Source: Prochlorococcus marinus XMU1408
GTDB taxonomy: Bacteria; Cyanobacteriota; Cyanobacteriia; PCC-6307; Cyanobiaceae
Assembly (NCBI RefSeq): GCF_003208055.1
Contig: NZ_QJUE01000002.1
Coordinates: forward strand, 124,001-188,000
Reading direction: 5' to 3'
DNA: 64,000 bases
A program made the position numbers and the translations under genes. Under the pieces are notes generated by a model. That model had not been told where the DNA came from, searched no databases, and worked only from the letters and a program-made list of their open reading frames with translations. Below are positions 1 to 64,000 of the stretch, one piece after another. How positions within the stretch are numbered: position 1 is the stretch's first letter; each line of letters starts with the position of its first letter.

Positions 1-112
1 ACCCATTACAAATCTGAATGAGCGTTTCTTTATCTAAATGAGGATTTAAGACTGCTTGATGAATTACGTTAGAGATATTGGAATAAGCTTCTTGCAAACT
101 ATTTTTACCCAT
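1..112 (-). CDS. deoC: N-terminal fragment, probable deoxyribose-phosphate aldolase
   Basis: Only the first 37 codons are inside the window; the gene runs off the left edge. The peptide begins MGKNSLQEAY and contains a segment reading IHQAVLNPHLDKETLIQIC, which resembles the N-terminal helix of cyanobacterial DeoC (DHxLLxP followed by an acidic helix). DeoC would cleave deoxyribose-5-phosphate to glyceraldehyde-3-phosphate and acetaldehyde. It starts 11 bases after the stop of the hibernation factor gene on the same strand, so the two are probably cotranscribed. The identification rests on a short piece and on remembered deoC-lrtA linkage in marine cyanobacteria. Confidence 0.55.
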   Translation of the reverse strand, partial: MGKNSLQEAYSNISNVIHQAVLNPHLDKETLIQICNG

Positions 113-123
113 TTGAATAGTAT

Positions 124-708
124 CTAAACCTTTTCTTGAATCACGCCATAGCCTCCATGAGTTCTCTTGTAAATAACTCGTAACGCTGAGCCTTCTTCCT
201 CTCTAAATAAATAGAAGTCATGATCAATTAGATCTAATTGGGCTCTCGCTGTCTCAATACTCATAGGTGTCATTTCGAAATATTTACGTCGTACTCCTGG
301 GCTTGGAAGATGAGGTTCTTTGCCTTTAATTAGTGGATTATCTGAGGAAGAAAATCTTTGAGTTTCTTCATTTTGAATTGATTTTGTTGACTTATTAGTA
401 TGGACATGGTGTTTATTATGACGCTCTTTATACTTACGTAATTGCCGTGCAAGCTTATTTGCTACTAAGTCAATGCTTGCATATAGATTCTCACTTCTCT
501 CTTGAGCTCTTATTACAGTTCCATTTGCAAAAACGGTCACCTCAGCTGTTTGTTGTGGAACCCGAGGATTACGAGCGACTGAGAGATGGACATCAGCTTC
601 CTTCACCATTTCATGGAAATTATGAGTTGCTTTATCAATTTTTGTTTTGGTGTAATCACGAAGTGATGGAGTTAATTCAAGATTGCGTCCATGAATAAGA
701 AGCTTCAT
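124..708 (-). CDS. hpf: Long-form ribosome hibernation promoting factor (LrtA)
   Basis: A 194-residue protein with two parts. Residues 1-100 form the S30AE fold (MKLLIHGRNLELTPSLRDY at the start), which sits in the mRNA channel of the 30S subunit. Residues about 140-190 carry the long-form C-terminal domain (YFEMTPMSIETARAQL, then HDFYLFREEE), which dimerises ribosomes into inactive 100S particles. A low-complexity linker rich in H, N, K and S joins them. In cyanobacteria this protein is known as LrtA, a light-repressed transcript product. Its 5' end overlaps the start of divergent lipB by 18 bases, so the two promoters must lie inside each other's coding DNA. Confidence 0.93.
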   Translation of the reverse strand: MKLLIHGRNLELTPSLRDYTKTKIDKATHNFHEMVKEADVHLSVARNPRVPQQTAEVTVFANGTVIRAQERSENLYASIDLVANKLARQLRKYKERHNKHHVHTNKSTKSIQNEETQRFSSSDNPLIKGKEPHLPSPGVRRKYFEMTPMSIETARAQLDLIDHDFYLFREEEGSALRVIYKRTHGGYGVIQEKV

Positions 709-1413
709 TCTGTTTCGCCTGAATCAGGGCCTAATAGCAACTTAGATCTAACACCTCAACTTGTACAATTTTCTTCGGCTTTTCTTTTTGAACCTAAAAA
801 TTTTGTGCCGTTTGATACTGCCTTGGGTTGGCAGAAAAATTTTCAGCAAAGCCTTATTGAGAAACCTTTTTCACCACAAGCAGTATGGTTTCTGGAACAT
901 TTTTCTTGCTACACCTTAGGTAGGGGAGGCGACAAACAAAATTTATTATTTGAAGAAAATCAATCCTCCATGCCAGTTTTTAGGATTGATCGAGGAGGTG
1001 AAGTGACTCATCACATGCCTGGTCAAATTGTTGGATACCTAGTTTTAAATTTAGGTCTACATAAAAAAGATTTATCTTGGTATTTGAGAGAATTGGAACA
1101 AGTACTGATTGATGTTCTTAATTTGTTGGATATTGAGGGGAAGAGGGTAGATGGTTTAACAGGCGTTTGGTGCGAAGATAAAAAGATTGGTTCAATAGGA
1201 ATTGGATGCAAAAGATGGGTGACTCAACATGGATTTTCACTAAATGTAGATTGTGACCTTGTTGGTTTTGAGCAGATAATTCCTTGTGGACTTAATAAAG
1301 TTAAAGTAGGGAAATTGAGTGATTGGATACCTGGCATCAAAGTCTGTGACGTTAAGCCTCTTCTTCGAGAATCTGTGAAAAGACGTTTTAAATTGAACTG
1401 GGAAAACATTTAA
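691..1413 (+). CDS. lipB: Lipoyl(octanoyl) transferase LipB
   Basis: A 240-residue octanoyl-ACP:protein N-octanoyltransferase, which moves the octanoyl group from ACP to the lipoyl domains of 2-oxoacid dehydrogenases such as the E2 encoded at 4137. The family motif RGGEVTHHMPGQ is at residues 101-112, the conserved lysine in KKIGSIGI near 165, and the catalytic cysteine in IIPCGL at 199. The called ATG overlaps the 5' end of hpf on the other strand by 18 bases. A later start is possible because the first 20 or so residues are not conserved in character. Confidence 0.93.
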   Translation: MNKKLHSVSPESGPNSNLDLTPQLVQFSSAFLFEPKNFVPFDTALGWQKNFQQSLIEKPFSPQAVWFLEHFSCYTLGRGGDKQNLLFEENQSSMPVFRIDRGGEVTHHMPGQIVGYLVLNLGLHKKDLSWYLRELEQVLIDVLNLLDIEGKRVDGLTGVWCEDKKIGSIGIGCKRWVTQHGFSLNVDCDLVGFEQIIPCGLNKVKVGKLSDWIPGIKVCDVKPLLRESVKRRFKLNWENI

Positions 1414-1455
1414 ATTAATCATTACTAAAAATAATAGAAATTATTTTTCATAGCT

Positions 1456-3423
1456 ATGGTAAAAACTAATTCACAAAAAAATATATTGGCTTCTAAAAAT
1501 GCTTTAGCCTTTTGGATCCCAAATACAAAAGAGAAAAAAGCAATAAAGAGAAGATCTCATCTTGAGACCATTAATCAAGTTGACGAGATTTGGGAAAGAT
1601 TAAAAATTCCTTTAGGTGATGTATTAGCAGTTAATTCACCTCATACTTTCCACCCAGAAAGTTTTACATATAAACAACTTGCTGAGAATATTTCCAAGGC
1701 AGCAGCTTCTTTTTCTCAAATCGGTGTAGAACCTGATGATGTAGTCGCACTTTTTGCAGAGAATAGTCCTAGATGGCTAATTGCTGACCAAGCTCTTATG
1801 CGAGTAGGGGCATCAGATTCAGTCAGGGGTGCGACTGCACCACCAAGTGAACTTAGATATATTCTTGAGGATTCAAATGCGGTTGGATTAATTGTTCAAA
1901 ATTCAGATGTCTGGGAGCGACTTTCTCTTGATAAGAAACAATTCGATAGTTTGAAATTTGTTATTCAGCTTGAAGGTAAAGCTTGTGAAGGGATATTGGA
2001 ATGGGAACGTTTTTTGGAGATAGGTTTGAATAAAATAAATCTAAGTAAAAAGGAAAATATAATTGATAGAAAAAAAACAAGAATTGCAACTATTTTATAT
2101 ACTTCTGGGACAACAGGTAAGCCAAAAGGTGTGCCATTAACACATTCTAATCTGTTACATCAAATTAGATCTCTTTCCTGCGTAGCCAATCCTTCTCCTG
2201 GCTCGCCGGTACTAAGTGTTTTGCCAATTTGGCATTCATATGAACGTAGTGCTGAATATTATTTTTTTTCTTGTGGTTGTACTCAAACTTATACATCTAT
2301 TAGGCATCTAAAGGAAGATTTGCCAAGGGTTAAACCAATTGTAATGGCCACTGTTCCCAGGCTCTGGGAGTCAATAAAGTTAGGGTTTGAGGATGCTGTT
2401 GAAAAAATGCCGAAAATGAAAAAGATCTTGATAGCAGGTGCAATTTCTAATAGCAAAGCATATAAATTGGCACAACGAAAACTTAACTTTTTAACTATTG
2501 AAAGTGTTTCAACTTTAGATAAGATAATCTCTTTTTTTGAAATTCTTTTACGGTACCCAATTCATAAAATATCTTCTATTTATTTGTGGCCAAAAATTCT
2601 TACAAAGATTTGTGGAGGAAGATTAAGGTTCCCTATAAGTGGAGGAGGAGCAATTGCTCCCCATGTTGATTCTTTCTTTGAAGCCTTAGGTGTTGAATTA
2701 TTAGTTGGTTATGGTTTGACTGAGACTAGTCCAGTCCTTACATGTAGAAGACCATGGAGAAATATACGTGGAGGGGCTGGTCAGCCTTTGCCAGAGACTG
2801 AGATAAAGATTGTAGATCCAGAAACATTTCAAACCAAAAAGTTGCGTCAAAAAGGATTGGTTCTTGCTCGTGGCCCTCAAATAATGTCTGGTTATTTAGG
2901 GAAAGAATCAGAATCGAAGAAGGTTTTAGATGCTAATGGCTGGTTCAATACTGGGGATTTAGGGATGTTACTTGCAGACGGATCCTTGGTTTTGACTGGA
3001 AGATCAAAGGACACGATAGTACTTAGTAGTGGGGAAAATATTGAGCCAGGTCCTCTCGAGGAAGCCTTGATTGCAAGTCCATTAATTGATCAGGCTTTTT
3101 TATTGGGTCAAGATCAAAAACAACTTGCTGCTTTGATTGTTCCAAGAATTGATCGTCTCAAAGGATTGCTTGTAGAAAAGGGTTTGAATTCCCAAGTTGT
3201 ATTGGGCTCCTGTACTGAAAATAGTGAATTAAGACAAATTTTAAAATTGGAAATGAACAAACTTCTTGCAAATCGTCTTGGATCTCGAAGAGAAGAGAGA
3301 GTATTTTCAATTGGTTTAGTCGAGCCATTTACAATAGAAAATGGCTTGTTAACACAAACTCTCAAGCAAAAACGTGACAAAATTATTCAGCGTGATTTGA
3401 AACTGATAAATGAAATATTATGA
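1456..3423 (+). CDS. aas: Long-chain acyl-CoA/acyl-ACP synthetase (AMP-forming)
   Basis: A 655-residue ANL-superfamily adenylating enzyme. The P-loop motif YTSGTTGKPKGVPLTH is at about residues 215-230, the A5-type motif GYGLTETSPVLT about 418-430, and the TGD motif (WFNTGDLG) near 497. Length and the insert between the motifs fit the long-chain fatty acid group. In cyanobacteria the single enzyme of this group recycles free fatty acids by thioesterifying them to ACP, so acyl-ACP synthetase is the likelier activity than a beta-oxidation ligase; that is family knowledge. It is the third gene in a plus-strand run with lipB, 42 bases upstream. Confidence 0.88.
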   Translation: MVKTNSQKNILASKNALAFWIPNTKEKKAIKRRSHLETINQVDEIWERLKIPLGDVLAVNSPHTFHPESFTYKQLAENISKAAASFSQIGVEPDDVVALFAENSPRWLIADQALMRVGASDSVRGATAPPSELRYILEDSNAVGLIVQNSDVWERLSLDKKQFDSLKFVIQLEGKACEGILEWERFLEIGLNKINLSKKENIIDRKKTRIATILYTSGTTGKPKGVPLTHSNLLHQIRSLSCVANPSPGSPVLSVLPIWHSYERSAEYYFFSCGCTQTYTSIRHLKEDLPRVKPIVMATVPRLWESIKLGFEDAVEKMPKMKKILIAGAISNSKAYKLAQRKLNFLTIESVSTLDKIISFFEILLRYPIHKISSIYLWPKILTKICGGRLRFPISGGGAIAPHVDSFFEALGVELLVGYGLTETSPVLTCRRPWRNIRGGAGQPLPETEIKIVDPETFQTKKLRQKGLVLARGPQIMSGYLGKESESKKVLDANGWFNTGDLGMLLADGSLVLTGRSKDTIVLSSGENIEPGPLEEALIASPLIDQAFLLGQDQKQLAALIVPRIDRLKGLLVEKGLNSQVVLGSCTENSELRQILKLEMNKLLANRLGSRREERVFSIGLVEPFTIENGLLTQTLKQKRDKIIQRDLKLINEIL

Positions 3424-3510
3424 TTTGTAATTTGTTTGTTTGGTAAATTAAATTGACCAAAACTCTCTTTTACTGAGAGCCTAGGAGTTGATTCATAGTA
3501 TATCGATCAG

Positions 3511-3945
3511 GTGAATTCGATTTCAATAAAACGTTCAATAACTGTTAAAGCAGTTGTAACCCCATCATGGAAAGAGGAAGCTGAGCGAGAATTGAGTAAT
3601 GCAATATCAACAATAGATAATCAACTTGGTGAACTAGAAAAAGAAGGACAACAAATCATTGATGGCATAAGAAGTCAAAGTTCAAATCCGCTTGATCCAC
3701 GAGTTCAAGAACAAATAGCTCAAGTTCAGAATCAAGTTGCATCAAAGAGATCAGAATTTGAAGAACAAAAAAGAAATCTTCTTTTACAGCAATCTCAAGT
3801 TCGCGACCTAGAGATGGAACAGATAGTTGAGCAAGGGCAAATAGACAGTTTTTGTGATTTAAAAGTTGGTGATAACTTAGTAAGTAAAATGGGTGTCAGT
3901 ATTTTGGTTAGAGATGGCATTGTAGAAGCAATTGATCAGGACTGA
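3511..3945 (+). CDS. YlqD-family coiled-coil protein
   Basis: A 144-residue protein starting at GTG. It begins SISIKRSITVKAVVTPSWKEEAERELSNAI, the typical opening of the YlqD family, followed by a long heptad-rich helical stretch (about residues 25-110) and a short beta-rich C-terminus (KVGDNLVSKMGVSILVRDGIVEAI). The function of the family is unknown; no catalytic motif is visible. It stands alone between the acyl synthetase and the pyruvate dehydrogenase E2 gene, with about 190 bases of noncoding DNA on its 3' side. Confidence 0.8.
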   Translation: MNSISIKRSITVKAVVTPSWKEEAERELSNAISTIDNQLGELEKEGQQIIDGIRSQSSNPLDPRVQEQIAQVQNQVASKRSEFEEQKRNLLLQQSQVRDLEMEQIVEQGQIDSFCDLKVGDNLVSKMGVSILVRDGIVEAIDQD

Positions 3946-4136
3946 TGTTTGGTCGCTCTACAATTAATTAACAAAAAATTTTTGATATTAAGAAGAAATC
4001 CACATAAAAAAATCTATCGTTGTAAGGACACTCATGTAGAACTAACATTGGTATGTATTGATACTTGCCAAGCTTCTGGATAGAAAATTTTGAAGCTTTG
4101 CCACAAACTCTCTCTATAAGGAAATAGGAACAAATT

Positions 4137-5495
4137 ATGGCCACTCATGACATCTTCATGCCTGCTTTAAGTTCAACAATGACTGAGGGCAAGATAGTGG
4201 AGTGGCTAAAAAATCCTGGTGACAAAGTTGAGAGAGGTGAATCTGTTTTGGTCGTTGAGTCAGATAAGGCAGATATGGATGTTGAGTCTTTCCATGATGG
4301 CTTTCTTGCATCGATTGTTATGCCCGCTGGGAGCTCTGCTCCTGTTGGAGAGACCATTGGACTAATTGTTGAGACAGCAGATGAAATCGCCGAGGCTCAA
4401 GCTAATACACCTTCTGCGCCTCCTCAAGTAGCTAGTCAAGAGAAAGAGAGTTCATCTCCTCAGAGTAAAGAAAAACAAGTCTCTATTGACTCTTCCAAAA
4501 CAGTAGTTAGACAGACGCCTACTGTACAAGAAACTTCTTTAAATCATCCTCAATTTTTAAACGATGGTAGAGTTGTTGCGTCTCCAAGAGCTAAAAAACT
4601 TGCTTCTCAAATGGGAGTTGATTTAGCGACTGTAAGGGGATCAGGTCCTCATGGACGTATACAAGCTGAGGATGTTCTAAGTGCAAAAGGTCAACCTATA
4701 AGTGTTCCTTGGATTGCTGAAAGTAACGCTCCAGCACAAGTTGTTTCTGATACACCACGCATAGAAAAGAAAACTGTTGACTCTGATAAGCCACCTGCTC
4801 CAGGAAAAAGTTTTGGATCTATGGGGGAAACAATTGCATTTAATACCCTTCAACAAGCTGTAAATAGGAATATGGAGCAAAGTTTAAATACTCCTTGCTT
4901 CCGAGTCGGATATTCAATTCTTACGGATGAATTGGATTCCTTTTACAAACAAGTTAAACCTAATGGAGTAACTATGACTGCTTTACTTGCTAAAGCAGTT
5001 GGATTGACTCTTGCTAGACACCCTCAGGTAAATGCAGCTTTTAGTTCTGAGGGAATTGCCTACCCTTCACAAATAAATGTTGCCGTAGCAGTAGCAATGG
5101 AGGATGGTGGACTGATAACTCCAGTGTTGCAAAATGCAGAAGAGACTAGTCTTGCTGATTTATCTCTGCAATGGGCTGATCTTGTTAAGCGTGCGAGGAA
5201 TAAGCAATTGGAACCTCATGAATATAGCAGCGGTACATTTACACTCTCTAATTTAGGTATGTTTGGTGTTGATCGATTTGATGCAATTCTACCCCCAGGT
5301 ACAGGAGCTATTTTAGCTGTGGGAGCATCTTTGCCCAAAGTTGTTGCTTCTAAGGATGGTTCGATTTCAATTAAAAAACAGATGCAAGTAAATCTCACCG
5401 CTGATCACAGAGTGATCTATGGGGCCGATGGAGCACTATTCCTAAAAGACTTAGCTTATCTAATTGAAAAAAATCCTTATAGCCTTTCATCTTGA
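4137..5495 (+). CDS. pdhC: Pyruvate dehydrogenase E2, dihydrolipoamide acetyltransferase
   Basis: A 452-residue E2 chain with the usual three parts. The lipoyl domain spans residues 1-80 with the lipoylated lysine at 44 in ESDKADMDVE. The E3-binding domain is near 145-180 (ASPRAKKLASQMGVDL, GSGPHGRI). The acyltransferase core ends with the catalytic DHRVIYGADG motif around residue 423. It transfers the acetyl group to CoA in the complex that feeds fatty acid synthesis. Pro- and Ser-rich linkers separate the domains. A good ribosome site (AAGGAAATAGGA) lies just before the ATG. E1 genes are not nearby, which is normal in these genomes. Confidence 0.93.
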   Translation: MATHDIFMPALSSTMTEGKIVEWLKNPGDKVERGESVLVVESDKADMDVESFHDGFLASIVMPAGSSAPVGETIGLIVETADEIAEAQANTPSAPPQVASQEKESSSPQSKEKQVSIDSSKTVVRQTPTVQETSLNHPQFLNDGRVVASPRAKKLASQMGVDLATVRGSGPHGRIQAEDVLSAKGQPISVPWIAESNAPAQVVSDTPRIEKKTVDSDKPPAPGKSFGSMGETIAFNTLQQAVNRNMEQSLNTPCFRVGYSILTDELDSFYKQVKPNGVTMTALLAKAVGLTLARHPQVNAAFSSEGIAYPSQINVAVAVAMEDGGLITPVLQNAEETSLADLSLQWADLVKRARNKQLEPHEYSSGTFTLSNLGMFGVDRFDAILPPGTGAILAVGASLPKVVASKDGSISIKKQMQVNLTADHRVIYGADGALFLKDLAYLIEKNPYSLSS

Positions 5496-5542
5496 GACTT
5501 AACTAGTCGAACCAAAAGGGATTTCTTCTTACTTTAACCTGA

Positions 5543-6646
5543 TTGAATGTGTTAGATCAAAACGATAATCTTTTAAGTTCATACAATTATGATTTGCCCA
5601 ACGATTTCATTGCTCAATCACCTATTGAGCCTAGACATGATGCGAAATTAATGATTGTCAATGATGGACTAGATGATGCTTTAAATCTTATGCATGGAAA
5701 GATATGGGACTTGAAAAATATATTGAGGATTGGCGACCTTTTAGTTGTTAATAATACTCGTGTTCTGAAGGCAAAATTAAAAATTAGATTTTCCGGAGGA
5801 GGTCAAGGTGAATTATTGCTCATGGAGCCGAGAGACAATGGCCAATGGCTTTGTTTGGGGCGTCCAGCTAGACGGATGAGAAGCGGTGATCAATTATGGC
5901 TAAATACGTCTCTAGATAATTCTTTATGTTTACAGGTTATTGATAAAGATGAGAGTACAGGCGGGAGAATTATTCAATTCCCTAGTGAGTTTTCAAGCAG
6001 GTCGCAAATGGCAGACTTACTTGATTTGTGTGGCGAAGTCCCATTACCCCCATACATAGATAAGGATAAAAGTAATTCTCATGAAGAGAAATATCAGACT
6101 CGATTTGCTTCGAAGCCAGGTGCTATTGCTGCTCCAACAGCCGGTTTACATCTAAGTGATGAACTCATAGAAGTTTTAAAACTTAGGGGTATTAAAATTG
6201 CGCAAATTACTTTGCATGTAGGTCTTGGAACTTTTAGGCCATTAGAAAAAGAAGATCTAACTCAGCTTCATTTACATAGTGAATGGGTAGAGGTTAATGA
6301 AAAGGCTGTTAAAGCGATAATTAATTGTAAGGAAGAGGGTGGAAAAGTTTTTGCTGTTGGTACGACGAGTGTAAGAGCTCTTGAAGCTGCTTATCTCTCA
6401 GGAAGAGGTGATTTGAAACCATACGAGGGGAAAGTGAATCTTGTAATCAAGCCAGGATTTAAATTTTGCGTAATTGATGGATTACTTACAAATTTTCACC
6501 TCCCCAAAAGTTCTTTACTTCTTTTAGTAAGCGCTCTTATAGGTCGTAAACGAATGTTGGAACTTTATAATAATGCCATTGCTAATAAATATCGATTTTT
6601 TTCTTACGGGGATGCGATGTTGATAACACCAGATTCAATGATCTAA
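5543..6646 (+). CDS. queA: S-adenosylmethionine:tRNA ribosyltransferase-isomerase QueA
   Basis: A 367-residue enzyme that adds the epoxycyclopentanediol ring to preQ1 in tRNA to make epoxyqueuosine. Clear family signatures are the N-terminal [22 protein letters not shown], the segment [31 protein letters not shown], and the C-terminal [18 protein letters not shown]. The called start is TTG at 5543; GTG at 5549 is an equally good alternative. It ends 12 bases from the stop of convergent cysK, so there is almost no room for separate terminators. Confidence 0.95.
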
Positions 6647-6658
6647 ACGATGAAATTA

Positions 6659-7645
6659 TTAGGCTAATGATGGTTCTTTGATAACTCCTGTCGGAACATT
6701 CTCAAACATTATGGATGAGATATATCTTTCAGCAAGGTCAGGTAGGACTACAACGATTGTCTTTCCTGCAAACTCATCTTTTTCAGCCAATCTTACAGCT
6801 ACAGCTGCTGCTGCACCACATGAGATGCCAACTAATAGACCTTCTTCTTGTGCTAATCGAAGTGCCATCGCTATAGACTCATCATTCGAGACTTGCTCAA
6901 CTTGATCGACTACTGATAAGTCGAGGTTTTTAGGAATAAATCCAGCCCCAATACCTTGGATTTTATGAGGGCCAGGTTTTACTTCTTCTCCGTTAAGAGT
7001 CTGCGTTATTACTGGACTATGCGTGGGCTCAACAGCAACGGATAATAATGAATGATTCTTATCTTTTTTTATATAACGAGAGACACCTGTAATTGTTCCA
7101 CCTGTTCCTACTCCAGATACTAGAACATCAATATTTCCATCGGTATCATCCCAAATTTCAGGACCTGTCGTTTTGAAATGTATTTCTGGATTGGCTGGAT
7201 TATCAAATTGGCCAGGCATAAAGTATTTCTGAGGATCGCTATCTGCTATTTCCTTGGCTTTTGCAATGGCACCAGGCATGCCTTTTGCTGCTTCAGTAAG
7301 AATGAGCTCAGCACCAAGGACAGCCATCATCCTTCGACGTTCAATTGACATGGACTCAGGCATGGTGAGGATAAGTTTGTAACCACGAGCGGCAGCTGTG
7401 TAAGCAAGGGCTATTCCTGTATTACCAGATGTTGGCTCAATAATGACTTTGTCTTTATTAAGTAAGCCTTTTTTTTCTGCATCCCAGATCATATTTGCAC
7501 CAATTCTGCATTTGACGCTGTAGGCGGGGTTGCGACCTTCTATCTTTGCAAGGACTGTAGCTTTCGCATTCTTAGTGATCGAATTCAGTTTGACCAATGG
7601 TGTATGACCAATAGCAAAACTATTGTCTTCAAAGATTCTGGACAT
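6659..7645 (-). CDS. cysK: Cysteine synthase A (O-acetylserine sulfhydrylase)
   Basis: A 328-residue fold-type II PLP enzyme. The Schiff-base lysine lies at residue 45 in [17 protein letters not shown], the substrate loop [10 protein letters not shown] is near 73, and the phosphate-binding loop [11 protein letters not shown] near 175. It joins sulfide to O-acetylserine to make cysteine. It is the downstream member of a minus-strand run with two Cys/Met-metabolism enzymes, separated from the nearer one by 90 bases. That suggests a sulfur amino-acid cluster, though cysK may have its own promoter in that gap. Confidence 0.95.
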
Positions 7646-7703
7646 TTTAAAAAATGACTTTGATTTACTAATACACTAAATCTATATAAAAATCTCGATA
7701 ATT

Positions 7704-7719
7704 GGTTATTTATATAACC
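7704..7719. other. Short perfect hairpin between cysK and the MetB-like gene
   Basis: A 6-bp stem (GGTTAT and ATAACC) with a TTAT loop lies in the 90-base space between the two minus-strand genes. Read on the plus strand a T-rich tract follows within 10 bases, but no plus-strand gene ends here, so its direction of action is unclear. It could attenuate readthrough from the MetB-like gene towards cysK. Confidence 0.3.
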
Positions 7720-7735
7720 TTTATTAGTGTTTTTT

Positions 7736-9211
7736 TTATTTTTTTTCTATTACTGAATTGAATCTTGACCATAATTCATCTTCATCTTCAAGTCCTACAG
7801 AAACTCTTAACAAATGTTCAGAGACTCCGCAACTTTCAGCCCATTTTAATTCATTAAAATGAGCCAACTGAACGTATGGACAAACTAATGTAAAATTTGT
7901 ACCTAAACTAGGTCCTTTGCATACTCTCAAAGAATCATAAATTCTTTTTGATTCTTCAATCCCTCCTTTGAGTTCAAACGATAATAAACATCCATATCCT
8001 CCTCCTTTTTTTAATAGAGAATTAAAATTTTTACATTCCTGGGGATGTAAAACTTTTGATATTTCTTTTTTCGTTTCTAATTTTTCTTTCAGCTTTAAGC
8101 AAGATATATTTAATCTTTTTAAGCGATCTTTTACGTCTCGACTAGCTATCTCTAACTCAATAGCATCTGAATCAGATAGCGATGACAATGCAGCTTTAGG
8201 CATTATCTCAGTTAATTCAATTTTCCATTTGGAATAAGGGCTTATGACAGTACTGCCAGCAAGAATATCTCCTCTTCCAGCAAAACTTTTTGTAAGTGAA
8301 CTAAACACTACATCTGCGTAAGGAGTTAAATGAACATTTATAGAAGAGCCAATTGTATCGTCAACAATGACAGGGATATTTCTATCTTTAGCTAGTTTTG
8401 AAATAGATATGAGATCAACGCATTTCAATAAAGGGTTGCTAGGTATCTCTATGATTAATGCTGCTGGTTGTTTTTTATCGAGCAGTGCTTTTATATAATT
8501 TAATTTTGTTTTAAGAGTAAGATCGCTTCCCTGGAAAATAATTTGAGGAAGTTTGAGTACATCAACATATGGGAAACCTATTTGAAGTATTGAACTATCT
8601 CCTTTGATATCCTTAATTGCTGAGAGGATAGACGTTAATGCAGCCATGCCTGAACGGTGTAGTTGAATTAAATTAGAATCACACTCATATAAATTTGCTA
8701 AACGATTTAGAAGTTTAGCTCGAGCGCAACCACCATCGGATGTCGATGGTTTTTTCTCTTTTCCAAGGGCAATAGCTGCCTCACGTGATGACAATCCAAG
8801 ACCAGTATGTTGCCAAAAAGCTTTTGCTGATGGCGTACTCCTCTGATCAACGATTAAACACGAAATTCCAAGAAAATCTTTAATTTTTGAATAACACTCA
8901 GAATTATCATGATGACAATGTTTTTGTGCACTTAAAGCAGAAGCTATATTTGGGAAAGGCCAACTACTTTGATGTAACTCTCCGTGAAATGCTAAAGATT
9001 TGCGAGCAATCTCAGCAACAAAAGGATTAAATCCAAACCTTGGATAAATTGCTTTCAATGAATTTAAGCAGGCTGGAACTTTCTCTTCATATGCAATTAC
9101 ATCTTCCCACCTAGGTAAGGCAACAGATACTGCATGTGGACTGCTTGGGAGAGGTTCGCCTAAGTCTTTGGCACTCCAGCAAGGATCATTTAGTAAATTT
9201 CGTTCAGTCAA
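7736..9211 (-). CDS. metB: Cystathionine gamma-synthase-like PLP enzyme, extended N-terminus
   Basis: A 491-residue member of the Cys/Met-metabolism PLP family. The lysine motif SSLTKSFAGRGD is around residue 305 and the family signature VIVDDTIGSS about 30 residues before it. The normal family length is 380-400, so roughly 90-110 extra residues precede the fold, including a Cys/His-rich stretch (KHCHHDNSEC). The start is TTG, and it overlaps the stop of the upstream paralogue by four bases (TTGA), implying translational coupling. The expected reaction is formation of cystathionine from an activated homoserine and cysteine, but its divergence leaves the exact reaction open. Confidence 0.8.
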   Translation of the reverse strand: MTERNLLNDPCWSAKDLGEPLPSSPHAVSVALPRWEDVIAYEEKVPACLNSLKAIYPRFGFNPFVAEIARKSLAFHGELHQSSWPFPNIASALSAQKHCHHDNSECYSKIKDFLGISCLIVDQRSTPSAKAFWQHTGLGLSSREAAIALGKEKKPSTSDGGCARAKLLNRLANLYECDSNLIQLHRSGMAALTSILSAIKDIKGDSSILQIGFPYVDVLKLPQIIFQGSDLTLKTKLNYIKALLDKKQPAALIIEIPSNPLLKCVDLISISKLAKDRNIPVIVDDTIGSSINVHLTPYADVVFSSLTKSFAGRGDILAGSTVISPYSKWKIELTEIMPKAALSSLSDSDAIELEIASRDVKDRLKRLNISCLKLKEKLETKKEISKVLHPQECKNFNSLLKKGGGYGCLLSFELKGGIEESKRIYDSLRVCKGPSLGTNFTLVCPYVQLAHFNELKWAESCGVSEHLLRVSVGLEDEDELWSRFNSVIEKK

Positions 9212-10377
9212 GAGATGCTTTCCAAGGCTTGATTTAAATCAGCGATTAAATCCTCAATATTTTCACATCCGACAGACAAGCGAATAAGTGAATCAGTGAT
9301 TCCAATCTTTAATTTTGTTTCTTTTGAAACTGAGGCGTGTGTCATTGTTGCTGGGTGACAAACAAGGCTTTCAATCCCTCCAAGACTTTCTGCCATTTTG
9401 AAGAAACGCAGACTTTTACAAAATGAAAAAGTTTTAGCTTGACTTGTATTAAGAGCGGCAGTAACAATTGCTCCTCCCAAAGTCATTTGCTTTTTGGCTA
9501 ATTTACATTGTGGGTGATCATTCCTAAATGGATATCGAACGAATTTTATTACTGGATTCTCAGCGAGTTGATTGGCTATTTTAGATGCATTATTGATTTG
9601 TCTTTCTAGCCGAAGTGGAAGAGTTTTTATCCCTCGGTTAATAAGCCAGCAATCAAAAGGAGAAGGGTTTAAACCAAGTGCTTTTTGGGCAAAATTTAGC
9701 TTTTCTTTCCATGCAGTGCTCTCAGTGCAAATAGCGCCTCCAAGTGCATCTGAATGACCATTTATGTACTTGGTTGTACTAGTCAAGGATAATGTCGCTC
9801 CAAGTTTAAGAGGTCTTTGTAATAGAGGCGTCGCAAAAGTATTGTCTACGACAACAGGAATTTGCATTTTGTTTGAGAAATTACAAATTGCTTCAATATC
9901 AATAATTTTAAGGAGTGGGTTGGTTGGACTTTCTATCCAAATTAATGCTGGTTTATGTTTGGCAATGACTTCTTTAAAATTAGACTTAGTAAAATCTACC
10001 CACAGAGTTTTTAATCCAAAACTATTGAAAACTTGTTCAAACAATCTCACTGTACATCCATAAAGGTTCTCCTCACAGAGGATTAAGTCACCAGCCTTGA
10101 GAGAAGAGACAATAGCAGTGATTGCAGCGACCCCAGAACTAAATACACATGCGAATTGACATTCCTCCAGATCAGATAATACTGATTCGAGAATTCTAAA
10201 ATTTGGATTTCCTGAACGTGTGTAATCAAACCCACCCTCATTGCCGTGAACGAAAGTTGAGGTTGGGAATATAGGAGGCATTACTGAGCCTGTTTCCTTA
10301 GAAAAATTTTCTTTGTGATGAATGACTCTTGTATTTACTCCTGTTCTGATCACCTTCTCTTTTTTTACTGAGCCCAT
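9208..10377 (-). CDS. metB: Cystathionine gamma-synthase/lyase family PLP enzyme
   Basis: A 389-residue enzyme of normal family length. It shows PPIFPTSTFVHGNEGGFDYTRSGNPN at the N-terminus, VVDNTFATPLLQRPL in the middle, the PLP lysine in LTSTTKYINGHSDALGG, and the C-terminal LIRLSVGCENIEDLI. It belongs to the gamma-family that either makes cystathionine from activated homoserine and cysteine or cleaves it. Sequence alone does not separate CGS from CGL here. It is the first gene of the minus-strand sulfur amino-acid block and is coupled to the longer paralogue by a 4-base overlap. Confidence 0.87.
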   Translation of the reverse strand: MGSVKKEKVIRTGVNTRVIHHKENFSKETGSVMPPIFPTSTFVHGNEGGFDYTRSGNPNFRILESVLSDLEECQFACVFSSGVAAITAIVSSLKAGDLILCEENLYGCTVRLFEQVFNSFGLKTLWVDFTKSNFKEVIAKHKPALIWIESPTNPLLKIIDIEAICNFSNKMQIPVVVDNTFATPLLQRPLKLGATLSLTSTTKYINGHSDALGGAICTESTAWKEKLNFAQKALGLNPSPFDCWLINRGIKTLPLRLERQINNASKIANQLAENPVIKFVRYPFRNDHPQCKLAKKQMTLGGAIVTAALNTSQAKTFSFCKSLRFFKMAESLGGIESLVCHPATMTHASVSKETKLKIGITDSLIRLSVGCENIEDLIADLNQALESIS

Positions 10378-10684
10378 ATTTATTGAGTTAATTTTCTATA
10401 GGATATAGAAAAACATGAAAAAGCTCCTAAAAAAAGGGGCTAGATAATTAAATTTAATGAGAAAGAATCGTAAAGGTTTATACCTTTCTTGAGTAATACA
10501 TAGTTTTGCAGTAGAGATGAATTATAAGGAAAATTAAGTTGGACCTAAGTTTGACTATTTATTCTACAGATCGCACAATACGCGCGAAATCGGTCTGATT
10601 GGCTATCCGTACAAACCCATTATCACGATTATCTTATTTGGTAGCGAGCATTAAATAAGAACTAAGAAATTCAATTGATTCGCG
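10378..10684. other. Intergenic region upstream of the sulfur amino-acid block
   Basis: About 300 bases with no gene that I can support. It holds the divergent 5' regions of the metB-type gene (minus) and the 56-residue small gene (plus). Near 10425 an imperfect hairpin (AGCTCCT, A-tract, AGGGGCT) could form in RNA of the plus strand with one G-U pair. No tRNA-like fold was seen. Confidence 0.6.
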
Positions 10685-10855
10685 ATGAATTTATTTGAAA
10701 ATATCTTTCATAATCAATTCTTGATGACTTTCCTCATTGCATCAATATGGATCGTTCCAGGTTTTGTCTTTACCAGAATGACAAATAAAAAATTCAAGAG
10801 AAGAGAACTTGCAAGACAAGCTAAGAGAGTCTCAAAACTTTATCCTTCTTCTTAG
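10685..10855 (+). CDS. Small single-pass membrane protein, 56 aa
   Basis: Starts ATG and encodes MNLFENIFHNQFLMTFLIAS, then WIVPGFVFTRM and a basic tail ending YPSS. One hydrophobic segment (about residues 12-30) is followed by a cytoplasmic-type basic tail (KKFKRRELARQAKR). I do not recognise a named family; such short single-helix proteins are common in Prochlorococcus. It stands alone, with more than 300 bases of noncoding DNA on each side. Not confirmed by homology. Confidence 0.6.
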   Translation: MNLFENIFHNQFLMTFLIASIWIVPGFVFTRMTNKKFKRRELARQAKRVSKLYPSS

Positions 10856-11219
10856 CTTGGAAAGGTCAAAAGTAATAGTACATCGTCTTGAAAAAAATCT
10901 GCGAGTTTAATCATTGATTAAAGAGCTCAGGATATTTAGCAAAAGCCCCTTGCGAGATTTTATAACCCAAGTATTTAGCTCAATGACTTATAAAATAAAC
11001 TAATAGTTAAAAATAACTCGAACTGGTTAGCTCTACATCGACCGACCTAAGAGAAAAAAGAACTAACTTCTACATTAGCTTCATCCTCACATAAGTAACT
11101 AGAAAACGATTAGCTATGCACGCAATAACCAAAATTACTGGCTACTAAGCTGTTGCTTCTTTTTGATCTGCCAGCAATCCTTTTATTGGCCGGAGCTTTC
11201 GAAATTGGTTCTTCAGTAC
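10856..11219. other. Gene-poor intergenic stretch
   Basis: About 360 bases in which only very short open frames occur (the longest plausible one encodes 10 residues at 11116). I see no tRNA fold, no repeat and no strong terminator. It probably contains the promoter for the two small plus-strand genes that follow. Confidence 0.55.
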
Positions 11220-11345
11220 ATGCATAATATGACTTCATTTCAAGAAAGATTTAGTGTATCAAAAGTTAAAAAGTATATTCCTCTTTTTGTTGTTGGAAAG
11301 CTGGCCATATTTACAGGGTTTCTTCTCTACATGATGCAAGGGTAA
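11220..11345 (+). CDS. Small single-pass membrane protein, 41 aa
   Basis: Encodes MHNMTSFQERFSVSKVKKY followed by one hydrophobic helix (IPLFVVGKLAIFTGFLLYMMQ). A second ATG three codons later gives a 38-residue form. The frame stays open upstream to 11163, but those residues do not look protein-like. The next small gene starts three bases after this stop, so the two form a tiny operon. No named family is recognised. Confidence 0.5.
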   Translation: MHNMTSFQERFSVSKVKKYIPLFVVGKLAIFTGFLLYMMQG

Positions 11346-11348
11346 GGG

Positions 11349-11435
11349 ATGACAATACAAGAAAGAATTAAAGCTGCTGAATTACGAATTAAAGAACTAC
11401 AAACTCTTATTCAATACTTGAAGAACGAGAAGTGA
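11349..11435 (+). CDS. 28-residue amphipathic helix protein
   Basis: ATG then TIQERIKAAELRIKELQTLI and a short end QYLKNEK. The whole protein is one predicted amphipathic coiled-coil helix with leucines and isoleucines at heptad spacing. It begins three bases after the preceding membrane microprotein and ends before a noncoding stretch. At 28 codons it could be chance, but the codon use and the heptad pattern are protein-like. Function unknown. Confidence 0.45.
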   Translation: MTIQERIKAAELRIKELQTLIQYLKNEK

Positions 11436-11503
11436 AATCTATTAAGAAGTTTTTCCAAGCACTGAAAATTCTTTGATAGGTTTTTTAAGAATATAAGTTA
11501 CTT

Positions 11504-11605
11504 TTACCACTCAGAGTCTTCTAGAAGATTTGAATACTCGTTGTAATCAAAAAACAGGTCTTCCTCTAATACTTCTTCCAGAGTGATTCTATTAAAATAA
11601 GTCAT
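11504..11605 (-). CDS. Acidic 33-residue microprotein
   Basis: Encodes MTYFNRITLEEVLEEDLFFD then YNEYSNLLEDSEW. It is strongly acidic (about eleven Asp/Glu), with no membrane segment. Its ATG overlaps the stop of the upstream 46-residue gene in an ATGA junction, which argues that it is translated by coupling. It is the last gene in a run of seven minus-strand genes that starts at 12923. No family is recognised. Confidence 0.6.
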   Translation of the reverse strand: MTYFNRITLEEVLEEDLFFDYNEYSNLLEDSEW

Positions 11606-11742
11606 GCTTCACTGCGAAAAGGTGAGTTGTAATAAGCCTTGTTAACTGTATAAAGTGTGTAAAGAGATACAGCGATCCCTAAAAAACCTACAACTAGTAT
11701 TGGAGAGAATGATGGAAAATCATAAGTAGGAATTGGAGTCAT
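11602..11742 (-). CDS. Single-pass membrane microprotein, 46 aa
   Basis: Encodes MTPIPTYDFPSFSPILVVGF and continues with LGIAVSLYTLYTVNKAYYNSPFRSEA. One transmembrane helix covers residues 13-32, with a short polar N-terminus and a basic tail. The size and layout resemble small thylakoid complex subunits, but I cannot match it to a named one. Its stop overlaps the start of the acidic microprotein by four bases. It lies 94 bases downstream of the PAP/fibrillin gene on the same strand. Confidence 0.6.
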   Translation of the reverse strand: MTPIPTYDFPSFSPILVVGFLGIAVSLYTLYTVNKAYYNSPFRSEA

Positions 11743-11836
11743 AATGATATAAATGATGACAAATATGTTCTAAACCATCTGCATGCTTTTTGATTGAGGC
11801 TTGTACGACAAATTTTTACGCTTAACACGACAAAGA

Positions 11837-12367
11837 CTATGCATTAAAAAATTCAGTAAGTGATAAATCATTTCTTTTTAACAAAGCAAAAGTTGTACCC
11901 TTGTAACCTTTGCATATACGTAAGTCGGGAGATAATACAGTTGTATCTAGCCAACCTTTTTGAGTCTTTTTTATTTCTGATAGGAAACTAATCTTTTTAC
12001 CTAGTAACTTTGGACCTATTATTCCTGCTTTTTTAAAGCTAACGTTTATACGTTTCTGATCAATGATTTCTAAGCTAGCAAGAATGTTAGTAGAAAATAG
12101 CTTTCCTGCAAAACCTTTTGGTCTTAATAAATTTAGTCCTTTACTTCTCTTTGGCTCAAGTATCTGTAAGTTATCTAATAGTGGTGAATAATTTAAAAGA
12201 GGTGAGTTAGAAGTACTCCATCTAAGTTCCCATACACCTGTGAGTAGATCAATTTGCTTTGTTATGTCTACAGATGATTCGCTTTCAGCTAGTTTTATGA
12301 GCTCTACGATCTGATTTGATTTAGGGGTATGTTCAATAACTTCTATCAATTTTGATATTGCATTCAT
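11837..12367 (-). CDS. PAP/fibrillin family protein
   Basis: A 176-residue protein with the plastid lipid-associated protein pattern. LLTGVWELRWSTSNSPLL (about residues 42-59) is the classic opening strand, followed by a lipocalin-like beta-rich body and the closing strand LRICKGYKGTTFALLKRND. Family members bind lipids or quinones at thylakoid membranes or plastoglobule-like bodies and are linked to light-stress protection. It lacks a signal peptide. It is the fifth gene of a tightly packed minus-strand run and starts 20 bases after the 65-residue gene. Confidence 0.85.
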   Translation of the reverse strand: MNAISKLIEVIEHTPKSNQIVELIKLAESESSVDITKQIDLLTGVWELRWSTSNSPLLNYSPLLDNLQILEPKRSKGLNLLRPKGFAGKLFSTNILASLEIIDQKRINVSFKKAGIIGPKLLGKKISFLSEIKKTQKGWLDTTVLSPDLRICKGYKGTTFALLKRNDLSLTEFFNA

Positions 12368-12387
12368 GATTATTATTTGTTGAAAAC

Positions 12388-12585
12388 CTACAGTTGTTCA
12401 ATATTTATCTGATTGGCATAAAGAACGTGTGGCTGTTCTTTGCTACCCTCACTTGCTTGAATCCATTCTTTGTACTCTTCTTTAAGAGCTTTTTTATCAA
12501 GCCCATCAAGTTCCATTAGTCTCTTCGAAGCATCATTCATTGTTACTTCAAGAGTTTTTTTTAAGCTGATAGTTGGTAATTTCAT
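12388..12585 (-). CDS. Conserved-looking small soluble protein, 65 aa
   Basis: Encodes MKLPTISLKKTLEVTMNDAS, a helical charged middle (LMELDGLDKKALKEEYKEWIQ) and a polar tail. A strong ribosome site (GGGAG, six bases before the ATG) and an ATGA overlap with the upstream microprotein support this start over the internal ATG at residue 16. No membrane segment and no known motif. It lies 20 bases upstream of the PAP/fibrillin gene, so the two are probably cotranscribed. Confidence 0.65.
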   Translation of the reverse strand: MKLPTISLKKTLEVTMNDASKRLMELDGLDKKALKEEYKEWIQASEGSKEQPHVLYANQINIEQL

Positions 12586-12683
12586 ACAAATCTCCCGACG
12601 AAAGAATCAGCTAAAAAAGTACAAACAACAAAAGCAAATGTCATTAGTAATGGCTTTTGAAATAAATCATTAGAGGAGTTCAT
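12582..12683 (-). CDS. Membrane microprotein, 33 aa
   Basis: Encodes MNSSNDLFQKPLLMTFAFVV followed by CTFLADSFVGRFV. One hydrophobic helix spans residues 11-25. It overlaps the next gene by four bases (ATGA) and starts eight bases after the stop of the 38-residue gene. Its place between other tightly spaced genes is the best evidence that it is real; no family is recognised. Confidence 0.6.
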   Translation of the reverse strand: MNSSNDLFQKPLLMTFAFVVCTFLADSFVGRFV

Positions 12684-12691
12684 TGGATTTA

Positions 12692-12808
12692 TTAGTAGTG
12701 ACCAATTGAGCTAACGAAGCATGCTAGAGCTCCGCAATAGATAAAAAACAAACTCATTTCTAATGGTTTATGACTAAAAAATGAGAGATAGAAAGCAGTT
12801 GATTTCAT
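12692..12808 (-). CDS. Membrane microprotein, 38 aa
   Basis: Encodes MKSTAFYLSFFSHKPLEMSL followed by FFIYCGALACFVSSIGHY. A hydrophobic helix covers about residues 18-35 and contains two cysteines. It begins seven bases after the stop of the 35-residue gene and ends eight bases before the next start. No recognisable family. The codon phase and spacing within the run support translation. Confidence 0.6.
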   Translation of the reverse strand: MKSTAFYLSFFSHKPLEMSLFFIYCGALACFVSSIGHY

Positions 12809-12815
12809 TGGATAG

Positions 12816-12923
12816 CTAAAATGTTTTAAAATGATTGGTTGCTTTTTTCTTTGCTGCTTTTTGTATACGGCAAAGCTCAGTCATCTCTGGTTTAGGGATG
12901 CTGAAAGGGGTAAACAATTTCAT
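12816..12923 (-). CDS. Basic 35-residue microprotein, first gene of the run
   Basis: Encodes MKLFTPFSIPKPEMTELCRI with a lysine-rich tail (QKAAKKKATNHFKTF). A GGGAG ribosome site lies seven bases before the ATG, almost identical to that of the 65-residue gene downstream. No hydrophobic helix is present. It appears to be the first cistron of the minus-strand small-gene run. A longer frame on the opposite strand (12835-13032) is less convincing because it lacks a ribosome site. Confidence 0.6.
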   Translation of the reverse strand: MKLFTPFSIPKPEMTELCRIQKAAKKKATNHFKTF

Positions 12924-13416
12924 AAAAAATCTCCCTTTTTACCTAAGTTTTAAGGCATTTATAGGGTTCTCTAGATGTGTAGAATCCCCTAATAAAAAGT
13001 CGTACTTTTACTACAACGCACTACCTTCTTAGCTTCTTATTATTCGAGAGTTTTTTTGATCAGCCATGCTTACGCCATATCACGCAATAATGTTTGGAAT
13101 GCTTTAATAGTTAGCTCTGCCTCAATTTTTCAAATGTCTACAGCAGAACCGAGTTAGTCACAGCAAGTTTAACTAATATTATTCAGATCCATTTTCACTT
13201 GCCCTTACTTATCTATACACGAGTAGGACAAGAAACTAAATACATTTAATCATTTTGCAGTTCCAATCCTTGGAAAATGCGAAATAGCTTTCATATGCAG
13301 AAAGTGAATCAATGGGTAAAAATTCTATAAACGTCTTATGTTTATAGTTAACCGAACGATTGAATCTCACGAAACTCATTTAATTCTCTGATCATATATA
13401 TATTCGATACAAATCA
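12924..13416. other. Divergent intergenic region between two small-gene runs
   Basis: About 490 bases that separate the minus-strand microprotein run from the plus-strand one, so it should hold promoters for both. A minus-strand frame of 48 codons at 13236-13379 (starting MSFVRFNRS) exists, but it has no ribosome site and no protein-like features I trust. An alternating AT tract lies near 13394-13404, just before the secreted microprotein gene. No tRNA or terminator is seen. Confidence 0.5.
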
Positions 13417-13590
13417 ATGAAGAAATTAATTCCGTTATTACTTATTTCATCTGCAACACTTTATTCCACGATAGGCACCTTGCCTGTTAGTGCTATGGGC
13501 TGCAATTCATCTAGTAATAAAGCGCAGGTAGTTTGTGCTGAAGGTGATATTGATTGTGAAAAGAAATTAATAGAAGATCGAATTAATTAA
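13417..13590 (+). CDS. Small secreted Cys-containing protein, 57 aa
   Basis: Encodes a clear signal peptide: MKK, a hydrophobic core LIPLLLISSATLY, and a likely cleavage after VSA near residue 26. The mature part is about 31 residues, acidic, with three cysteines (MGCNSS, VVCAEGDIDCEKK). It should be exported to the periplasm or thylakoid lumen. It is the first gene of a plus-strand series of tiny genes and ends four bases before the next. No family recognised. Confidence 0.65.
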   Translation: MKKLIPLLLISSATLYSTIGTLPVSAMGCNSSSNKAQVVCAEGDIDCEKKLIEDRIN

Positions 13591-13594
13591 AATC

Positions 13595-13726
13595 ATGTCA
13601 AATCACTTTCCTGAATTTTACGAATCAATTGTCGAAGCCTGTAATCGTGGGGAGTTGTGGGGGATTGAAAAACCTTCTACTGACTCAACTCAATTAGAAA
13701 TTGATTTTAATTTTAATAATGCCTAA
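13595..13726 (+). CDS. Small soluble acidic protein, 43 aa
   Basis: Encodes MSNHFPEFYESIVEACNRGE followed by LWGIEKPSTDSTQLEIDFNFNNA. It is acidic, with a short predicted helix (EFYESIVEACNRG) and no membrane segment. It starts four bases after the secreted microprotein gene and overlaps the next gene by eight bases. This packing is the main support. No function can be assigned. Confidence 0.55.
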   Translation: MSNHFPEFYESIVEACNRGELWGIEKPSTDSTQLEIDFNFNNA

Positions 13727-13859
13727 CCAAGTAATTGTGATTTTTGCTTCAGGTTTGTTTGCATTGGGCGGCATTTTGGTTCTAATTTCTGGCTTTGATG
13801 ATGACGATAATGATGGAGATGGTTTGACTTTCCCAGAGTTTCAAAGCTTGGGTACTTAG
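13719..13859 (+). CDS. Membrane microprotein with Asp-rich tail, 46 aa
   Basis: Encodes MPNQVIVIFASGLFALGGIL, continuing VLISGF into an Asp-rich stretch (DDDDNDGDG) and ending LTFPEFQSLGT. One transmembrane helix (residues 4-25) is followed by a soluble tail whose D-x-D-x-D-G pattern followed by F-x-E-F resembles half an EF-hand loop (DNDGDGLTFPEF). Calcium binding is only an inference. It overlaps the preceding gene by eight bases. Confidence 0.55.
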   Translation: MPNQVIVIFASGLFALGGILVLISGFDDDDNDGDGLTFPEFQSLGT

Positions 13860-13941
13860 TCACGGAAATAATCTATTTTTTTTTTGGATCTAATTGGTGA
13901 TGCTTTTTCTCGTAAAGTGAAAGTAAAAAGAAAAGGTTACT

Positions 13942-14073
13942 ATTACTGATGTTAAATTAAATCCTGATTCAGATGATGTAGGAACGAAATTCAAGATCAT
14001 TGGGATTTCAGTCACCTTGGGTTTGAATACAATTGTTTTTATTTGGTATTTTTTCTTTTCAGGTCTTAACTAA
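13942..14073 (+). CDS. Membrane microprotein with apparent ATT start, 43 aa
   Basis: An open frame from 13927 to 14073 encodes TDVKLNPDSDDVGTKFKIIG then a hydrophobic helix (ISVTLGLNTIVFIWYFFFSG) and LN. There is no ATG, GTG, TTG or CTG in front of the polar segment. AAAAGG at 13931-13936 lies five bases before ATT at 13942, a plausible rare start like that of infC. Alternatively the start was lost by mutation and this is a decayed gene. It follows the Asp-tailed microprotein by 82 bases. Confidence 0.4.
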   Translation: MTDVKLNPDSDDVGTKFKIIGISVTLGLNTIVFIWYFFFSGLN

Positions 14074-14115
14074 ACCTTGTCTTTAATCGATTATTTGTCT
14101 ATAGATATAGAAGGG

Positions 14116-14304
14116 TGATTTAAAGTTGTAGTCCAAGAAATTACTATCTACGAAGCTTTTGATGGCTCAAGGTTTGGCTCTCTTCACGAAGCCAATAATT
14201 ACAAAGATCGTTATGCAATTACGACTATTATGAATGGGAAGACTATATGTTCACTCTATCTAAGGAAACTAGCTGAAAAGATATTCAATTATTCCACCTT
14301 CTAA
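14116..14304 (+). pseudogene. Small soluble-protein frame without a usable start codon
   Basis: The frame after the TGA at 14116 reads VVVQEITIYEAFDGSRFGSL then HEANNYKDRY and a further 28 residues to the stop at 14302. The composition and the YEAFDGSRF pattern look like real protein, but the first ATG in frame (14230) would discard most of it. AAGGGTGA at 14111-14118 lies six bases before GTT at 14125, where a start codon would be expected. Either an unusual start is used or the start codon has mutated. Confidence 0.35.
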
Positions 14305-14371
14305 CAGTAAGTAGGACTTACTCCATATGTTTGAGTGATCTTTTTCCCGCTCCATTAAATCCTTATAGCTT

Positions 14372-14653
14372 TTAATTCTTGAAATCTACAAATTGATTGA
14401 TAACTGATTTAAAACTAGAAATCCATCTACCTATTCTTGATGAAGAAGTAAGAGATTTAGTTAATAGATCAATTTGTTCTTGTCTCTCTTTGTATTTTAC
14501 TTCCAGTTCTTTTTTTGCAATATCAAGGCTTTGGTTTTGAGAGGGGCAACCATTCTCTTTATCCCATCTATCGATACTTGCTTCTAATTCTTCAATACCC
14601 ATAGCCCTGTACTTACTGATAAGTATTTGTAAGTCATCAGGTTCGGGACGCAT
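14372..14653 (-). CDS. Hypothetical helical protein, about 93 aa
   Basis: The likely start is the ATG giving MRPEPDDLQILISKY; an upstream ATG at 14677 adds eight residues. The protein is charged and helical, with a coiled-coil-like central part (KKELEVKYKERQEQIDLLTKSL) and a short amphipathic end containing WISSFKSVINQFV. No signal peptide or catalytic motif is visible. It faces the plus-strand small genes and precedes the hli cluster. I do not recognise the family. Confidence 0.6.
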   Translation of the reverse strand: MRPEPDDLQILISKYRAMGIEELEASIDRWDKENGCPSQNQSLDIAKKELEVKYKERQEQIDLLTKSLTSSSRIGRWISSFKSVINQFVDFKN

Positions 14654-14912
14654 GAAAAGTAATTTATTTACTAACAAAATCTAACTTGTAAAAAAAATAT
14701 CAAGGATGGGTAAACACACTCGTGTTTGGGCTATTTATACTTATCAGGATCATCAGTGGATCTAATCATTTAGATAGAGATCTCTCTAATTAGTAGCTGT
14801 CATTGGTGTTTGAGGTTTATATCTATCAAGGATTAGAAGAAGCCGTACCGGACCGAATCTTTACCTTAGAAAGCCGATGCTTTACATTTCTTTACATAAA
14901 TTATTTTCAGTA

Positions 14913-15122
14913 ATGACTTCTTCTTCTTCTTCTTCTCAGGTAATTACTGAGTACGGCAAACAAAACATCTTTGGCCGTGAAACACAGCCACAGCTTGTCG
15001 AGGATTACACAAGTTATCCAGAAGAAGCAGAGAAGACAAATGGTCGTTGGGCGATGATTGGCTTTTTTAGTCTTCTCGTTTCTTACTTCACAACTGGTCA
15101 AATCATTCCTGGAATCTTTTGA
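14913..15122 (+). CDS. hli: High light-inducible protein (Hlip), 69 aa
   Basis: A one-helix chlorophyll-binding protein of the Hlip/SCP family. It starts with a serine run (MTSSSSSSQ), has an N-terminal soluble part, then the LHC motif EKTNGRWAMIGFF and the C-terminal signature TTGQIIPGIF. The Glu, Asn and Arg of the ExxNGR motif are all present. Hlips bind chlorophyll and carotenoid, protect photosystem II assembly complexes and dissipate energy. An ATG 12 codons upstream is in frame, but the internal ATG fits the family better. It is the first of six consecutive hli genes. Confidence 0.92.
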   Translation: MTSSSSSSQVITEYGKQNIFGRETQPQLVEDYTSYPEEAEKTNGRWAMIGFFSLLVSYFTTGQIIPGIF

Positions 15123-15283
15123 GCACTGAATCGCCTTCTGCATCTGGCAACTATGTCAACGTAGTTGAGAAGTTCAAACCAGAAGACGCCGAGAAAACGA
15201 ATGGACGCTGGGCAATGCTCGGCATGATCGCTTTACTCGGTGCCTACTCAATAACCCACCAAATCATTCCTGGAATTTTCTAA
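15119..15283 (+). CDS. hli: High light-inducible protein, TTG start, 54 aa
   Basis: Encodes a Hlip beginning STESPSASGNYVNVVEKF, with the canonical motif EKTNGRWAMLGM and ending THQIIPGIF. The only suitable start is TTG at 15119, which overlaps the TGA of the first hli gene (TTGA), so re-initiation after termination is likely. The usual TTGQ of the C-terminal signature is ITHQ here. It lies in the thylakoid membrane by family inference. Confidence 0.88.
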   Translation: MSTESPSASGNYVNVVEKFKPEDAEKTNGRWAMLGMIALLGAYSITHQIIPGIF

Positions 15284-15294
15284 AACAATTAATC

Positions 15295-15414
15295 ATGCAA
15301 CCATCTAACAAAACAATTCTAGAAAGAAGCATCGGTAGACCAGCCATGATGGCATTCGTTCTTTTAACAGGTATCTACCTAACAACCGGTCAACTCATCC
15401 CAGGTGTCGTTTAA
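15295..15414 (+). CDS. hli: Short divergent Hlip, 39 aa
   Basis: A 39-residue protein, MQPSNKTILERSIGRPAMMA followed by FVLLTGIYLTTGQLIPGVV. It keeps the C-terminal TTGQLIPG signature and the helix, but the motif reads ERSIGRPAM, so the Asn that normally ligates chlorophyll is replaced by Ile, while Glu and Arg remain. It starts 11 bases after the previous stop and shares one base with the next start (TAATG). Either its pigment binding is altered or it pairs with a canonical Hlip. Confidence 0.85.
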   Translation: MQPSNKTILERSIGRPAMMAFVLLTGIYLTTGQLIPGVV

Positions 15415-15560
15415 TGACTACTCAAAACAAAAGCAACAGAAACATTGATCCTGAAAAGGTAACTGCTGAAAGACTTAACGGCTACGCAGCATTGTTTGGA
15501 TGCATCGCTCTTGTTGGTGCTTATGCAACAACCGGTCAAATCGTTCCAGGTTTCGTGTAA
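15414..15560 (+). CDS. hli: Hlip with NGY motif, 48 aa
   Basis: A 48-residue Hlip with the motif ERLNGYAALFGC and the C-terminal ATTGQIVPGFV. The Arg of ExxNGR, which forms the inter-helix salt bridge in LHC proteins, is Tyr. It starts in a TAATG overlap with the preceding gene and ends in another with the following one. It shares a 30-base exact repeat with the next gene, which marks them as a recent tandem duplicate pair. Confidence 0.88.
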   Translation: MTTQNKSNRNIDPEKVTAERLNGYAALFGCIALVGAYATTGQIVPGFV

Positions 15561-15706
15561 TGAAAAATCAAACCACTGAAAAGCCAAGAGTAGAAGAAGG
15601 CAAAGTGATTGCTGAAAGACTTAACGGCTACGCAGCATTTGTTGGCTGCTGGGCACTCATCGGTGCATATCTAACAACCGGTCAGATCATTCCAGGTGTT
15701 GTGTAA
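15560..15706 (+). CDS. hli: Hlip with NGY motif, second copy, 48 aa
   Basis: A 48-residue Hlip, MKNQTTEKPRVEEGKVIAER then LNGYAAFVGCWALIGAYLTTGQIIPGVV in the membrane part. It has the same Arg-to-Tyr change as its neighbour and is nearly identical to it across the motif at the DNA level, but differs at the N-terminus and at the end of the helix. It overlaps both neighbours by one base (TAATG junctions). Confidence 0.88.
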   Translation: MKNQTTEKPRVEEGKVIAERLNGYAAFVGCWALIGAYLTTGQIIPGVV

Positions 15707-15831
15707 TGAACAAAGCAATAAACTACTGGAAAATAGCAGAGCAAATGAATGGTCGTCTAGCCATGATGGGTTTCTTTGCTGCAGTCATTAACTACGGATT
15801 CACAGGTTGGATTGTTCCTGGAATTGTCTAG
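15706..15831 (+). CDS. hli: Hlip, 41 aa, last gene of cluster
   Basis: A 41-residue Hlip with the canonical motif EQMNGRLAMMGFF and the ending TGWIVPGIV, where the usual Gln of TGQ is Trp. It starts in a TAATG overlap with the preceding hli gene. A strong rho-independent terminator follows 24 bases after the stop, so this is the 3' end of the six-gene hli transcript. Confidence 0.9.
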   Translation: MNKAINYWKIAEQMNGRLAMMGFFAAVINYGFTGWIVPGIV

Positions 15832-15854
15832 GAGTCAACTTACAATCTTTCTTT

Positions 15855-15888
15855 AGCCTCTCGTTTTATTGCAAGGGAGAGGCTTTTT
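15855..15888 (+). terminator. Terminator of the hli cluster
   Basis: An 8-bp perfect stem (AGCCTCTC and GAGAGGCT) encloses a 14-base loop and is followed by a run of T. It lies 24 bases after the last hli stop codon and reads on the plus strand. Confidence 0.88.
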
Positions 15889-16003
15889 GACTTGAGAAAT
15901 TAAATACTTATTTTTAAGAAATCGATTAAGACATGATCGTCTACTAACAACCGAACCTTCGCTTCTATTGTCAATCTCTTAGCATCAAAGAAATATTTGA
16001 ACA

Positions 16004-16138
16004 ATGTTTAAAATCTTTCATACAAAGTGGCTTAAGTCCGCGCCAGTAGTTGCAACACTATGGCTTTCTAGTACAGCAGTCATCCTCATTGGAGTGAATT
16101 ATGTTGCTCCTGACTACTTATTCATGCCGACGAGTTGA
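16004..16138 (+). CDS. psaJ: PsaJ-like photosystem I subunit IX, divergent
   Basis: A 44-residue single-helix protein that opens [20 protein letters not shown] and ends [13 protein letters not shown]. The TKWLxSAPVxATLW segment and the PDxLFxP ending are typical of PsaJ, which stabilises PsaF in photosystem I. The segment that usually reads ILIExNRFxPD reads [11 protein letters not shown] here, so the Glu remembered as a chlorophyll ligand and the Arg are both changed. psaF is not adjacent, unlike the usual psaF-psaJ pair, so this may be a second, specialised copy next to hli genes. Confidence 0.78.
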
Positions 16139-16147
16139 CTTTGACCT

Positions 16148-16169
16148 AGGGCTTTAAGAGCAAAGCCCT
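16148..16169 (+). terminator. Terminator-like hairpin after psaJ
   Basis: A perfect 8-bp stem (AGGGCTTT and AAAGCCCT) with a 6-base loop lies nine bases after the psaJ stop. It has no T-tract, so it may act as a 3' stabiliser or a weak terminator. Confidence 0.6.
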
Positions 16170-16428
16170 ATATGACATAGGTATAAGCAGTCAGTTATTG
16201 CAACGTTTGTTTAAGTTGGTTTGCCCCCTACTTGTCTTGGGTTTGACAATTCACTAGAAAAAACAATTCCAATTAAATGCTCAAGATTTGAACAGGGTAG
16301 AATTAAATATTATCGATTGTATGAGCCGAATATGAAAGGAACAAAAGTTAAATAAAAAAGTAAAACTTTCCAAACGAATCACAGTCTGAACGTTAAGTCG
16401 CTAAAACATAATTCCCAACTTTACTGAT

Positions 16429-16599
16429 ATGAGTCATTTGATTTTTGGTGGTTTGTTATCAACCCCAGCTCCCACTGCTCCAATTGTAGGAATTGCTTTT
16501 ATTGCTTTGTTTGCAATCGTTGGAGTTATGGTTGGACCTGACTATGACGGCATGAATGCTCCTGCATTAGGAGATTCCAAAGATACTAATCAAGGCTAA
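16429..16599 (+). CDS. Single-pass membrane protein, 56 aa
   Basis: Encodes MSHLIFGGLLSTPAPTAPIV, a hydrophobic helix (GIAFIALFAIVGVMV), and a polar tail with GPDYDGMNAPALGDSKDTNQG. One transmembrane segment covers residues 18-35. Its size and its place between psaJ and hli genes suggest a thylakoid role, but I do not recognise the family. The last codons form one arm of a 10-bp inverted repeat that continues past the stop. Confidence 0.65.
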   Translation: MSHLIFGGLLSTPAPTAPIVGIAFIALFAIVGVMVGPDYDGMNAPALGDSKDTNQG

Positions 16600-16616
16600 A
16601 TCATTTCTTGATTAGT
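16585..16616. terminator. Hairpin spanning the end of the 56-aa gene
   Basis: A perfect 10-bp stem (ACTAATCAAG and CTTGATTAGT) whose left arm lies in the last codons and whose right arm lies after the stop. There is no T-tract directly after it; a second, T-tailed hairpin follows about 20 bases on. Confidence 0.5.
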
Positions 16617-16636
16617 AACTCAGATATTGGGTTAAT

Positions 16637-16685
16637 TAAAAATCAGTTAGTAGATTTTAAAAGTCTATTTACTGATTTTTTTTAT
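16637..16685. terminator. Bidirectional terminator between 56-aa gene and seventh hli
   Basis: A long stem (AAAATCAGTTAGTAGA against TCTATTTACTGATTTT, with one mismatch and one G-T pair) followed by a T-run on the plus strand and preceded by an A-run. It sits between two convergent genes and can serve both strands. Confidence 0.75.
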
Positions 16686-16696
16686 TTTAATTATTT

Positions 16697-16804
16697 CTAG
16701 AAAATACCTGGGATGAATTGACCAGTTGTTGCATAAGCGCCTATTCCAGCAACGATGCCAATCATCGCCATCAAACCATTAAAACGTTCAGCACCAGAAT
16801 TCAT
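16697..16804 (-). CDS. hli: High light-inducible protein on opposite strand, 35 aa
   Basis: A very short Hlip encoding MNSGAERFNGLMAMIGIVAG then IGAYATTGQFIPGIF. It keeps the Glu and Asn of the motif but has Leu in place of Arg (ERFNGLMAM), and it keeps the TTGQFIPG ending. It is essentially only the chlorophyll-binding helix. It faces the plus-strand cluster, from which psaJ and a membrane protein gene separate it, so it is regulated separately. Confidence 0.87.
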   Translation of the reverse strand: MNSGAERFNGLMAMIGIVAGIGAYATTGQFIPGIF

Positions 16805-17158
16805 AACTTTTTTAGAAGAAAATTAGACTTTAATCATTGTGTTGAGTGTTCGAGAGCGGAATACCGAACGATCATCAATAAGATTGAATATAAAAAAGCT
16901 TAATTGCATCAAGCTCAGCTAGTCAGTTATGACATTGTTGTTTTAGTTTCGTTTGGCTGACTGTTGAATGTAGTTTGACTTCTCTTTCAAAGATTTGATC
17001 CCAGTAATCTTCCAAGGAGGTCAAACTAGCTAAAAGAGGCACCGTGATAGGGATATGTGTATGTTTTTGATTAATGTTTAATAGTGTTTCTATAAGTATT
17101 TATTATCTGGTTTTGTATTCACATATACGATAAACAAGCTTAGTAGAAGACATTGAAG
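16805..17158. other. Intergenic region with one weak small frame
   Basis: About 350 bases. A GTG-started minus-strand frame at 16923-17042 encodes 39 residues (VPLLASLTSLEDYWDQIFER, then a basic tail). The first half looks protein-like, but there is no ribosome site and no ATG, so I do not call it firmly. No RNA gene is seen. Confidence 0.4.
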
Positions 17159-17581
17159 ATGCCTGTGGCCACGTATCTGAAGGATAAGCAAAAGAAAATT
17201 GAATCAAAATATCATCAAGTTGCCAAACAATTTGAATCGAAATATGAGTTAATTCATCGGAAGGTAACCTCAAGGTTTCATAGAGAAGTACCTGAAATAG
17301 AACGCGTTCGTTCAAGCCTTAATGATTTAATAGCAAAATCTACAGCAACTGTTGAAAGGAAAATAAAATCAAAAAGTAAAACATCTATCTTCTCTAAAAC
17401 GTCTACTAAAAAAGGATCTAATTCTGATCAAGAAAATATTGATTGGACACGAGGTAGATTCTCAGGACAAACAATACAAATCGTTGTAAGGGATGGCAAA
17501 ATAATGGAGAAGGTTTTCTTAACTCCTAAAGGAAATAAGATTTCTGTCAAGAGAAGCGAATTAGGACTACTTTTGAGGTGA
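17159..17581 (+). CDS. Hypothetical basic helical protein, about 140 aa
   Basis: Encodes MPVATYLKDKQKKIESKYHQ and continues with a strongly basic, helical first half (residues 5-95, many Lys/Ser). A compact beta-rich C-terminal part follows, containing WTRGRFSGQTIQIVVRDGKI and EKVFLTPKGNKISVKRSELG. An ATG two codons earlier (17153) is also possible. No membrane helix and no known domain is recognised. A minus-strand frame over the same DNA is a shadow. Long noncoding DNA follows. Confidence 0.7.
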   Translation: MPVATYLKDKQKKIESKYHQVAKQFESKYELIHRKVTSRFHREVPEIERVRSSLNDLIAKSTATVERKIKSKSKTSIFSKTSTKKGSNSDQENIDWTRGRFSGQTIQIVVRDGKIMEKVFLTPKGNKISVKRSELGLLLR

Positions 17582-18017
17582 AGTCTGATTTATAAAATAC
17601 CGTCAAATTCTTACGTCTATATTAATGCCTATTTTACAACTTAGACTAAAAATCTTGTTATGCCAAGTGATTTGAGAGGCTAAACAAGATTGGTAATCAT
17701 ACTATACGACAATCTTTTAGTCCTATCTACCGACTTCTAGGGGGGTAAGAGGGGTAAATAGAGTCCTTGCTCATACATTAGTAGGGAAGAGAAATTTATG
17801 GTCAAAACTCAAGGACTCAGATAATCATCTATCTTTGATCTTCAATGATGAAGTCTTTGGTATGGAGATATCAACAGTGCCTGTGTATATGAAAGAGGTT
17901 TCTTTTTAGGACTTTGTATTACCTTATAACTTCTTATTTTGATTGAGCTCATGAATTTAATTGGATAATGGTTATACGTATTTGGTTCGTTAGGGGATGT
18001 TTGAGGAGGTTGGGAAA

Positions 18018-18095
18018 ACTCACTCCTTCGCTTTGCTCAGTCGTTGGTTTTAAAACTACTGAATTGTTGTCTTATGAGCGGAGCGAGTCTTTTTA
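18018..18095 (+). ncRNA. Structured element with T-tail, possible 3' end of an sRNA
   Basis: ACTCACTCC at 18018-18026 pairs with GGAGCGAGT at 18080-18088 (8 of 9 bases), and GCTCA pairs with TGAGC inside it; a TCTTTTT tail follows. The loop contains the self-complementary TTTTAAAA. The element looks like the end of a structured transcript. It does not match the Yfr families I can recall. It could simply be a terminator. Confidence 0.35.
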
Positions 18096-18133
18096 CCTCC
18101 GAAAACTTTTGATTTCTCTGCAATATTCGGCAT

Positions 18134-18176
18134 GAAAAAAACTCTTGCCGTACTGAAAGCAGCGAAGCAAGAGTTT
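18134..18176 (-). terminator. Terminator of rpsD
   Basis: On the minus strand a perfect 10-bp stem (AAACTCTTGC and GCAAGAGTTT) is followed by a T-run. It lies about 45 bases after the rpsD stop, in the right orientation to end that transcript. Confidence 0.85.
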
Positions 18177-18222
18177 GACTAAAGTTGGACTGAGGTTAAG
18201 AAAAGCCAGTAATAGACTAGTT

Positions 18223-18831
18223 TTAAACTTTTCTTGAATAATACTCAACAACTAACAATTCATTAATTTCAATAGCCACCCATTCCCTATCTGTCTTTGC
18301 AGATATTTTTGCGGATAGTTTGGTTTTATCAAGTTCAAGATGAGGCGGAACATTTGCAAGACCTGGAAATTCCAAGTTTGCTTGAGCTAATTTCTGACTG
18401 GCTTTGTTATCTCTAATAGCAATAACATCTCCAGCCTTGCATTGATAACTTGCAATATCTGTTATCTTGCCATTTACAGTTACATGGCCATGGTTTACCA
18501 ATTGCCTTGCACCTGGGATGGTTGGTCCAAATCCAAGTCTAAAACAAACATTATCAAGCCTATTTTCTAAAAGCTTCAATAGATTTGTTCCTGTGGAACC
18601 TTCCTGAGCACGAGCTTTTTTTACATAACGAACAAGCTGACGTTCAGAAATTCCATAGTTGAATCGAAGCTTTTGCTTTTCTTCGAGTCGGATCGCGTAT
18701 TCAGAGCGCTTGCGACGGGCTTGGCCGTGCTGACCTGGAGGATGTGACCTTTTAGCGGCCTTCCTGGTGAGACCAGGTAGGTCTCCCAAGCGACGCGTGA
18801 TCCTCAAGCGAGGTCCGCGGTATCTAGACAT
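18223..18831 (-). CDS. rpsD: 30S ribosomal protein S4
   Basis: A 202-residue S4 protein. It opens [20 protein letters not shown] and carries the S4 RNA-binding domain around residues 90-150 ([25 protein letters not shown]). S4 nucleates 16S rRNA 5'-domain assembly. The short N-terminal zinc-less form, without Cys motif, matches cyanobacteria and chloroplasts. It is a lone cistron, divergent from yidD by less than 100 bases and followed by a clear terminator. Confidence 0.97.
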
Positions 18832-18924
18832 AAGGGTTTAATTTAGAAAAAGTTTGCTGGACAGGGTAATCTGGATTTGTATCCTTTAGCCCTGATATTT
18901 ACCAGTTTATTATTCTATCTAAAG

Positions 18925-19164
18925 ATGCTATCAAAGATCAATAAAGTAATTGCATTTCTTTTTGTTGGCTTAATTGGCCTATATCAAAAATGGATTTCCC
19001 CATTATTCGGGCCTAGTTGTCGATTTATCCCTAGTTGCAGTGCTTATGGGATAGAAGCGGTGACTAAGCATGGCCCTTGGAGAGGAGGCTGGCTAACATT
19101 AATAAGATTAAGTAAATGTCACCCTTTCACTCCTTGTGGGTGCGATCCCGTTCCTGAAAAATGA
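18925..19164 (+). CDS. yidD: YidD membrane protein insertion efficiency factor
   Basis: The ATG at 18925 gives a 79-residue protein with the full family pattern: LYQKWISPLFGPSCRFIPSC, SAYGIEAVTKHGPWRGGW and CHPFTPCGCDPVP. YidD is a short amphipathic protein that aids YidC-dependent membrane insertion. A frame extends 16 codons upstream, but those residues are not part of the family. It overlaps the next gene by four bases (ATGA). Confidence 0.92.
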   Translation: MLSKINKVIAFLFVGLIGLYQKWISPLFGPSCRFIPSCSAYGIEAVTKHGPWRGGWLTLIRLSKCHPFTPCGCDPVPEK

Positions 19165-19472
19165 ATTCAGAGGTGTTCATTTTACTTTCTCGTAAAGGCT
19201 GTTGCTTATGTGAAACGCTAGAAAAAAAAATGTTAAATATCAGTCTAACTAACTTAAATCCTCCGATAGTACTTTCTATTATAGATATAGATAGTAAAGA
19301 AGTTCCATATGATATTAAAAAAAAGTATACAAATGATGTCCCAGTAATTATTCTTGAATCTAGTAAATTATCAAGAAAAATTGAATTACCTCGTATTCCT
19401 CCTCGTTTGAAAGACGAGTTGCTTTTGTCTTGGCTACAAAAGAAGCTGAATATTTATTTTGAGAAATATTAA
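19161..19472 (+). CDS. Glutaredoxin-like thioredoxin-fold protein
   Basis: A 103-residue protein with a glutaredoxin-type active site near the N-terminus (LLSRKGCCLCETLEKKM, a CxxC) and a conserved cis-proline region (VPVIILE near residue 66). This matches the DUF836 small thioredoxin-fold group. It may act in thiol exchange, but the substrate is unknown. It is translationally coupled to yidD by a 4-base overlap. Confidence 0.8.
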   Translation: MNSEVFILLSRKGCCLCETLEKKMLNISLTNLNPPIVLSIIDIDSKEVPYDIKKKYTNDVPVIILESSKLSRKIELPRIPPRLKDELLLSWLQKKLNIYFEKY

Positions 19473-19664
19473 GAATATAATCAAACAGTTTTTTATTTAA
19501 TTTCTTACTTTAAATAGTTTATTAGGTGAATTAATTTTTTGCTGAAATAAGCTTTGCTCTATTATAAAAACTTTTAAATCTCTTTTTAACTACTTCATCC
19601 TACATAGTTCTGATTTATGGTGAAAATTATCTATTTCTTTTTATACTTCTAATGATACTTCGTT

Positions 19665-21206
19665 ATGTTCTCTTCATTAGAGGTTGTTTTGACGCGTTAT
19701 CTTCACTCTTTGTTGAAAGCAATTGATCTTGAAGTGCCTTCTGGGTTGGCAAATCTGGAAATAAAAAATCTTTCGTGTGATTCAAGGGAAATTAAACAAG
19801 GTGATTTGTTCTTAGGTCTTGAGGGTGAGAAAGTTGATGGTGGTACCTATTGGGCAAGAGCTATTGAGAGAGGTGCTTGTGCAGCTATAATTAGTAAAAA
19901 TGCTTCTCTTTTAAATCCACCAAAGGCGGAAGATCCCGTAGTTATTTTTCCTGATCCTGTTTCGCTATTCATGGGGAAATTAGCTGCAGATTTCTGGGAC
20001 AGACCATCTGATGAGATTTGTTTGATAGGTGTTACTGGCACAAATGGTAAAACGACTACATCTTATCTAATTGAATATTTGATTTCTTTTCTAGGAAAGC
20101 CATCCGCCTTGTTTGGAACATTGATAAACCGATGGCCGAATCATGAAGAGGTTTCAACCTATACAACTACTTTTGCAGTGCCATTGCAGGAAAAACTTAG
20201 GAGAGCTGTTAAAGCAGGAGCTAAATATGCTGCAATGGAGGTAAGCTCACATGCATTGTCTCAAAATAGAATCGCTGGTTGTAATTTTAGTGGAGCAATA
20301 TTTACAAATCTTTCAAGAGATCATTTGGATTATCACGACTCAATGGAATCGTATTTTAAGGCTAAAGCTAGTCTATTCAGATCACATTTAATAGATGATT
20401 TTAACCCTAGATCAGTAGTGAATATAGATGATAAATGGGGTGCATTGTTGGCAAAAGAGTTAGATCAAAAATGTTGGACATGTGCATTAACTGAGAAGTC
20501 AAAAACGGGAGGGAACCCAGATTTGTATATTAATAATCTTCAAATTATTCAAGGCGGCTATAGAGGGGAATTACATACGCCCATTGGCTCAGGGTGCTTT
20601 TCATCGCCATTAGTAGGCGATTTTAATTATATGAATATTTTGCAAGCAGTAGGTATTCTCGTACAGCGTGGCTTGCCATTAAATGATCTTTTAGTTGCTT
20701 TAAATCGATTCCCTGGAGTTCCTGGAAGAATGCAGGTGATAAATATGGATGGTTTTAAAGTTAAGGATGGCTATCCTCTTGTGATAGTTGATTATGCTCA
20801 TACACCTGATGGTTTGAAAAATGCTTTAGTCGCATCAAGATCTTTGACGAACAAAAAATTAATCTGTGTCTTTGGTTGTGGTGGTGATAGAGATAGAGGT
20901 AAAAGATCTAAAATGGGAGAAGTTGCGGCCAAGTTTGCAGACTATATAGTTGTGACATCTGATAATCCTAGACAAGAAGACCCTAAGCGAATTATTAAAG
21001 ATATTCTAATTGGTATCGCTTTTGATTCTGAATTTTCTGTGGAACCAGACAGATCTGTGGCAATTCAACAAGCCATAGCAAAAGCTGATAAAAACGACGT
21101 TGTTTTAATAGCAGGCAAAGGCCATGAAGATTATCAAATTTTACAAGATCAGACAATTTATTTTGATGATCGTGAGCAAGCTAAAAAAGCACTATGTTCA
21201 ATATAG
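19665..21206 (+). CDS. murE: UDP-N-acetylmuramyl-tripeptide synthetase MurE
   Basis: A 513-residue Mur ligase that adds meso-diaminopimelate to UDP-MurNAc-L-Ala-D-Glu. The ATP-binding loop GVTGTNGKTTTSYLIE is at about residues 119-134, the carbamylated-lysine region (SYFKAKASLF) near 228, and the DNPRQEDP motif near 437, where the DNPR signature indicates meso-DAP rather than lysine. It acts in the cytoplasm. It stands alone in this window, converging on the aminotransferase gene with only four bases between. Confidence 0.95.
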   Translation: MFSSLEVVLTRYLHSLLKAIDLEVPSGLANLEIKNLSCDSREIKQGDLFLGLEGEKVDGGTYWARAIERGACAAIISKNASLLNPPKAEDPVVIFPDPVSLFMGKLAADFWDRPSDEICLIGVTGTNGKTTTSYLIEYLISFLGKPSALFGTLINRWPNHEEVSTYTTTFAVPLQEKLRRAVKAGAKYAAMEVSSHALSQNRIAGCNFSGAIFTNLSRDHLDYHDSMESYFKAKASLFRSHLIDDFNPRSVVNIDDKWGALLAKELDQKCWTCALTEKSKTGGNPDLYINNLQIIQGGYRGELHTPIGSGCFSSPLVGDFNYMNILQAVGILVQRGLPLNDLLVALNRFPGVPGRMQVINMDGFKVKDGYPLVIVDYAHTPDGLKNALVASRSLTNKKLICVFGCGGDRDRGKRSKMGEVAAKFADYIVVTSDNPRQEDPKRIIKDILIGIAFDSEFSVEPDRSVAIQQAIAKADKNDVVLIAGKGHEDYQILQDQTIYFDDREQAKKALCSI

Positions 21207-21210
21207 CCTT

Positions 21211-22422
21211 CTATGCGGGTTTATTATCCGCAATGAAATTGCTTAGTGCATTAACAAGATTATCTATTTCCATTATATCTGTTGTGATGTGTACACAAGC
21301 ACGAAGCCATTTTGGATCTTCGAGAACCCTTATCCATAAATTTTTTTGACCAAGATGGTTAACCACTTCCTCGGGAGAATTGATTCCATTAATTGTAAAA
21401 CTAATAATGCCTGAAGGTGGCGCACTTTTTAAAACAAGCTCTATATTTTTAATTGCGTTCAATCTTTCCCAAAGGATGGAACTGAGGTTTTTAATCTTTA
21501 AAAAATGATCAGTTTCTGAACCTTCATTAGTTAGCATTAGTAAAGAGGTTCTGAGACCAGATAAAAGAGGTACACAAGATGTTGCTATTTCAAAACGCCT
21601 TCCATCTGAATGAAAAGGAATGTTGTTATTTACATAAATACTCTCTTCAGCTTTTAAGCTTTTCCAACCAATTAATGTTGGGTTTGATTCTTCTAGCACC
21701 CTTCTTGACATGGCCACAGCCCCAAGGCCTTCAGGCCCATAAGCCCATTTGTGTCCTGTAAATGCATAGATGTCTGCTTTATCACAAACACCTTTTATTG
21801 GTATATGACAAAAACTTTGTGCTGCATCAACTAACAAATAAGGCTTGCTTGAATGCTCTTTAAGTTTTTTGGAAATAAGTTCAATTGGCATGATTTGTCC
21901 TGTATTCCAAAGAAGATGTGAGAGAACAACTAACTTTGTATTTTTTTGTATATATTTATCTATTAAATTAAGTACTGATGTATACGTCTCATCTTTATTG
22001 TCGTCGCCATTGCATAGTTTTAAGACAGGTAGTATCCCAATCTTGAGACTCTTTTTTCGTGCCAACTCTTTACATGCTGCAACTATACCAGGATGCTCGC
22101 AGTCACTAATTAATAAATGATCGCCTTCATAAAATGGAAGTCCAAGTAATGGTAATACACATCCGGAAGTAACATTCTCTGTAAAAGCAATTCTCTTAGG
22201 GGGAACTCCACAAAGTTCTGAAATAAGATTTTTGGTACTTATTATTTCTTTAGTGATGTATGGCCAAACATCATTTGTGAATGGACCTAGTTTTTGGATT
22301 ATTTGCCAACTTGTGGTGATTGCATTTAATGATTCAGTTGGTAACGGTCCTTGACCTCCATAATTAAAGTAATGTTTGTTTTGTAAAGCGGGCATATTAC
22401 CTTTGAAAGATATTGGTAACAT
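21211..22422 (-). CDS. Class V aminotransferase (cysteine desulfurase/C-S lyase type)
   Basis: A 403-residue fold-type I PLP enzyme. The PLP lysine lies in AFTGHKWAYGPEGLGAVAMS (about residue 228), and the segments LLVDAAQSFCHIPI and FTENVTSGCVLPLLG are typical of the group that includes cyanobacterial cysteine/cystine C-S lyase (C-DES) and isopenicillin-epimerase-like proteins. It lacks the mobile catalytic Cys loop of IscS, so a lyase role is more likely than a general desulfurase. Substrate is uncertain. Confidence 0.82.
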   Translation of the reverse strand: MLPISFKGNMPALQNKHYFNYGGQGPLPTESLNAITTSWQIIQKLGPFTNDVWPYITKEIISTKNLISELCGVPPKRIAFTENVTSGCVLPLLGLPFYEGDHLLISDCEHPGIVAACKELARKKSLKIGILPVLKLCNGDDNKDETYTSVLNLIDKYIQKNTKLVVLSHLLWNTGQIMPIELISKKLKEHSSKPYLLVDAAQSFCHIPIKGVCDKADIYAFTGHKWAYGPEGLGAVAMSRRVLEESNPTLIGWKSLKAEESIYVNNNIPFHSDGRRFEIATSCVPLLSGLRTSLLMLTNEGSETDHFLKIKNLSSILWERLNAIKNIELVLKSAPPSGIISFTINGINSPEEVVNHLGQKNLWIRVLEDPKWLRACVHITTDIMEIDNLVNALSNFIADNKPA

Positions 22423-22601
22423 TTTTCCTAATGTTTAGATGTGGTATTTAAGAATATCTTTTTTAAGCCAACTTACCAATTTAAAAACTTTTCCTAGTCA
22501 TGTAAATTTCAACGCCTACGATGTGTGAATTTATTTATTTATTGGCTTTGATTTCAAAAAAACAAGCAATTAAAGTAAACTAGTTTAAATTCAATTGCTC
22601 T

Positions 22602-22736
22602 ATGAACGTCAAAAACGAACAAAAAATCAAGGCTCAAGAATGGGTCGTCATGTTCGATGGGCAAATTAAAAGAAGCGAAAAAGAGATTGATGCGAATGAG
22701 CATCATTCTGAAGTTAATAGTCAAAAGAATGAATAG
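22602..22736 (+). CDS. Small charged soluble protein, 44 aa
   Basis: Encodes MNVKNEQKIKAQEWVVMFDG then QIKRSEKEIDANEHHSEVNSQKNE. It is hydrophilic throughout, with an alternating Lys/Glu composition. The frame is flanked by noncoding DNA; a minus-strand frame over the same bases is weaker. No family recognised. Confidence 0.45.
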   Translation: MNVKNEQKIKAQEWVVMFDGQIKRSEKEIDANEHHSEVNSQKNE

Positions 22737-22815
22737 AGCCTGCAATCAGATTTTTTTAGGCAAATAAGCATACGAAGTATTTATTGTTGATATTGTTAAA
22801 GTTTGAATTTAGAGA

Positions 22816-22926
22816 ATGGAGAGGGACTTTAGTAGTGGACGATTAATAGGTTTTGAGATTAATTCAGAAGAGCTAGGTAAGATTTCTGCGTTAAAGCTTT
22901 TTACTTTTTGTCGATGTTTATATTAA
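22816..22926 (+). CDS. Doubtful 36-residue frame
   Basis: Encodes MERDFSSGRLIGFEINSEEL then GKISALKLFTFCRCLY. A GAG-like base run lies close upstream. The frame is short and is not tied to neighbours by overlap, though the first half looks protein-like. Could be chance. Confidence 0.25.
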   Translation: MERDFSSGRLIGFEINSEELGKISALKLFTFCRCLY

Positions 22927-22950
22927 GATAAAGGGGATTACTAAATCCCA

Positions 22951-23049
22951 ATGAAAATTGATTTTGGCCCTATCACTTTTAGTAGGATTGCAAGTATCCT
23001 GTTAATACTTGGATTTTTTGGACTTTTAGCTTATAATTCTACCCTATAA
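22951..23049 (+). CDS. Single-helix membrane microprotein, 32 aa
   Basis: Encodes MKIDFGPITFSRIASILLIL then GFFGLLAYNSTL. Residues 12-27 form one hydrophobic helix. An AAGGGG ribosome-site-like sequence lies about 14 bases upstream. The layout resembles the tiny single-helix subunits of photosynthetic complexes, but no named match is evident. Confidence 0.5.
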   Translation: MKIDFGPITFSRIASILLILGFFGLLAYNSTL

Positions 23050-23299
23050 AAATTTTATAAGAAATTTTTAATTTCTATTATTAGAGAAATAAAAATCTCA
23101 AAGAGATTGCTTTTTTTACTTTCTTAATTAAGACTATCAAATATAGCAATTGTTATGTGTTCATTATAAAATAACCATAACATAAAGATTTTTTTTTAAA
23201 TCAAAATTAAATATAGTCATAGGCCAATTTAGATAGTTTCCATTTATTACTCTCGTTGCCAGTATCAATACAGTAGAATCTAAAAAATTAGAGATACAA

Positions 23300-23546
23300 A
23301 TGGAAACTTCAACTACTGATCCAACTTTATTGATGCTAATTGATGCTAATTGGTGGAATTGTGGTATTACTAGCTGGATCTGTAGCATATGGGGTTTACT
23401 CAACATTTGGTTCAGGTTCTAAAGAGCTTAGAGACACAATTGATGAGCATGCAAAAATGCACGAATTAGGAATTGCTCACGGTCATGGTGGAAATTCAGA
23501 TGCTTATGAAATGTCAGGAAAGCTTCAAAAGGATCAAATATCTTAA
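23300..23546 (+). CDS. PsbN-like protein with 10-bp duplication near its start
   Basis: The ATG at 23300 begins MET like PsbN, but a tandem copy of TGATGCTAAT (23331-23340 and 23341-23350) shifts the frame, and translation from that ATG stops at 23422 after 40 codons. The PsbN-like body (residues GVYSTFGSGSKELRDTIDEH) stays open in the shifted frame from TTG 23340 or ATG 23343 to 23546, giving 67-68 residues with one helix and a His-rich tail. Without one repeat the gene would encode 78 continuous residues. PsbN helps photosystem II assembly; this copy lies beside a metal transporter gene. Confidence 0.6.
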
Positions 23547-23733
23547 TAGAAATTTATTTATTTCTTTTTCATATTCAAAATTATTTTAGTGTGGTTTTAA
23601 ACCAAGTTTTTTTCGATTAATTATTTATACTCGATCTTCTGAGATGTAATATTAAAAAGTTTCCAGAAAAGAAATTGATTATTTTTGATACAAAAGATAT
23701 TTATTTAATAGAAAATACTCCTGGTGAAATCCC

Positions 23734-24402
23734 ATGTTGATGAGTGTTTTGACTGGCTTTGCAGCTGGAGCAGTTCATGTGGTAAGTGGAGCTGATCATA
23801 TGGTGGCAATGGCACCTTCTGCAATTAGAAAGCCTCGAATGGCTTTAATAGATGGATTGGCGTGGGGCGTTGGTCATTCAGCGGGAGTTCTGATTCTCTC
23901 AATATTAGGGATTATGGCTAAGGACCTAATCAATGTTGAATTAATGTCTTCTTATGCAGAGTTTCTTGTTGGGATAAGTCTTTTGATTGTTGGATTCATA
24001 GCTATTAGGACTTCTTTGAAAGTAAACATTCACATGCATCAGCATATGCATGGAGAAGAATCGCCTCATCAACATTTTCATTTCCATTCCCTTGGAGATA
24101 AGCTTCACAAAAGTCATACTCATGCTGCAACTGGACTAGGGATTTTGCACGGCTTTGCTGGAGCAAGTCACTTGGTAGCAATAATTCCTGCATTGGCATT
24201 ACCTTTGTTAGGAGCTTTGTCTTATCTATTTGCATATTTGTTGGGATCAGTATTCGCAATGGGGTGCGTTGTATTGGGTATATCTTTTGCAGCGAGTAAA
24301 GCTAATAAAATGTTTTATCCTTTTTTGATGAGATCAATAGGGGGACTATCAATAGCTATAGGAATATTTTGGCTTCAAAAGACCTCGATTCTAACTTTTT
24401 AA
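23734..24402 (+). CDS. NicO/UreH-type nickel or cobalt transporter
   Basis: A 222-residue membrane protein with about six helices. It carries the metal motif H-x4-DH in AVHVVSGADHMVAMAP (residues 15-30) and a His-rich cytoplasmic loop (HMHQHMHGEESPHQHFHFHS, about residues 95-115). A second family motif, ILHGFAGASHLVAIIP, is near 140. This pattern fits Ni/Co efflux or uptake proteins of the NicO/UreH type. Marine picocyanobacteria need nickel for Ni-superoxide dismutase and urease. Neither is nearby, so the client is not known. Confidence 0.83.
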   Translation: MLMSVLTGFAAGAVHVVSGADHMVAMAPSAIRKPRMALIDGLAWGVGHSAGVLILSILGIMAKDLINVELMSSYAEFLVGISLLIVGFIAIRTSLKVNIHMHQHMHGEESPHQHFHFHSLGDKLHKSHTHAATGLGILHGFAGASHLVAIIPALALPLLGALSYLFAYLLGSVFAMGCVVLGISFAASKANKMFYPFLMRSIGGLSIAIGIFWLQKTSILTF

Positions 24403-24414
24403 AAGTTAACTTTA

Positions 24415-24549
24415 ATGAATTACACAGCCAGTATTTTAGCCTTGGGAGGCTTCTTCTTATGGGTTGTTATAGCTACATTAATTTGGGCTAGAAGAATGAG
24501 AAAACTTAAAGAAGAATATTCTCAAAATAAGTCCAAATTCAAAAGTTAA
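24415..24549 (+). CDS. Single-pass membrane protein with basic tail, 44 aa
   Basis: Encodes MNYTASILALGGFFLWVVIA, then TLIWARRMRKLKEEYSQNKS and KFKS. Residues 6-24 form one helix, followed by a positively charged cytoplasmic tail. It starts 12 bases after the metal transporter gene and is probably cotranscribed with it. No named family. Confidence 0.6.
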   Translation: MNYTASILALGGFFLWVVIATLIWARRMRKLKEEYSQNKSKFKS

Positions 24550-24638
24550 TTGATACATCGTTATTCATCTTTAGATACATTTTTCTTAGAGTAATTGATT
24601 AAAGATTATGTATGATAATTTTATTATAAAAAAGATTA

Positions 24639-24899
24639 ATGAAAGGTGTTTTATTTTTCCTAGGTTCTATCTTTAGATGGCCTGTTCAAAAAACTAATGA
24701 GTTCTTGATTCTGCATGCTTATCTTCTAGGGATATATGCTATTACTTTTTTGCTCAGAAACATAGGGATAACCTTTTCAAACCTAATATTTACAGCTGGT
24801 TTAGTTGCACCTATAGGATATCTTATTTGTAATGGGTTGCCCTTGGATTGTCTTAACTATAAGTCAGCAATTAAAAGAGAATTGAGTTCTCAAAATTAA
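24639..24899 (+). CDS. Two-helix membrane protein, 86 aa
   Basis: Encodes MKGVLFFLGSIFRWPVQKTN followed by a hydrophobic pair of helices around residues 24-41 and 49-66 (HAYLLGIYAITFLL, LIFTAGLVAPIGYLICNG) and a short polar tail. No catalytic motif. It converges on the nfu gene. I do not recognise the family; it looks like other small membrane proteins conserved in Prochlorococcus. Confidence 0.6.
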   Translation: MKGVLFFLGSIFRWPVQKTNEFLILHAYLLGIYAITFLLRNIGITFSNLIFTAGLVAPIGYLICNGLPLDCLNYKSAIKRELSSQN

Positions 24900-24919
24900 T
24901 TATAAAACCAATTAAGTAT

Positions 24920-25165
24920 TTATAGGACTTGTATTACCTCACTGACTTCAGGAATCATTTCCCTGAGTTTTCTTTCAATACCCATTTTTAGAGTCATTGT
25001 GCTGCTTGGGCAACTTCCGCAAGCACCCTGAAGTCTTACTTTTACAATTGGTCCATCTATTTCAGCTATTTCTACATTCCCTCCATCAGCCATGAGAAAT
25101 GGTCTTAATTCATCGAGAACCTTTTCAACATTTTCTATGGTGAGTGCAAGAGTTTCGTCGCTCAT
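24920..25165 (-). CDS. nfu: NifU-like Fe-S scaffold protein (Nfu)
   Basis: An 81-residue protein that is the Nfu C-terminal domain alone. The CGSCPSS motif (residues about 50-56) is the Fe-S cluster ligand site, and [19 protein letters not shown] is the usual strand before it. In cyanobacteria this short form is the essential scaffold that delivers 4Fe-4S clusters to photosystem I. It is divergent from mqo. Confidence 0.93.
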
Positions 25166-25202
25166 TTCGACTTGATTAACTTCATTTTCCTAGCATAGTT
25201 AA

Positions 25203-26729
25203 TTGCAGGATAGTCTGTATGTAATCTTGATAAAGATTTTGTTTAGAACCAGTACATCAGATTTGGAAAATACTTATGACGCAATATTAGTCGGTGCAGG
25301 AATTATGAGCTCAACTCTTGCAGTACTTCTGCATGAGCTTGATCCTGATTTAAGATTGCTAATTGTTGAACGATTATCTTCTTCTGGGTTAGAAAGTAGC
25401 AGCGCTAACAATAATGCTGGAACAGGTCATGCTGCTAATTGTGAGCTGAATTATACTCCCGTCCAAGATGATGGATGTATTAGTACTTCCAAAGCTTTTG
25501 AAATAAATAAATCTTTCGAACAAAGCTTAGAATTTTGGGCGTCTTTGGCAGAAAAAGGGAAATTGATCCCAGCAACCTTTTTAAATAAGTTGCCCCATAT
25601 AAGTCTTGTCTTTGGAAATGAAGATATTCATCTACTTCAAAAAAGATTTTCTGAACTTAGTTCTCATGCAGCTTTTTCACAAATGGAATTCACCAAGGAT
25701 CACGATGAATTAAAAGATTGGATTCCATTAGTTATGGATGGAAGAAAACAGAGTGAAAAGATAGCTGCTACCAGAATTCGAAGGGGAACTGATATAGATT
25801 TTGGTAATTTAACTCGTTCATACATTAAGCAAATTGAAGGGAAAGAATCTATTGAGATTAACTATTCCACTAATGTTGAGAATCTTCAACAAGATAGTGA
25901 AGGGGTTTGGTATTTATCTTTAGATGGAACAAAGATAAATAGAATTGTTAGATCGAAGTTTGTATTTCTTGGCGCCGGTGGGGGGGCTTTAACTCTTTTA
26001 CAAAAATCAGGAATTCCAGAAGGTTTGTCATATGCAGGTTTTCCAGTCAGTGGAAAATGGTTGATTTGTGAAGAAGAAAATTCAACAAAAACACATAATG
26101 CAAAGGTTTATGGAAATGCTGCAGTTGGAGCACCGCCAATGTCAGTTCCACATTTAGACACAAGATGGATCAATGGAAAAAGATCTCTTTTATTTGGTCC
26201 TTTTGCGGGATTTAGTTCAAATTTCCTAAAATATGGATCAAAATTGGACTTATTTAGATCTATAAAATCAACCAATGTTGTCTCTATGCTACAAGCAGGA
26301 ATAACTAATCTTGATCTAGGAAAATACTTGTTCAATCAACTCATACAAACCAATAAGGATCGAATAGAAACTTTAAAAAAATTCCTTCCTATGGTCAGAC
26401 CAGGAGATTGGAAACTTTCAATTGCTGGACAACGTGTACAAATAATTAAACAAACTCCTAAAGGAGGAGTTTTAAAAATGGGGACAGAAGTTGTAACTTC
26501 ATCTGATGGATCTTTAGCTGTTTTACTTGGTGCTTCCCCAGGAGCAAGCACAGCAGTAACAATTATGATTGAAGTTTTAAATCGCTGCTGGTACGAAAAA
26601 ATGAAATCAATTCAATGGCAAAAGAAAATGTTAGAGCTTTTCCCAAGTATTGGGACAGATATTAATTCAAATCAAGAAGCACTTTTGGCAATTCGCAAAA
26701 GAAACGATTTCTTACTTAAATTAATTTAA
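25203..26729 (+). CDS. mqo: Malate:quinone oxidoreductase
   Basis: A 508-residue FAD enzyme that oxidises malate to oxaloacetate and passes electrons to the quinone pool. It has the FAD-binding motif YDAILVGAGIMSSTLAVLL (about residues 24-42), SSANNNAGTGHAANCELNY, and the C-terminal LLGASPGASTAVTIMIEVL. The called start is TTG; several TTG codons near 25200-25260 could be used, so the first 20 residues are uncertain. It is peripheral on the membrane by family knowledge. Confidence 0.92.
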   Translation: MQDSLYVILIKILFRTSTSDLENTYDAILVGAGIMSSTLAVLLHELDPDLRLLIVERLSSSGLESSSANNNAGTGHAANCELNYTPVQDDGCISTSKAFEINKSFEQSLEFWASLAEKGKLIPATFLNKLPHISLVFGNEDIHLLQKRFSELSSHAAFSQMEFTKDHDELKDWIPLVMDGRKQSEKIAATRIRRGTDIDFGNLTRSYIKQIEGKESIEINYSTNVENLQQDSEGVWYLSLDGTKINRIVRSKFVFLGAGGGALTLLQKSGIPEGLSYAGFPVSGKWLICEEENSTKTHNAKVYGNAAVGAPPMSVPHLDTRWINGKRSLLFGPFAGFSSNFLKYGSKLDLFRSIKSTNVVSMLQAGITNLDLGKYLFNQLIQTNKDRIETLKKFLPMVRPGDWKLSIAGQRVQIIKQTPKGGVLKMGTEVVTSSDGSLAVLLGASPGASTAVTIMIEVLNRCWYEKMKSIQWQKKMLELFPSIGTDINSNQEALLAIRKRNDFLLKLI

Positions 26730-26812
26730 AACTTTAGTACTGGTGAGTTATATTTAATCTTTGATTAGAGTCGATTGATAACTGAAGATCTTTTCCCTTT
26801 AACTGTTTTCGC

Positions 26813-28624
26813 ATGACTAATGTGCCCATTTCTCGTTTGAGGAACTTTTGCATAATTGCTCATATTGACCATGGTAAATCCACTTTGGCAGATAGGCTCC
26901 TGCAGGACACTGGCACAGTCTCCTCCAGAGATATGCAAGAACAATTTTTGGACAATATGGACTTAGAGAGAGAGAGAGGGATAACTATAAAATTACAGGC
27001 TGCGAGAATGAATTATAAAGCTAATGATGGCGAGGAATATGTTTTGAATTTGATTGATACTCCAGGTCATGTTGATTTTTCTTATGAAGTGAGTAGATCT
27101 TTACAGGCTTGTGAAGGCGCGTTGTTGGTTGTTGATGCTAGTCAAGGAGTGGAGGCCCAGACTTTGGCTAATGTTTATCTTGCTTTGGAAAATGATTTAG
27201 AAATCATTCCTGTTCTTAATAAGGTTGATTTACCTGGTGCTGAACCTCAAAAAATCAAAGATGAGATTGAATCAATTATTGGATTGGATACTTCTAAGGC
27301 AATTTCTTGTTCTGCTAAAACTGGGGTTGGCATTCCTGAAATACTACAAGCAGTAGTTGATAGAATACCTTCTCCTAAAGATGTTGAGGATCAAGCTACA
27401 AAAGCACTTATTTTTGATTCTTATTATGACCCTTACAGAGGAGTGATTGTCTATTTCAGAATCATGAGTGGAGGCATAAGTAAAAAAGATAAGATTTTGC
27501 TTATGGCTAGTAAAAAAACTTATGAGTTAGATGAAATAGGTGTTATGGCTCCAGATCAAGTAAAAGTAAATGAACTTCATGCAGGGGAAGTAGGGTATTT
27601 AGCTGCATCTATCAAAGCAGTTGCTGATGCAAGAGTCGGGGATACTATTACTTTGCAAGACAGACCTGCTAATGAAGCATTGCCGGGGTATACAGAGGCT
27701 AAACCCATGGTTTTTTGCGGGTTGTTCCCTACGGATGCAGATCAATATCCAGATCTAAGAGAGGCTCTGGATAAATTGCAGCTTTCAGATGCAGCATTGA
27801 AATATGAACCAGAGACAAGTAGTGCAATGGGATTTGGATTCCGTTGTGGATTCTTAGGCTTATTGCATATGGAAATTGTTCAAGAGCGTTTAGAGCGAGA
27901 ATATGATTTGGATTTAATTGTTACTGCGCCTTCAGTTATTTATAAAGTACAAATGATTGGAGGAGAAGTTTTGATGATCGATAATCCCGCTACACTTCCA
28001 GACCCTCAAAAACGTGAGTCTATAGAGGAACCTTACGTCAGAATGGAAATTTATGCACCTAATGATTACAACGGTACTTTGATGGGTCTTTGTCAGGATA
28101 GAAGAGGAGACTTTATTGATATGAAGTACATAACGACGGATCGAGTGACTCTTATTTATGAAATACCCCTTGCAGAAGTTGTCACCGACTTCTTTGATCA
28201 GATGAAGAGTAGAACTAAAGGATATGCCTCAATGGAATACCATTTAATTGGTTATAGAGAAAATGATTTGGTCAGATTAGACGTTCTAATTAATTCAGAA
28301 CGAGCAGATCCCTTAACGACAATTGTTCATAAAGTTAATGCTTATGGTGTAGGTAAAGGACTTGTAGAGAAATTAAAGGAACTTATTCCGAAGCAGCAAT
28401 TTAAGATTCCTTTACAGGCTTCTATTGGGAGTCGGATTATTGCAAGTGAAAGTATTAGCGCTTTACGAAAAGATGTTTTATCGAAATGTTATGGAGGTGA
28501 TATCTCTAGAAAAAAGAAATTATTGAAGAAACAAGCAAAAGGGAAAAAGCGTATGAAGTCTATGGGGAAAGTGGATGTTCCCCAAGAGGCTTTTATGGCA
28601 GTCTTGAAATTAAATAATGATTGA
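26813..28624 (+). CDS. lepA: Elongation factor 4 (LepA) GTPase
   Basis: A 603-residue translational GTPase. G1 is [15 protein letters not shown] (about residues 16-30), G2 ERGITIK, G3 DTPGHVDF, G4 NKVD and G5 SAKTG. The LepA-specific C-terminal domain ([20 protein letters not shown]) is intact. LepA promotes back-translocation or ribosome biogenesis under stress. Nearest neighbours are mqo upstream on the same strand and a small minus-strand gene after. Confidence 0.96.
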
Positions 28625-28639
28625 TAGATTGTTTTATGT

Positions 28640-28807
28640 TCATAGCGATTTAGGATGGATTAACTCACTTGAATTATTTCTAAATATTGAGACGTCCTGA
28701 TCCCCTTTGCCTTTATTAAGGTTTGTCCAAATAAAACCTATTATGATGATTAGTGCAATAGTTATTGAGAGTTCACCGACGGTAAGACCATCATCTTTAA
28801 AAATCAT
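28640..28807 (-). CDS. Small membrane protein, 55 aa
   Basis: Encodes MIFKDDGLTVGELSITIALI, a helix continuing IIIGFIWTNL and a charged tail ending HPKSL. Residues 12-30 form one transmembrane segment. It fills most of the gap between lepA and the permease gene, in opposite orientation to both. The protein-like order (short acidic N-terminus, helix, basic tail) supports it. No named family. Confidence 0.5.
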   Translation of the reverse strand: MIFKDDGLTVGELSITIALIIIIGFIWTNLNKGKGDQDVSIFRNNSSELIHPKSL

Positions 28808-28892
28808 CTTGAATAGTATGTTTTGATTTATTTAAGCAATTTTTTTTTTTTATTTCTACCTTTTATAGTTAAATTTAATTGGGCTTTAATTT

Positions 28893-29750
28893 TTGACATT
28901 GAATTTGAGAAGCTTTTTAAAGCGTAAGAATTTGTCGACGCGATTAATGTTTGCCGGTCTAATAATTTTATCTGTATATATAGGCATTTCTTTTTTTATG
29001 CCAATATTAATTTCTTTAAAGATCGTTCCTAATGGAGAATTTGGGTTGGGGAATCCAATTTTCTCAGCTCCATCTTTAGATCATTGGTGTGGAACAGATC
29101 GATTAGGTAGAGATGTTTGTATTAGAACTTTGGCTGCGAGTGGAGTCGCATTACAAGTTGTTTTTTTTGCCGTATCTCTTGCTGTTTTAGTAGGAATCCC
29201 TTTGGGACTTTTGAGTGGCTACATTGGTGGTTTTTTGGACAGGATTTTGGTGCTATTGATGGATACTCTTTATACCATTCCTGTTCTACTTCTCTCGGTT
29301 GTTATGGCATTTTTATTGGGGAGAGGTGTGTTAAATGCTTCAATTGCTTTGTGCGTAGTTTATATCCCTCAATATTTTCGACTTGTTAGAAACCAGACTT
29401 CACAAGTTAAATCAGAATTGTACATTGAGGCAGCAATCTCAATGGGAGCGTCACCCTTGTGGGTAATAAGAAAATACCTTCTAAAAAATGTTCTTACTTC
29501 TGTTCCTGTTGTCTTAACACTTAATGCTGCTGATGCTGTATTAGTTCTTGGGGGATTGGGATTCCTTGGATTAGGTCTCCCCGAGAATGTTCCAGAATGG
29601 GGAAGTGATTTAAATATGGCATTAGTTGCATTACCTACTGGTGTTTGGTGGACAGCGATTTATCCTGGTTTGGCTATGTTCGTTTTAGTATTGGGACTAT
29701 CATTTATTGGAGAAGGCTTAGAGGAATTTATAAGTGAAACTGGTTGGTAG
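28893..29750 (+). CDS. Dipeptide/oligopeptide-type ABC permease (DppC/OppC family)
   Basis: A 285-residue inner-membrane permease with about six helices, starting TTG. It shows the N-terminal extra segment typical of DppC/OppC (WCGTDRLGRDVCIRTLAASG) and the EAA loop YIEAAISMGASPLWVIRKYLLKN. It would form half of a peptide or nickel importer channel. No partner permease, ATPase or binding protein is adjacent, so the rest of the transporter is encoded elsewhere in the genome. Confidence 0.88.
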   Translation: MTLNLRSFLKRKNLSTRLMFAGLIILSVYIGISFFMPILISLKIVPNGEFGLGNPIFSAPSLDHWCGTDRLGRDVCIRTLAASGVALQVVFFAVSLAVLVGIPLGLLSGYIGGFLDRILVLLMDTLYTIPVLLLSVVMAFLLGRGVLNASIALCVVYIPQYFRLVRNQTSQVKSELYIEAAISMGASPLWVIRKYLLKNVLTSVPVVLTLNAADAVLVLGGLGFLGLGLPENVPEWGSDLNMALVALPTGVWWTAIYPGLAMFVLVLGLSFIGEGLEEFISETGW

Positions 29751-29786
29751 GATTAAATGGATTAAATCAAATTCGAGATTTTTAAT

Positions 29787-30476
29787 TTAATATCTCATCT
29801 TTTCTGTTCTTGGTAGCTCATCTATTATTTCGCCTTTTTCATTAAGCTCTGGGTACTGTTTTCCCTCGCTTTTACACCAATTAGCAACATCTGGGTAAGC
29901 CCACTCAAAGATCTTTTGTTTATATGTTTCTTTGCTGAGACCTTCTCCAGATTCAGGAATTATATTTGCTACCTGTCGTTGCCTTACCGCTTCAAATAAT
30001 AAAGCTGATGCTGCAACTGATACATTCAACGATTCAACCATTCCTCGCATTGGAATATGAATATGCTCATCCATTAGTATCGCGGTTTCTTTACTAATAC
30101 CCCATTTTTCGGCACCTAGTACAAATGCAGTTGGTCCCTTGAAATCACATTCTCTATAGTCAATTGATTTCGGATTCAAATTCGTGCCATACAATTTGAA
30201 CCCCTTGTTTTTAAGAACCTTTATTGCCTCGGGGCTCTTGTTATATTGGTTTATTTGGACCCATTTTTGGCTTCCTTGAGCGGTGCTATTAAATGTTAAA
30301 AATTTTTCTTTGTTGAAAATTGCGTATGCCTCAAGTACCCCAACAGCATCACAGCTTCTTATTATTGCGGAGAGATTATGAGGCTTCTCAACATTCTCAA
30401 TTAAGACGGTGAGATCTGAAATCCTTCGATTTAGTACTGATTTCAGACGTTCAAAACGTCGTGGTAGCAGAGGCAT
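29787..30476 (-). CDS. trmH: tRNA (guanosine-2'-O-)-methyltransferase TrmH
   Basis: A 229-residue SpoU-class methyltransferase. It contains LTVLIENVEKPHNLSAIIRS (motif 1), AFVLGAEKWGIS (motif 2) and HIPMRGMVESLNVSVAASAL (motif 3), which form the trefoil knot that binds SAM. The start RRFERLKSVLNRRISDL and the C-terminal extension fit TrmH, which methylates G18 of tRNA. It converges on the preceding permease gene. Confidence 0.9.
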   Translation of the reverse strand: MPLLPRRFERLKSVLNRRISDLTVLIENVEKPHNLSAIIRSCDAVGVLEAYAIFNKEKFLTFNSTAQGSQKWVQINQYNKSPEAIKVLKNKGFKLYGTNLNPKSIDYRECDFKGPTAFVLGAEKWGISKETAILMDEHIHIPMRGMVESLNVSVAASALLFEAVRQRQVANIIPESGEGLSKETYKQKIFEWAYPDVANWCKSEGKQYPELNEKGEIIDELPRTEKMRY

Positions 30477-30595
30477 ATCTAATGTTTATAGAACAGTTGA
30501 TTTTCTTTGATGAGGGCAGTGGTTTTGATTGCTTAAAAAATATAAGAAATACCTCTAAGTTATTTTAAAAAATACTTGAACAAATTTCCATACAA

Positions 30596-30640
30596 ATAAA
30601 AAGCCCCTGTCCAATTGGACAGAGGCTTTTTATTTTACTA
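30596..30640 (-). terminator. Terminator of the porin gene
   Basis: A stem of GCC plus CTGTCC pairing with GGACAG plus GGC around an AATT loop, flanked by A- and T-runs, lies about 20 bases after the porin stop. With its A/T flanks it can work on both strands, but only the porin transcript reaches it. Confidence 0.85.
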
Positions 30641-30661
30641 AAGATTTAGTTATCTATTGAA

Positions 30662-31672
30662 TTAGAAGCTGAATGCTGTTTCAACAACAACACCAGTGTC
30701 GTCATCACCAGTACTTGTATCTTCAACAGTGAAGAATCCAGGAGTGATTGAAACATTATCATTCACTGAATATGTGTAAGAAACTTCAAATCCGGTTGAA
30801 TCTAAAGAATCACTTCCATCAACATCAGTTGAATTGTAAGCAGCACTCAATGTTCCTGGGCCAACTTCGTAGTCAACACCAACGAACAAATCAGTTGCAT
30901 CAGCACCAGTTTCTGGATCAGTTGTGTCATAAGCAACACTGAATGTTGCGTCAATTGACTCAGGGCTGTAGTAGATACCGCCACCGAATGTGTCATATCC
31001 AGCTGTACCAGCTTCACCATCATTGGAAGCGATTACAAGACCACCGCCAAATCCGTCGCCGTTATAGCCAAGAGTGAAAGTTGAAACATCATCACCATCA
31101 TCTGCGCCAATTCCTACTGTTGAATCAGATCCACCAACAGAAACGAAGCTAACAGAAGCAACTACACCGTTGTCGTTAGAGTATGCAACAGCAACACCAG
31201 GACCAGTTTCATTACCAGCCAAAGAGTAAGGCATGCTGCCTAGTCTGAAAGCATCTGAGTAAGCAGAAGTTGTTGCTGCAACAACATCGTCCTGATCAAC
31301 CAAAGGTCCAACAGTTACTTCTAAATCGCCAACAGGGAATGCATAGAAAAGAGATGTAACGTTTAAGCCGTCACCAACTTCAACTGCACTATCCATGCTT
31401 GCAAGTGGGCCACTAGCATTACCTGCTTCGATACCTGCGTAGAAAAGGTCTTCACCTGTGAAGCTAGAAGTTACATCAAGGCCATATGCATATTGCATAT
31501 AAAGCTCTTCCTGTGTATCTGTTGTTCCGCCGTCAGCGACAGATCCAACAGTGAAAAAAGCACCACCAGAAAGAGATGTAGTTGATGAAAATGCAGTATC
31601 TGCATTAGCTGCAACTGGAGCCATTAGGCCCAATGCAGCAGGAGCTACCAGCAAACGCTGAAAAAGCTTCAT
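30662..31672 (-). CDS. Outer-membrane porin-like protein
   Basis: A 336-residue exported protein, starting MKLFQRLLVAPAALGLMAPV with a signal peptide cleaved after ANA. The mature chain is rich in Gly, Ser, Asp and Thr with alternating beta-strand pattern (for example GNETGPGVAVAYSNDNGVVA) and ends in Phe (ETAFSF), the usual C-terminal signal for outer-membrane insertion. It lacks an SLH domain, unlike long Som porins. An upstream frame extends to 31780 but is not part of the protein. Strongly expressed porins of this type are known in Prochlorococcus. Confidence 0.87.
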   Translation of the reverse strand: MKLFQRLLVAPAALGLMAPVAANADTAFSSTTSLSGGAFFTVGSVADGGTTDTQEELYMQYAYGLDVTSSFTGEDLFYAGIEAGNASGPLASMDSAVEVGDGLNVTSLFYAFPVGDLEVTVGPLVDQDDVVAATTSAYSDAFRLGSMPYSLAGNETGPGVAVAYSNDNGVVASVSFVSVGGSDSTVGIGADDGDDVSTFTLGYNGDGFGGGLVIASNDGEAGTAGYDTFGGGIYYSPESIDATFSVAYDTTDPETGADATDLFVGVDYEVGPGTLSAAYNSTDVDGSDSLDSTGFEVSYTYSVNDNVSITPGFFTVEDTSTGDDDTGVVVETAFSF

Positions 31673-31686
31673 TGTGTCCTCACACA
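31673..31686 (-). promoter_or_regulatory. Yfr1 sRNA target site over the porin ribosome site
   Basis: The minus-strand mRNA reads GUGUGAGGA just before the AUG (core complement at 31677-31685). This is a perfect 9-base match to the conserved unpaired UCCUCACAC stretch of the cyanobacterial sRNA Yfr1, and it includes the GAGG ribosome site. Yfr1 is known to repress outer-membrane porin mRNAs in Prochlorococcus MED4 in this way. The match is seen directly; regulation in this strain is inferred. Confidence 0.75.
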
Positions 31687-31888
31687 AAAAGTTTATGTAA
31701 CAAATATTACATTGCCACAAAAAGGCGTGTAAGTATCTCTTGTTACACCTTTCAGGCTGTCCTCTTAAAACGACAATCATTTCCGTTTTGATATTTATCT
31801 ATTTTTGCTGCTACTGCATTTATATAACCATAGATTAAAATCCTGATGCGAGCGGTTTTTATCTTTAATTATTTGGCCATGTCTTGCT

Positions 31889-33220
31889 TTGAATAGAAAA
31901 TTATCACCAGTTAAAGGGCTAGAAGCAAGGAAGGCTGCTTGGGAAGTAATTCAAGCTGTTGGAGGAGGAGCATTCGCAGATCTAGCCTTGGAAAGAATTT
32001 TTAAAATATATTCTTTTGAACCCTTAGATAAAGCTTTAATAACTGAATTATCTTATGGAGTTATTCGTCAAAGATATTTTTTGGATTGTTGGATTGATCA
32101 TTTAGGAAAAGTTTCGGCAATAAAGCAACCTCCACTTTTGAGATGGCTTCTTCATCTGGGTCTTTATCAAATTTTTAAAATGGAAAGAATACCGCCAGCA
32201 GCGGCCATAAACACTACTGTCGAATTGGCTAAAACTAATCATCTGAGAAAACTTGCACCTGTTGTTAATGGCATATTGCGATCTGCTCTCCGAAGCAAAG
32301 AAAAAGGTTTTAAGCTTCCTAAGTCAAAGAATCCGAGCGAGGAGCTCGCCCAAGAACAGTCAATACCAGTTTGGTTGGCTGATGAATTAATTGCTTGGAA
32401 AGGGAAAGAAGATGCTGATGTTATTGCAAAAGCATTCAATACCATAAGTCCTATTGATATAAGAGTGAATAAATTACGGGCAAATATCGAGGAAGTTAAA
32501 GAAAGTTTTGATTCCTGCGGTATTTATAATCGATTTATTCCAAATTGCCCTTACGGATTAGAAGTTCCAGTTGGTGTTGGCGAACCTATGAAATGGCCAG
32601 GTTTTGCAGAAGGTAAATGGAGTGTGCAAGATAGATCTTCACAGTTAATTGCTCCTTCCCTTGGCGCTTTGCCTGGAGAGAAGATCCTTGATGCTTGTGC
32701 GGCGCCAGGTGGCAAATCAACACATATTGCAGAATTAGTTAATAATCAGGCCGAAATTTGGTCTGTTGATCGATCATCTAGAAGAGTGGAAAAAATATTA
32801 TCTAATGCAAAGAGGCTTGGAATTTCATGTTTGGAAATATTGATTGCTGATTCTAATGAATTATTAGCAGAGAACCCTAAATTGGAATCTTATTTTGATC
32901 GAATACTAATTGATGCACCTTGTTCTGGCTTGGGTACTCTGGCTCGTCATCCTGATTCAAGATGGCGAATGACTAAAGATAATATCCAGGAACTTGTTTG
33001 TATTCAAAGCCAGCTACTCAAGTCGATAGATCCTTTATTGAAAAGTGGGGGCAAATTAGTTTATTCAACTTGTACTATTCATCCCTATGAAAATCATAAT
33101 CAGATCAGAAATTTTTTGAAAATAAAGTCTAAATTTTCTCTAGAATATGAGAGACAAATTTGGCCTGGAGAGGAAAATAAAGGAGATGGTTTTTACATCG
33201 CTATTCTAAATAAATTGTAA
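31889..33220 (+). CDS. rsmB: 16S rRNA m5C967 methyltransferase RsmB (Sun)
   Basis: A 443-residue methyltransferase. The N-terminal NusB-like domain (about residues 1-150) precedes a Rossmann methyltransferase. Motifs are ILDACAAPGGKSTHIAEL (SAM site), IDAPCSGLGTLARHPDSRWR with one catalytic Cys, and YSTCTIHPYENHNQI with the nucleophilic Cys. The start is TTG. It converges on chlG with a hairpin between the two stops. Confidence 0.93.
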   Translation: MNRKLSPVKGLEARKAAWEVIQAVGGGAFADLALERIFKIYSFEPLDKALITELSYGVIRQRYFLDCWIDHLGKVSAIKQPPLLRWLLHLGLYQIFKMERIPPAAAINTTVELAKTNHLRKLAPVVNGILRSALRSKEKGFKLPKSKNPSEELAQEQSIPVWLADELIAWKGKEDADVIAKAFNTISPIDIRVNKLRANIEEVKESFDSCGIYNRFIPNCPYGLEVPVGVGEPMKWPGFAEGKWSVQDRSSQLIAPSLGALPGEKILDACAAPGGKSTHIAELVNNQAEIWSVDRSSRRVEKILSNAKRLGISCLEILIADSNELLAENPKLESYFDRILIDAPCSGLGTLARHPDSRWRMTKDNIQELVCIQSQLLKSIDPLLKSGGKLVYSTCTIHPYENHNQIRNFLKIKSKFSLEYERQIWPGEENKGDGFYIAILNKL

Positions 33221-33237
33221 AACAGAAGATGTGGAGA

Positions 33238-33259
33238 TAGGTTTATCTTTTGAAACCTA
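33238..33259. terminator. Bidirectional hairpin between rsmB and chlG
   Basis: A 7-bp perfect stem (TAGGTTT and AAACCTA) with an 8-base loop lies between two convergent stop codons. It lacks a long T-run but is placed to end both transcripts. Confidence 0.55.
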
Positions 33260-33261
33260 AA

Positions 33262-34212
33262 TTATGAGCTTATTAAACTACTATGACCTATTGCTATAGC
33301 AGTCACAAGCATTCCTAAAATTAGAAATGGTTGTGCACTGGCTTGGTATTTAACATCAAATTTTAATGGATCACGTAAAAGCCATATGTCTTGAAATGTG
33401 ATTTGAGGAATTATTAGCAAAACCAGAATTACAGATGCAAAATGTTGTCCTATTGCTATTAAAACTACTACCATCGCCAGCTGAAAGATATCTATCATTC
33501 CTGCGCTTATACGACTTGCATTTTTAATACCAAAAACAACAGGAAGTGATTCAAGACCAAGGCTTTTATCCCCTTCCACGCTTTTAAAATCATTTATCAC
33601 AGCAATTCCTAAGCCTGACAAGCTATAGGCAAGAGTAAGCAGAGCAGTTGTCCAAGTTAAATGACCAAATAGAGCCTGTCCAGCCCACCAGGGAAGAGCT
33701 ATATAGCTTGCACCAAGTGCATAATTCCCAAGCCAACCATTTTGTTTAAGTTTTAAAGGTGGTGCTGAGTAAATAAAACTTACAAATGAACCTCCCAATG
33801 CCAAAAGAAGGACGGAAGGAATTGTGTGATGTGCCCACAAATCTAATAAATAGGCAACTCCAAGACCGGCAATTAATAAAACCCAAATTTGACATTTTAC
33901 TTGGAAAAGTGAAATTGCTCCTGAAGGTATTGGTCTATTAGGTTCATTTATTGCATCAATTTCTCTATCAAAATAATCATTTATTGTTTGGGTATAACCA
34001 GTTAAGAGTGGCCCGCTCATAAACATGCAACTTATCGAAGCAAGAATGTTGCTCAATTCCCAGTGATAATTACCACTAGCAGCTGCTCCACATATGACTC
34101 CCCATAACAAAGGAATCCATGTGATGGGCTTCATTAATTGCAAACGAAGCTTCCAAATGTTTGTTGTTTCAGAACCTCCTTTTATCCCAAGGAGTTGCCT
34201 AGCATCGCTCAC
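33262..34212 (-). CDS. chlG: Chlorophyll synthase ChlG
   Basis: A 316-residue UbiA-superfamily prenyltransferase that esterifies chlorophyllide with phytyl or geranylgeranyl diphosphate. The Asp-rich motif NDYFDREIDAINEPNRPIPS (about residues 88-107) is the ChlG signature, followed by about eight helices. In Prochlorococcus it makes divinyl-chlorophyll a. It starts at GTG. The petP-like gene lies 15 bases upstream on the same strand. Confidence 0.94.
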   Translation of the reverse strand: MSDARQLLGIKGGSETTNIWKLRLQLMKPITWIPLLWGVICGAAASGNYHWELSNILASISCMFMSGPLLTGYTQTINDYFDREIDAINEPNRPIPSGAISLFQVKCQIWVLLIAGLGVAYLLDLWAHHTIPSVLLLALGGSFVSFIYSAPPLKLKQNGWLGNYALGASYIALPWWAGQALFGHLTWTTALLTLAYSLSGLGIAVINDFKSVEGDKSLGLESLPVVFGIKNASRISAGMIDIFQLAMVVVLIAIGQHFASVILVLLIIPQITFQDIWLLRDPLKFDVKYQASAQPFLILGMLVTAIAIGHSSLISS

Positions 34213-34227
34213 TTTGTAATCTCAGGG

Positions 34228-34449
34228 TTAAGAAACTTCATCTTCGAAGAACCAATGTTTGCTTCCATCATTCATTTTAATTACCACACCAATGCCACCA
34301 ATACCATCAGTCATCTTGTAATCGATTACAGTGCCTCTTGGATCATTAGATAGTTGGTTGATCAAATAAGAAGGTATGCGATCTCTTACACGTTCAATAT
34401 TGATCTTAATTTTTGAACCTATCCTTGCAAGGGAGGTTGGCTTAGCCAT
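34228..34449 (-). CDS. petP: PetP-like cytochrome b6f regulatory subunit (DUF2862)
   Basis: The ATG giving [20 protein letters not shown] fits best (73 residues); a frame extends ten residues upstream. The pattern [20 protein letters not shown] with [20 protein letters not shown] and WFFEDEV matches the SH3-like DUF2862 family, which includes PetP (Ssr2998), a cytoplasmic-side b6f subunit affecting linear electron flow. Gene order petP-chlG, 15 bases apart on one strand, suggests cotranscription. Confidence 0.8.
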
Positions 34450-34503
34450 GGCATCAAAATGCTTAAGTTTGGGCAACCATAACAGTTCCCCTGTTTAAAA
34501 ATC

Positions 34504-35274
34504 ATGGTTGCTTTAAGATTGATCCCTTGTCTTGATGTTTCAAATGGACGAGTAGTAAAGGGGGTTAACTTTGTTGGATTGCGTGATGCAGGTGATCCAG
34601 TTGAGTTGGGATGCAGATACAGCAAGGCTGGAGCTGATGAATTGGTCTTTCTAGACATAACAGCCACTCACGAGAAAAGATCAACTTTGGTTGACATGGT
34701 TAGACGAACATCCGAGGCGGTAACCATTCCTTTTACTGTTGGAGGTGGGATAAGTTCTATTAATGGAATAAAGGAATTGTTACGAGCAGGAGCTGACAAA
34801 GTAAGTTTAAATTCCAGTGCTGTTAAAGACCCTTCGTTGATTTCTCAAGGGGCTAATTGTTTTGGATCTCAATGTATTGTGGTTGCAATAGATGCAAAAA
34901 AGAACAAAAATATTTCTAATAAGTGGGACGTTTATGTGAGTGGTGGACGTAATAATACTGGTTTGGATGCGATTGAATGGGCAGAAAAAGTATTTGAGCA
35001 TGGAGCAGGAGAAATCCTATTAACTTCCATGGACGGTGACGGAACTCAAAATGGGTATGACATAGAACTGACTAAATCTATTTCTGAAAAAGTTCCAATT
35101 CCTGTAATAGCTTCAGGAGGAGCTGGTTGCTTGAGACACATTAAAGAGGCTTTTACTCTTGGGAAATCTTCAGCTGCTCTCTTGGCATCCCTTTTGCATG
35201 ATGGACAATTAACGATCAGCGAAATAAAAGAATATCTAATTAAGGAAAATTTACCTATAAGACCAATTGAATGA
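34504..35274 (+). CDS. hisF: Imidazole glycerol phosphate synthase cyclase subunit HisF
   Basis: A 256-residue TIM barrel that joins PRFAR and ammonia (from HisH) to form imidazole glycerol phosphate and AICAR. It has [20 protein letters not shown] with the catalytic Asp near residue 10, [11 protein letters not shown], and [19 protein letters not shown] with the second catalytic Asp. Other his genes are not linked here. It diverges from petP by 54 bases. Confidence 0.96.
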
Positions 35275-35354
35275 TTAATATTTGCACTAAAAGATGTAAA
35301 ATAAATCTCTCCATATTCAGTTTTTTGTGCGAGTAAATAATTTCTTAGATTTAT

Positions 35355-36053
35355 ATGAGACCTGGTAATACTAAAGCTATAGAGGAAATGTTTGATTCGA
35401 TTTCTTCAAAATACGATTTTTTAAATGATATATTTAGCTTCGGATTGCATAGATTTTGGAAAAGACGATTGTTGGATATTCTTAATCCAATTTCAGGAGA
35501 AAAATGGATAGACATTTGTTGTGGAACTGGAGATATGTCAATACTCTTGGCTAGATATATGAAGAGTTCTGAAAATATTATCGGGATAGATTCAGCTTCT
35601 CAAGCATTATTAGTTGCGAGAGAAAGATCTAAGCAAAACTATTCTTCAATTGAATGGATAAATGGTGATGCGTTGGAGACAAATCTAAAATCACATCAAT
35701 TTGATGGACTTTTAATGGTCTATGGCTTAAGGAATCTTTCAAGCCCTTATGCAGGGCTCAGAGAGGCTTTAAGGATTTTGAAACCAGGAGGAAGAGCTGG
35801 GATTTTAGATTTTAGATCTTTTGAGGGACCTTCCATTCAAGGGCTATTCCAAAAAATTTATCTAAGTTTTTATGTTGTTCCAATTGCATCTCTTTTCGGA
35901 TTGGGAAAAGAATATTCATATATAAAAAAAAGCTTACTTAACTTTCCTTCAGGTGAAAAACAAATTTATTTGGCACTTTCTGCTGGCTTTAAAAAAGCAA
36001 AATACCAAACATTAGCAAAGGGTCAAATGGGTATTTTATTACTTGAAGCTTAA
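35355..36053 (+). CDS. menG: Demethylphylloquinol methyltransferase (UbiE/MenG)
   Basis: A 232-residue SAM methyltransferase that performs the last step of phylloquinone synthesis in cyanobacteria. The family marks are MFDSISSKYDFLNDIFSFGL, WIDICCGTGDMSILLA (SAM site), MVYGLRNLSSPYAGLREALR and LKPGGRAGILDF. It follows hisF by 80 bases on the same strand. The product is the A1 cofactor of photosystem I. Confidence 0.92.
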   Translation: MRPGNTKAIEEMFDSISSKYDFLNDIFSFGLHRFWKRRLLDILNPISGEKWIDICCGTGDMSILLARYMKSSENIIGIDSASQALLVARERSKQNYSSIEWINGDALETNLKSHQFDGLLMVYGLRNLSSPYAGLREALRILKPGGRAGILDFRSFEGPSIQGLFQKIYLSFYVVPIASLFGLGKEYSYIKKSLLNFPSGEKQIYLALSAGFKKAKYQTLAKGQMGILLLEA

Positions 36054-36063
36054 TCAAAATCGT

Positions 36064-36546
36064 TCAATCTATTCTCAATTCTTTTCTTCTACAAAAACTA
36101 CATTTACCCCATAATTTAACTTCTCCCTTGGGAGAAGGCACCTTGCAAAAAGGACAATTAGTGATTCCATTCTTATCAGTTCTACTTGGGTGCTTTTCCC
36201 ATATCTCTTTTTCACTTTCTCTCGTAACTAAATCACTAGGATAATGTTGTCTAATCCGAATCTCTTTTATTTGATATCCATATGATTTTAAAGATTCAAT
36301 TAATTCCAAGCGGTTGTACTGAAGAGCCTGTCTCCACTGTGGATGACTTGCACCAATCGTTAAAATTTTATTTTGAATGTTAAGAGGTGTGCAATTTAAT
36401 GCGAGCTGCTCCCCAGCTATCTCTTTCCAATCTTGAATAAGACCTCCCACATTTCCTTTCCATGAAGACTTGATTCCTTCCAAGCATGTAGAAATTGACT
36501 GCTCTCTTCTTGCTTTCGTTTTATGCTTTAAGTCTTCTAAAATCAA
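36064..36546 (-). CDS. DUF721/DciA-like protein with C-terminal zinc ribbon
   Basis: A 160-residue protein. Residues about 15-100 match the DUF721 family (WKEIAGEQLALNCTPLNI, ILTIGASHPQWRQALQYNRLELIESLKSYG), which includes the helicase-associated factor DciA. The C-terminal part has two CxxC pairs (CPFC and CSFC, about 22 residues apart), a small zinc ribbon. In bacteria without DnaC-type loaders DciA helps load DnaB; that role is inferred for this one. It is convergent with menG (10 bases). Confidence 0.75.
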   Translation of the reverse strand: MILEDLKHKTKARREQSISTCLEGIKSSWKGNVGGLIQDWKEIAGEQLALNCTPLNIQNKILTIGASHPQWRQALQYNRLELIESLKSYGYQIKEIRIRQHYPSDLVTRESEKEIWEKHPSRTDKNGITNCPFCKVPSPKGEVKLWGKCSFCRRKELRID

Positions 36547-36619
36547 TTTTAATTAGACACTATTGGTGAGTTAGTGCTTAAATCTAGCTAATATTTTTTA
36601 GATTGCATAAAAGATCCTA

Positions 36620-37396
36620 ATGGGATTATTAGATAGGTTAAGTCGCTTGATAAGGGCAAATCTAAATGCTTTTGTCAGTGATGCAGAAGATCCAATTAAA
36701 ATACTTGATCAGTCTGTTGCTGATATGCAAGAAGACTTGGTGAAGCTTCGTCAAGCGGTGGCTATGGCTATTGCAAGTCAAAAAAGATTAGAGAATCAGG
36801 CAAATCAAGCAAAAGATCAAATAAAAAATTGGTTTACCAGAGCTGAATTAGCCTTGAAAAAGGGAGAGGATGATCTAGCTAGAGAAGCATTAAGTAGAAA
36901 AAAAACTTTTCAAGAAACTTATGAATCTTTATCGACTCAATTTCAATCACAAAATGGTCAAGTTGAAAAACTAAAGAAAAGCCTTTTGTTATTAGAGAGA
37001 AAGATTGCCGAGGCTCGAACAAAAAAAGATATGCTTAAAGCAAGAGCTCAAGCAGCTAAAGCTCAGCAACAAATTCAAAGTGCAGTTGGTGATTTAGGTA
37101 GCAAGTCCGCTATGGCTGCTTTTGAACGAATGGAAGATAAAGTAGAGGCATTGGAAGCTTCTGGGCAAGCAGCATTAGAGTTGGCTGGAGAAGATCTAGA
37201 AAGTAAGTTCGCAGCATTAGAAGGAGGTAATGATATAGAGAAAGAATTAGAGATATTGAGGACTCAATTGAAATCGGGAGTTGAGGCAATAGCGTTGCCT
37301 CCGTCTGGTTTAGATGTAAGTGAAGTAAAAACAGTAGAAATTCAAGAAGTTGAAGTTGAATTAGAGGAGATGAAAAAGTCAATGGATAATTCTTGA
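36620..37396 (+). CDS. vipp1: Vipp1/PspA (IM30) membrane-remodelling protein
   Basis: A 258-residue coiled-coil ESCRT-III-like protein. It opens MGLLDRLSRLIRANLNAFVS, the amphipathic membrane-binding helix, followed by long helices (DPIKILDQSVADMQEDL). About 35 residues beyond the usual PspA length form an acidic C-terminal tail, as in Vipp1. Vipp1 maintains thylakoid membranes. It forms rings and rods at the membrane. It is followed by birA 28 bases on. Confidence 0.9.
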   Translation: MGLLDRLSRLIRANLNAFVSDAEDPIKILDQSVADMQEDLVKLRQAVAMAIASQKRLENQANQAKDQIKNWFTRAELALKKGEDDLAREALSRKKTFQETYESLSTQFQSQNGQVEKLKKSLLLLERKIAEARTKKDMLKARAQAAKAQQQIQSAVGDLGSKSAMAAFERMEDKVEALEASGQAALELAGEDLESKFAALEGGNDIEKELEILRTQLKSGVEAIALPPSGLDVSEVKTVEIQEVEVELEEMKKSMDNS

Positions 37397-37424
37397 TTGT
37401 TTAAGAACAAATTATGTTTGAAAT

Positions 37425-38183
37425 ATGAATAACCAAAAATTCGATAGGGGAGTTGGATTGATCTATAAATATTACAAATTAAACCATTCCTCTCCCAGCT
37501 ATTGGAGATTAATTCTTAAACCTATTTGCGCTAGTACAGAAATAGAGCTATCAAATTGGATCGCAGAGAAACCAGTAAAAAAAAATAAGCCAATAGCGAT
37601 ATTCTCCTCTTGCCAAAAATTTGGTCAAGGTCAAGCTGGTCGAACTTGGTATGCACCAAAAGGAGGGGTTTGGGTTAGTGCGGCTATTAAGAGAAAAGGT
37701 TCGTGTGAACATAATTCTCAACTTTATGGGCTAGCGGTGGCATTAGCTTTGGTTGAAAGAATTGAAAGGATAGGAGTTAATGTGAAAATAAAATGGCCAA
37801 ATGATCTTTTGGTTGATGGTCAAAAATTAGCTGGAATTTTACCTAGATTAATTTTTAGGGGAGGAAAACTTAGATTATTAAGAGTTGGCGTAGGTTTAAA
37901 CGTTTTAAATAATGTTCCTAAAGATGGGATTTCACTAAAACAAATTATTGGAGATAAAACGATGAATATAAATTTTTGGTCTTCAGAAGTTTTATGTGCA
38001 ATAGATAGATCTTTAGATCTTTTAGATAATAAACATTTTTTGTGCAGTCAGATTGAAAAAAGATTGTGGTCGAGGCAATACATTGATAAAAAAACTCGAT
38101 ATCAATGGGATATTAAAGGAATAGACTCAGCAGGTAGATTAATTCTATTTAATGATGGTCAAGAGAAAGTATTGTCAACTTAA
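37425..38183 (+). CDS. birA: Biotin-[acetyl-CoA-carboxylase] ligase BirA
   Basis: A 252-residue catalytic-only biotin ligase. The motif GQGQAGRTWYAPKGGVWVSA (about residues 68-87) is the biotin/adenylate loop and KWPNDLLVDGQKLAGIL the conserved ATP/biotin site. There is no N-terminal DNA-binding domain. It attaches biotin to the carboxyl carrier of acetyl-CoA carboxylase. It is downstream of vipp1 and converges on the ABC ATPase. Confidence 0.9.
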   Translation: MNNQKFDRGVGLIYKYYKLNHSSPSYWRLILKPICASTEIELSNWIAEKPVKKNKPIAIFSSCQKFGQGQAGRTWYAPKGGVWVSAAIKRKGSCEHNSQLYGLAVALALVERIERIGVNVKIKWPNDLLVDGQKLAGILPRLIFRGGKLRLLRVGVGLNVLNNVPKDGISLKQIIGDKTMNINFWSSEVLCAIDRSLDLLDNKHFLCSQIEKRLWSRQYIDKKTRYQWDIKGIDSAGRLILFNDGQEKVLST

Positions 38184-38203
38184 AAACTATTGTATTGGCT
38201 TAG

Positions 38204-38929
38204 CTAATTATTAGTAACTTCTATTACTTTGCCATCTTTAAACCTTGCAATTTTTTTTGCTCTTTGAGCAACATTGTCTTCATGAGTAACTAAGACAATA
38301 GTTATACCTTGATTATGAAGTTGGTCAAAAAGATTTAAAACGTCTTCAGTAGTTTTTGAATCAAGTGCACCAGTGGGTTCATCTGCTAATAATAGTGATG
38401 GTTTATTGATTATTGCTCTTGCTATAGCAACACGTTGTTGCTGCCCTCCAGATAACTGATTAGGAAGGTTATTCATTCTATTCTCTAGTCCTACTCTTAT
38501 AAGAGCCTCTTGAGCACGTTTTTGTCTTTCTGACGAAGGGACGCATGCATAAATCATTGGAAGCATTACGTTCTCAAGTGCTGAAACTTCTTGAAGCAGA
38601 TGAAATTGTTGAAAAACAAAACCAAGTTCTTTATTCCTGATATCCGCAAGTAAATCATCCTCAAGTTTTTCTACAGCAGTTCCGTTTAATTCATATGTTC
38701 CATGCGTGGGACGATCAAGACATCCAAGAATATTCATTGCAGTACTCTTGCCGGATCCACTTGCACCCATTACTGCAAGATAATCTCCATGAAAGACTTC
38801 AAGGTTTAGCTCATCAAGAGCTTTTACTTTTACTGAGCCCTCTCCATAAAATTTATTTACATTAGTTAGACGAGCTACAGATTTTTTTAAAGATTTGAAC
38901 TGGTTATCCAATGGAGTTTTTACTTGCAA
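38204..38929 (-). CDS. ABC transporter ATPase (MacB/LolD/DevA type)
   Basis: A 241-residue ATPase with Walker [10 protein letters not shown] (about residues 55-63), signature [15 protein letters not shown], Walker [14 protein letters not shown] and the H-loop VTHE. The LDEPTGALD form groups it with lipoprotein release and macrolide/glycolipid exporters. The called TTG start overlaps the end of ndhB by 26 bases; a start a little further in is possible because the first 18 residues look unrelated to the family. No permease gene is adjacent. Confidence 0.88.
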
Positions 38930-40466
38930 GAGTAATAGCTTTTTGAAGTAATGGAGTTCCGTTTACCGCACTATCAGCGAAGTCAAAGAGAGGGTTTGAA
39001 ATGATTCCACCAATAGCTGTTACTAGAACACAAAAAATTAGAGCCACTTTAAGAGATGACATCCCTGGTATTGACCATTCAATTGATGGGTATGATTTAA
39101 CAACATCTGAAGCTTCTTTCGGCTCAGTTACCACCATCATTTTTATTACTGATATGTAGTAGTAAATAGAAATTACAGAAGTAACTAGACCAACACTAAC
39201 AAGTAAGTATTGCCCATCAGCCCATCCTGCAAAAAATAAATAAATCTTCCCAAAGAATCCCAACATGGGAGGAATGCCTCCCAAAGAAAGAAGGCATAAA
39301 CTTAATCCTAAAGTAATTAATGGATCTTTTTGGTAAAGCCCTGCATAATCTGAAATCTGATCACTTCCAGTTCTTATTGAAAAAAGAATGATGCATGCAA
39401 ATGCTCCAAGGTTCATAAATAAATAAGCTGCCATATACAAAATCATCGCGGCGAAACCATCTTCAGTTCCACAAACCAATCCAATCATTACGAATCCAGC
39501 TTGTCCAATTGAGCTGTAAGCCAACATTCTTTTCATCGATTTTTGAGCTAGAGCTACTACATTTCCTAGTGACATGCTTAAAACTGCCAAAACAGTAAAA
39601 AGTAATTTCCATTGAGTATCAAAAGCGCCAAAACATCCAATTAGTATTCTTATGGCAAGTGCAAAACCCGCTGCTTTAGACCCGACTGATAAAAATGCAA
39701 CTACTGGTGTAGGAGAACCTTCGTAAACATCAGGTGTCCATTGGTGAAAAGGAACCGCAGCAATCTTGAAAGCTACTGTTGACAATACGAAAACAAGAGC
39801 TAGAGCAGATAAAGGGGTAGGAGCATTGATTAAGGTTATTCCTATGTCTTTTAGGTTTGTAGATCCACTGATTCCATAAAGTAGAGATGCTCCATAGAGA
39901 AATACAGCCGCCGCCGCCGAACCGACCAATAGATATTTTAAAGCGGCCTCTGAACTCCTTGAATCTCTTTTGAGATATCCAGAAAGTAGGTAGCTAGCAA
40001 CTGAAAGAGTTTCTAATGAAACAAAAACACTTACTAAATCAGTGGAACCACAAAGAAGCATTGCCCCAAGAGTTGCAGCTAATAATATTGCTGCAAATTC
40101 ACCAATTGGACTTCCATTTTGTTCAGCGTATCTCCAACTAATTAGAAGAGAAATTAGTGTTGATAGAGCAATAACACCTCTAAAAGCAATAGCAAGATTG
40201 TCTGCTACAAATGAACCTAAGAAAGATTCTTGTATCTCTCCATTCCATTGCATTATTAGCAAAATCAGAGCTGTACAAAGACCTGCATAACAAATTGGAG
40301 GGGACCATCTGGACGAAATTTTTTCACCGGCCAAATCAACCAAAAGTGTCCCTAACATTGCAATTAAAACAGCAGCCTCTGGAAGCACAGCCTTGGCATT
40401 TAAGGAGAGATTTAAAAGCTCTATAGGCGTATTTATTAATATTTGAAAAGAAAAAAGATCTCCCAT
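38904..40466 (-). CDS. ndhB: NAD(P)H-quinone oxidoreductase subunit 2 (NdhB)
   Basis: A 520-residue, roughly 14-helix proton-pumping subunit of the photosynthetic NDH-1 complex. The family landmarks are [38 protein letters not shown], and [20 protein letters not shown]-1 takes electrons from ferredoxin for cyclic flow and respiration. Its 3' end is shared with the ATPase gene, which is likely cotranscribed. It diverges from topA by 130 bases. Confidence 0.95.
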
Positions 40467-40596
40467 TTATGTATTGTTTTTAAGCTGTGTCTGATTTGAT
40501 AACTCTAGCGAAGTTATGAAATATGCCTTTTTTATCATTTTGGGCTATGCATTTTACTATCCAGTACGTTAGATAAGAAGGAGGGAAATTGAGCTG

Positions 40597-43503
40597 ATGC
40601 CCACTGACCATACTCTGGTAATTGTTGAAAGTCCCACAAAGGCAAAGACTATTAAAGGTTTTTTGCCCAAGGACTTTCAAGTGCTTGCCTCAATGGGGCA
40701 CATAAGAGACTTGCCTAATAATGCTTCTGAGATCCCTGCCAAACACAAAGGAGAAAAGTGGGCAACGATTGGAGTGAATACAACTGCTGATTTTGATCCT
40801 TTGTATGTAATACCCAAAGATAAGAAAAAAATTGTCAAGGAATTAAAACAATCTTTGAAGGGTGCTAGCGAATTGTTGCTTGCCACTGATGAAGATAGAG
40901 AAGGGGAAAGTATTAGTTGGCATTTAATGAATGTGCTTGATCCCAAAATTCCTGTGAAGAGGATGGTTTTTCATGAGATCACTAAAGAAGCTATTTCTAA
41001 AGCTTTATCGAAAACAAGAGAAATTGATATGGAATTAGTTCATGCACAAGAAACGAGGAGGATTTTAGACAGATTAGTTGGATATACCTTGTCTCCTCTT
41101 TTATGGAAAAAAGTTTCTTGGGGCTTATCTGCTGGGAGAGTTCAATCAGTTGCTGTAAGATTGCTCGTTCTAAGAGAGAGAGCAAGGAGAGCTTTCAAGA
41201 GTGGAAGCTATTGGGATTTAAAAGCAAAATTAGAAAAAGAATGTAGTGAATTTGAGGTTAAAATGACCTCAATTGGTGGGCGAAGAATTGCTAATGGTAG
41301 TGATTTTGATGAGTCAACAGGATTATTGAAATCTGGTCGAAATGTCAAATTACTTACGGAAGAAGAATCTAAGGAACTTGCTCAAAAATTAACTACAGAT
41401 AAATGGAAAGTTATAAATGTCGAAGAAAAACCGTCAATTCGTAAACCAGTTCCTCCTTTCACAACAAGTACATTACAACAAGAAGCTAATAGAAAACTTC
41501 GATTATCAGCTAGGGAGACAATGAGATGTGCTCAGGGTTTATATGAAAGAGGTTTTATCACATATATGAGAACAGATTCTGTTCATCTTTCCGATCAGGC
41601 AATAAATGCCTCACGAAAGTGTGTTGAGTCAAAATATGGGGTTGAATATCTAAGTAATAAGCCACGCCAATTCTCTAACAAGACTAGAAATGCGCAAGAA
41701 GCTCATGAAGCTATTCGTCCTTCTGGTGAGAGCTTTAAAACTCCTAAAGAGTCTAACTTGCAAGGAAGAGACCTTTCTTTATATGAACTAATTTGGAAAC
41801 GAACAGTTGCTAGTCAGATGGCTGATGCAAGGTTGACAATGCTTGGGGTTGAATTACAAGCGTTAGATGTGTCTTTTAGGGCAAGTGGCAAAAGAATAGA
41901 TTTCCCAGGTTTCTTTAGAGCTTATGTTGAAGGCACTGATGACCCTGATAGCGCACTTGAAGGACAAGAAGTGCTTTTGCCTAAATTAGTTGTAGGGGAT
42001 ACACCAACAGCTAAAAATGTAGAGGCGTTAGGGCATCAAACTCAGCCACCTGCTAGATATAGCGAAGCTTCATTGGTTAAAACACTTGAGAAGGAAGGTA
42101 TAGGTCGTCCATCAACATATGCAAGCATAATAGGAACAATCGTAGATCGAGGCTATTCAGTCCTAAACAATAATTCTTTAACTCCAAGCTTTACAGCATT
42201 TGCTGTTACTTCACTTCTTGAAGAACATTTCCCTGAACTTGTAGATACTAGTTTTACAGCTCGAATGGAATCTACACTTGATGAAATCTCAACAGGTAAA
42301 GTGAACTGGCTTCCATATCTCAAGGGTTTTTATAAAGGTGATACTGGTTTAGAAAATCAAGTTCAACAAAGAGAAGGAGATATAGATGGAGGTGAATTTC
42401 GAGCTGTTTCCTTGGAGGGACTTACGTCTCTTGTTAGGTTGGGTAAATTCGGAACATATCTTGAATCAAAGCAATTAGGTGAAAATGGCAAGCCTATAAC
42501 AGCTACTCTTCCACAGGAAATTACACCGGCAGATTTGGATGAAGATATCGCACAGATGATTTTAAAACAAAAAGCTGAAGGTCCTGAGTCACTTGGAGTT
42601 GAACCTGAGAGTGGGCAGAATTTATATCTATTAAATGGTAGGTATGGACATTTTGTTCAAAGGGGCTTAGTGGTTGAATTGAAAGATTTGGGAGTTCCAA
42701 AAGGTAAGAAAAAGCTAGGGAATCTTCGCTTGTTCAAAAGTAGTCAATATGGGCTCTATCTGAAGCAGGATTCATCAAAAGTTCAGGTGTTGTTGCCAGA
42801 AAATATAAAAGAGGAAGAGATTGATACTAAAAAAGCACTCGAATACTTAGAAGATAAATCATTGAAAAAAGCTCCAAACCCTAAAAGGACTTCATTACCA
42901 AAGAATTTAAAACCAGAAAATTTGACCTTTGAGGAGGCTCTTGGACTTATTCAATTACCACGCTTATTAGGGGAACATCCAGAAGGTGGTAAAGTGCAAT
43001 CGAGTTTGGGTAGATTTGGACCTTATGTAGTTTGGAGTAAAGATAATGGTGAGAAAGATTATCGCTCAATTAAGGGCGAAGATGACGTTCTTCAAGTAAG
43101 TCTAGAGAGAGCCCTTGAGCTCTTATCTATTCCTAAGAGAGGGAGAGGGGGAAGAACAGCTTTAAAGGAACTAGGTATTCCAGAAGGAGAGAAAGAAACT
43201 ATTCAATTATTTAATGGACCCTATGGTCTATATGTTAAGCAAGGGAAGGTGAATGCCTCCTTGCCAGAAGGTAAAGGTGTTGATGATATCTCTATTGAGG
43301 AGGCTATTGAATTATTGGCAACTAAAAAATCAAGTAAGAAACCAACTTCAAAGAAGAAAAGTGCTCCAAAAAAGACTGCAAAGACAACCAATAAAACAAT
43401 GGATTCATCGTCATCGAAAAAACTCAGATCTTCAAAAGCTCCTTCTACAACAAAAACTGGGCGCCTAAGAGCCAGTAAAGTAAGGGTTATCAAAACCAAG
43501 TAA
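40597..43503 (+). CDS. topA: DNA topoisomerase I
   Basis: A 968-residue type IA topoisomerase. The TOPRIM domain starts VIVESPTKAKTI (about residues 7-18) and includes DEDREGESISWHL. The catalytic tyrosine is in RGFITYMRTDSVHLS (near 322). The C-terminal half has several repeats with GRYGHFVQRG, GRFGPYVVW and GPYGLYVKQG patterns instead of zinc fingers, followed by a Lys/Ser-rich basic tail. This layout is usual for cyanobacteria. It relaxes negative supercoils. Confidence 0.96.
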   Translation: MPTDHTLVIVESPTKAKTIKGFLPKDFQVLASMGHIRDLPNNASEIPAKHKGEKWATIGVNTTADFDPLYVIPKDKKKIVKELKQSLKGASELLLATDEDREGESISWHLMNVLDPKIPVKRMVFHEITKEAISKALSKTREIDMELVHAQETRRILDRLVGYTLSPLLWKKVSWGLSAGRVQSVAVRLLVLRERARRAFKSGSYWDLKAKLEKECSEFEVKMTSIGGRRIANGSDFDESTGLLKSGRNVKLLTEEESKELAQKLTTDKWKVINVEEKPSIRKPVPPFTTSTLQQEANRKLRLSARETMRCAQGLYERGFITYMRTDSVHLSDQAINASRKCVESKYGVEYLSNKPRQFSNKTRNAQEAHEAIRPSGESFKTPKESNLQGRDLSLYELIWKRTVASQMADARLTMLGVELQALDVSFRASGKRIDFPGFFRAYVEGTDDPDSALEGQEVLLPKLVVGDTPTAKNVEALGHQTQPPARYSEASLVKTLEKEGIGRPSTYASIIGTIVDRGYSVLNNNSLTPSFTAFAVTSLLEEHFPELVDTSFTARMESTLDEISTGKVNWLPYLKGFYKGDTGLENQVQQREGDIDGGEFRAVSLEGLTSLVRLGKFGTYLESKQLGENGKPITATLPQEITPADLDEDIAQMILKQKAEGPESLGVEPESGQNLYLLNGRYGHFVQRGLVVELKDLGVPKGKKKLGNLRLFKSSQYGLYLKQDSSKVQVLLPENIKEEEIDTKKALEYLEDKSLKKAPNPKRTSLPKNLKPENLTFEEALGLIQLPRLLGEHPEGGKVQSSLGRFGPYVVWSKDNGEKDYRSIKGEDDVLQVSLERALELLSIPKRGRGGRTALKELGIPEGEKETIQLFNGPYGLYVKQGKVNASLPEGKGVDDISIEEAIELLATKKSSKKPTSKKKSAPKKTAKTTNKTMDSSSSKKLRSSKAPSTTKTGRLRASKVRVIKTK

Positions 43504-43534
43504 AATTTTGAACATACTTAGATTGATTGATAAT

Positions 43535-44029
43535 ATGTTTATTAGATTATTTTTAATAGTTGCTCTTATTCCATTTCAATCATGTTCTAATACATTAATT
43601 GGTGAGAGATTGGAAAATAGTTTTGATACTCCCGAAAATTCAATAATTTCGGACACAGCTAGGGAAGTCAAGGATAAAAAAAACCTAAAGGAAATTAAAG
43701 AAATCCAATTAAGTAAAGTTGAGAAAGAGAAAGAGAAAGAGAAAGAGAAAGAGAAAGAGAAAGAGAATATTAAAGGAAATATCACAAAAGAAAATTCAAT
43801 GTCTAATAAAGATAGATTTAGTCAAAAAACAACTAAATCAAACAAGAAAGTAATCTTTAATCCACAGCCATACAGAATTATCTTAAAATTATCTGGTGCA
43901 AATCCCTCTGCGCCAGCTGAGACAGTGACAAATGCGCTAAGAAAAGCAGGAGTACAGTTTGAGGTTGAAAAGATAGAACGTTTTGATAAGGAAAACTTTT
44001 TAAAGGATACATCTATGAAAAGAAAATAA
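43535..44029 (+). CDS. KEKE-repeat protein with N-terminal hydrophobic segment
   Basis: The preferred ATG at 43535 gives 164 residues; a TTG at 43508 lies five bases after topA. Residues 1-15 are hydrophobic (MFIRLFLIVALIPF) and followed by QSCSN, possibly a weak lipobox or a plain signal anchor. The middle holds seven perfect Glu-Lys pairs encoded by seven GAGAAA units (43721-43762). The C-terminal 55 residues contain PYRIILKLSGANPSAPAETV and a fold-like pattern suggesting a small conserved domain. It precedes the DUF2232 gene by two bases. Function unknown. Confidence 0.6.
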   Translation: MFIRLFLIVALIPFQSCSNTLIGERLENSFDTPENSIISDTAREVKDKKNLKEIKEIQLSKVEKEKEKEKEKEKEKENIKGNITKENSMSNKDRFSQKTTKSNKKVIFNPQPYRIILKLSGANPSAPAETVTNALRKAGVQFEVEKIERFDKENFLKDTSMKRK

Positions 44030-44031
44030 TT

Positions 44032-44718
44032 TTGACCTTAGATAATCAAAACTTTTTGAGAAGTAGATCTGTTTTCAAAGCGCCTCTTAGTAAAAGAAAA
44101 GCCTTGAAAATTGTTGAGTCTTCTTATTTAGCTGCGGCAACTGCTTTGATTTGGATCGCTCTTTATTATTTGCCTATTGGCGGAGCTGTCTTTCGACTTG
44201 CTTTGCCATTACCTTTGGCGCTTCTTCAGATTCGCAGAGGTGTTAAAACAGGTATTGAGGGTGTGACAATTTGTGTGATGTTATTAACTGCACTAATGGG
44301 ACCGCTAAGAGGACCTTTGGTACTTTTTCCGTATGGATTCCTTTCTTTATGGTTGGGATATAGTTGGCATAGAGGTTGGAATTGGTGGTTAAGTTGGAGT
44401 GTTGGAGTCTCAATTGGAACTATGGGTTTTTTAGTGAGGGTTTTTGTTTTATCTATTCTGGTTGGTGAAAATTTATGGGTTATCATTACTCGTGCCGGAG
44501 CAGCATTGCTTGAGAAAGGAATAGAGATTTTCAATCTTTCTTTTAGTCCGGATATGAATCAAGTTCATATAGTTGCTCTATTTCTAGTAATAACTCAAGA
44601 AATCGTTTATGTGCTTTGTTTGCATGCTTTGGCTTATTGGATTTTCCCAAGGCTAAAATCTTCGATGCCTGAACCACCTGCTCTGCTCGAGAATCTAATT
44701 TCTTTAGAATCTAATTGA
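44032..44718 (+). CDS. DUF2232 family membrane protein
   Basis: A 228-residue protein with about six helices, starting TTG, two bases after the preceding gene. Segments such as YYLPIGGAVFRLALPLPLAL, GPLRGPLVLFPYGFLSLWLG and a Trp-rich stretch (HRGWNWWLSW) are typical of the cyanobacterial DUF2232 group. These proteins are often near cobalamin or ECF-type genes, and here the next gene is CobT-like. Substrate unknown. Confidence 0.72.
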   Translation: MTLDNQNFLRSRSVFKAPLSKRKALKIVESSYLAAATALIWIALYYLPIGGAVFRLALPLPLALLQIRRGVKTGIEGVTICVMLLTALMGPLRGPLVLFPYGFLSLWLGYSWHRGWNWWLSWSVGVSIGTMGFLVRVFVLSILVGENLWVIITRAGAALLEKGIEIFNLSFSPDMNQVHIVALFLVITQEIVYVLCLHALAYWIFPRLKSSMPEPPALLENLISLESN

Positions 44719-44724
44719 TAAATA

Positions 44725-45921
44725 ATGATTGTAGATAATTACGTTTTATTGCCAACAGGTGTTCTAGCTTTTGGGAAAGGTATTCAAGAGAAAAATTTTG
44801 AGGAAAGAGTTAAAAGGTGGCATGAAAATATTACGAATATTGCTTTTTTTTTAATTCTAGCTGGATCTCAAACAGCAGAGATTGAGGGGATTTCCTCTGC
44901 TGGTTCTACATCTGTTTCTAGACGTTATACCGCGGTTGCAGATGCTGAACTTTTATTGAGAGGACCTACTTCCCCAGCGAGATGGCCCTTGCCTCCTTTG
45001 CCAGCGGGAGTTTCTCCTGCATTGATTAGTTACGTTGCTTCGAGGTTTTTAAAAATTAAACCAACAGTTATTTCGGCAGGACTTCTTCAAAGTCCCTCCT
45101 TTAGTCATATTTCTCTTGAATCACCAGAAATAGGTCCGGCTAGATGCTTGAGTTCTGGTAATGCGATGGACATTAATAGAGTCAAACTTTTGCTTGAAGC
45201 TGGCCTTAAGATAGGGAAGCAATTAAAAAAATCTCTTTTGATCACTGAGTGTGTTCCAGGAGGTACATCTACAGCTTTCGCAGTTCTTTCCGGATTAGGC
45301 ATAAACGTTAATGGACTTATAAGCGGAAGCCAAAGAAATCCACCTTCAGAGTTAAAAACTAAATTAGTTAATAAAGGATTAAAAGCAGCAAAATTAGAGA
45401 AGAAGCCATCTTCAGTTGATCTAATGGCTGCGGTTGGTGATCCATTTCAACCAATTGCAGTTGGCCTTTTAATGGGAGCAAGAGAGTCTGGCCAGGATAT
45501 TTTATTAGGAGGAGGTTGTCAGATGTTGGCAGTATTAGCTTTGGCATTAAATGAAATTGAAACTGATTTACGTTCTGAATTTGTTGAAAAGATTTCAATA
45601 GGAACCACCTCATGGTTAGTTGATGAGTCACTATCTTTTTCAGGAAAAAGAAACTCATTTATTCATTTAATGAACCATGTTTCTAAGCATTTCAAAGTTA
45701 ATATCCTAGGGCTAGCTAGCGGTTATAGATTTAATGATAGTAATCAAAAGGTTCTCCGAGATTATGAGCTTGGATACATCAAAGAGGGAGTTGGGGCAGG
45801 AGCCTTATCATTACTTGCTCAAATTAAAGGATTGTCTCAGAGAGAAATGATTGAGAGATGTGATAAAGAGGTTACTAATTTATTTAAGTCAAAAAATGAA
45901 AAAAATCTTCAAGAGATTTAA
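44725..45921 (+). CDS. CobT-like phosphoribosyltransferase (TIGR00303 type)
   Basis: A 398-residue protein of the nicotinate-nucleotide:dimethylbenzimidazole phosphoribosyltransferase superfamily, of the cyanobacterial/archaeal subgroup. Supporting parts are LAGSQTAEIEGISSAGSTSV at the start, ITECVPGGTSTAFAVLSGLG in the middle and VGDPFQPIAVGLLMGARESG. It may activate the lower-ligand base of (pseudo)cobalamin, but its exact reaction is unproven. It starts six bases after the DUF2232 gene, so both are likely in one transcript. Confidence 0.78.
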   Translation: MIVDNYVLLPTGVLAFGKGIQEKNFEERVKRWHENITNIAFFLILAGSQTAEIEGISSAGSTSVSRRYTAVADAELLLRGPTSPARWPLPPLPAGVSPALISYVASRFLKIKPTVISAGLLQSPSFSHISLESPEIGPARCLSSGNAMDINRVKLLLEAGLKIGKQLKKSLLITECVPGGTSTAFAVLSGLGINVNGLISGSQRNPPSELKTKLVNKGLKAAKLEKKPSSVDLMAAVGDPFQPIAVGLLMGARESGQDILLGGGCQMLAVLALALNEIETDLRSEFVEKISIGTTSWLVDESLSFSGKRNSFIHLMNHVSKHFKVNILGLASGYRFNDSNQKVLRDYELGYIKEGVGAGALSLLAQIKGLSQREMIERCDKEVTNLFKSKNEKNLQEI

Positions 45922-45926
45922 ATAAA

Positions 45927-46928
45927 ATGATCACCAGTAAATGGGGAAGACGAGAGTTTATCAAATATGGATTGATCTCTTCTTTATTTGTCTTGTCTGG
46001 GTGCTCAACATCTAGAAAAAAATTAGCTCTGAGAGGTATTTCTAAAAGCTTCCCTAGTGAATTTATCAATAGTTTATCTACAGATTGGGAATTTTTACCA
46101 ATACAACAGATTGAACAAAAGAGAATTTCTTACACTTTTAGTCTTCAAGAAAAAACAGATTTATTAGTCTTAAATGATGGTTGGGTCTCTGATTTGCCTT
46201 ACGATTCACTTCAAGAAATTAAAGCATCTAATATCAGAGATGCTTTGAGTAAGAAGGCTACCTCTTTTTTGGATGGATTAGGCGAGGAATATAAGAATAG
46301 AATTTTCCCTTTGGCTGTCAGTCCATGGGTAATACTTCTTAGAAATGAAGATTCATTAGCTCTAAAAAATAAGAATTCTTGGGAGGTCCTTTTTTCAAGT
46401 GCACTTACAAATCAAATAGTTTTTCCTAATAGTCCATATCTTTTGATTTCAATTGCCCAAAAGCTAGGATTTGTTGATGACTTCTCAATAATCAAGCGTC
46501 AAGCCAAGACATTTGATGATCAGAATGCTTTAAATTGGGTCGTTGCAGGTAAAGCTAATGCTGCAGTTTTACCTTTGTCTAGCTGTGTTGATAGTCTTAT
46601 AAAAGATCCTCGTTTATCGATTCTTTTGCCTCAGGAAGGAAGTCCATTAAATTGGACAGTTCTTGCTTCTCCAAGTTTCTCTTCAGAGCCTTTCCCCACT
46701 GATTGGTTTCATTTGTTGTGGGGGCCAACTTATTTGAGACGTTTAATAAGAAAAGGTTTTTTACCACCAACTAGTTTTTCAGACTTAAGGAGAAAAAATA
46801 TCAATATTTCTCAAAGGTATCAATCTGTTTTTATTCCAGAAGAAAGTGTTTGGAATAAATGTTGGTCATTGCCTCTCCTGAGTTTTGAAGATAAAAAAGA
46901 TTTAGCGTTGAATTGGAATAATTCATAA
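45927..46928 (+). CDS. Tat-type lipoprotein, polyamine-binding-like periplasmic protein
   Basis: A 333-residue exported protein. The N-terminus has GRREFIKYG (a Tat-like twin arginine) followed by a hydrophobic core and the lipobox LSGC, so the mature protein would be acylated. The body resembles PotD-like periplasmic binding proteins (NDGWVSDLPYDSL, LAVSPWVILLRNEDSL). No permease or ATPase is nearby. It starts five bases after the CobT-like gene. Confidence 0.68.
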   Translation: MITSKWGRREFIKYGLISSLFVLSGCSTSRKKLALRGISKSFPSEFINSLSTDWEFLPIQQIEQKRISYTFSLQEKTDLLVLNDGWVSDLPYDSLQEIKASNIRDALSKKATSFLDGLGEEYKNRIFPLAVSPWVILLRNEDSLALKNKNSWEVLFSSALTNQIVFPNSPYLLISIAQKLGFVDDFSIIKRQAKTFDDQNALNWVVAGKANAAVLPLSSCVDSLIKDPRLSILLPQEGSPLNWTVLASPSFSSEPFPTDWFHLLWGPTYLRRLIRKGFLPPTSFSDLRRKNINISQRYQSVFIPEESVWNKCWSLPLLSFEDKKDLALNWNNS

Positions 46929-47011
46929 TTCAATTAAATTTTAAATTCAAAAAACTTTTTAAAGACATTTCGAAATACTATAACTAGCATTCTAAAAGTT
47001 TAGGTTTTTAT

Positions 47012-47674
47012 ATGTTTACTGGTTTAATACAGTCTATTGGTACGATTAAGAAAAATAATCTGGGTGTATTGGTTGATGGATGTAATCCTTTCTCCCCTTT
47101 AAAGCTTGGTGATAGTGTTTCTGTAGATGGAGTTTGTCTTACCGTCTCTGAATTAATTAATGATTCTTTTGTTGCCAACATTAGTGAAGAAACTCTTAAA
47201 AGAACAAATCTTGGTGAGAAAGCTCAGCGAAATGGCTATGTAAATCTTGAACCAGCTTTACGTCTTTCTGATCGATTAGGTGGACATATCGTTAGTGGGC
47301 ATATAGATGGGGTGGGTGAAGTTGTTTTAATTGAGAATTTGAAGAATTCTTGGAATTTAAAAGTTTCTTGGAATGATTCAAATTTCTGTAAATATATGTG
47401 CGATAAGGCAAGCATTAGCTTAAACGGAATAAGTTTAACAATTGCAGAGATATATGATGATGGATGTAAATTTTCAATAGCCGTAATACCTCACACCTGG
47501 TCGAATACATGCTTAAAGTTTTTAAAAATTGGCGAGAAGGTTAATTTAGAAGTTGATTTAATGGCTAAATATGCAGAAAAGCTGCTAAAACTAAATAAAA
47601 GTAACAATGATTTTATTTCTAAAGAAAACTCAGAAATCAGCTCTAAGTGGCTTAAAGAGCAAGGTTGGAATTAA
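47012..47674 (+). CDS. ribE: Riboflavin synthase alpha chain
   Basis: A 220-residue enzyme with two tandem lumazine-binding repeats. The start MFTGLIQSIGTIKK and SVSVDGVCLTVSEL mark the first repeat, and GHIVSGHIDGVGEV with ISLNGISLTIAEIYD the second. It dismutates two lumazines to riboflavin. It is the last gene of a plus-strand run and converges on cyAbrB. Confidence 0.93.
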   Translation: MFTGLIQSIGTIKKNNLGVLVDGCNPFSPLKLGDSVSVDGVCLTVSELINDSFVANISEETLKRTNLGEKAQRNGYVNLEPALRLSDRLGGHIVSGHIDGVGEVVLIENLKNSWNLKVSWNDSNFCKYMCDKASISLNGISLTIAEIYDDGCKFSIAVIPHTWSNTCLKFLKIGEKVNLEVDLMAKYAEKLLKLNKSNNDFISKENSEISSKWLKEQGWN

Positions 47675-47702
47675 GTTTTAGTGCTTTTTTCTGAGTGAAT
47701 TA

Positions 47703-48059
47703 TTATTTCTTAAGTGGTAACAAACTGATCGCCCCAGATTCTTTACGTACATCAATTCGAAATTCTTGCCCAGGTTCAAGACCTAACTTTTTAGTGTATG
47801 CATGGCCAATAAGAAGATTGCCATTGCCATGAACCTTTGTACGAAACTCTGCTTGTCTTCCTCTTGAAGATCTATTTCCTGCTCTTCCAGGTCCATTTGA
47901 GCGGAGTTTATAACCTTTGGCTTCAACTAGTGCACGATAGAAACTTTTACGTAAAACTCTTCCACTAGGTCCAACGTAACCACATCCTTTAGCGATTTCG
48001 TCTTCTGGACGATTGCTCAAAGATCTTGCTTTGTCTAGGAGTTCTTTTCCAACAAGCAT
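47703..48059 (-). CDS. cyAbrB transcriptional regulator
   Basis: A 118-residue cyanobacterial AbrB-like regulator. The DNA-binding part includes EIAKGCGYVGPSGRVLRKSF and the C-terminal segment GNLLIGHAYTKKLGLEPGQEF, typical of cyAbrB. These proteins control carbon/nitrogen balance and photosynthetic stress genes and act as dimers. It is a lone gene just downstream of the cytochrome oxidase operon on the same strand. Confidence 0.88.
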   Translation of the reverse strand: MLVGKELLDKARSLSNRPEDEIAKGCGYVGPSGRVLRKSFYRALVEAKGYKLRSNGPGRAGNRSSRGRQAEFRTKVHGNGNLLIGHAYTKKLGLEPGQEFRIDVRKESGAISLLPLKK

Positions 48060-48154
48060 TTCAGACTGTTTTAATTAACTGAATTCTGACCAATAAGTGG
48101 AATTGTGGCAACAAATTAATTGAAAGTTTCTTTCTTAGTATCAATATTTACCTC

Positions 48155-48760
48155 TTAAAGCAGATAAAGGATGATGAATAAAACGACCCAGATCCCATCT
48201 ACAAAGTGCCAATAGAGCTCAACTGCTTCAAATGGAAACAAGTTTTCTTTATTTACTCGACCATTAGGTACACGGGTTTGCCACCAAATAATCATGATCA
48301 TGATTGATCCAAGCGTTACGTGCAGGCCATGAAAGCCAGTTAATGCATAAAAAGTACTTGCGAAAAGGTTGTCAGTTAACCCAAAAGGCAAAGTAAAGTA
48401 TTCAAACATTTGGCTAATTAAAAATGCCACTCCTAATGCACCTGTAATAAGAAGCCATTTTTGACATTGCTTTGCTTCTTCCTTTTCTAGAAATTTCCCA
48501 GCTCGATGAAAAGTAAAGCTACTTACTAAGAGTAAAATTGTATTTAAAGTGGGTAAAGGTAACTCTAATTCGTAAATAGCATCAGGAGCTAAGGGGTTGA
48601 CTGCTTTAAAAGTTAGATATGCAGCAAAAAAACCTGCAAAAGTCATTCCGTCTGCGATTAAAAAAGCTATTAAACCAAATAAACGGAAATCCTCATGCTC
48701 CCCTTCTGAGAGATTTTTCTTGCTTTCTGATGATTTCTCTTGTGGAACTATAGAAGTCAT
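48155..48760 (-). CDS. ctaE: Cytochrome c oxidase subunit III
   Basis: A 201-residue, five-helix short form of subunit III. Family segments are GLIAFLIADGMTFAGFFAAY, FYALTGFHGLHVTLGSIMIM and YWHFVDGIWVVLFIILYL. It supports the catalytic subunit without binding metal. Its ATG overlaps the ctaD stop in an ATGA junction. It is the third gene of the minus-strand oxidase operon. Confidence 0.95.
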   Translation of the reverse strand: MTSIVPQEKSSESKKNLSEGEHEDFRLFGLIAFLIADGMTFAGFFAAYLTFKAVNPLAPDAIYELELPLPTLNTILLLVSSFTFHRAGKFLEKEEAKQCQKWLLITGALGVAFLISQMFEYFTLPFGLTDNLFASTFYALTGFHGLHVTLGSIMIMIIWWQTRVPNGRVNKENLFPFEAVELYWHFVDGIWVVLFIILYLL

Positions 48761-50397
48761 TTGTTTTGCTCCTGAGTTTTATTTAAATTTTTATTTCCGT
48801 AACCATATGGCTCTAGAACCAGAGGAGCTTCTCCATCCCAATTTTCAACTGGAGGAGGTGAACTTGTTAGCCACTCAGGTGTGAGAGCATTCCATGGATT
48901 ATCACCAGCATCATGGCCATAGAGGATGCTTTGAAAAACATTCCATAGAAAAGGTAAAGTACTTAATGCCATCAACAAGGCCCCTACACTACTGATTTGA
49001 TTAATTAATTGAAATTGTGGATCGTATTCTGCAACTCTTCTAGGCATTCCATTTAAACCTAACCAATGTTGAGGGGCAAAACAAAGATTAAAGCCAATAA
49101 AGGTAAGTATGAAGTGGAATCTTCCGAGATTTTCATTGAGCATTTTTCCAGTGAATTTCGGGAACCAATGATAAATTGAGGAGAAGATAACAAAGACTGA
49201 TCCCCCATAGACTATGTAATGAAAATGGGCGACAACAAAATAGGTATCATGTACATGTATATCAAAAGGTACTTGAGCGAGCGCAACACCTGTTATTCCA
49301 CCTAAAACAAAGTTAATAATAAATCCACAAGAAAATAGCATTGCACTATTAAGTGATATTTTCCCTCCCCATAAAGTTGCAACCCAATTAAAAAATTTAA
49401 TACCTGTGGGAACAGCTATGAATGCTGTAGCTATTGTAAAAAATAAGCGCATCCATGGAGGAGTCCCACTTGTAAACATATGATGGGCCCAAACAACTAG
49501 ACCTAAAACAACTATCCCCATAATTGAGAAGACCATTGTTGTGTAGCCAAAAAGCGGCTTTCTACTATGAATAGGAAGTATTTCACTGACTAAGCCAAAG
49601 GCAGGGAGGACCATGATATAAACAGCAGGATGCGAGTAAAACCAAAAAAGATGTTGATAAACAATTACATTTCCCCCAAGACTTGGGTTAAAGAAACCTG
49701 TATGAGCAACTATGTCAAAGCTTAAAAGTATTAAAGTTCCAGCAAGAACAGGAGTTGATAAAACGACAAGAATACTTGTACCAAGCATTGCCCAGCAATA
49801 CATGGGTAATTGCATTAATTTAAGACCAGGTCTCCTTAATTTAATAATGGTTGCTATGAAATTAATACCACCAAAGATTGAGCTTCCACCTAAAAGTAAG
49901 ACACTTAATATCCAAATAATTTGACCAGCTGCTGGAGTAGTTATGCTTAAAGGTGGATAAGCTGTCCATCCAGATTGTGCGGCACCATTTATAAAATAGC
50001 TGGTTATTAGCATCAAACCGGAGGGAGGTATCAGCCAAAAAGCAACTGCATTTAGCCTTGGGAAAGCCATGTCTCTAGCCCCAACATAAAAAGGTATTAA
50101 ATAGTTTCCAAAGGCACCGTTTACCACAGGCACGATCCATAAAAAAATCATTATTGTGCCATGGAGAGTTAGAACTTGGTTGTAGACCTCTCTTGGCATG
50201 AAATCTGATAGCGGACTTGTGAGCTCTACCCTTATTGCGCCAGCTAAAGATCCTCCAATCAAATAAAACAAGAAACCACAAACTAAATATTGAAGACCTA
50301 TGACTTTATGATCAAGACTAAAACTTAGATATTTGAGCCATCCAGTTGGTTGAAGCTTTTCTGGAGTTGAATTGTTTGGTTTAAGTGAAACAGTCAT
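48757..50397 (-). CDS. ctaD: Cytochrome c oxidase subunit I
   Basis: A 546-residue, 12-helix haem-copper subunit of the aa3-type oxidase. Clear ligands are in LTLHGTIMIFLW, FWFYSHPAVYIMVLPAFG (CuB His and Tyr), WAHHMFTSG, and HDTYFVVAHFHYIVYGGSVF. It reduces oxygen to water and pumps protons, in respiration shared with the thylakoid chain. It is preceded by ctaC with four bases between. Confidence 0.97.
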   Translation of the reverse strand: MTVSLKPNNSTPEKLQPTGWLKYLSFSLDHKVIGLQYLVCGFLFYLIGGSLAGAIRVELTSPLSDFMPREVYNQVLTLHGTIMIFLWIVPVVNGAFGNYLIPFYVGARDMAFPRLNAVAFWLIPPSGLMLITSYFINGAAQSGWTAYPPLSITTPAAGQIIWILSVLLLGGSSIFGGINFIATIIKLRRPGLKLMQLPMYCWAMLGTSILVVLSTPVLAGTLILLSFDIVAHTGFFNPSLGGNVIVYQHLFWFYSHPAVYIMVLPAFGLVSEILPIHSRKPLFGYTTMVFSIMGIVVLGLVVWAHHMFTSGTPPWMRLFFTIATAFIAVPTGIKFFNWVATLWGGKISLNSAMLFSCGFIINFVLGGITGVALAQVPFDIHVHDTYFVVAHFHYIVYGGSVFVIFSSIYHWFPKFTGKMLNENLGRFHFILTFIGFNLCFAPQHWLGLNGMPRRVAEYDPQFQLINQISSVGALLMALSTLPFLWNVFQSILYGHDAGDNPWNALTPEWLTSSPPPVENWDGEAPLVLEPYGYGNKNLNKTQEQNK

Positions 50398-50401
50398 AAA
50401 T

Positions 50402-51214
50402 TTAAATTGTTTCCTTAGAGTTTTCTCTTATCCAAGTGTCAAAGTCTTCTTGTTCATCTACTATTACGTTTGATCTCATTCCACCATGATATGGGCCGCA
50501 CAATTCAGCACAAACAATTGGGAAATTACCTGCTTTTGTTGGAGTGAAATTTAATATTGTTGGTTGCCCAGGAATGACATCTTGTTTAAGTCTAAATTGA
50601 GGCACCCAAAAAGCATGTATTACATCTTTAGATTCCATTTTTAAACTAACTTCTTTCCCAACTGGAACATGTAGTTCACCAGAAATAATATCTCCTTTTG
50701 GATAATGAAAGATAAAAGCAAATTGCATTGCAGTTAACTCAATTGGTAATGAAGATGAATTATTTGAAGATGAAGTTTCAATTGGTCCTGAACCAATCCC
50801 ACCCCAAACTCTTTCGGCTTGATTTCCCATATGACCACTTTGATCATGCATTAAAGGTTGCATGCCACCCATTCGATCATAAATATCGTAACTATATAAA
50901 CCTACAAATAAAACAACGATTGCAGGAACTGCTGTCCAGAAAATTTCCAGAGATATATTACCTTCTAAGTCTATGCCATCTCCAGTTTCACCAGGCCTAC
51001 GACGGAATTGAATCAGACTATAAATAACTAAGGCAGTCATACCTATAAAAAGTATGGAGCCAATAATGAAAAGGACTCGATAAAGTTCATCATAAACAGG
51101 AGCATTAGTGCTCGCGCTAACGGGAAGCATATCGACGTTGTAAGCAATCCAAACTCCTCCTACGCCAAGAATTAAACTTGATGCAAGAGTTAGGATGGCC
51201 GACATTTTCGGCAA
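50402..51214 (-). CDS. ctaC: Cytochrome c oxidase subunit II
   Basis: A 270-residue subunit with two N-terminal helices and the CuA domain. The CuA ligand pattern CAELCGPYHGGMRSNV (C-x3-C-x3-H-x2-M) and the preceding His in DVIHAFWVPQFRL are present. It accepts electrons from cytochrome c or plastocyanin. It is the first gene of ctaC-ctaD-ctaE. About 180 bases separate it from divergent ctaA, so that gap must hold both promoters. Confidence 0.95.
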   Translation of the reverse strand: MPKMSAILTLASSLILGVGGVWIAYNVDMLPVSASTNAPVYDELYRVLFIIGSILFIGMTALVIYSLIQFRRRPGETGDGIDLEGNISLEIFWTAVPAIVVLFVGLYSYDIYDRMGGMQPLMHDQSGHMGNQAERVWGGIGSGPIETSSSNNSSSLPIELTAMQFAFIFHYPKGDIISGELHVPVGKEVSLKMESKDVIHAFWVPQFRLKQDVIPGQPTILNFTPTKAGNFPIVCAELCGPYHGGMRSNVIVDEQEDFDTWIRENSKETI

Positions 51215-51397
51215 GAAGATCTCCTTTGCTTCTTATAGGTTATGGGCAAAAGTAATTAATGTACTAACTAATTGTTAATTCAAGATGAATAATTTTTTTT
51301 AAAGGTAATCTTTATGTTGCACTCCGCTTATTCAGGTGACGTGCACAAAGTAATCGCTACGTTGAAAAAAGAATTATTTTGATGGATCTTTGCATAA

Positions 51398-52324
51398 GTG
51401 CAGGTTATTTATCCACCAAAGCCTCGATTTAGATTAGGACAACTTGCTGCTCACGTAGTAGTTGCACTGATTGTACTTGTCGTGATTGGAGGAGCGACGA
51501 GGGTAATGGAGGCTGGCCTCGCTTGCCCTGACTGGCCTCTTTGCTATGGCTCTTTTTTGCCTGGCAGTCAAATGAATTTACAAGTATTTCTCGAATGGTT
51601 TCATCGCTTAGATGCTTTCTTCGTAGGAATTGTTTTAATTATTCAATTTTCCCTCTCTTTATACTGGGCCAAGTTTTTACCTATGTGGCTCCCTTGGACT
51701 TATGGAGCACTTACTTGCTTGGTTGCTTTTCAGGGTTTTTTAGGTGCTTTGACAGTCCTTCAGCTATTGCCCTCTCTAATAGTTGTTCTTCATCTAGCAG
51801 TTGCCTTGACTCTTGTTGCGATTATGAGTGGTGTTACTCAACAATTACTTAGTCCAGGTAAATCAATTTTTCCACTTTGGCTCCGCTCACTTGGATTTTT
51901 ATCTCTTTTTTCTGTAATAGGCCAATCTTTATTGGGTAGTCGGGTGGCAACATCATGGGCTGCTCAAAGATGTCTGAATATTGGAGATTCTTGCAATCTT
52001 TTACGACTTCATCGTTTCAGTGCATTCCCTGTAAGCCTTTTGGTGATTTTATTTGTAATTATTTCATTTACTCAGAAAGATGTTTTTTTGAAGCAATGGC
52101 CTTATTTTGTGTCTATTACTTTTTTGATCATCTCACAAATCTTTTTAGGTGTTTTTTCAATTCAATTAGGTTTGAGTGAGCCTGGTCTTGTTATTGGCCA
52201 TCAACTCGTTGCTTGCTTGTTAGTGGCAGTCATATCAGCATTGAATTTTAAAGGGAATGGAATCGAAGGATCTTCACAATCACTTCTTATAAACGAATCA
52301 AATTTGGAGACATGCCATGGTTAG
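51398..52324 (+). CDS. ctaA: Haem A synthase
   Basis: A 308-residue, eight-helix membrane oxygenase that oxidises the haem O methyl to make haem [21 protein letters not shown] near residue 30 includes the paired Cys of CPDWPLC, and the His-bearing helices [14 protein letters not shown] and [12 protein letters not shown] are visible. The start is GTG. It overlaps ctaB by eight bases and diverges from ctaC. Confidence 0.93.
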
Positions 52325-53312
52325 TTCAACATCTGATGTAATTGCACAGCCAATTAATCGTGAGGACATTGTTCCATCTAGGAAGCGTATTAAACTCCCA
52401 GCTTGGTTAGAGGTTGCTAAACCAAGATTAATCCCTCTTTTACTTGCTACTACAGTTGGGGGAATGGCTCTTTCGGAAGATTGGCCATTACCCGCCCCTA
52501 GATTGGCATGTACTTTAGGTGGAGGAGCTCTCGCTGCTGCAGCTGCAGGAGCTCTTAATTGTTTGTGGGAGCAAGATCTTGATAAACGAATGAAACGTAC
52601 AAGTAATAGAGCATTACCTTCTGGTCGCCTTTCTTCATCATCTGTTTTCATTGGAGCAATTTCTTCCACTCTTGCTGCCTCAGTTCTTTTGGTAAGCGGA
52701 GTTAATTGTTTAGCTGCAGGATTGACCCTTTTAGGACTTTGTAGTTATGTACTTCTCTATACCGCTTTTTTGAAACCTCGTACATCTCAAAATATAGTTT
52801 TTGGAGGTGTTGCTGGAGCAATCCCTCCTCTAGTTGGAGCCTCCGCAGCGGCAGGCCATATTGGATTAGGAGGTTGGTGGTTATTCTCTTTGGTTATGGT
52901 TTGGACACCTGCACATTTTTGGGCTCTGGCCATATTGTTAAAAGAGGACTACCGATCTGTTGGGATACCAATGCTCCCAACAGTAAAAGGTCCATTCGTT
53001 ACGTCCAAAGCCATATCCGTTTATGGATATCTAACTGTATTTTTAAGTTTTTTAGGTTGCTTCGTTTTGCCTGAAGGAGGTTTCTTATATGGAATGTTAT
53101 TGCTACCTTATAATTCAAGACTTCTTCAACTGGTTTCAAGATTAAGGGATAACCCAGAGGATTTAGATCGAGCCAAGGGTTTGTTTAGGTGGTCTATTCT
53201 TTATATGTTTGGAGTCTGCTTCTTGCTTGTTATTAGTAGATTACAAGTAGCAATTATTTTTAATGATCAGTTGATAGCATTAATTAACGATTTCTTTATG
53301 AGTTTTTCTTAA
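52317..53312 (+). CDS. ctaB: Haem O synthase (protohaem IX farnesyltransferase)
   Basis: A 331-residue UbiA-family enzyme that farnesylates haem B to haem O. The Asp-rich motif [20 protein letters not shown] (about residues 81-100) and the later [20 protein letters not shown] are diagnostic. A soluble N-terminal 25 residues precede nine helices. It is translationally coupled to ctaA by an eight-base overlap. Confidence 0.95.
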
Positions 53313-53412
53313 GTCTAAAAAATAAAAATAAAAACTTTATAAACTTGCACTCTTCTATTAATTAGAATTTGCTTGAAGATATCACTTTATCTTTTTAGGC
53401 AATTTGTTTTAG

Positions 53413-54426
53413 ATGTTTTTCATCCAGCTTAAAGATTTATTCAAGTCCTATGGACCTGTTAGGGCTCTAAATGGACTCAACCTTAAAGTATCTAAAGGAT
53501 CTTTATATGGATTGTTGGGTCCCAACGGCGCCGGTAAAAGCACTGCGCTTAGAATTATTTGTACTCTTCTTGATCCTGATTCAGGTGATGTTGAGGTGGC
53601 AGGACATAATGCATTAATTGAAGAAAAAGCAACTAGACGAAGTTTGGGTTATGTAGCTCAAGAGGTTGCAATTGATAAAATACTTACAGGTAGAGAGTTA
53701 CTCCAGCTTCAAGGTGATCTTTACCATCTAGATAAAAATTATAAGAAAAAAAGAATTGAAGAATTGATTCAGAGACTTGATATGCAGGAATGGATTGATA
53801 GAAGATGTGGTTCTTTTTCAGGAGGAATGAAAAGAAGACTTGATCTCGCTTCAGGATTATTGCATGAACCAGAATTGTTGATTCTAGATGAACCTACTGT
53901 TGGTTTGGACATAGAGAGTAGATCAGTTATTTGGGGATTATTGAAGGAACTTAGAAATAAGAAAACTACAATTCTTTTAAGTAGTCATTATCTTGAGGAA
54001 GTAGATGAATTGGCTGATGATATGGCTATTATTGATAAGGGAAAAGTTATTGCTAGTGGAAAACCAGATGATTTAAAAAAAGAGCTTGGTGGCGATAGGG
54101 TGACACTTAGAGTTCGAGAGTTTAGTGATGAATTTGAATCTGAATCTGTAAGGAAAATAATAAAAAATATCAATGGGGTTTCAAATGTAGTTGTAAATAA
54201 AAAGCAAGGATATTCTTTGAATTTCTTAGTGAGAAATAATGAGGTTATATCAAATTTGTCGGAACATCTTTCAAAAGAAAATTTTGAAGTCTTTGCTCTC
54301 TCCCATAGTCGCCCCAGCTTAGATGATGTTTATTTGCAGGCTACTGGTAAAACTCTTATGGATGCAGAATTAGAATTAGCAGGTAAAAGAGATTTTAAGC
54401 TTGAGAATAAAAAATCGATGCGTTAA
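53413..54426 (+). CDS. ABC exporter ATPase (DrrA/NodI type)
   Basis: A 337-residue ATPase. Walker A LLGPNGAGKST (about residues 36-46), signature FSGGMKRRLDLASGL, Walker B LLILDEPTVGLD and the H-loop SSHYLEE. The C-terminal extra domain of about 100 residues is typical of DrrA/CcmA-like exporters of drugs or polymers. It forms a pair with the ABC-2 permease gene that begins within 35 bases. It follows the haem genes but need not be functionally tied to them. Confidence 0.9.
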   Translation: MFFIQLKDLFKSYGPVRALNGLNLKVSKGSLYGLLGPNGAGKSTALRIICTLLDPDSGDVEVAGHNALIEEKATRRSLGYVAQEVAIDKILTGRELLQLQGDLYHLDKNYKKKRIEELIQRLDMQEWIDRRCGSFSGGMKRRLDLASGLLHEPELLILDEPTVGLDIESRSVIWGLLKELRNKKTTILLSSHYLEEVDELADDMAIIDKGKVIASGKPDDLKKELGGDRVTLRVREFSDEFESESVRKIIKNINGVSNVVVNKKQGYSLNFLVRNNEVISNLSEHLSKENFEVFALSHSRPSLDDVYLQATGKTLMDAELELAGKRDFKLENKKSMR

Positions 54427-54457
54427 TTAATTGCTTTACTCCTTAATTATTAAACAA

Positions 54458-55312
54458 ATGATTACTACTAATTCATCACCTCATAAGGAAAAACAGTCTG
54501 TAAATAATTTAAATGAATTGGTTCAAGAGACTTCTGCTTTAACATGGAGGCTTTTTATTCAATTAATTAGGAGACCTTCCACATTATTCGCAGGTATTCT
54601 TCAGCCTTTGATATGGCTTTTACTTTTTGCAGCGTTATTCTCCAAAGCGCCTATAGAATTTTTGCCTGGGAACAGTAGCTATGGTGAATTTCTTGGCGCA
54701 GGTTTAATAGTATTTACTGCTTTTAGTGGAGCTCTTAATGCTGGACTTCCAGTTATGTTTGATAGAGAGTTTGGTTTTCTTAATCGACTTTTAGTTGCCC
54801 CATTAAGTAGTAGAAATTCAATAGTAATTTCTTCTGTGATCTACATAACAACTATTAGCCTTTTGCAGAGTTTTGCAATAATGGGAACTTCAGCTTTACT
54901 AGGTTACGGTTGGCCAAGCCTGGGAGGTTTTTTTCTCATAGCAATAACATTATTATTGTTAGTCTTTTCAATAACTGGTCTAAGCCTTGGATTGGCATTC
55001 GTTTTACCAGGCCATATAGAACTAATTGCAATTATTTTTATTGCCAATCTCCCCGTACTTTTCGCAAGTACAGCATTGGCTCCTATTTCATTTATGCCTG
55101 AATGGCTTGGATGGATAGCATCAATTAATCCATTGACATTTGCGATTGAACCAATTCGCATGGCCTACCATAACTCTGTTGATTTGAAATCAGTTTTAAT
55201 TAATGCTCCATATGGAGAAGTCAATGGATTTTCTTGCCTGGCAATTTTATTTATTCTTACAGTTGGAATATTTTTTCTTATTAGACCACTTTTAAATCGC
55301 AAACTTGCTTGA
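54458..55312 (+). CDS. ABC-2 type exporter permease
   Basis: The ATG at 54458 gives 284 residues; a TTG frame begins at 54431. It has six helices of the ABC-2 fold with TLFAGILQPLIWLLLFAALF, VMFDREFGFLNRLLVAPLS and the closing FAIEPIRMAYH. The pair with the upstream ATPase would export a drug, lipid or polysaccharide. The substrate cannot be told from sequence. Confidence 0.88.
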   Translation: MITTNSSPHKEKQSVNNLNELVQETSALTWRLFIQLIRRPSTLFAGILQPLIWLLLFAALFSKAPIEFLPGNSSYGEFLGAGLIVFTAFSGALNAGLPVMFDREFGFLNRLLVAPLSSRNSIVISSVIYITTISLLQSFAIMGTSALLGYGWPSLGGFFLIAITLLLLVFSITGLSLGLAFVLPGHIELIAIIFIANLPVLFASTALAPISFMPEWLGWIASINPLTFAIEPIRMAYHNSVDLKSVLINAPYGEVNGFSCLAILFILTVGIFFLIRPLLNRKLA

Positions 55313-55341
55313 TAATCTTAATTTAGTGATCAAAAAGAACC

Positions 55342-55818
55342 TTGGATTCTCGAAAGTATCAATTACAAAAACAAATTTTAGAAGCTTTTAAGGCTAAAGA
55401 TAGTGAATTATATACTCTTTTGAAATCCCAATGGGCACATCGTTTTGGAGTAGAAAGTTTGGAAGAATTGAAAAATCTTGATTTAAACCAGATGGATCAA
55501 AACCTCAAAAATGAAGATAATCAAAAAATTGATCCATTACAAGATTTGATTTTAGAGGATGCCAAAGAAATTTCTACAGAGGACTATGATAATCAAGAAA
55601 AAGAAATCACAAATCAAAATATTAAATTAGCTGAGTCCGCTGAAGTTGAGAAAAAAGAATCTTCCGTGAACAAATCATATGAAATAGTTGATAAAGAAAA
55701 TAGTGAAAACATAGCTAGAATTCCCTTAATTGATTACAAAAGGGCGCCAGAAGTAAAGGCTTTAATTCCACTGCCACCTAAACCAAAATATGGTTATTTT
55801 AAGAAGTGGTTGATGTGA
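55342..55818 (+). CDS. Acidic, largely disordered protein, 158 aa
   Basis: Starts TTG and encodes MDSRKYQLQKQILEAFKAKD with a helical first 45 residues (VESLEELKNLD), then a long charged, low-complexity middle rich in Glu, Asp, Asn and Lys, and a Pro-rich end (LIPLPPKPKYGYFKKWLM). No known domain. It lies 29 bases after the ABC permease gene. It converges on groEL, with 71 bases between stops. Confidence 0.6.
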   Translation: MDSRKYQLQKQILEAFKAKDSELYTLLKSQWAHRFGVESLEELKNLDLNQMDQNLKNEDNQKIDPLQDLILEDAKEISTEDYDNQEKEITNQNIKLAESAEVEKKESSVNKSYEIVDKENSENIARIPLIDYKRAPEVKALIPLPPKPKYGYFKKWLM

Positions 55819-55889
55819 AATTAGATAATATTTAAATTAATAATTCTGAATTTTTCTGTTTTTTCAAGCCTAATTATATTTAGCTTCTT

Positions 55890-57563
55890 TTACATCATTC
55901 CTGGCATACCCATTCCACCCATTCCACCCATTCCACCCATTCCACCCATTCCACCCATTGGATCGCCTCCTTCACCTCCTGAAGCAGATGGTGGTTCTGG
56001 TTTGTCAGCTATTACAACTTCTGTTGTGATTAATAGTGAGGCTATTGATACAGCATCTTGAAGAGCAAGTCGTATAACTTTTGAAGCATCTAATATTCCT
56101 GCTTCAAGTAAATTCTCATATTCCCCAGTTTGCGCATTGAAACCTTTACCTAAGCGCTTAATGTCTGATACAACAACGTCACCATTGAATCCAGCATTTA
56201 TAGCTATTTGTTTGGCTGGAGCGCTTAATGCTCTTTTTATAATTTCAACACCGGTTTTTTGATCTCCTTCTAAATTTTTCGCTAAATCCTCAAGCCCTTC
56301 ACTTAGTTCTAGAAGAGTTGTTCCACCACCAGCAACAATACCTTCTTCAATAGCTGCACGAGTTGCATTTAAAGCATCCTCAATTCTTAGCTTTCTATTT
56401 TTTAACTCGGTTTCAGTAGGAGCACCAACTTTGATCACTGCTACGCCACCGGCAAGTTTAGCGATTCTTTCATTTAACTTTTCCTGATCATACTCAGAAT
56501 CTGTTTCGTCGAGTTCTCTTTTAATAGAGGCAATTCGATTGGCTAATTCGGCGTTCTGACTTTCATTCGCGACAATTGTGGTGCTGTCTTTTGTAATTGT
56601 CACTCGTCTTGCTTGCCCTAAATCAGATATTTGAACTTTTTCAAGACTCATGGCTTTGTCTTCGCTAATTAATGTACCTCCAGTTAGTACTGCAATATCT
56701 CCCAATGCAGCTTTTCGTCTTTCTCCAAACGAAGGAGCCCTAACTGCAGCGACTTGGAGAACACCACGGTTTTTATTGACCACTAATGTTGCTAATGCTT
56801 CACCTTCAACTTCTTCAGCAAGAATTATTAAGGGTGTTCCGTTCTTCTGAACAGTTTCAAGAACTGGAATAAGATCGGCAATTGATGAAATCTTTTTGTC
56901 AGTGATTAGTATTGATGGATTTTCAAATTCACAGATTAATCGATCTTCATCAGTAACAAAATATGGTGAGCTATAACCTCTATCAAAGGCCATACCTTCA
57001 GTTATGTCTAATTCAGTAGCTAAAGACTTGGATTCCTCAACTGTTATCACCCCATCAAAACTTACTTTATCTATGGCATCTGCAATCATTAAACCTATTT
57101 CTTCGTCACCACCTGCACTTACTGTCGCAACTTGTTTTATTGCTTCACCACTTACTGACTTGCTTTTTTTCTTTAGATCATCAACTATTTGAGCAACGGC
57201 CTTTTCCATTCCTCTTCTAAGTTCAATAGGACTTGCTCCAGCTGCTGTATTTCTAAGTCCTTCTTGAACCATAAATTGAGCAAGAACAGTGGCTGTAGTA
57301 GTGCCATCACCAGCTTTCTCTTTCGTTTTTGAGGCAACTTGTTCTATTAGTTTTGCTCCAATATTTTCAAATGGATCATCGAGGTCTATTTCCTTAGCAA
57401 TAGTTACTCCATCATTAACAATATCTGGGGCACCAAATTTCTTTTCAATTACTACATTTCTACCTTTTGGACCAATAGTGACTTTTAGGGCATTTGCTAA
57501 ATTGTTTACCCCTTTTTCTAGAGCACCACGAGACTCGTCTGAAAAACTTAGTAGTTTGGCCAT
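55890..57563 (-). CDS. groL: Chaperonin GroEL (solitary copy)
   Basis: A 557-residue 60-kDa chaperonin. Diagnostic parts are [42 protein letters not shown]-like [18 protein letters not shown], and a C-terminal tail of repeated GGM units. Within this window it has no adjacent groES, so it is a lone chaperonin gene, as expected for the second groEL that most cyanobacteria carry. The 5' region has no clear CIRCE repeat. Confidence 0.95.
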
Positions 57564-57691
57564 ATTTAATTTGAATTAAACTTAATCTCCCACAAGAAAC
57601 ACACATTAGGGGAGGCTAAATAAGTGGGGAAAGCCGAATGAAAATTTTGAAAATTATCCCAATTTTTCTAGAAGGTAGTTAGTGTCAACTT

Positions 57692-57868
57692 ATGAATGAT
57701 CCAGGAGCTTTATTTTTTATTCTCATGGCAGGGTTGGCCGGGACTATGACTTTGATTTATTTCCCTTTGAGGATATTTCTTACTGCCACGGCAAGAAGCA
57801 GAAGATTAAAGCTTCTCCAACGTATTCGAAGATTGAGAGATGAATTAGGTCAACCTATTCAAAATTGA
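57692..57868 (+). CDS. Small membrane protein with basic tail, 58 aa
   Basis: Encodes MNDPGALFFILMAGLAGTMT, continuing LIYFPLRIFL and a strongly basic helical tail (ARSRRLKLLQRIRRLRDELG). One transmembrane helix (residues 6-27) then an Arg-rich amphipathic helix that would lie in the cytoplasm. It is divergent from groEL by 128 bases. No family recognised, but the design is coherent. Confidence 0.6.
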   Translation: MNDPGALFFILMAGLAGTMTLIYFPLRIFLTATARSRRLKLLQRIRRLRDELGQPIQN

Positions 57869-57975
57869 CATTTTCTCAACTCATGTAATAGTCCGATGAA
57901 TGACTAACTATCAAAACCAAATACAAATTTTTAGAGCTTTTTTATAAGTTTGCTAATTGGCTTATAAGTTTTGAT

Positions 57976-58074
57976 ATGGCTGAAAGAACATCCTTTAACG
58001 AATATCACATAAAAAGGGTTTTAAGGAGACTGCATTCAAACAATCAATTAGCAAAAATTTCGCAAAAATTCTAA
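57976..58074 (+). CDS. Basic microprotein, 32 aa
   Basis: Encodes MAERTSFNEYHIKRVLRRLH then SNNQLAKISQKF. It is basic and helical, with no membrane segment. It is surrounded by noncoding DNA. The frame is short, but its composition looks like protein rather than random AT-rich translation. Confidence 0.4.
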   Translation: MAERTSFNEYHIKRVLRRLHSNNQLAKISQKF

Positions 58075-58139
58075 ACGGAAGACCAATCAATTTGTATGGA
58101 GTTACTCTTTAGGGGAAGGGGAATTTTATGAAATCGTGA

Positions 58140-58412
58140 TTATTGAGTTTTCAACTTAGGCTCGTATACAGCTCCATTACATACACCCACTGCGAGAGAC
58201 TCTTTGGCTTTCTGATCCCATCTCTTTAAATCCCCTTTTTGATTTATCCACTTCACTGTGTTGTCAAGGCAGCGATTCCAATAAGCAGCTTGTCTAGAAA
58301 CAGGTATTAATTCGATAGCAATACAAGAGACACCCAGAGCAATGACACCAAAAAAAGCTTTCTGTAATGATTCACCCATCTTGAAAATGTAATTAGTGAA
58401 ATTAAAGCGCAT
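58140..58412 (-). CDS. Hypothetical protein with one membrane helix, 90 aa
   Basis: Encodes MRFNFTNYIFKMGESLQKAF, a hydrophobic helix (FGVIALGVSCIAIELIP, residues 20-36) and a charged soluble tail (AAYWNRCLDNTVKWINQKGD and more). A second ATG at 58379 gives 79 residues and may be the true start. Three cysteines are in the chain. No family recognised. Confidence 0.6.
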   Translation of the reverse strand: MRFNFTNYIFKMGESLQKAFFGVIALGVSCIAIELIPVSRQAAYWNRCLDNTVKWINQKGDLKRWDQKAKESLAVGVCNGAVYEPKLKTQ

Positions 58413-58527
58413 TCATTCTCTTTCTGATCTCAATCTCAAGACAAATGTAATAGCTAATGTCTTTTTCAAAGCTATAAAAAATGTAGGGAGCTAATCAGTT
58501 TCTTCTAATTATCAGGACTATTTTTCG

Positions 58528-58710
58528 ATGGTTTCATTTGCTAGAGCAAGAACAAGATCATGGCTTTCAAGGCTATGGCCTGTGACAGTTCAACCGATCA
58601 AGGATGAGACAGTTGAGTTGGAGAAGTCCAAAGAGCTTATTGAGAATATTTCAAATCAAAATAAGTGTTTTCTAGAAGCAATTAAGAATGGCGGAATGTG
58701 GTTTTCATAA
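58528..58710 (+). CDS. Small protein, 60 aa
   Basis: Encodes MVSFARARTRSWLSRLWPVT, an amphipathic start, then a charged helical part (ETVELEKSKELIENISNQNK) and ends GGMWFS. There is no clear membrane helix. It faces the 90-residue gene divergently. It could be membrane-associated by its Arg/Trp-rich N-terminus. No family recognised. Confidence 0.5.
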   Translation: MVSFARARTRSWLSRLWPVTVQPIKDETVELEKSKELIENISNQNKCFLEAIKNGGMWFS

Positions 58711-59096
58711 GGCTCTGGCTTGATCAGTAGACTCGCTTGCCTTAAGAACTGTCCTGCATCACTGCCTTATGCACAGTTACGCAAAATTTGTTTACTACTT
58801 CAGGCGCCTATGGGTCCCTACTCGTGGAAAGCTCGACGGGTATTTTCGGTCCTCTCTTATTCCCTAGGCATGTCTAAATACAAGCCTTACAACTTCACTA
58901 CAAAGAAAAAACGTCTAATAGAAATGTAAAATTTAGATCTAATTTTTTTGTAAGTTTCAGTTGTTAAGTAACTAGTTAACCAGTTAACTAGTTCACCGCT
59001 TTCAATTTTTCCCTTTGAATTTGTCACTATAGGAGGTCATTTTTCGCTGACTCCCGTTGTTATACTTAGTTTTTGCCGAGTAAGCAATAGCGAGGG
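58711..59096. other. Intergenic region with palindrome and one weak frame
   Basis: About 385 bases. A TTG-started plus-strand frame at 58720-58929 encodes 69 residues; its second half from ATG 58810 (MGPYSWKARRVFSVLSYSLG) could be real, but the codon use is unlike the neighbours and no ribosome site is clear. A perfect 24-base palindromic repeat follows at 58970-58993. No tRNA fold is present. Confidence 0.45.
58970..58993. repeat. 24-base perfect inverted repeat
   Basis: AACTAGTTAAC and GTTAACTAGTT are separated by two bases (CA). The structure is a perfect 11-bp stem in the intergenic region downstream of fabG. It has no T-tail, so it may be an operator or a protein-binding palindrome rather than a terminator. 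Confidence 0.8.
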
Positions 59097-59849
59097 TTAA
59101 CTCATTACCATTCCACCATCTACTTGAATTGTCTGACCAGTTATGTAAGCAGCAGATGGATCTGCTGCTAAAAACCTTACTGCTCCTGCAACATCTTCCG
59201 GAGTTCCAAATCGTCCAAGCGGAATAGCCGAGAGGATTGTGTCGCTATTCAGATCCTTTGTCATGTCAGTAGAGATAAAACCAGGAGCGACTGCATTTAC
59301 AGTTATTCCTCTACTTGCAAATTCTTTAGCAGCCGTTTGTGTTAGACCAATTACGCCAGCTTTGGCTGCAGAATAATTAACCTGTCCTGGGTTGCCCATT
59401 AATCCGACTACAGAAGTTATGTTGATTATCCTTCCTGTTTTTTGTTTCAACATCTGCCTGGAAATCGCTCTAGTGCAATAAAAAACACCACTCAAATTAA
59501 GGTCTAATACCTTTTGCCAATCTTCAGTTTTCATTCTCATAAGAAGTCCATCTTTTGTTATTCCAGCGTTATTAACCAAAACATCTATTTTTTTGCTCTT
59601 GTTTAAAACTGTTTTTATTAATTCATTTACAGAGTTTTCATTAGAGATATCGGCTTGAACAGCATATGACTTACCTCCAAAAGAATTGATTTCTGAGACA
59701 ACCTTATTTGCATTCTCTGGAGATGAAGAATAATTAATTATTACTTCTGCACCTTCCTTTGCTAAAGATATTGCAATTGCTTTGCCAATACCTCTGCTAG
59801 CCCCAGTTATAAGAGCAATTTGTCCTTCAAGTGATTTTGATAATGTCAT
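59097..59849 (-). CDS. fabG: 3-oxoacyl-[ACP] reductase FabG
   Basis: A 250-residue short-chain dehydrogenase. It has the NADPH motif TGASRGIGKAIA (about residues 15-26), NNAGIT near 91, and the catalytic Ser (TSVVGLMG) and YSAAKAG motifs with Tyr and Lys. It reduces beta-ketoacyl-ACP in each fatty acid cycle. Its gene diverges from ispD by about 157 bases. Confidence 0.95.
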   Translation of the reverse strand: MTLSKSLEGQIALITGASRGIGKAIAISLAKEGAEVIINYSSSPENANKVVSEINSFGGKSYAVQADISNENSVNELIKTVLNKSKKIDVLVNNAGITKDGLLMRMKTEDWQKVLDLNLSGVFYCTRAISRQMLKQKTGRIINITSVVGLMGNPGQVNYSAAKAGVIGLTQTAAKEFASRGITVNAVAPGFISTDMTKDLNSDTILSAIPLGRFGTPEDVAGAVRFLAADPSAAYITGQTIQVDGGMVMS

Positions 59850-60006
59850 AGTCTTATGCTTTTTAGATCGTTTGAATTGATCTTTATTTATTTAACTTAC
59901 TATTGAGCCACTTAATTTTTAATAAGACTTTAAGCTCTGGTATCAAAAATAGTTATTTCTACTGTTCGAATATATTAAAGGAAGAATCAAAGTAGAGGAA
60001 TCAGTT

Positions 60007-60684
60007 GTGCATTTATTAATTGCTGCTGCGGGAAGTGGAAGAAGAATGGGAGCTGATAAAAATAAACTTTTGCTGAATATTGCAGGTAGGACTGTTTTAG
60101 AATGGACTTTGAAAGCAGCTTTCGCTTCTAAAGCAATCAGTTGGATTGGAATTGTTGGACAACCTAAAGACAAAAACTCCATTAAATCTATTCTTAGTAA
60201 CTCTTTTAAGTCAGTTGAATGGATAAACGGTGGATCAACCAGACAGCAGTCTGTACAGTTGGGATTATCTGCCCTTCCCGATGATGCCCAGTCAGTTCTT
60301 ATTCATGATGGGGCAAGATGCTTAGTAAACCCATTGATTTTTGATGAGATTGCAGAGATTGTATCTAATGGACAGGCTGTTATCGCAGCTTCACAAGTGA
60401 CAGACACCATAAAGAAGGTGGATCAAAATGGGGAGATAATTGATAGCCCTCCGCGCGCGGGACTATGGTCTGCTCAGACACCTCAAGCATTCCCGGTAGA
60501 TAAACTTAAGCATGCGCACAGTGTCGCAATCGCTAGGGAATGGAATGTCACCGATGACGCCTCTTTATTTGAACGATTGGGGATACCCGTGAAAATATAT
60601 GATGCAGGCCCCTCAAATATTAAAGTGACAACACCATTTGATCTTGTGATTGCAGAGTCTTTATTGTCGACTATGAAAGACTAA
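60007..60684 (+). CDS. ispD: 2-C-methyl-D-erythritol 4-phosphate cytidylyltransferase
   Basis: A 225-residue enzyme starting GTG. The nucleotide motif [20 protein letters not shown] is at residues 3-22 and [11 protein letters not shown] near 98. It makes CDP-methylerythritol in the MEP isoprenoid pathway, which supplies the phytyl and carotenoid chains. It overlaps the 3' end of the convergent LD-carboxypeptidase gene by 14 bases. Confidence 0.95.
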
Positions 60685-61543
60685 GTTTCCCTTCCTTGCC
60701 ATTTAAAATAGCCTGACTACCCAGTGGTAGCGATGCATTTCCATGACAATGTCCGATGGGTAAATTTGAAACAATAGGGATCTTAAGATCTTGAGTTCGA
60801 TCTTTCAAAATATCAATAAGCTCAAACGACTTTTTTTTATCGACGTTAATATCATCATCACAACTAGTAAATGAACCAAAACCTAAACCAGATAATTGTT
60901 TAAGAATGCCTGTCAATCTCAAGTGAGTTAGCATCCTGTCAATTCTGTAGGGTGCTTCTCCAATATCTTCAATGATTAGGATTGATTTTTTAAAATTTGG
61001 TAGATGTTCAGTACCAATTAGGTGAGTTAGGACGGTAAGGTTGCCAACTATTAGATGTCCTTTTGAGATACCTCCTCCCCATGGGTCTCCGTAAATATCC
61101 GGGACACAATTACCGAACAAAATTGATTTAAGCCTATCTTTACTCCAGTCTGGTTCTGCCCCCAATGTCGTTATTAATGGCCCATGAATTCCTCCGTGAA
61201 AACCTGCTGCGAGCCTTGCAAGAAGTATTGAGGTTAAATCTGAGAAGCCAATCATCCATCCCTCTTTCCATAATTGTTTTTTTTCTAATAATCTTGCCGA
61301 TCCCCATCCACCTCTCGCAAAAGCTATTAGAGGAAAAATCTTTTTTGGATGTAGTTCATTAAATCTAACTTCATCACTACCCGCCAAGTATCCCCATGAT
61401 CTATCTTCTTCCTCAACATGGTTACAAATCAATCCCCATTCTTGAAGGACCTTTATCCCAGAGTGAAGATCTTCTTTATTGCTAATTGGCGAACTTGCGG
61501 AAACTATGTGAAAAAGATCACCTTTTTTTAGAGGCTCAGTCAT
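60671..61543 (-). CDS. LD-carboxypeptidase family protein (S66)
   Basis: A 290-residue serine peptidase of the MccF/LdcA family. The Ser nucleophile is in [14 protein letters not shown], and the Glu and His of the triad are in [16 protein letters not shown] and [25 protein letters not shown] is the usual strand before. It would trim the D-Ala from muropeptide tetrapeptides in recycling. It is convergent with ispD and lies 22 bases upstream of the UbiA gene on the same strand. Confidence 0.88.
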
Positions 61544-61565
61544 TTATTGAACTTGCGTGAAGCAT

Positions 61566-62459
61566 TTATTCAATGATCTTGCTTAAGATCATCCCAAGAA
61601 GTAATAGACTTCCAATTCGCACTTGATTGCTGAAATGCAACCCTGAAGTCTTTATACCTTTTGATCTGGAACTTAACAAGAAAACTTCTCTTTGCATTCC
61701 TAACGAAGATATCAACCAAAAAGGCCAAAAGATCAATCCTAAATTTGCGCTGAAAGATGCAATGGCTAAAAAAAAGCTTGTAACAAAATAGCAAAAAGAA
61801 ACTGTTTTTATCGATTTTCCCCCGAGACTGATCGCACTACTGTTTAGACCAATTTCTTTGTCATCAGTTTCATCAGCCATTGCATAAACAGTATCAAAGC
61901 CGAAAGTCCAAAATATTGTTGCCAACCAACAAAATAGCAGTGTTTCTCCTCCTGCTAAAGATGATTCACTTGCTGCCCAGGGGATTAGAACTGAAAATCC
62001 CCAGCAAATAGAAAGAATAAGTTGGGGATATTTAAACCATCTTTTTGCTGATGGATAAAAAAGAATAAGAGGTAGTGATAACGATGCAAGTTGCAGGCAT
62101 AATTTTCTACTATCAGCTGGGATTGCAAGAACTATAAAAAGACTAAGAAATAACATTGAAACTAGTAGTATCAATGCAGTCTTAAGAGATAATTTGTTAT
62201 TGGCTAATGGCCTTTCTTTTGTTCTTGTCACTTGTTTATCAAATTTTCGGTCCCAAATATCATTAGCAATACATCCCGCGCCACTAACAAATAATCCACC
62301 TAAAATTATTAATCCCAAAATGAATAGAGAAGGGGGTGCTGTAGGAGTTAACCAAAGAGACCAACCAGCAGGAATGAGAAGTATCAATCTTCCGCTAGGT
62401 TTGTTCCATCTAAGAAGTTGAAAATAATATCTAATTTTTTGTGTAAGAAGATTATTCAT
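61566..62459 (-). CDS. ubiA: UbiA-type polyprenyltransferase (4-hydroxybenzoate family)
   Basis: A 297-residue, nine-helix prenyltransferase. The two Asp-rich motifs are NDIWDRKFDKQVTRTKERPL and YAMADETDDKEIGLNSSAIS. Family position suggests polyprenylation of 4-hydroxybenzoate on the way to plastoquinone in cyanobacteria. It is divergent from ppx (84 bases). Confidence 0.9.
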   Translation of the reverse strand: MNNLLTQKIRYYFQLLRWNKPSGRLILLIPAGWSLWLTPTAPPSLFILGLIILGGLFVSGAGCIANDIWDRKFDKQVTRTKERPLANNKLSLKTALILLVSMLFLSLFIVLAIPADSRKLCLQLASLSLPLILFYPSAKRWFKYPQLILSICWGFSVLIPWAASESSLAGGETLLFCWLATIFWTFGFDTVYAMADETDDKEIGLNSSAISLGGKSIKTVSFCYFVTSFFLAIASFSANLGLIFWPFWLISSLGMQREVFLLSSRSKGIKTSGLHFSNQVRIGSLLLLGMILSKIIE

Positions 62460-62543
62460 TAAAAATCTAGTTGATAATCATTTATAAGGTCTTCTCAATA
62501 GGGGGCTGAGGGTGGCAGAGTATTGAGGTTAACCTACGTATGA

Positions 62544-64000
62544 ATGTTAGGTGAATCAATAAATAATTCCTTTCAAAGGAATTCTATTGAATTGGATCTT
62601 GGAGAAAATCAAGATACTAAACTGTGTCGTGTGGCAACAATTGATATTGGTACTAACTCTACCCATTTGTTGATTGCAAAGCTTGAACCTAAATTAAATA
62701 CTTTTAGTATTGAACTTGCTGAAAAATCAACAACACGACTAGGAGAAAGAGATCCTGATACTGGGGAACTTACATCTCTTGCAATGAATAGGGCTTTTTC
62801 AACATTAAAGAGGTTTAAGGATTTATCTGAAAGTTATAAAGTAGAAGGTCTCTTGGTCGCTGCCACAAGTGCGGTTAGAGAAGCATCTAATGGAAGAATC
62901 TTTATATCGGAAATAAAGAAGAAGATAGGCTTAGACGTTGAATTAATAAGTGGAGCAGAAGAAGCCAGATTGATTTATCTAGGCGTACTTTCAGGAATGC
63001 AATTTGGGAATAAACCTCATCTTGTTCTTGATATAGGGGGAGGTTCGACTGAATTAATCCTAGCTGATAGTTCTGAGGCAAGAGCATTAACAAGTACAAA
63101 GATTGGAGCAGTAAGATTGCAAAGAGAATTTATAAAAAAAGATCCAATATCCTCTCAAACTGAATTGTTTTTAAGGTCATTTATCAGAGGCTCTATGGAG
63201 TCTGCAATTGACAAAGTCTCTAAGAGAATTGAAGTAGGAGAAGAACCAGTTTTAGTTGCAACTAGTGGAACTGCTATGGCTATTGGGGCATTAATCTCTA
63301 GCAAAGAAAATCATATTCAATCAAGATTACAAGGATATAAAATCCCAAAAAATAATTTAGATAGTATTGTTAGTCAGTTAATAAAACTGACACCTTCTCA
63401 AAGGAGTCAGTTATCCTCATTAAGTGAAAGAAGATCTGAGATTATTGTTCCAGGAGCTTTGATTTTACAAACCATAATGAATATGGTTAATGTTGACGAA
63501 ATTGTTTTAAGTGAAAGAGCTCTTCGAGAAGGATTAGTAGTTGATTGGATGTGTCGAAATAATTATCTAAAAGATCAATTGAGCTTTCAAGGGTCAATAA
63601 GAGAAAGAACTGTTATTCATCAATCTAGAAGATTTGGCGTTAATTCAAAAAGATCAAAAAGAGTATCAGAATTTGCGATGACATTTTATGATCAGACAAG
63701 AGGAATTTTGCACAATGATAATGGAGAAGGTAGAGATCTTTTATGGGCAGCAGCTAAACTTCATGCATGCGGAAAGCATATAAATATAAGTGCCTACCAT
63801 AAGCATTCATGGTATTTAATTAAAAATGGCGAGCTTTTAGGTTACTCTCAGGCTGAACATTTAATGGTAGCAGCTATCGCTAGATATCACAGGAAAAGTC
63901 TTCCAAAAAAAAGGCATGAATGTTGGCAATTATTAATCGATGAAAGTCAAAGGAATTTGGTAAGTGATATGTCGTTACTTCTTCGACTTTCTTGCTCTTT
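62544..64000 (+). CDS. ppx: Exopolyphosphatase/Ppx-GppA phosphatase (3' end outside window)
   Basis: At least 485 codons open to the right edge. It begins MLGESINNSFQRNSIELDLG, then the ASKHA phosphate-1 motif VATIDIGTNSTHLLIAKLE (about residues 32-50) and LDIGGGSTELIL (near 161). An HD-type C-terminal part follows. It degrades polyphosphate or the guanosine pentaphosphate alarmone. The final residues are not in the window. Confidence 0.92.
   Translation, partial: MLGESINNSFQRNSIELDLGENQDTKLCRVATIDIGTNSTHLLIAKLEPKLNTFSIELAEKSTTRLGERDPDTGELTSLAMNRAFSTLKRFKDLSESYKVEGLLVAATSAVREASNGRIFISEIKKKIGLDVELISGAEEARLIYLGVLSGMQFGNKPHLVLDIGGGSTELILADSSEARALTSTKIGAVRLQREFIKKDPISSQTELFLRSFIRGSMESAIDKVSKRIEVGEEPVLVATSGTAMAIGALISSKENHIQSRLQGYKIPKNNLDSIVSQLIKLTPSQRSQLSSLSERRSEIIVPGALILQTIMNMVNVDEIVLSERALREGLVVDWMCRNNYLKDQLSFQGSIRERTVIHQSRRFGVNSKRSKRVSEFAMTFYDQTRGILHNDNGEGRDLLWAAAKLHACGKHINISAYHKHSWYLIKNGELLGYSQAEHLMVAAIARYHRKSLPKKRHECWQLLIDESQRNLVSDMSLLLRLSCS

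Follow-up and report, generated by a model that had tools for sequence, protein, structure and literature searches.

The nine bases GTGTGAGGA that precede the porin gene in the 64,000-nucleotide stretch of Prochlorococcus DNA considered here (the window) are in all likelihood a genuine target of the small RNAs (sRNAs) of this cell that carry the Yfr1 undecamer, with Yfr1 in the first place and Yfr10 probably too. Such an sRNA would block the ribosome and lower the translation of the porin, the porins of the genome, four in number, would be tuned together, and Yfr2 would relieve the repression. The site, the sRNA genes, the complementarity between them and its conservation all emerge from the present analysis of the window, of its genome and of related genomes. 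The lineage of the window is, we assume, probably the low-light I clade.

The site is found on the minus strand at 31677-31685, 4 bases upstream of the porin start codon (ATG, 31670-31672, minus strand), and can be read directly in the context ...AAACTTTTT-GTGTGAGGA-CACA-ATG-AAGCTTTTTCAG. All 9 of its 9 bases are complementary to UCCUCACAC, over the ribosome-binding region, confirming the perfect Yfr1 complement that a sequence-only reading of the window had placed just before the porin AUG; as RNA, the Yfr1/Yfr10 target is GUGUGAGGA. It includes a Shine-Dalgarno-like core, GAGG, at 31678-31681 (minus strand), recognized from the sequence and from a control on GAGG-led candidate starts described below.

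The porin (336 aa, 30662-31672, minus strand) was recognized through the NCBIfam por_somb and Pfam Porin_4 profiles, with scores that are both below the cut-offs (51.6 bits against 100, and 24.2 against 27, respectively). Its MKLFQ..LVAPAALGL start is common to porins of other genera, its named relatives are all Prochlorococcus records, and no chain was matched among the PDB sequences. The gene is flanked by that of a TrmH-type methyltransferase and, divergently, by that of RsmB. An ATG further upstream, at 31780, belongs to the same open reading frame; position 31672 was taken as the real start because the signal peptide MKLFQRLLVAPAALGL, conserved in paralogs and relatives, starts there and because the upstream bases are not conserved beyond the target site. 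A candidate −10 box, TAATAT (31704-31709, minus strand), picked by eye and accompanied by similar leaders, would give a porin leader of approximately 25 nt, judging from the sequence. Overlapping this box upstream of the porin is a GTA-N8-TAC dyad (31697-31710, minus strand), which we take to be of the form of an NtcA site. It is present in 6 of 80 leaders of the genus, all with similar surroundings (0.93 expected from mononucleotide shuffling). Its position would be unsuited to activation, and the dyad could also simply reflect the −10 box.

Yfr1 is known as an abundant transcript of about 54-69 nt. The sequence-only reading had made its proposal depend on the presence of yfr1 elsewhere in the genome, and the gene is indeed there: a match to RF01116 of 64.5 bits (gathering cut-off, 38), covering positions 1-59 of 59, was obtained at 1481-1539 of L003, in the spacer between the genes of IMP dehydrogenase (guaB, 270-1433) and thioredoxin (trxA, 1650-1973). 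The same spacer is described as the Yfr1 position in Synechococcus elongatus PCC 6301 in the available part of PMC6202907. In the model alignment, the undecamer ACUCCUCACAC is unpaired between two stem-loops, the second of which is terminator-like. Thus, of the earlier description of the motif as a conserved loop, the conservation holds and the loop does not, the motif being an unpaired linker between two stems (model alignment and the accessible text of PMC2190773). When a longer stretch around Yfr1 is folded freely, both stems are kept and the undecamer is partly paired with the sequence that precedes the RNA.

The genome contains three copies of the undecamer ACTCCTCACAC, one in Yfr1 and one in each of two further RNAs (L001 and L002), in which it lies inside a predicted hairpin loop. 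Matching the Yfr10 model (RF02362) with 34.1 and 32.5 bits, the latter two are called only Yfr10-like because these scores fall below the cut-off of 43; the undecamer is common to the Yfr10 family and to Yfr1, but in Yfr10 the motif is in a hairpin loop. Three Yfr2/Cyano-1 RNAs (RF01701) were also found. Close to their 5' ends they carry GTGAGGAGTT, a complement of the kind seen in the porin site, and the start of one of them lies 129 nt past that of a Yfr10-like core. Yfr2/Cyano-1 is itself a small RNA rather than an mRNA leader, and it counteracts Yfr1 in reporter assays in MED4, according to the accessible portion of PMC6778093. All three classes of sRNA that were studied in MED4 have counterparts in the genome of the window. 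An Rfam scan confined to the window gave no family at the gathering score, and no known sRNA family was found there.

The occurrence of GTGTGAGGA alone proves nothing, and it is its position and its conservation that carry the case. The exact 9-mer is unique in the window, for a chance expectation of 0.29 per 64 kb, and at least one exact copy was obtained in 25 of 100 shuffles of the window. In the whole genome (1.795 Mb) there are 8 copies, the count for a reversed control pattern being 3. Three of the 8 are the antisense strand of the undecamer cores of Yfr1 and of the two Yfr10-like RNAs, and four sit 4 nt before porin ATGs. The remaining copy is at 1501-1509 of L011 (minus strand), within an alanine racemase coding region and not in a leader, which differs from Nostoc PCC 7120, where pairing is predicted just upstream of the start codon for most targets (PMC6974561, in the part available); an alanine racemase mRNA, alr2458, is listed there as a Yfr1 target. 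An interaction prediction, as had been proposed, set the unpaired segment of Yfr1 from this genome against 24-nt windows moved in 4-nt steps over both strands, and no other place in the 64 kb reached a duplex energy as low as that of the porin site (−17.4 kcal/mol, against −16.2 kcal/mol for the next), these energies leaving accessibility out of account. With assumed leader lengths, making the site accessible in the four porin leaders of this genome is predicted to cost 5.9 to 7.7 kcal/mol, with net values of −9.6 to −11.3 kcal/mol.

Conservation was assessed on porin starts that were found by their coding sequence only, the leaders being read afterwards, so that the site played no part in the search. 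Within the genus, a porin-start match was obtained in 40 of 41 genomes, G342 giving none with the start pattern. Loss of the match in the leaders of related porins had been named as an observation that would speak against the proposal; the match is kept, as the exact 9-mer is present in 81/81 distinct leaders of the genus. The invariant block extends from −13 to −2 (GTGTGAGGACAC), while each position from −45 to −14 varies, and so do the third positions of codons 2-16 (15 out of 15). Among the leaders of other picocyanobacterial genera, taken from hand-picked rather than random genomes of the family, the exact 9-mer is found in 28/38 and GTGTGAGG in 31/38. The counts of 81 and 38 do not include 40 named loci (L081-L120), whose distinct leaders, as printed, all have the site, nor the fourth porin of the genome itself (L010), which also has it, nor three chance non-porin matches (L032, L070 and L079). 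Over the whole leader set the distance between the site and the ATG goes from 3 to 7 nt, so that the block moves as a unit. With the start pattern no porin was retrieved from G008, G013, G025 and G033 in the first hand-picked set, or from G067, G026, G023 and G034 in the second.

The exact 9-mer is absent from 10 of the 38 leaders outside the genus, including leaders of g18 porins. In three leaders of this group (L063, L064 and L173) interrupted Yfr1 complements, GTGTTGAGG and GTGTTTGAGG, take the place of the uninterrupted 9-mer found here. We take g18 to be the high-light clade of MED4, the clade in which repression by Yfr1 was demonstrated. As to viruses, a pattern check revealed no porin start in any of the 115 stretches of viral contigs in which GTGTGAGGA is followed by four bases and ATGAA, and among the at least 120 viral stretches with CACACTCCTCACAC, the best 6 by a crude stem score did not resemble a Yfr1 gene with its terminator.

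The site is present in 4/4 porins found in the genome. An identity of this kind could also stem from recent duplication or gene conversion rather than from selection on the site, and the three own porins that are 85-89% identical to each other, together with the similar signal-peptide codons of the genus, would fit such an origin. However, the fourth porin (415 aa, L010), which is only approximately 30% identical to the other three, has the same site, the block is constant where leader flanks and third codon positions vary, and it recurs in other genera, making this explanation exceedingly improbable.

A different objection is that the block is merely the strong Shine-Dalgarno region of highly expressed porins, the match with Yfr1 being incidental. 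GAGG does lie inside the block, at the right distance from the ATG, and sites persist in assemblies without detected Yfr1. By the known anti-Shine-Dalgarno sequence, pairing with the ribosome falls to GAGG. The need for a Shine-Dalgarno sequence explains GAGG but not GTGT, which is just as invariant (81/81), nor the retention of GTGTGAGG in 31/38 leaders of other genera in spite of their changed spacing. Moreover, among the 9 candidate starts of the window with GAGG at Shine-Dalgarno distance, GTGT precedes that of the porin alone, although this control is small (candidates taken from open reading frames of at least 100 aa rather than from annotated genes, with internal in-frame starts included). 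We therefore regard a ribosome-binding role on its own as a very unlikely account of the block.

In the genus, the 12-mer GTGT-GAGG-ACAC (31674-31685, minus strand, in the window) is self-complementary, and forms the invariant inner part of a predicted small hairpin, UUGUGU-GAGG-ACACAA (31672-31687, minus strand), which is a structure prediction that covariation does not support. A hairpin with GAGG in the loop is predicted in 78/81 leaders of the genus when a 22-nt leader is assumed. In these leaders GAGG can be opened at a median cost of 0.01 kcal/mol, versus 1.74 kcal/mol in other genera, while for the complete 9-mer the median opening cost is 6.3 versus 5.1 kcal/mol. The columns of the GTGT/ACAC hairpin are constant within the genus and so offer no covariation, and no support came from the next pair outward (−14/−1), which is T-A in 74 leaders, compensatory in 1, wobble in 1 and broken in 5.

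The hairpin raises the question of whether the element conserved in the genus is this 12-nt stem-loop, acting in translation or mRNA stability, with the pairing to Yfr1 as a by-product. Pairing with Yfr1 can extend no further into the ACAC arm than its first A, yet this arm is constant throughout the 81/81 leaders, like the remainder of the block; this, along with the prediction of the hairpin in nearly all of them, speaks for such a role. The state of the −14/−1 pair goes against it, as does the distribution outside the genus, where the full 12-mer GTGTGAGGACAC is found in 2/38 leaders and the Yfr1-complementary 9-mer in 28/38. A stem-loop conserved for its own sake thus seems highly doubtful. 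A combination of pairing and structure may be put forward as a tentative and rather unlikely proposal, on the basis of the predicted folds. The porin leaders of the genus may have given structure to what was a plain Yfr1 site, in the form GUGU-GAGG-ACAC, with the GAGG loop displayed directly next to the AUG. Ribosomes would use this loop as long as it is free; Yfr1 or Yfr10 would first bind to the loop and from there open the stem, and the porin family would be switched together through one structure-gated site. A search of the published literature, made mostly of papers available without subscription, gave no report either of the hairpin or of this porin site in strains of the low-light I clade.

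Yfr1 was detected in 336/400 genomes of the family (234/251 of the good ones) and in 29/41 of the genus, including all seven that are at least 99% complete. The 12 genomes of the genus without it are drafts, 51-95% complete; incompleteness predicts 7.7 absences (P(≥12) = 0.05), and a few real losses of Yfr1 in the genus are possible. For 20 genomes listed among the 64 without a match, a repeat search with looser filters gave nothing above the cut-off, its five matches, one of which within the genus, scoring 15.9-17.9 bits (E, 0.37-0.84). A porin-start match was nevertheless obtained in 16 of these 20, and in 15 of the 16 the exact site is found in all porin leaders (in G369 one chance non-porin match was dropped). 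Therefore, the site does not strictly go along with the presence of Yfr1.

The undecamer is present in 19 of the same 20 genomes, in many cases, but not all, within a predicted hairpin loop, as checked on 30 fetched loci of the 46 undecamer matches. In a few of them it is read on the strand opposite to a Yfr2-like sequence. The same was judged by eye for L193, L198 and L199, in some genomes of the genus, and these Yfr2-like copies would, from their sequence, carry a perfect 11-nt Yfr1 complement. The exception to the exact site is G010, a complete genome of 1,751,080 bases without Yfr1, in which a Yfr10-like loop coexists with a porin site that matches at 8/9 positions. This agrees with the published picture of strain SS120, which is without Yfr1 (PMC2190773) and is thought to depend on Yfr10 (PMC6778093), as stated in the accessible parts of the two papers.

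Such genomes lend some weight to the view that the site serves mainly RNAs of the Yfr10 class, which present the motif in a hairpin loop, and that Yfr1 is secondary or redundant, as do the two Yfr10-like RNAs of the window's own genome. Against this view, the available parts of the published studies state the action on porin mRNAs for Yfr1 only, and the complementarity of Yfr1 and Yfr10 to the site is identical, so that the sequence is not decisive. A leading role of Yfr10 is thus possible, although on balance unlikely. The proposal of Yfr1 as the regulator is supported, with the refinement that Yfr10-like RNAs with the same undecamer could use the site equally; thus, Yfr1 need not be the sole regulator, as Yfr10 has the same motif.

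With Yfr1 in the first place, the system closely resembles that of MED4, in which, as reportedly found by Richter et al. in 2010, Yfr1 represses the som porin mRNAs PMM1119 and PMM1121 through a site on the ribosome-binding region. The sRNA family and the undecamer are the same as here, and the present porin is probably also of the som type. A difference from the MED4 som porins is that in the present genome four paralogs share one 12-mer able to form a hairpin. Nostoc PCC 7120 is a distant cyanobacterium with a broader set of Yfr1 targets, including outer-membrane and cell-wall mRNAs, and there Yfr1 represses alr0834, a homologue of the MED4 som porins, in reporter experiments (PMC6974561, available text).

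Repression of the porin, its mechanism and the titration by Yfr2 are inferred by analogy with the MED4 and Nostoc work. Pairing of the sRNA UCCUCACAC with GUGUGAGGA would mask GAGG, the Shine-Dalgarno core located shortly before the AUG, and by excluding the ribosome it would lower porin translation. One sRNA may tune the porin set jointly, since the four porins found share the same site. The Yfr2/Cyano-1 RNAs, with the closely similar GUGAGGAGU, would soak up Yfr1 and Yfr10, so relieving the repression. In MED4, the accessible text of Lambrecht et al. (2019, PMC6778093) reports that a reporter with the PMM1121 5'UTR is repressed approximately 4.7-fold by Yfr1 and relieved by Yfr2, and Yfr1 is described as constitutive, yet increased at least 2.6-fold in long nitrogen starvation. 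The som mRNA of MED4 is among the longest-lived (PMC2897979, available part). Because of this long life and of the constitutive character ascribed to Yfr1, graded tuning of the porin appears likelier than its shut-off, and full silencing is unlikely.

By analogy with MED4 and Nostoc, the porin-damping circuit described there very probably operates in this lineage too, and the expectation that it would be conserved is supported by the presence of yfr1 and by the retention of the match in the porin leaders. The Yfr1-porin circuit would thus be extended from MED4 and Nostoc to another Prochlorococcus lineage, and with a better-matched site. In the sampled leaders, upstream bases and the third positions of the nearby codons are less strictly conserved than this site. 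The perfect conservation of the Yfr1 undecamer was raised as a question in 2007 (PMC2190773, in the part available), and the strictness with which its target is kept makes the control of porins a candidate answer.
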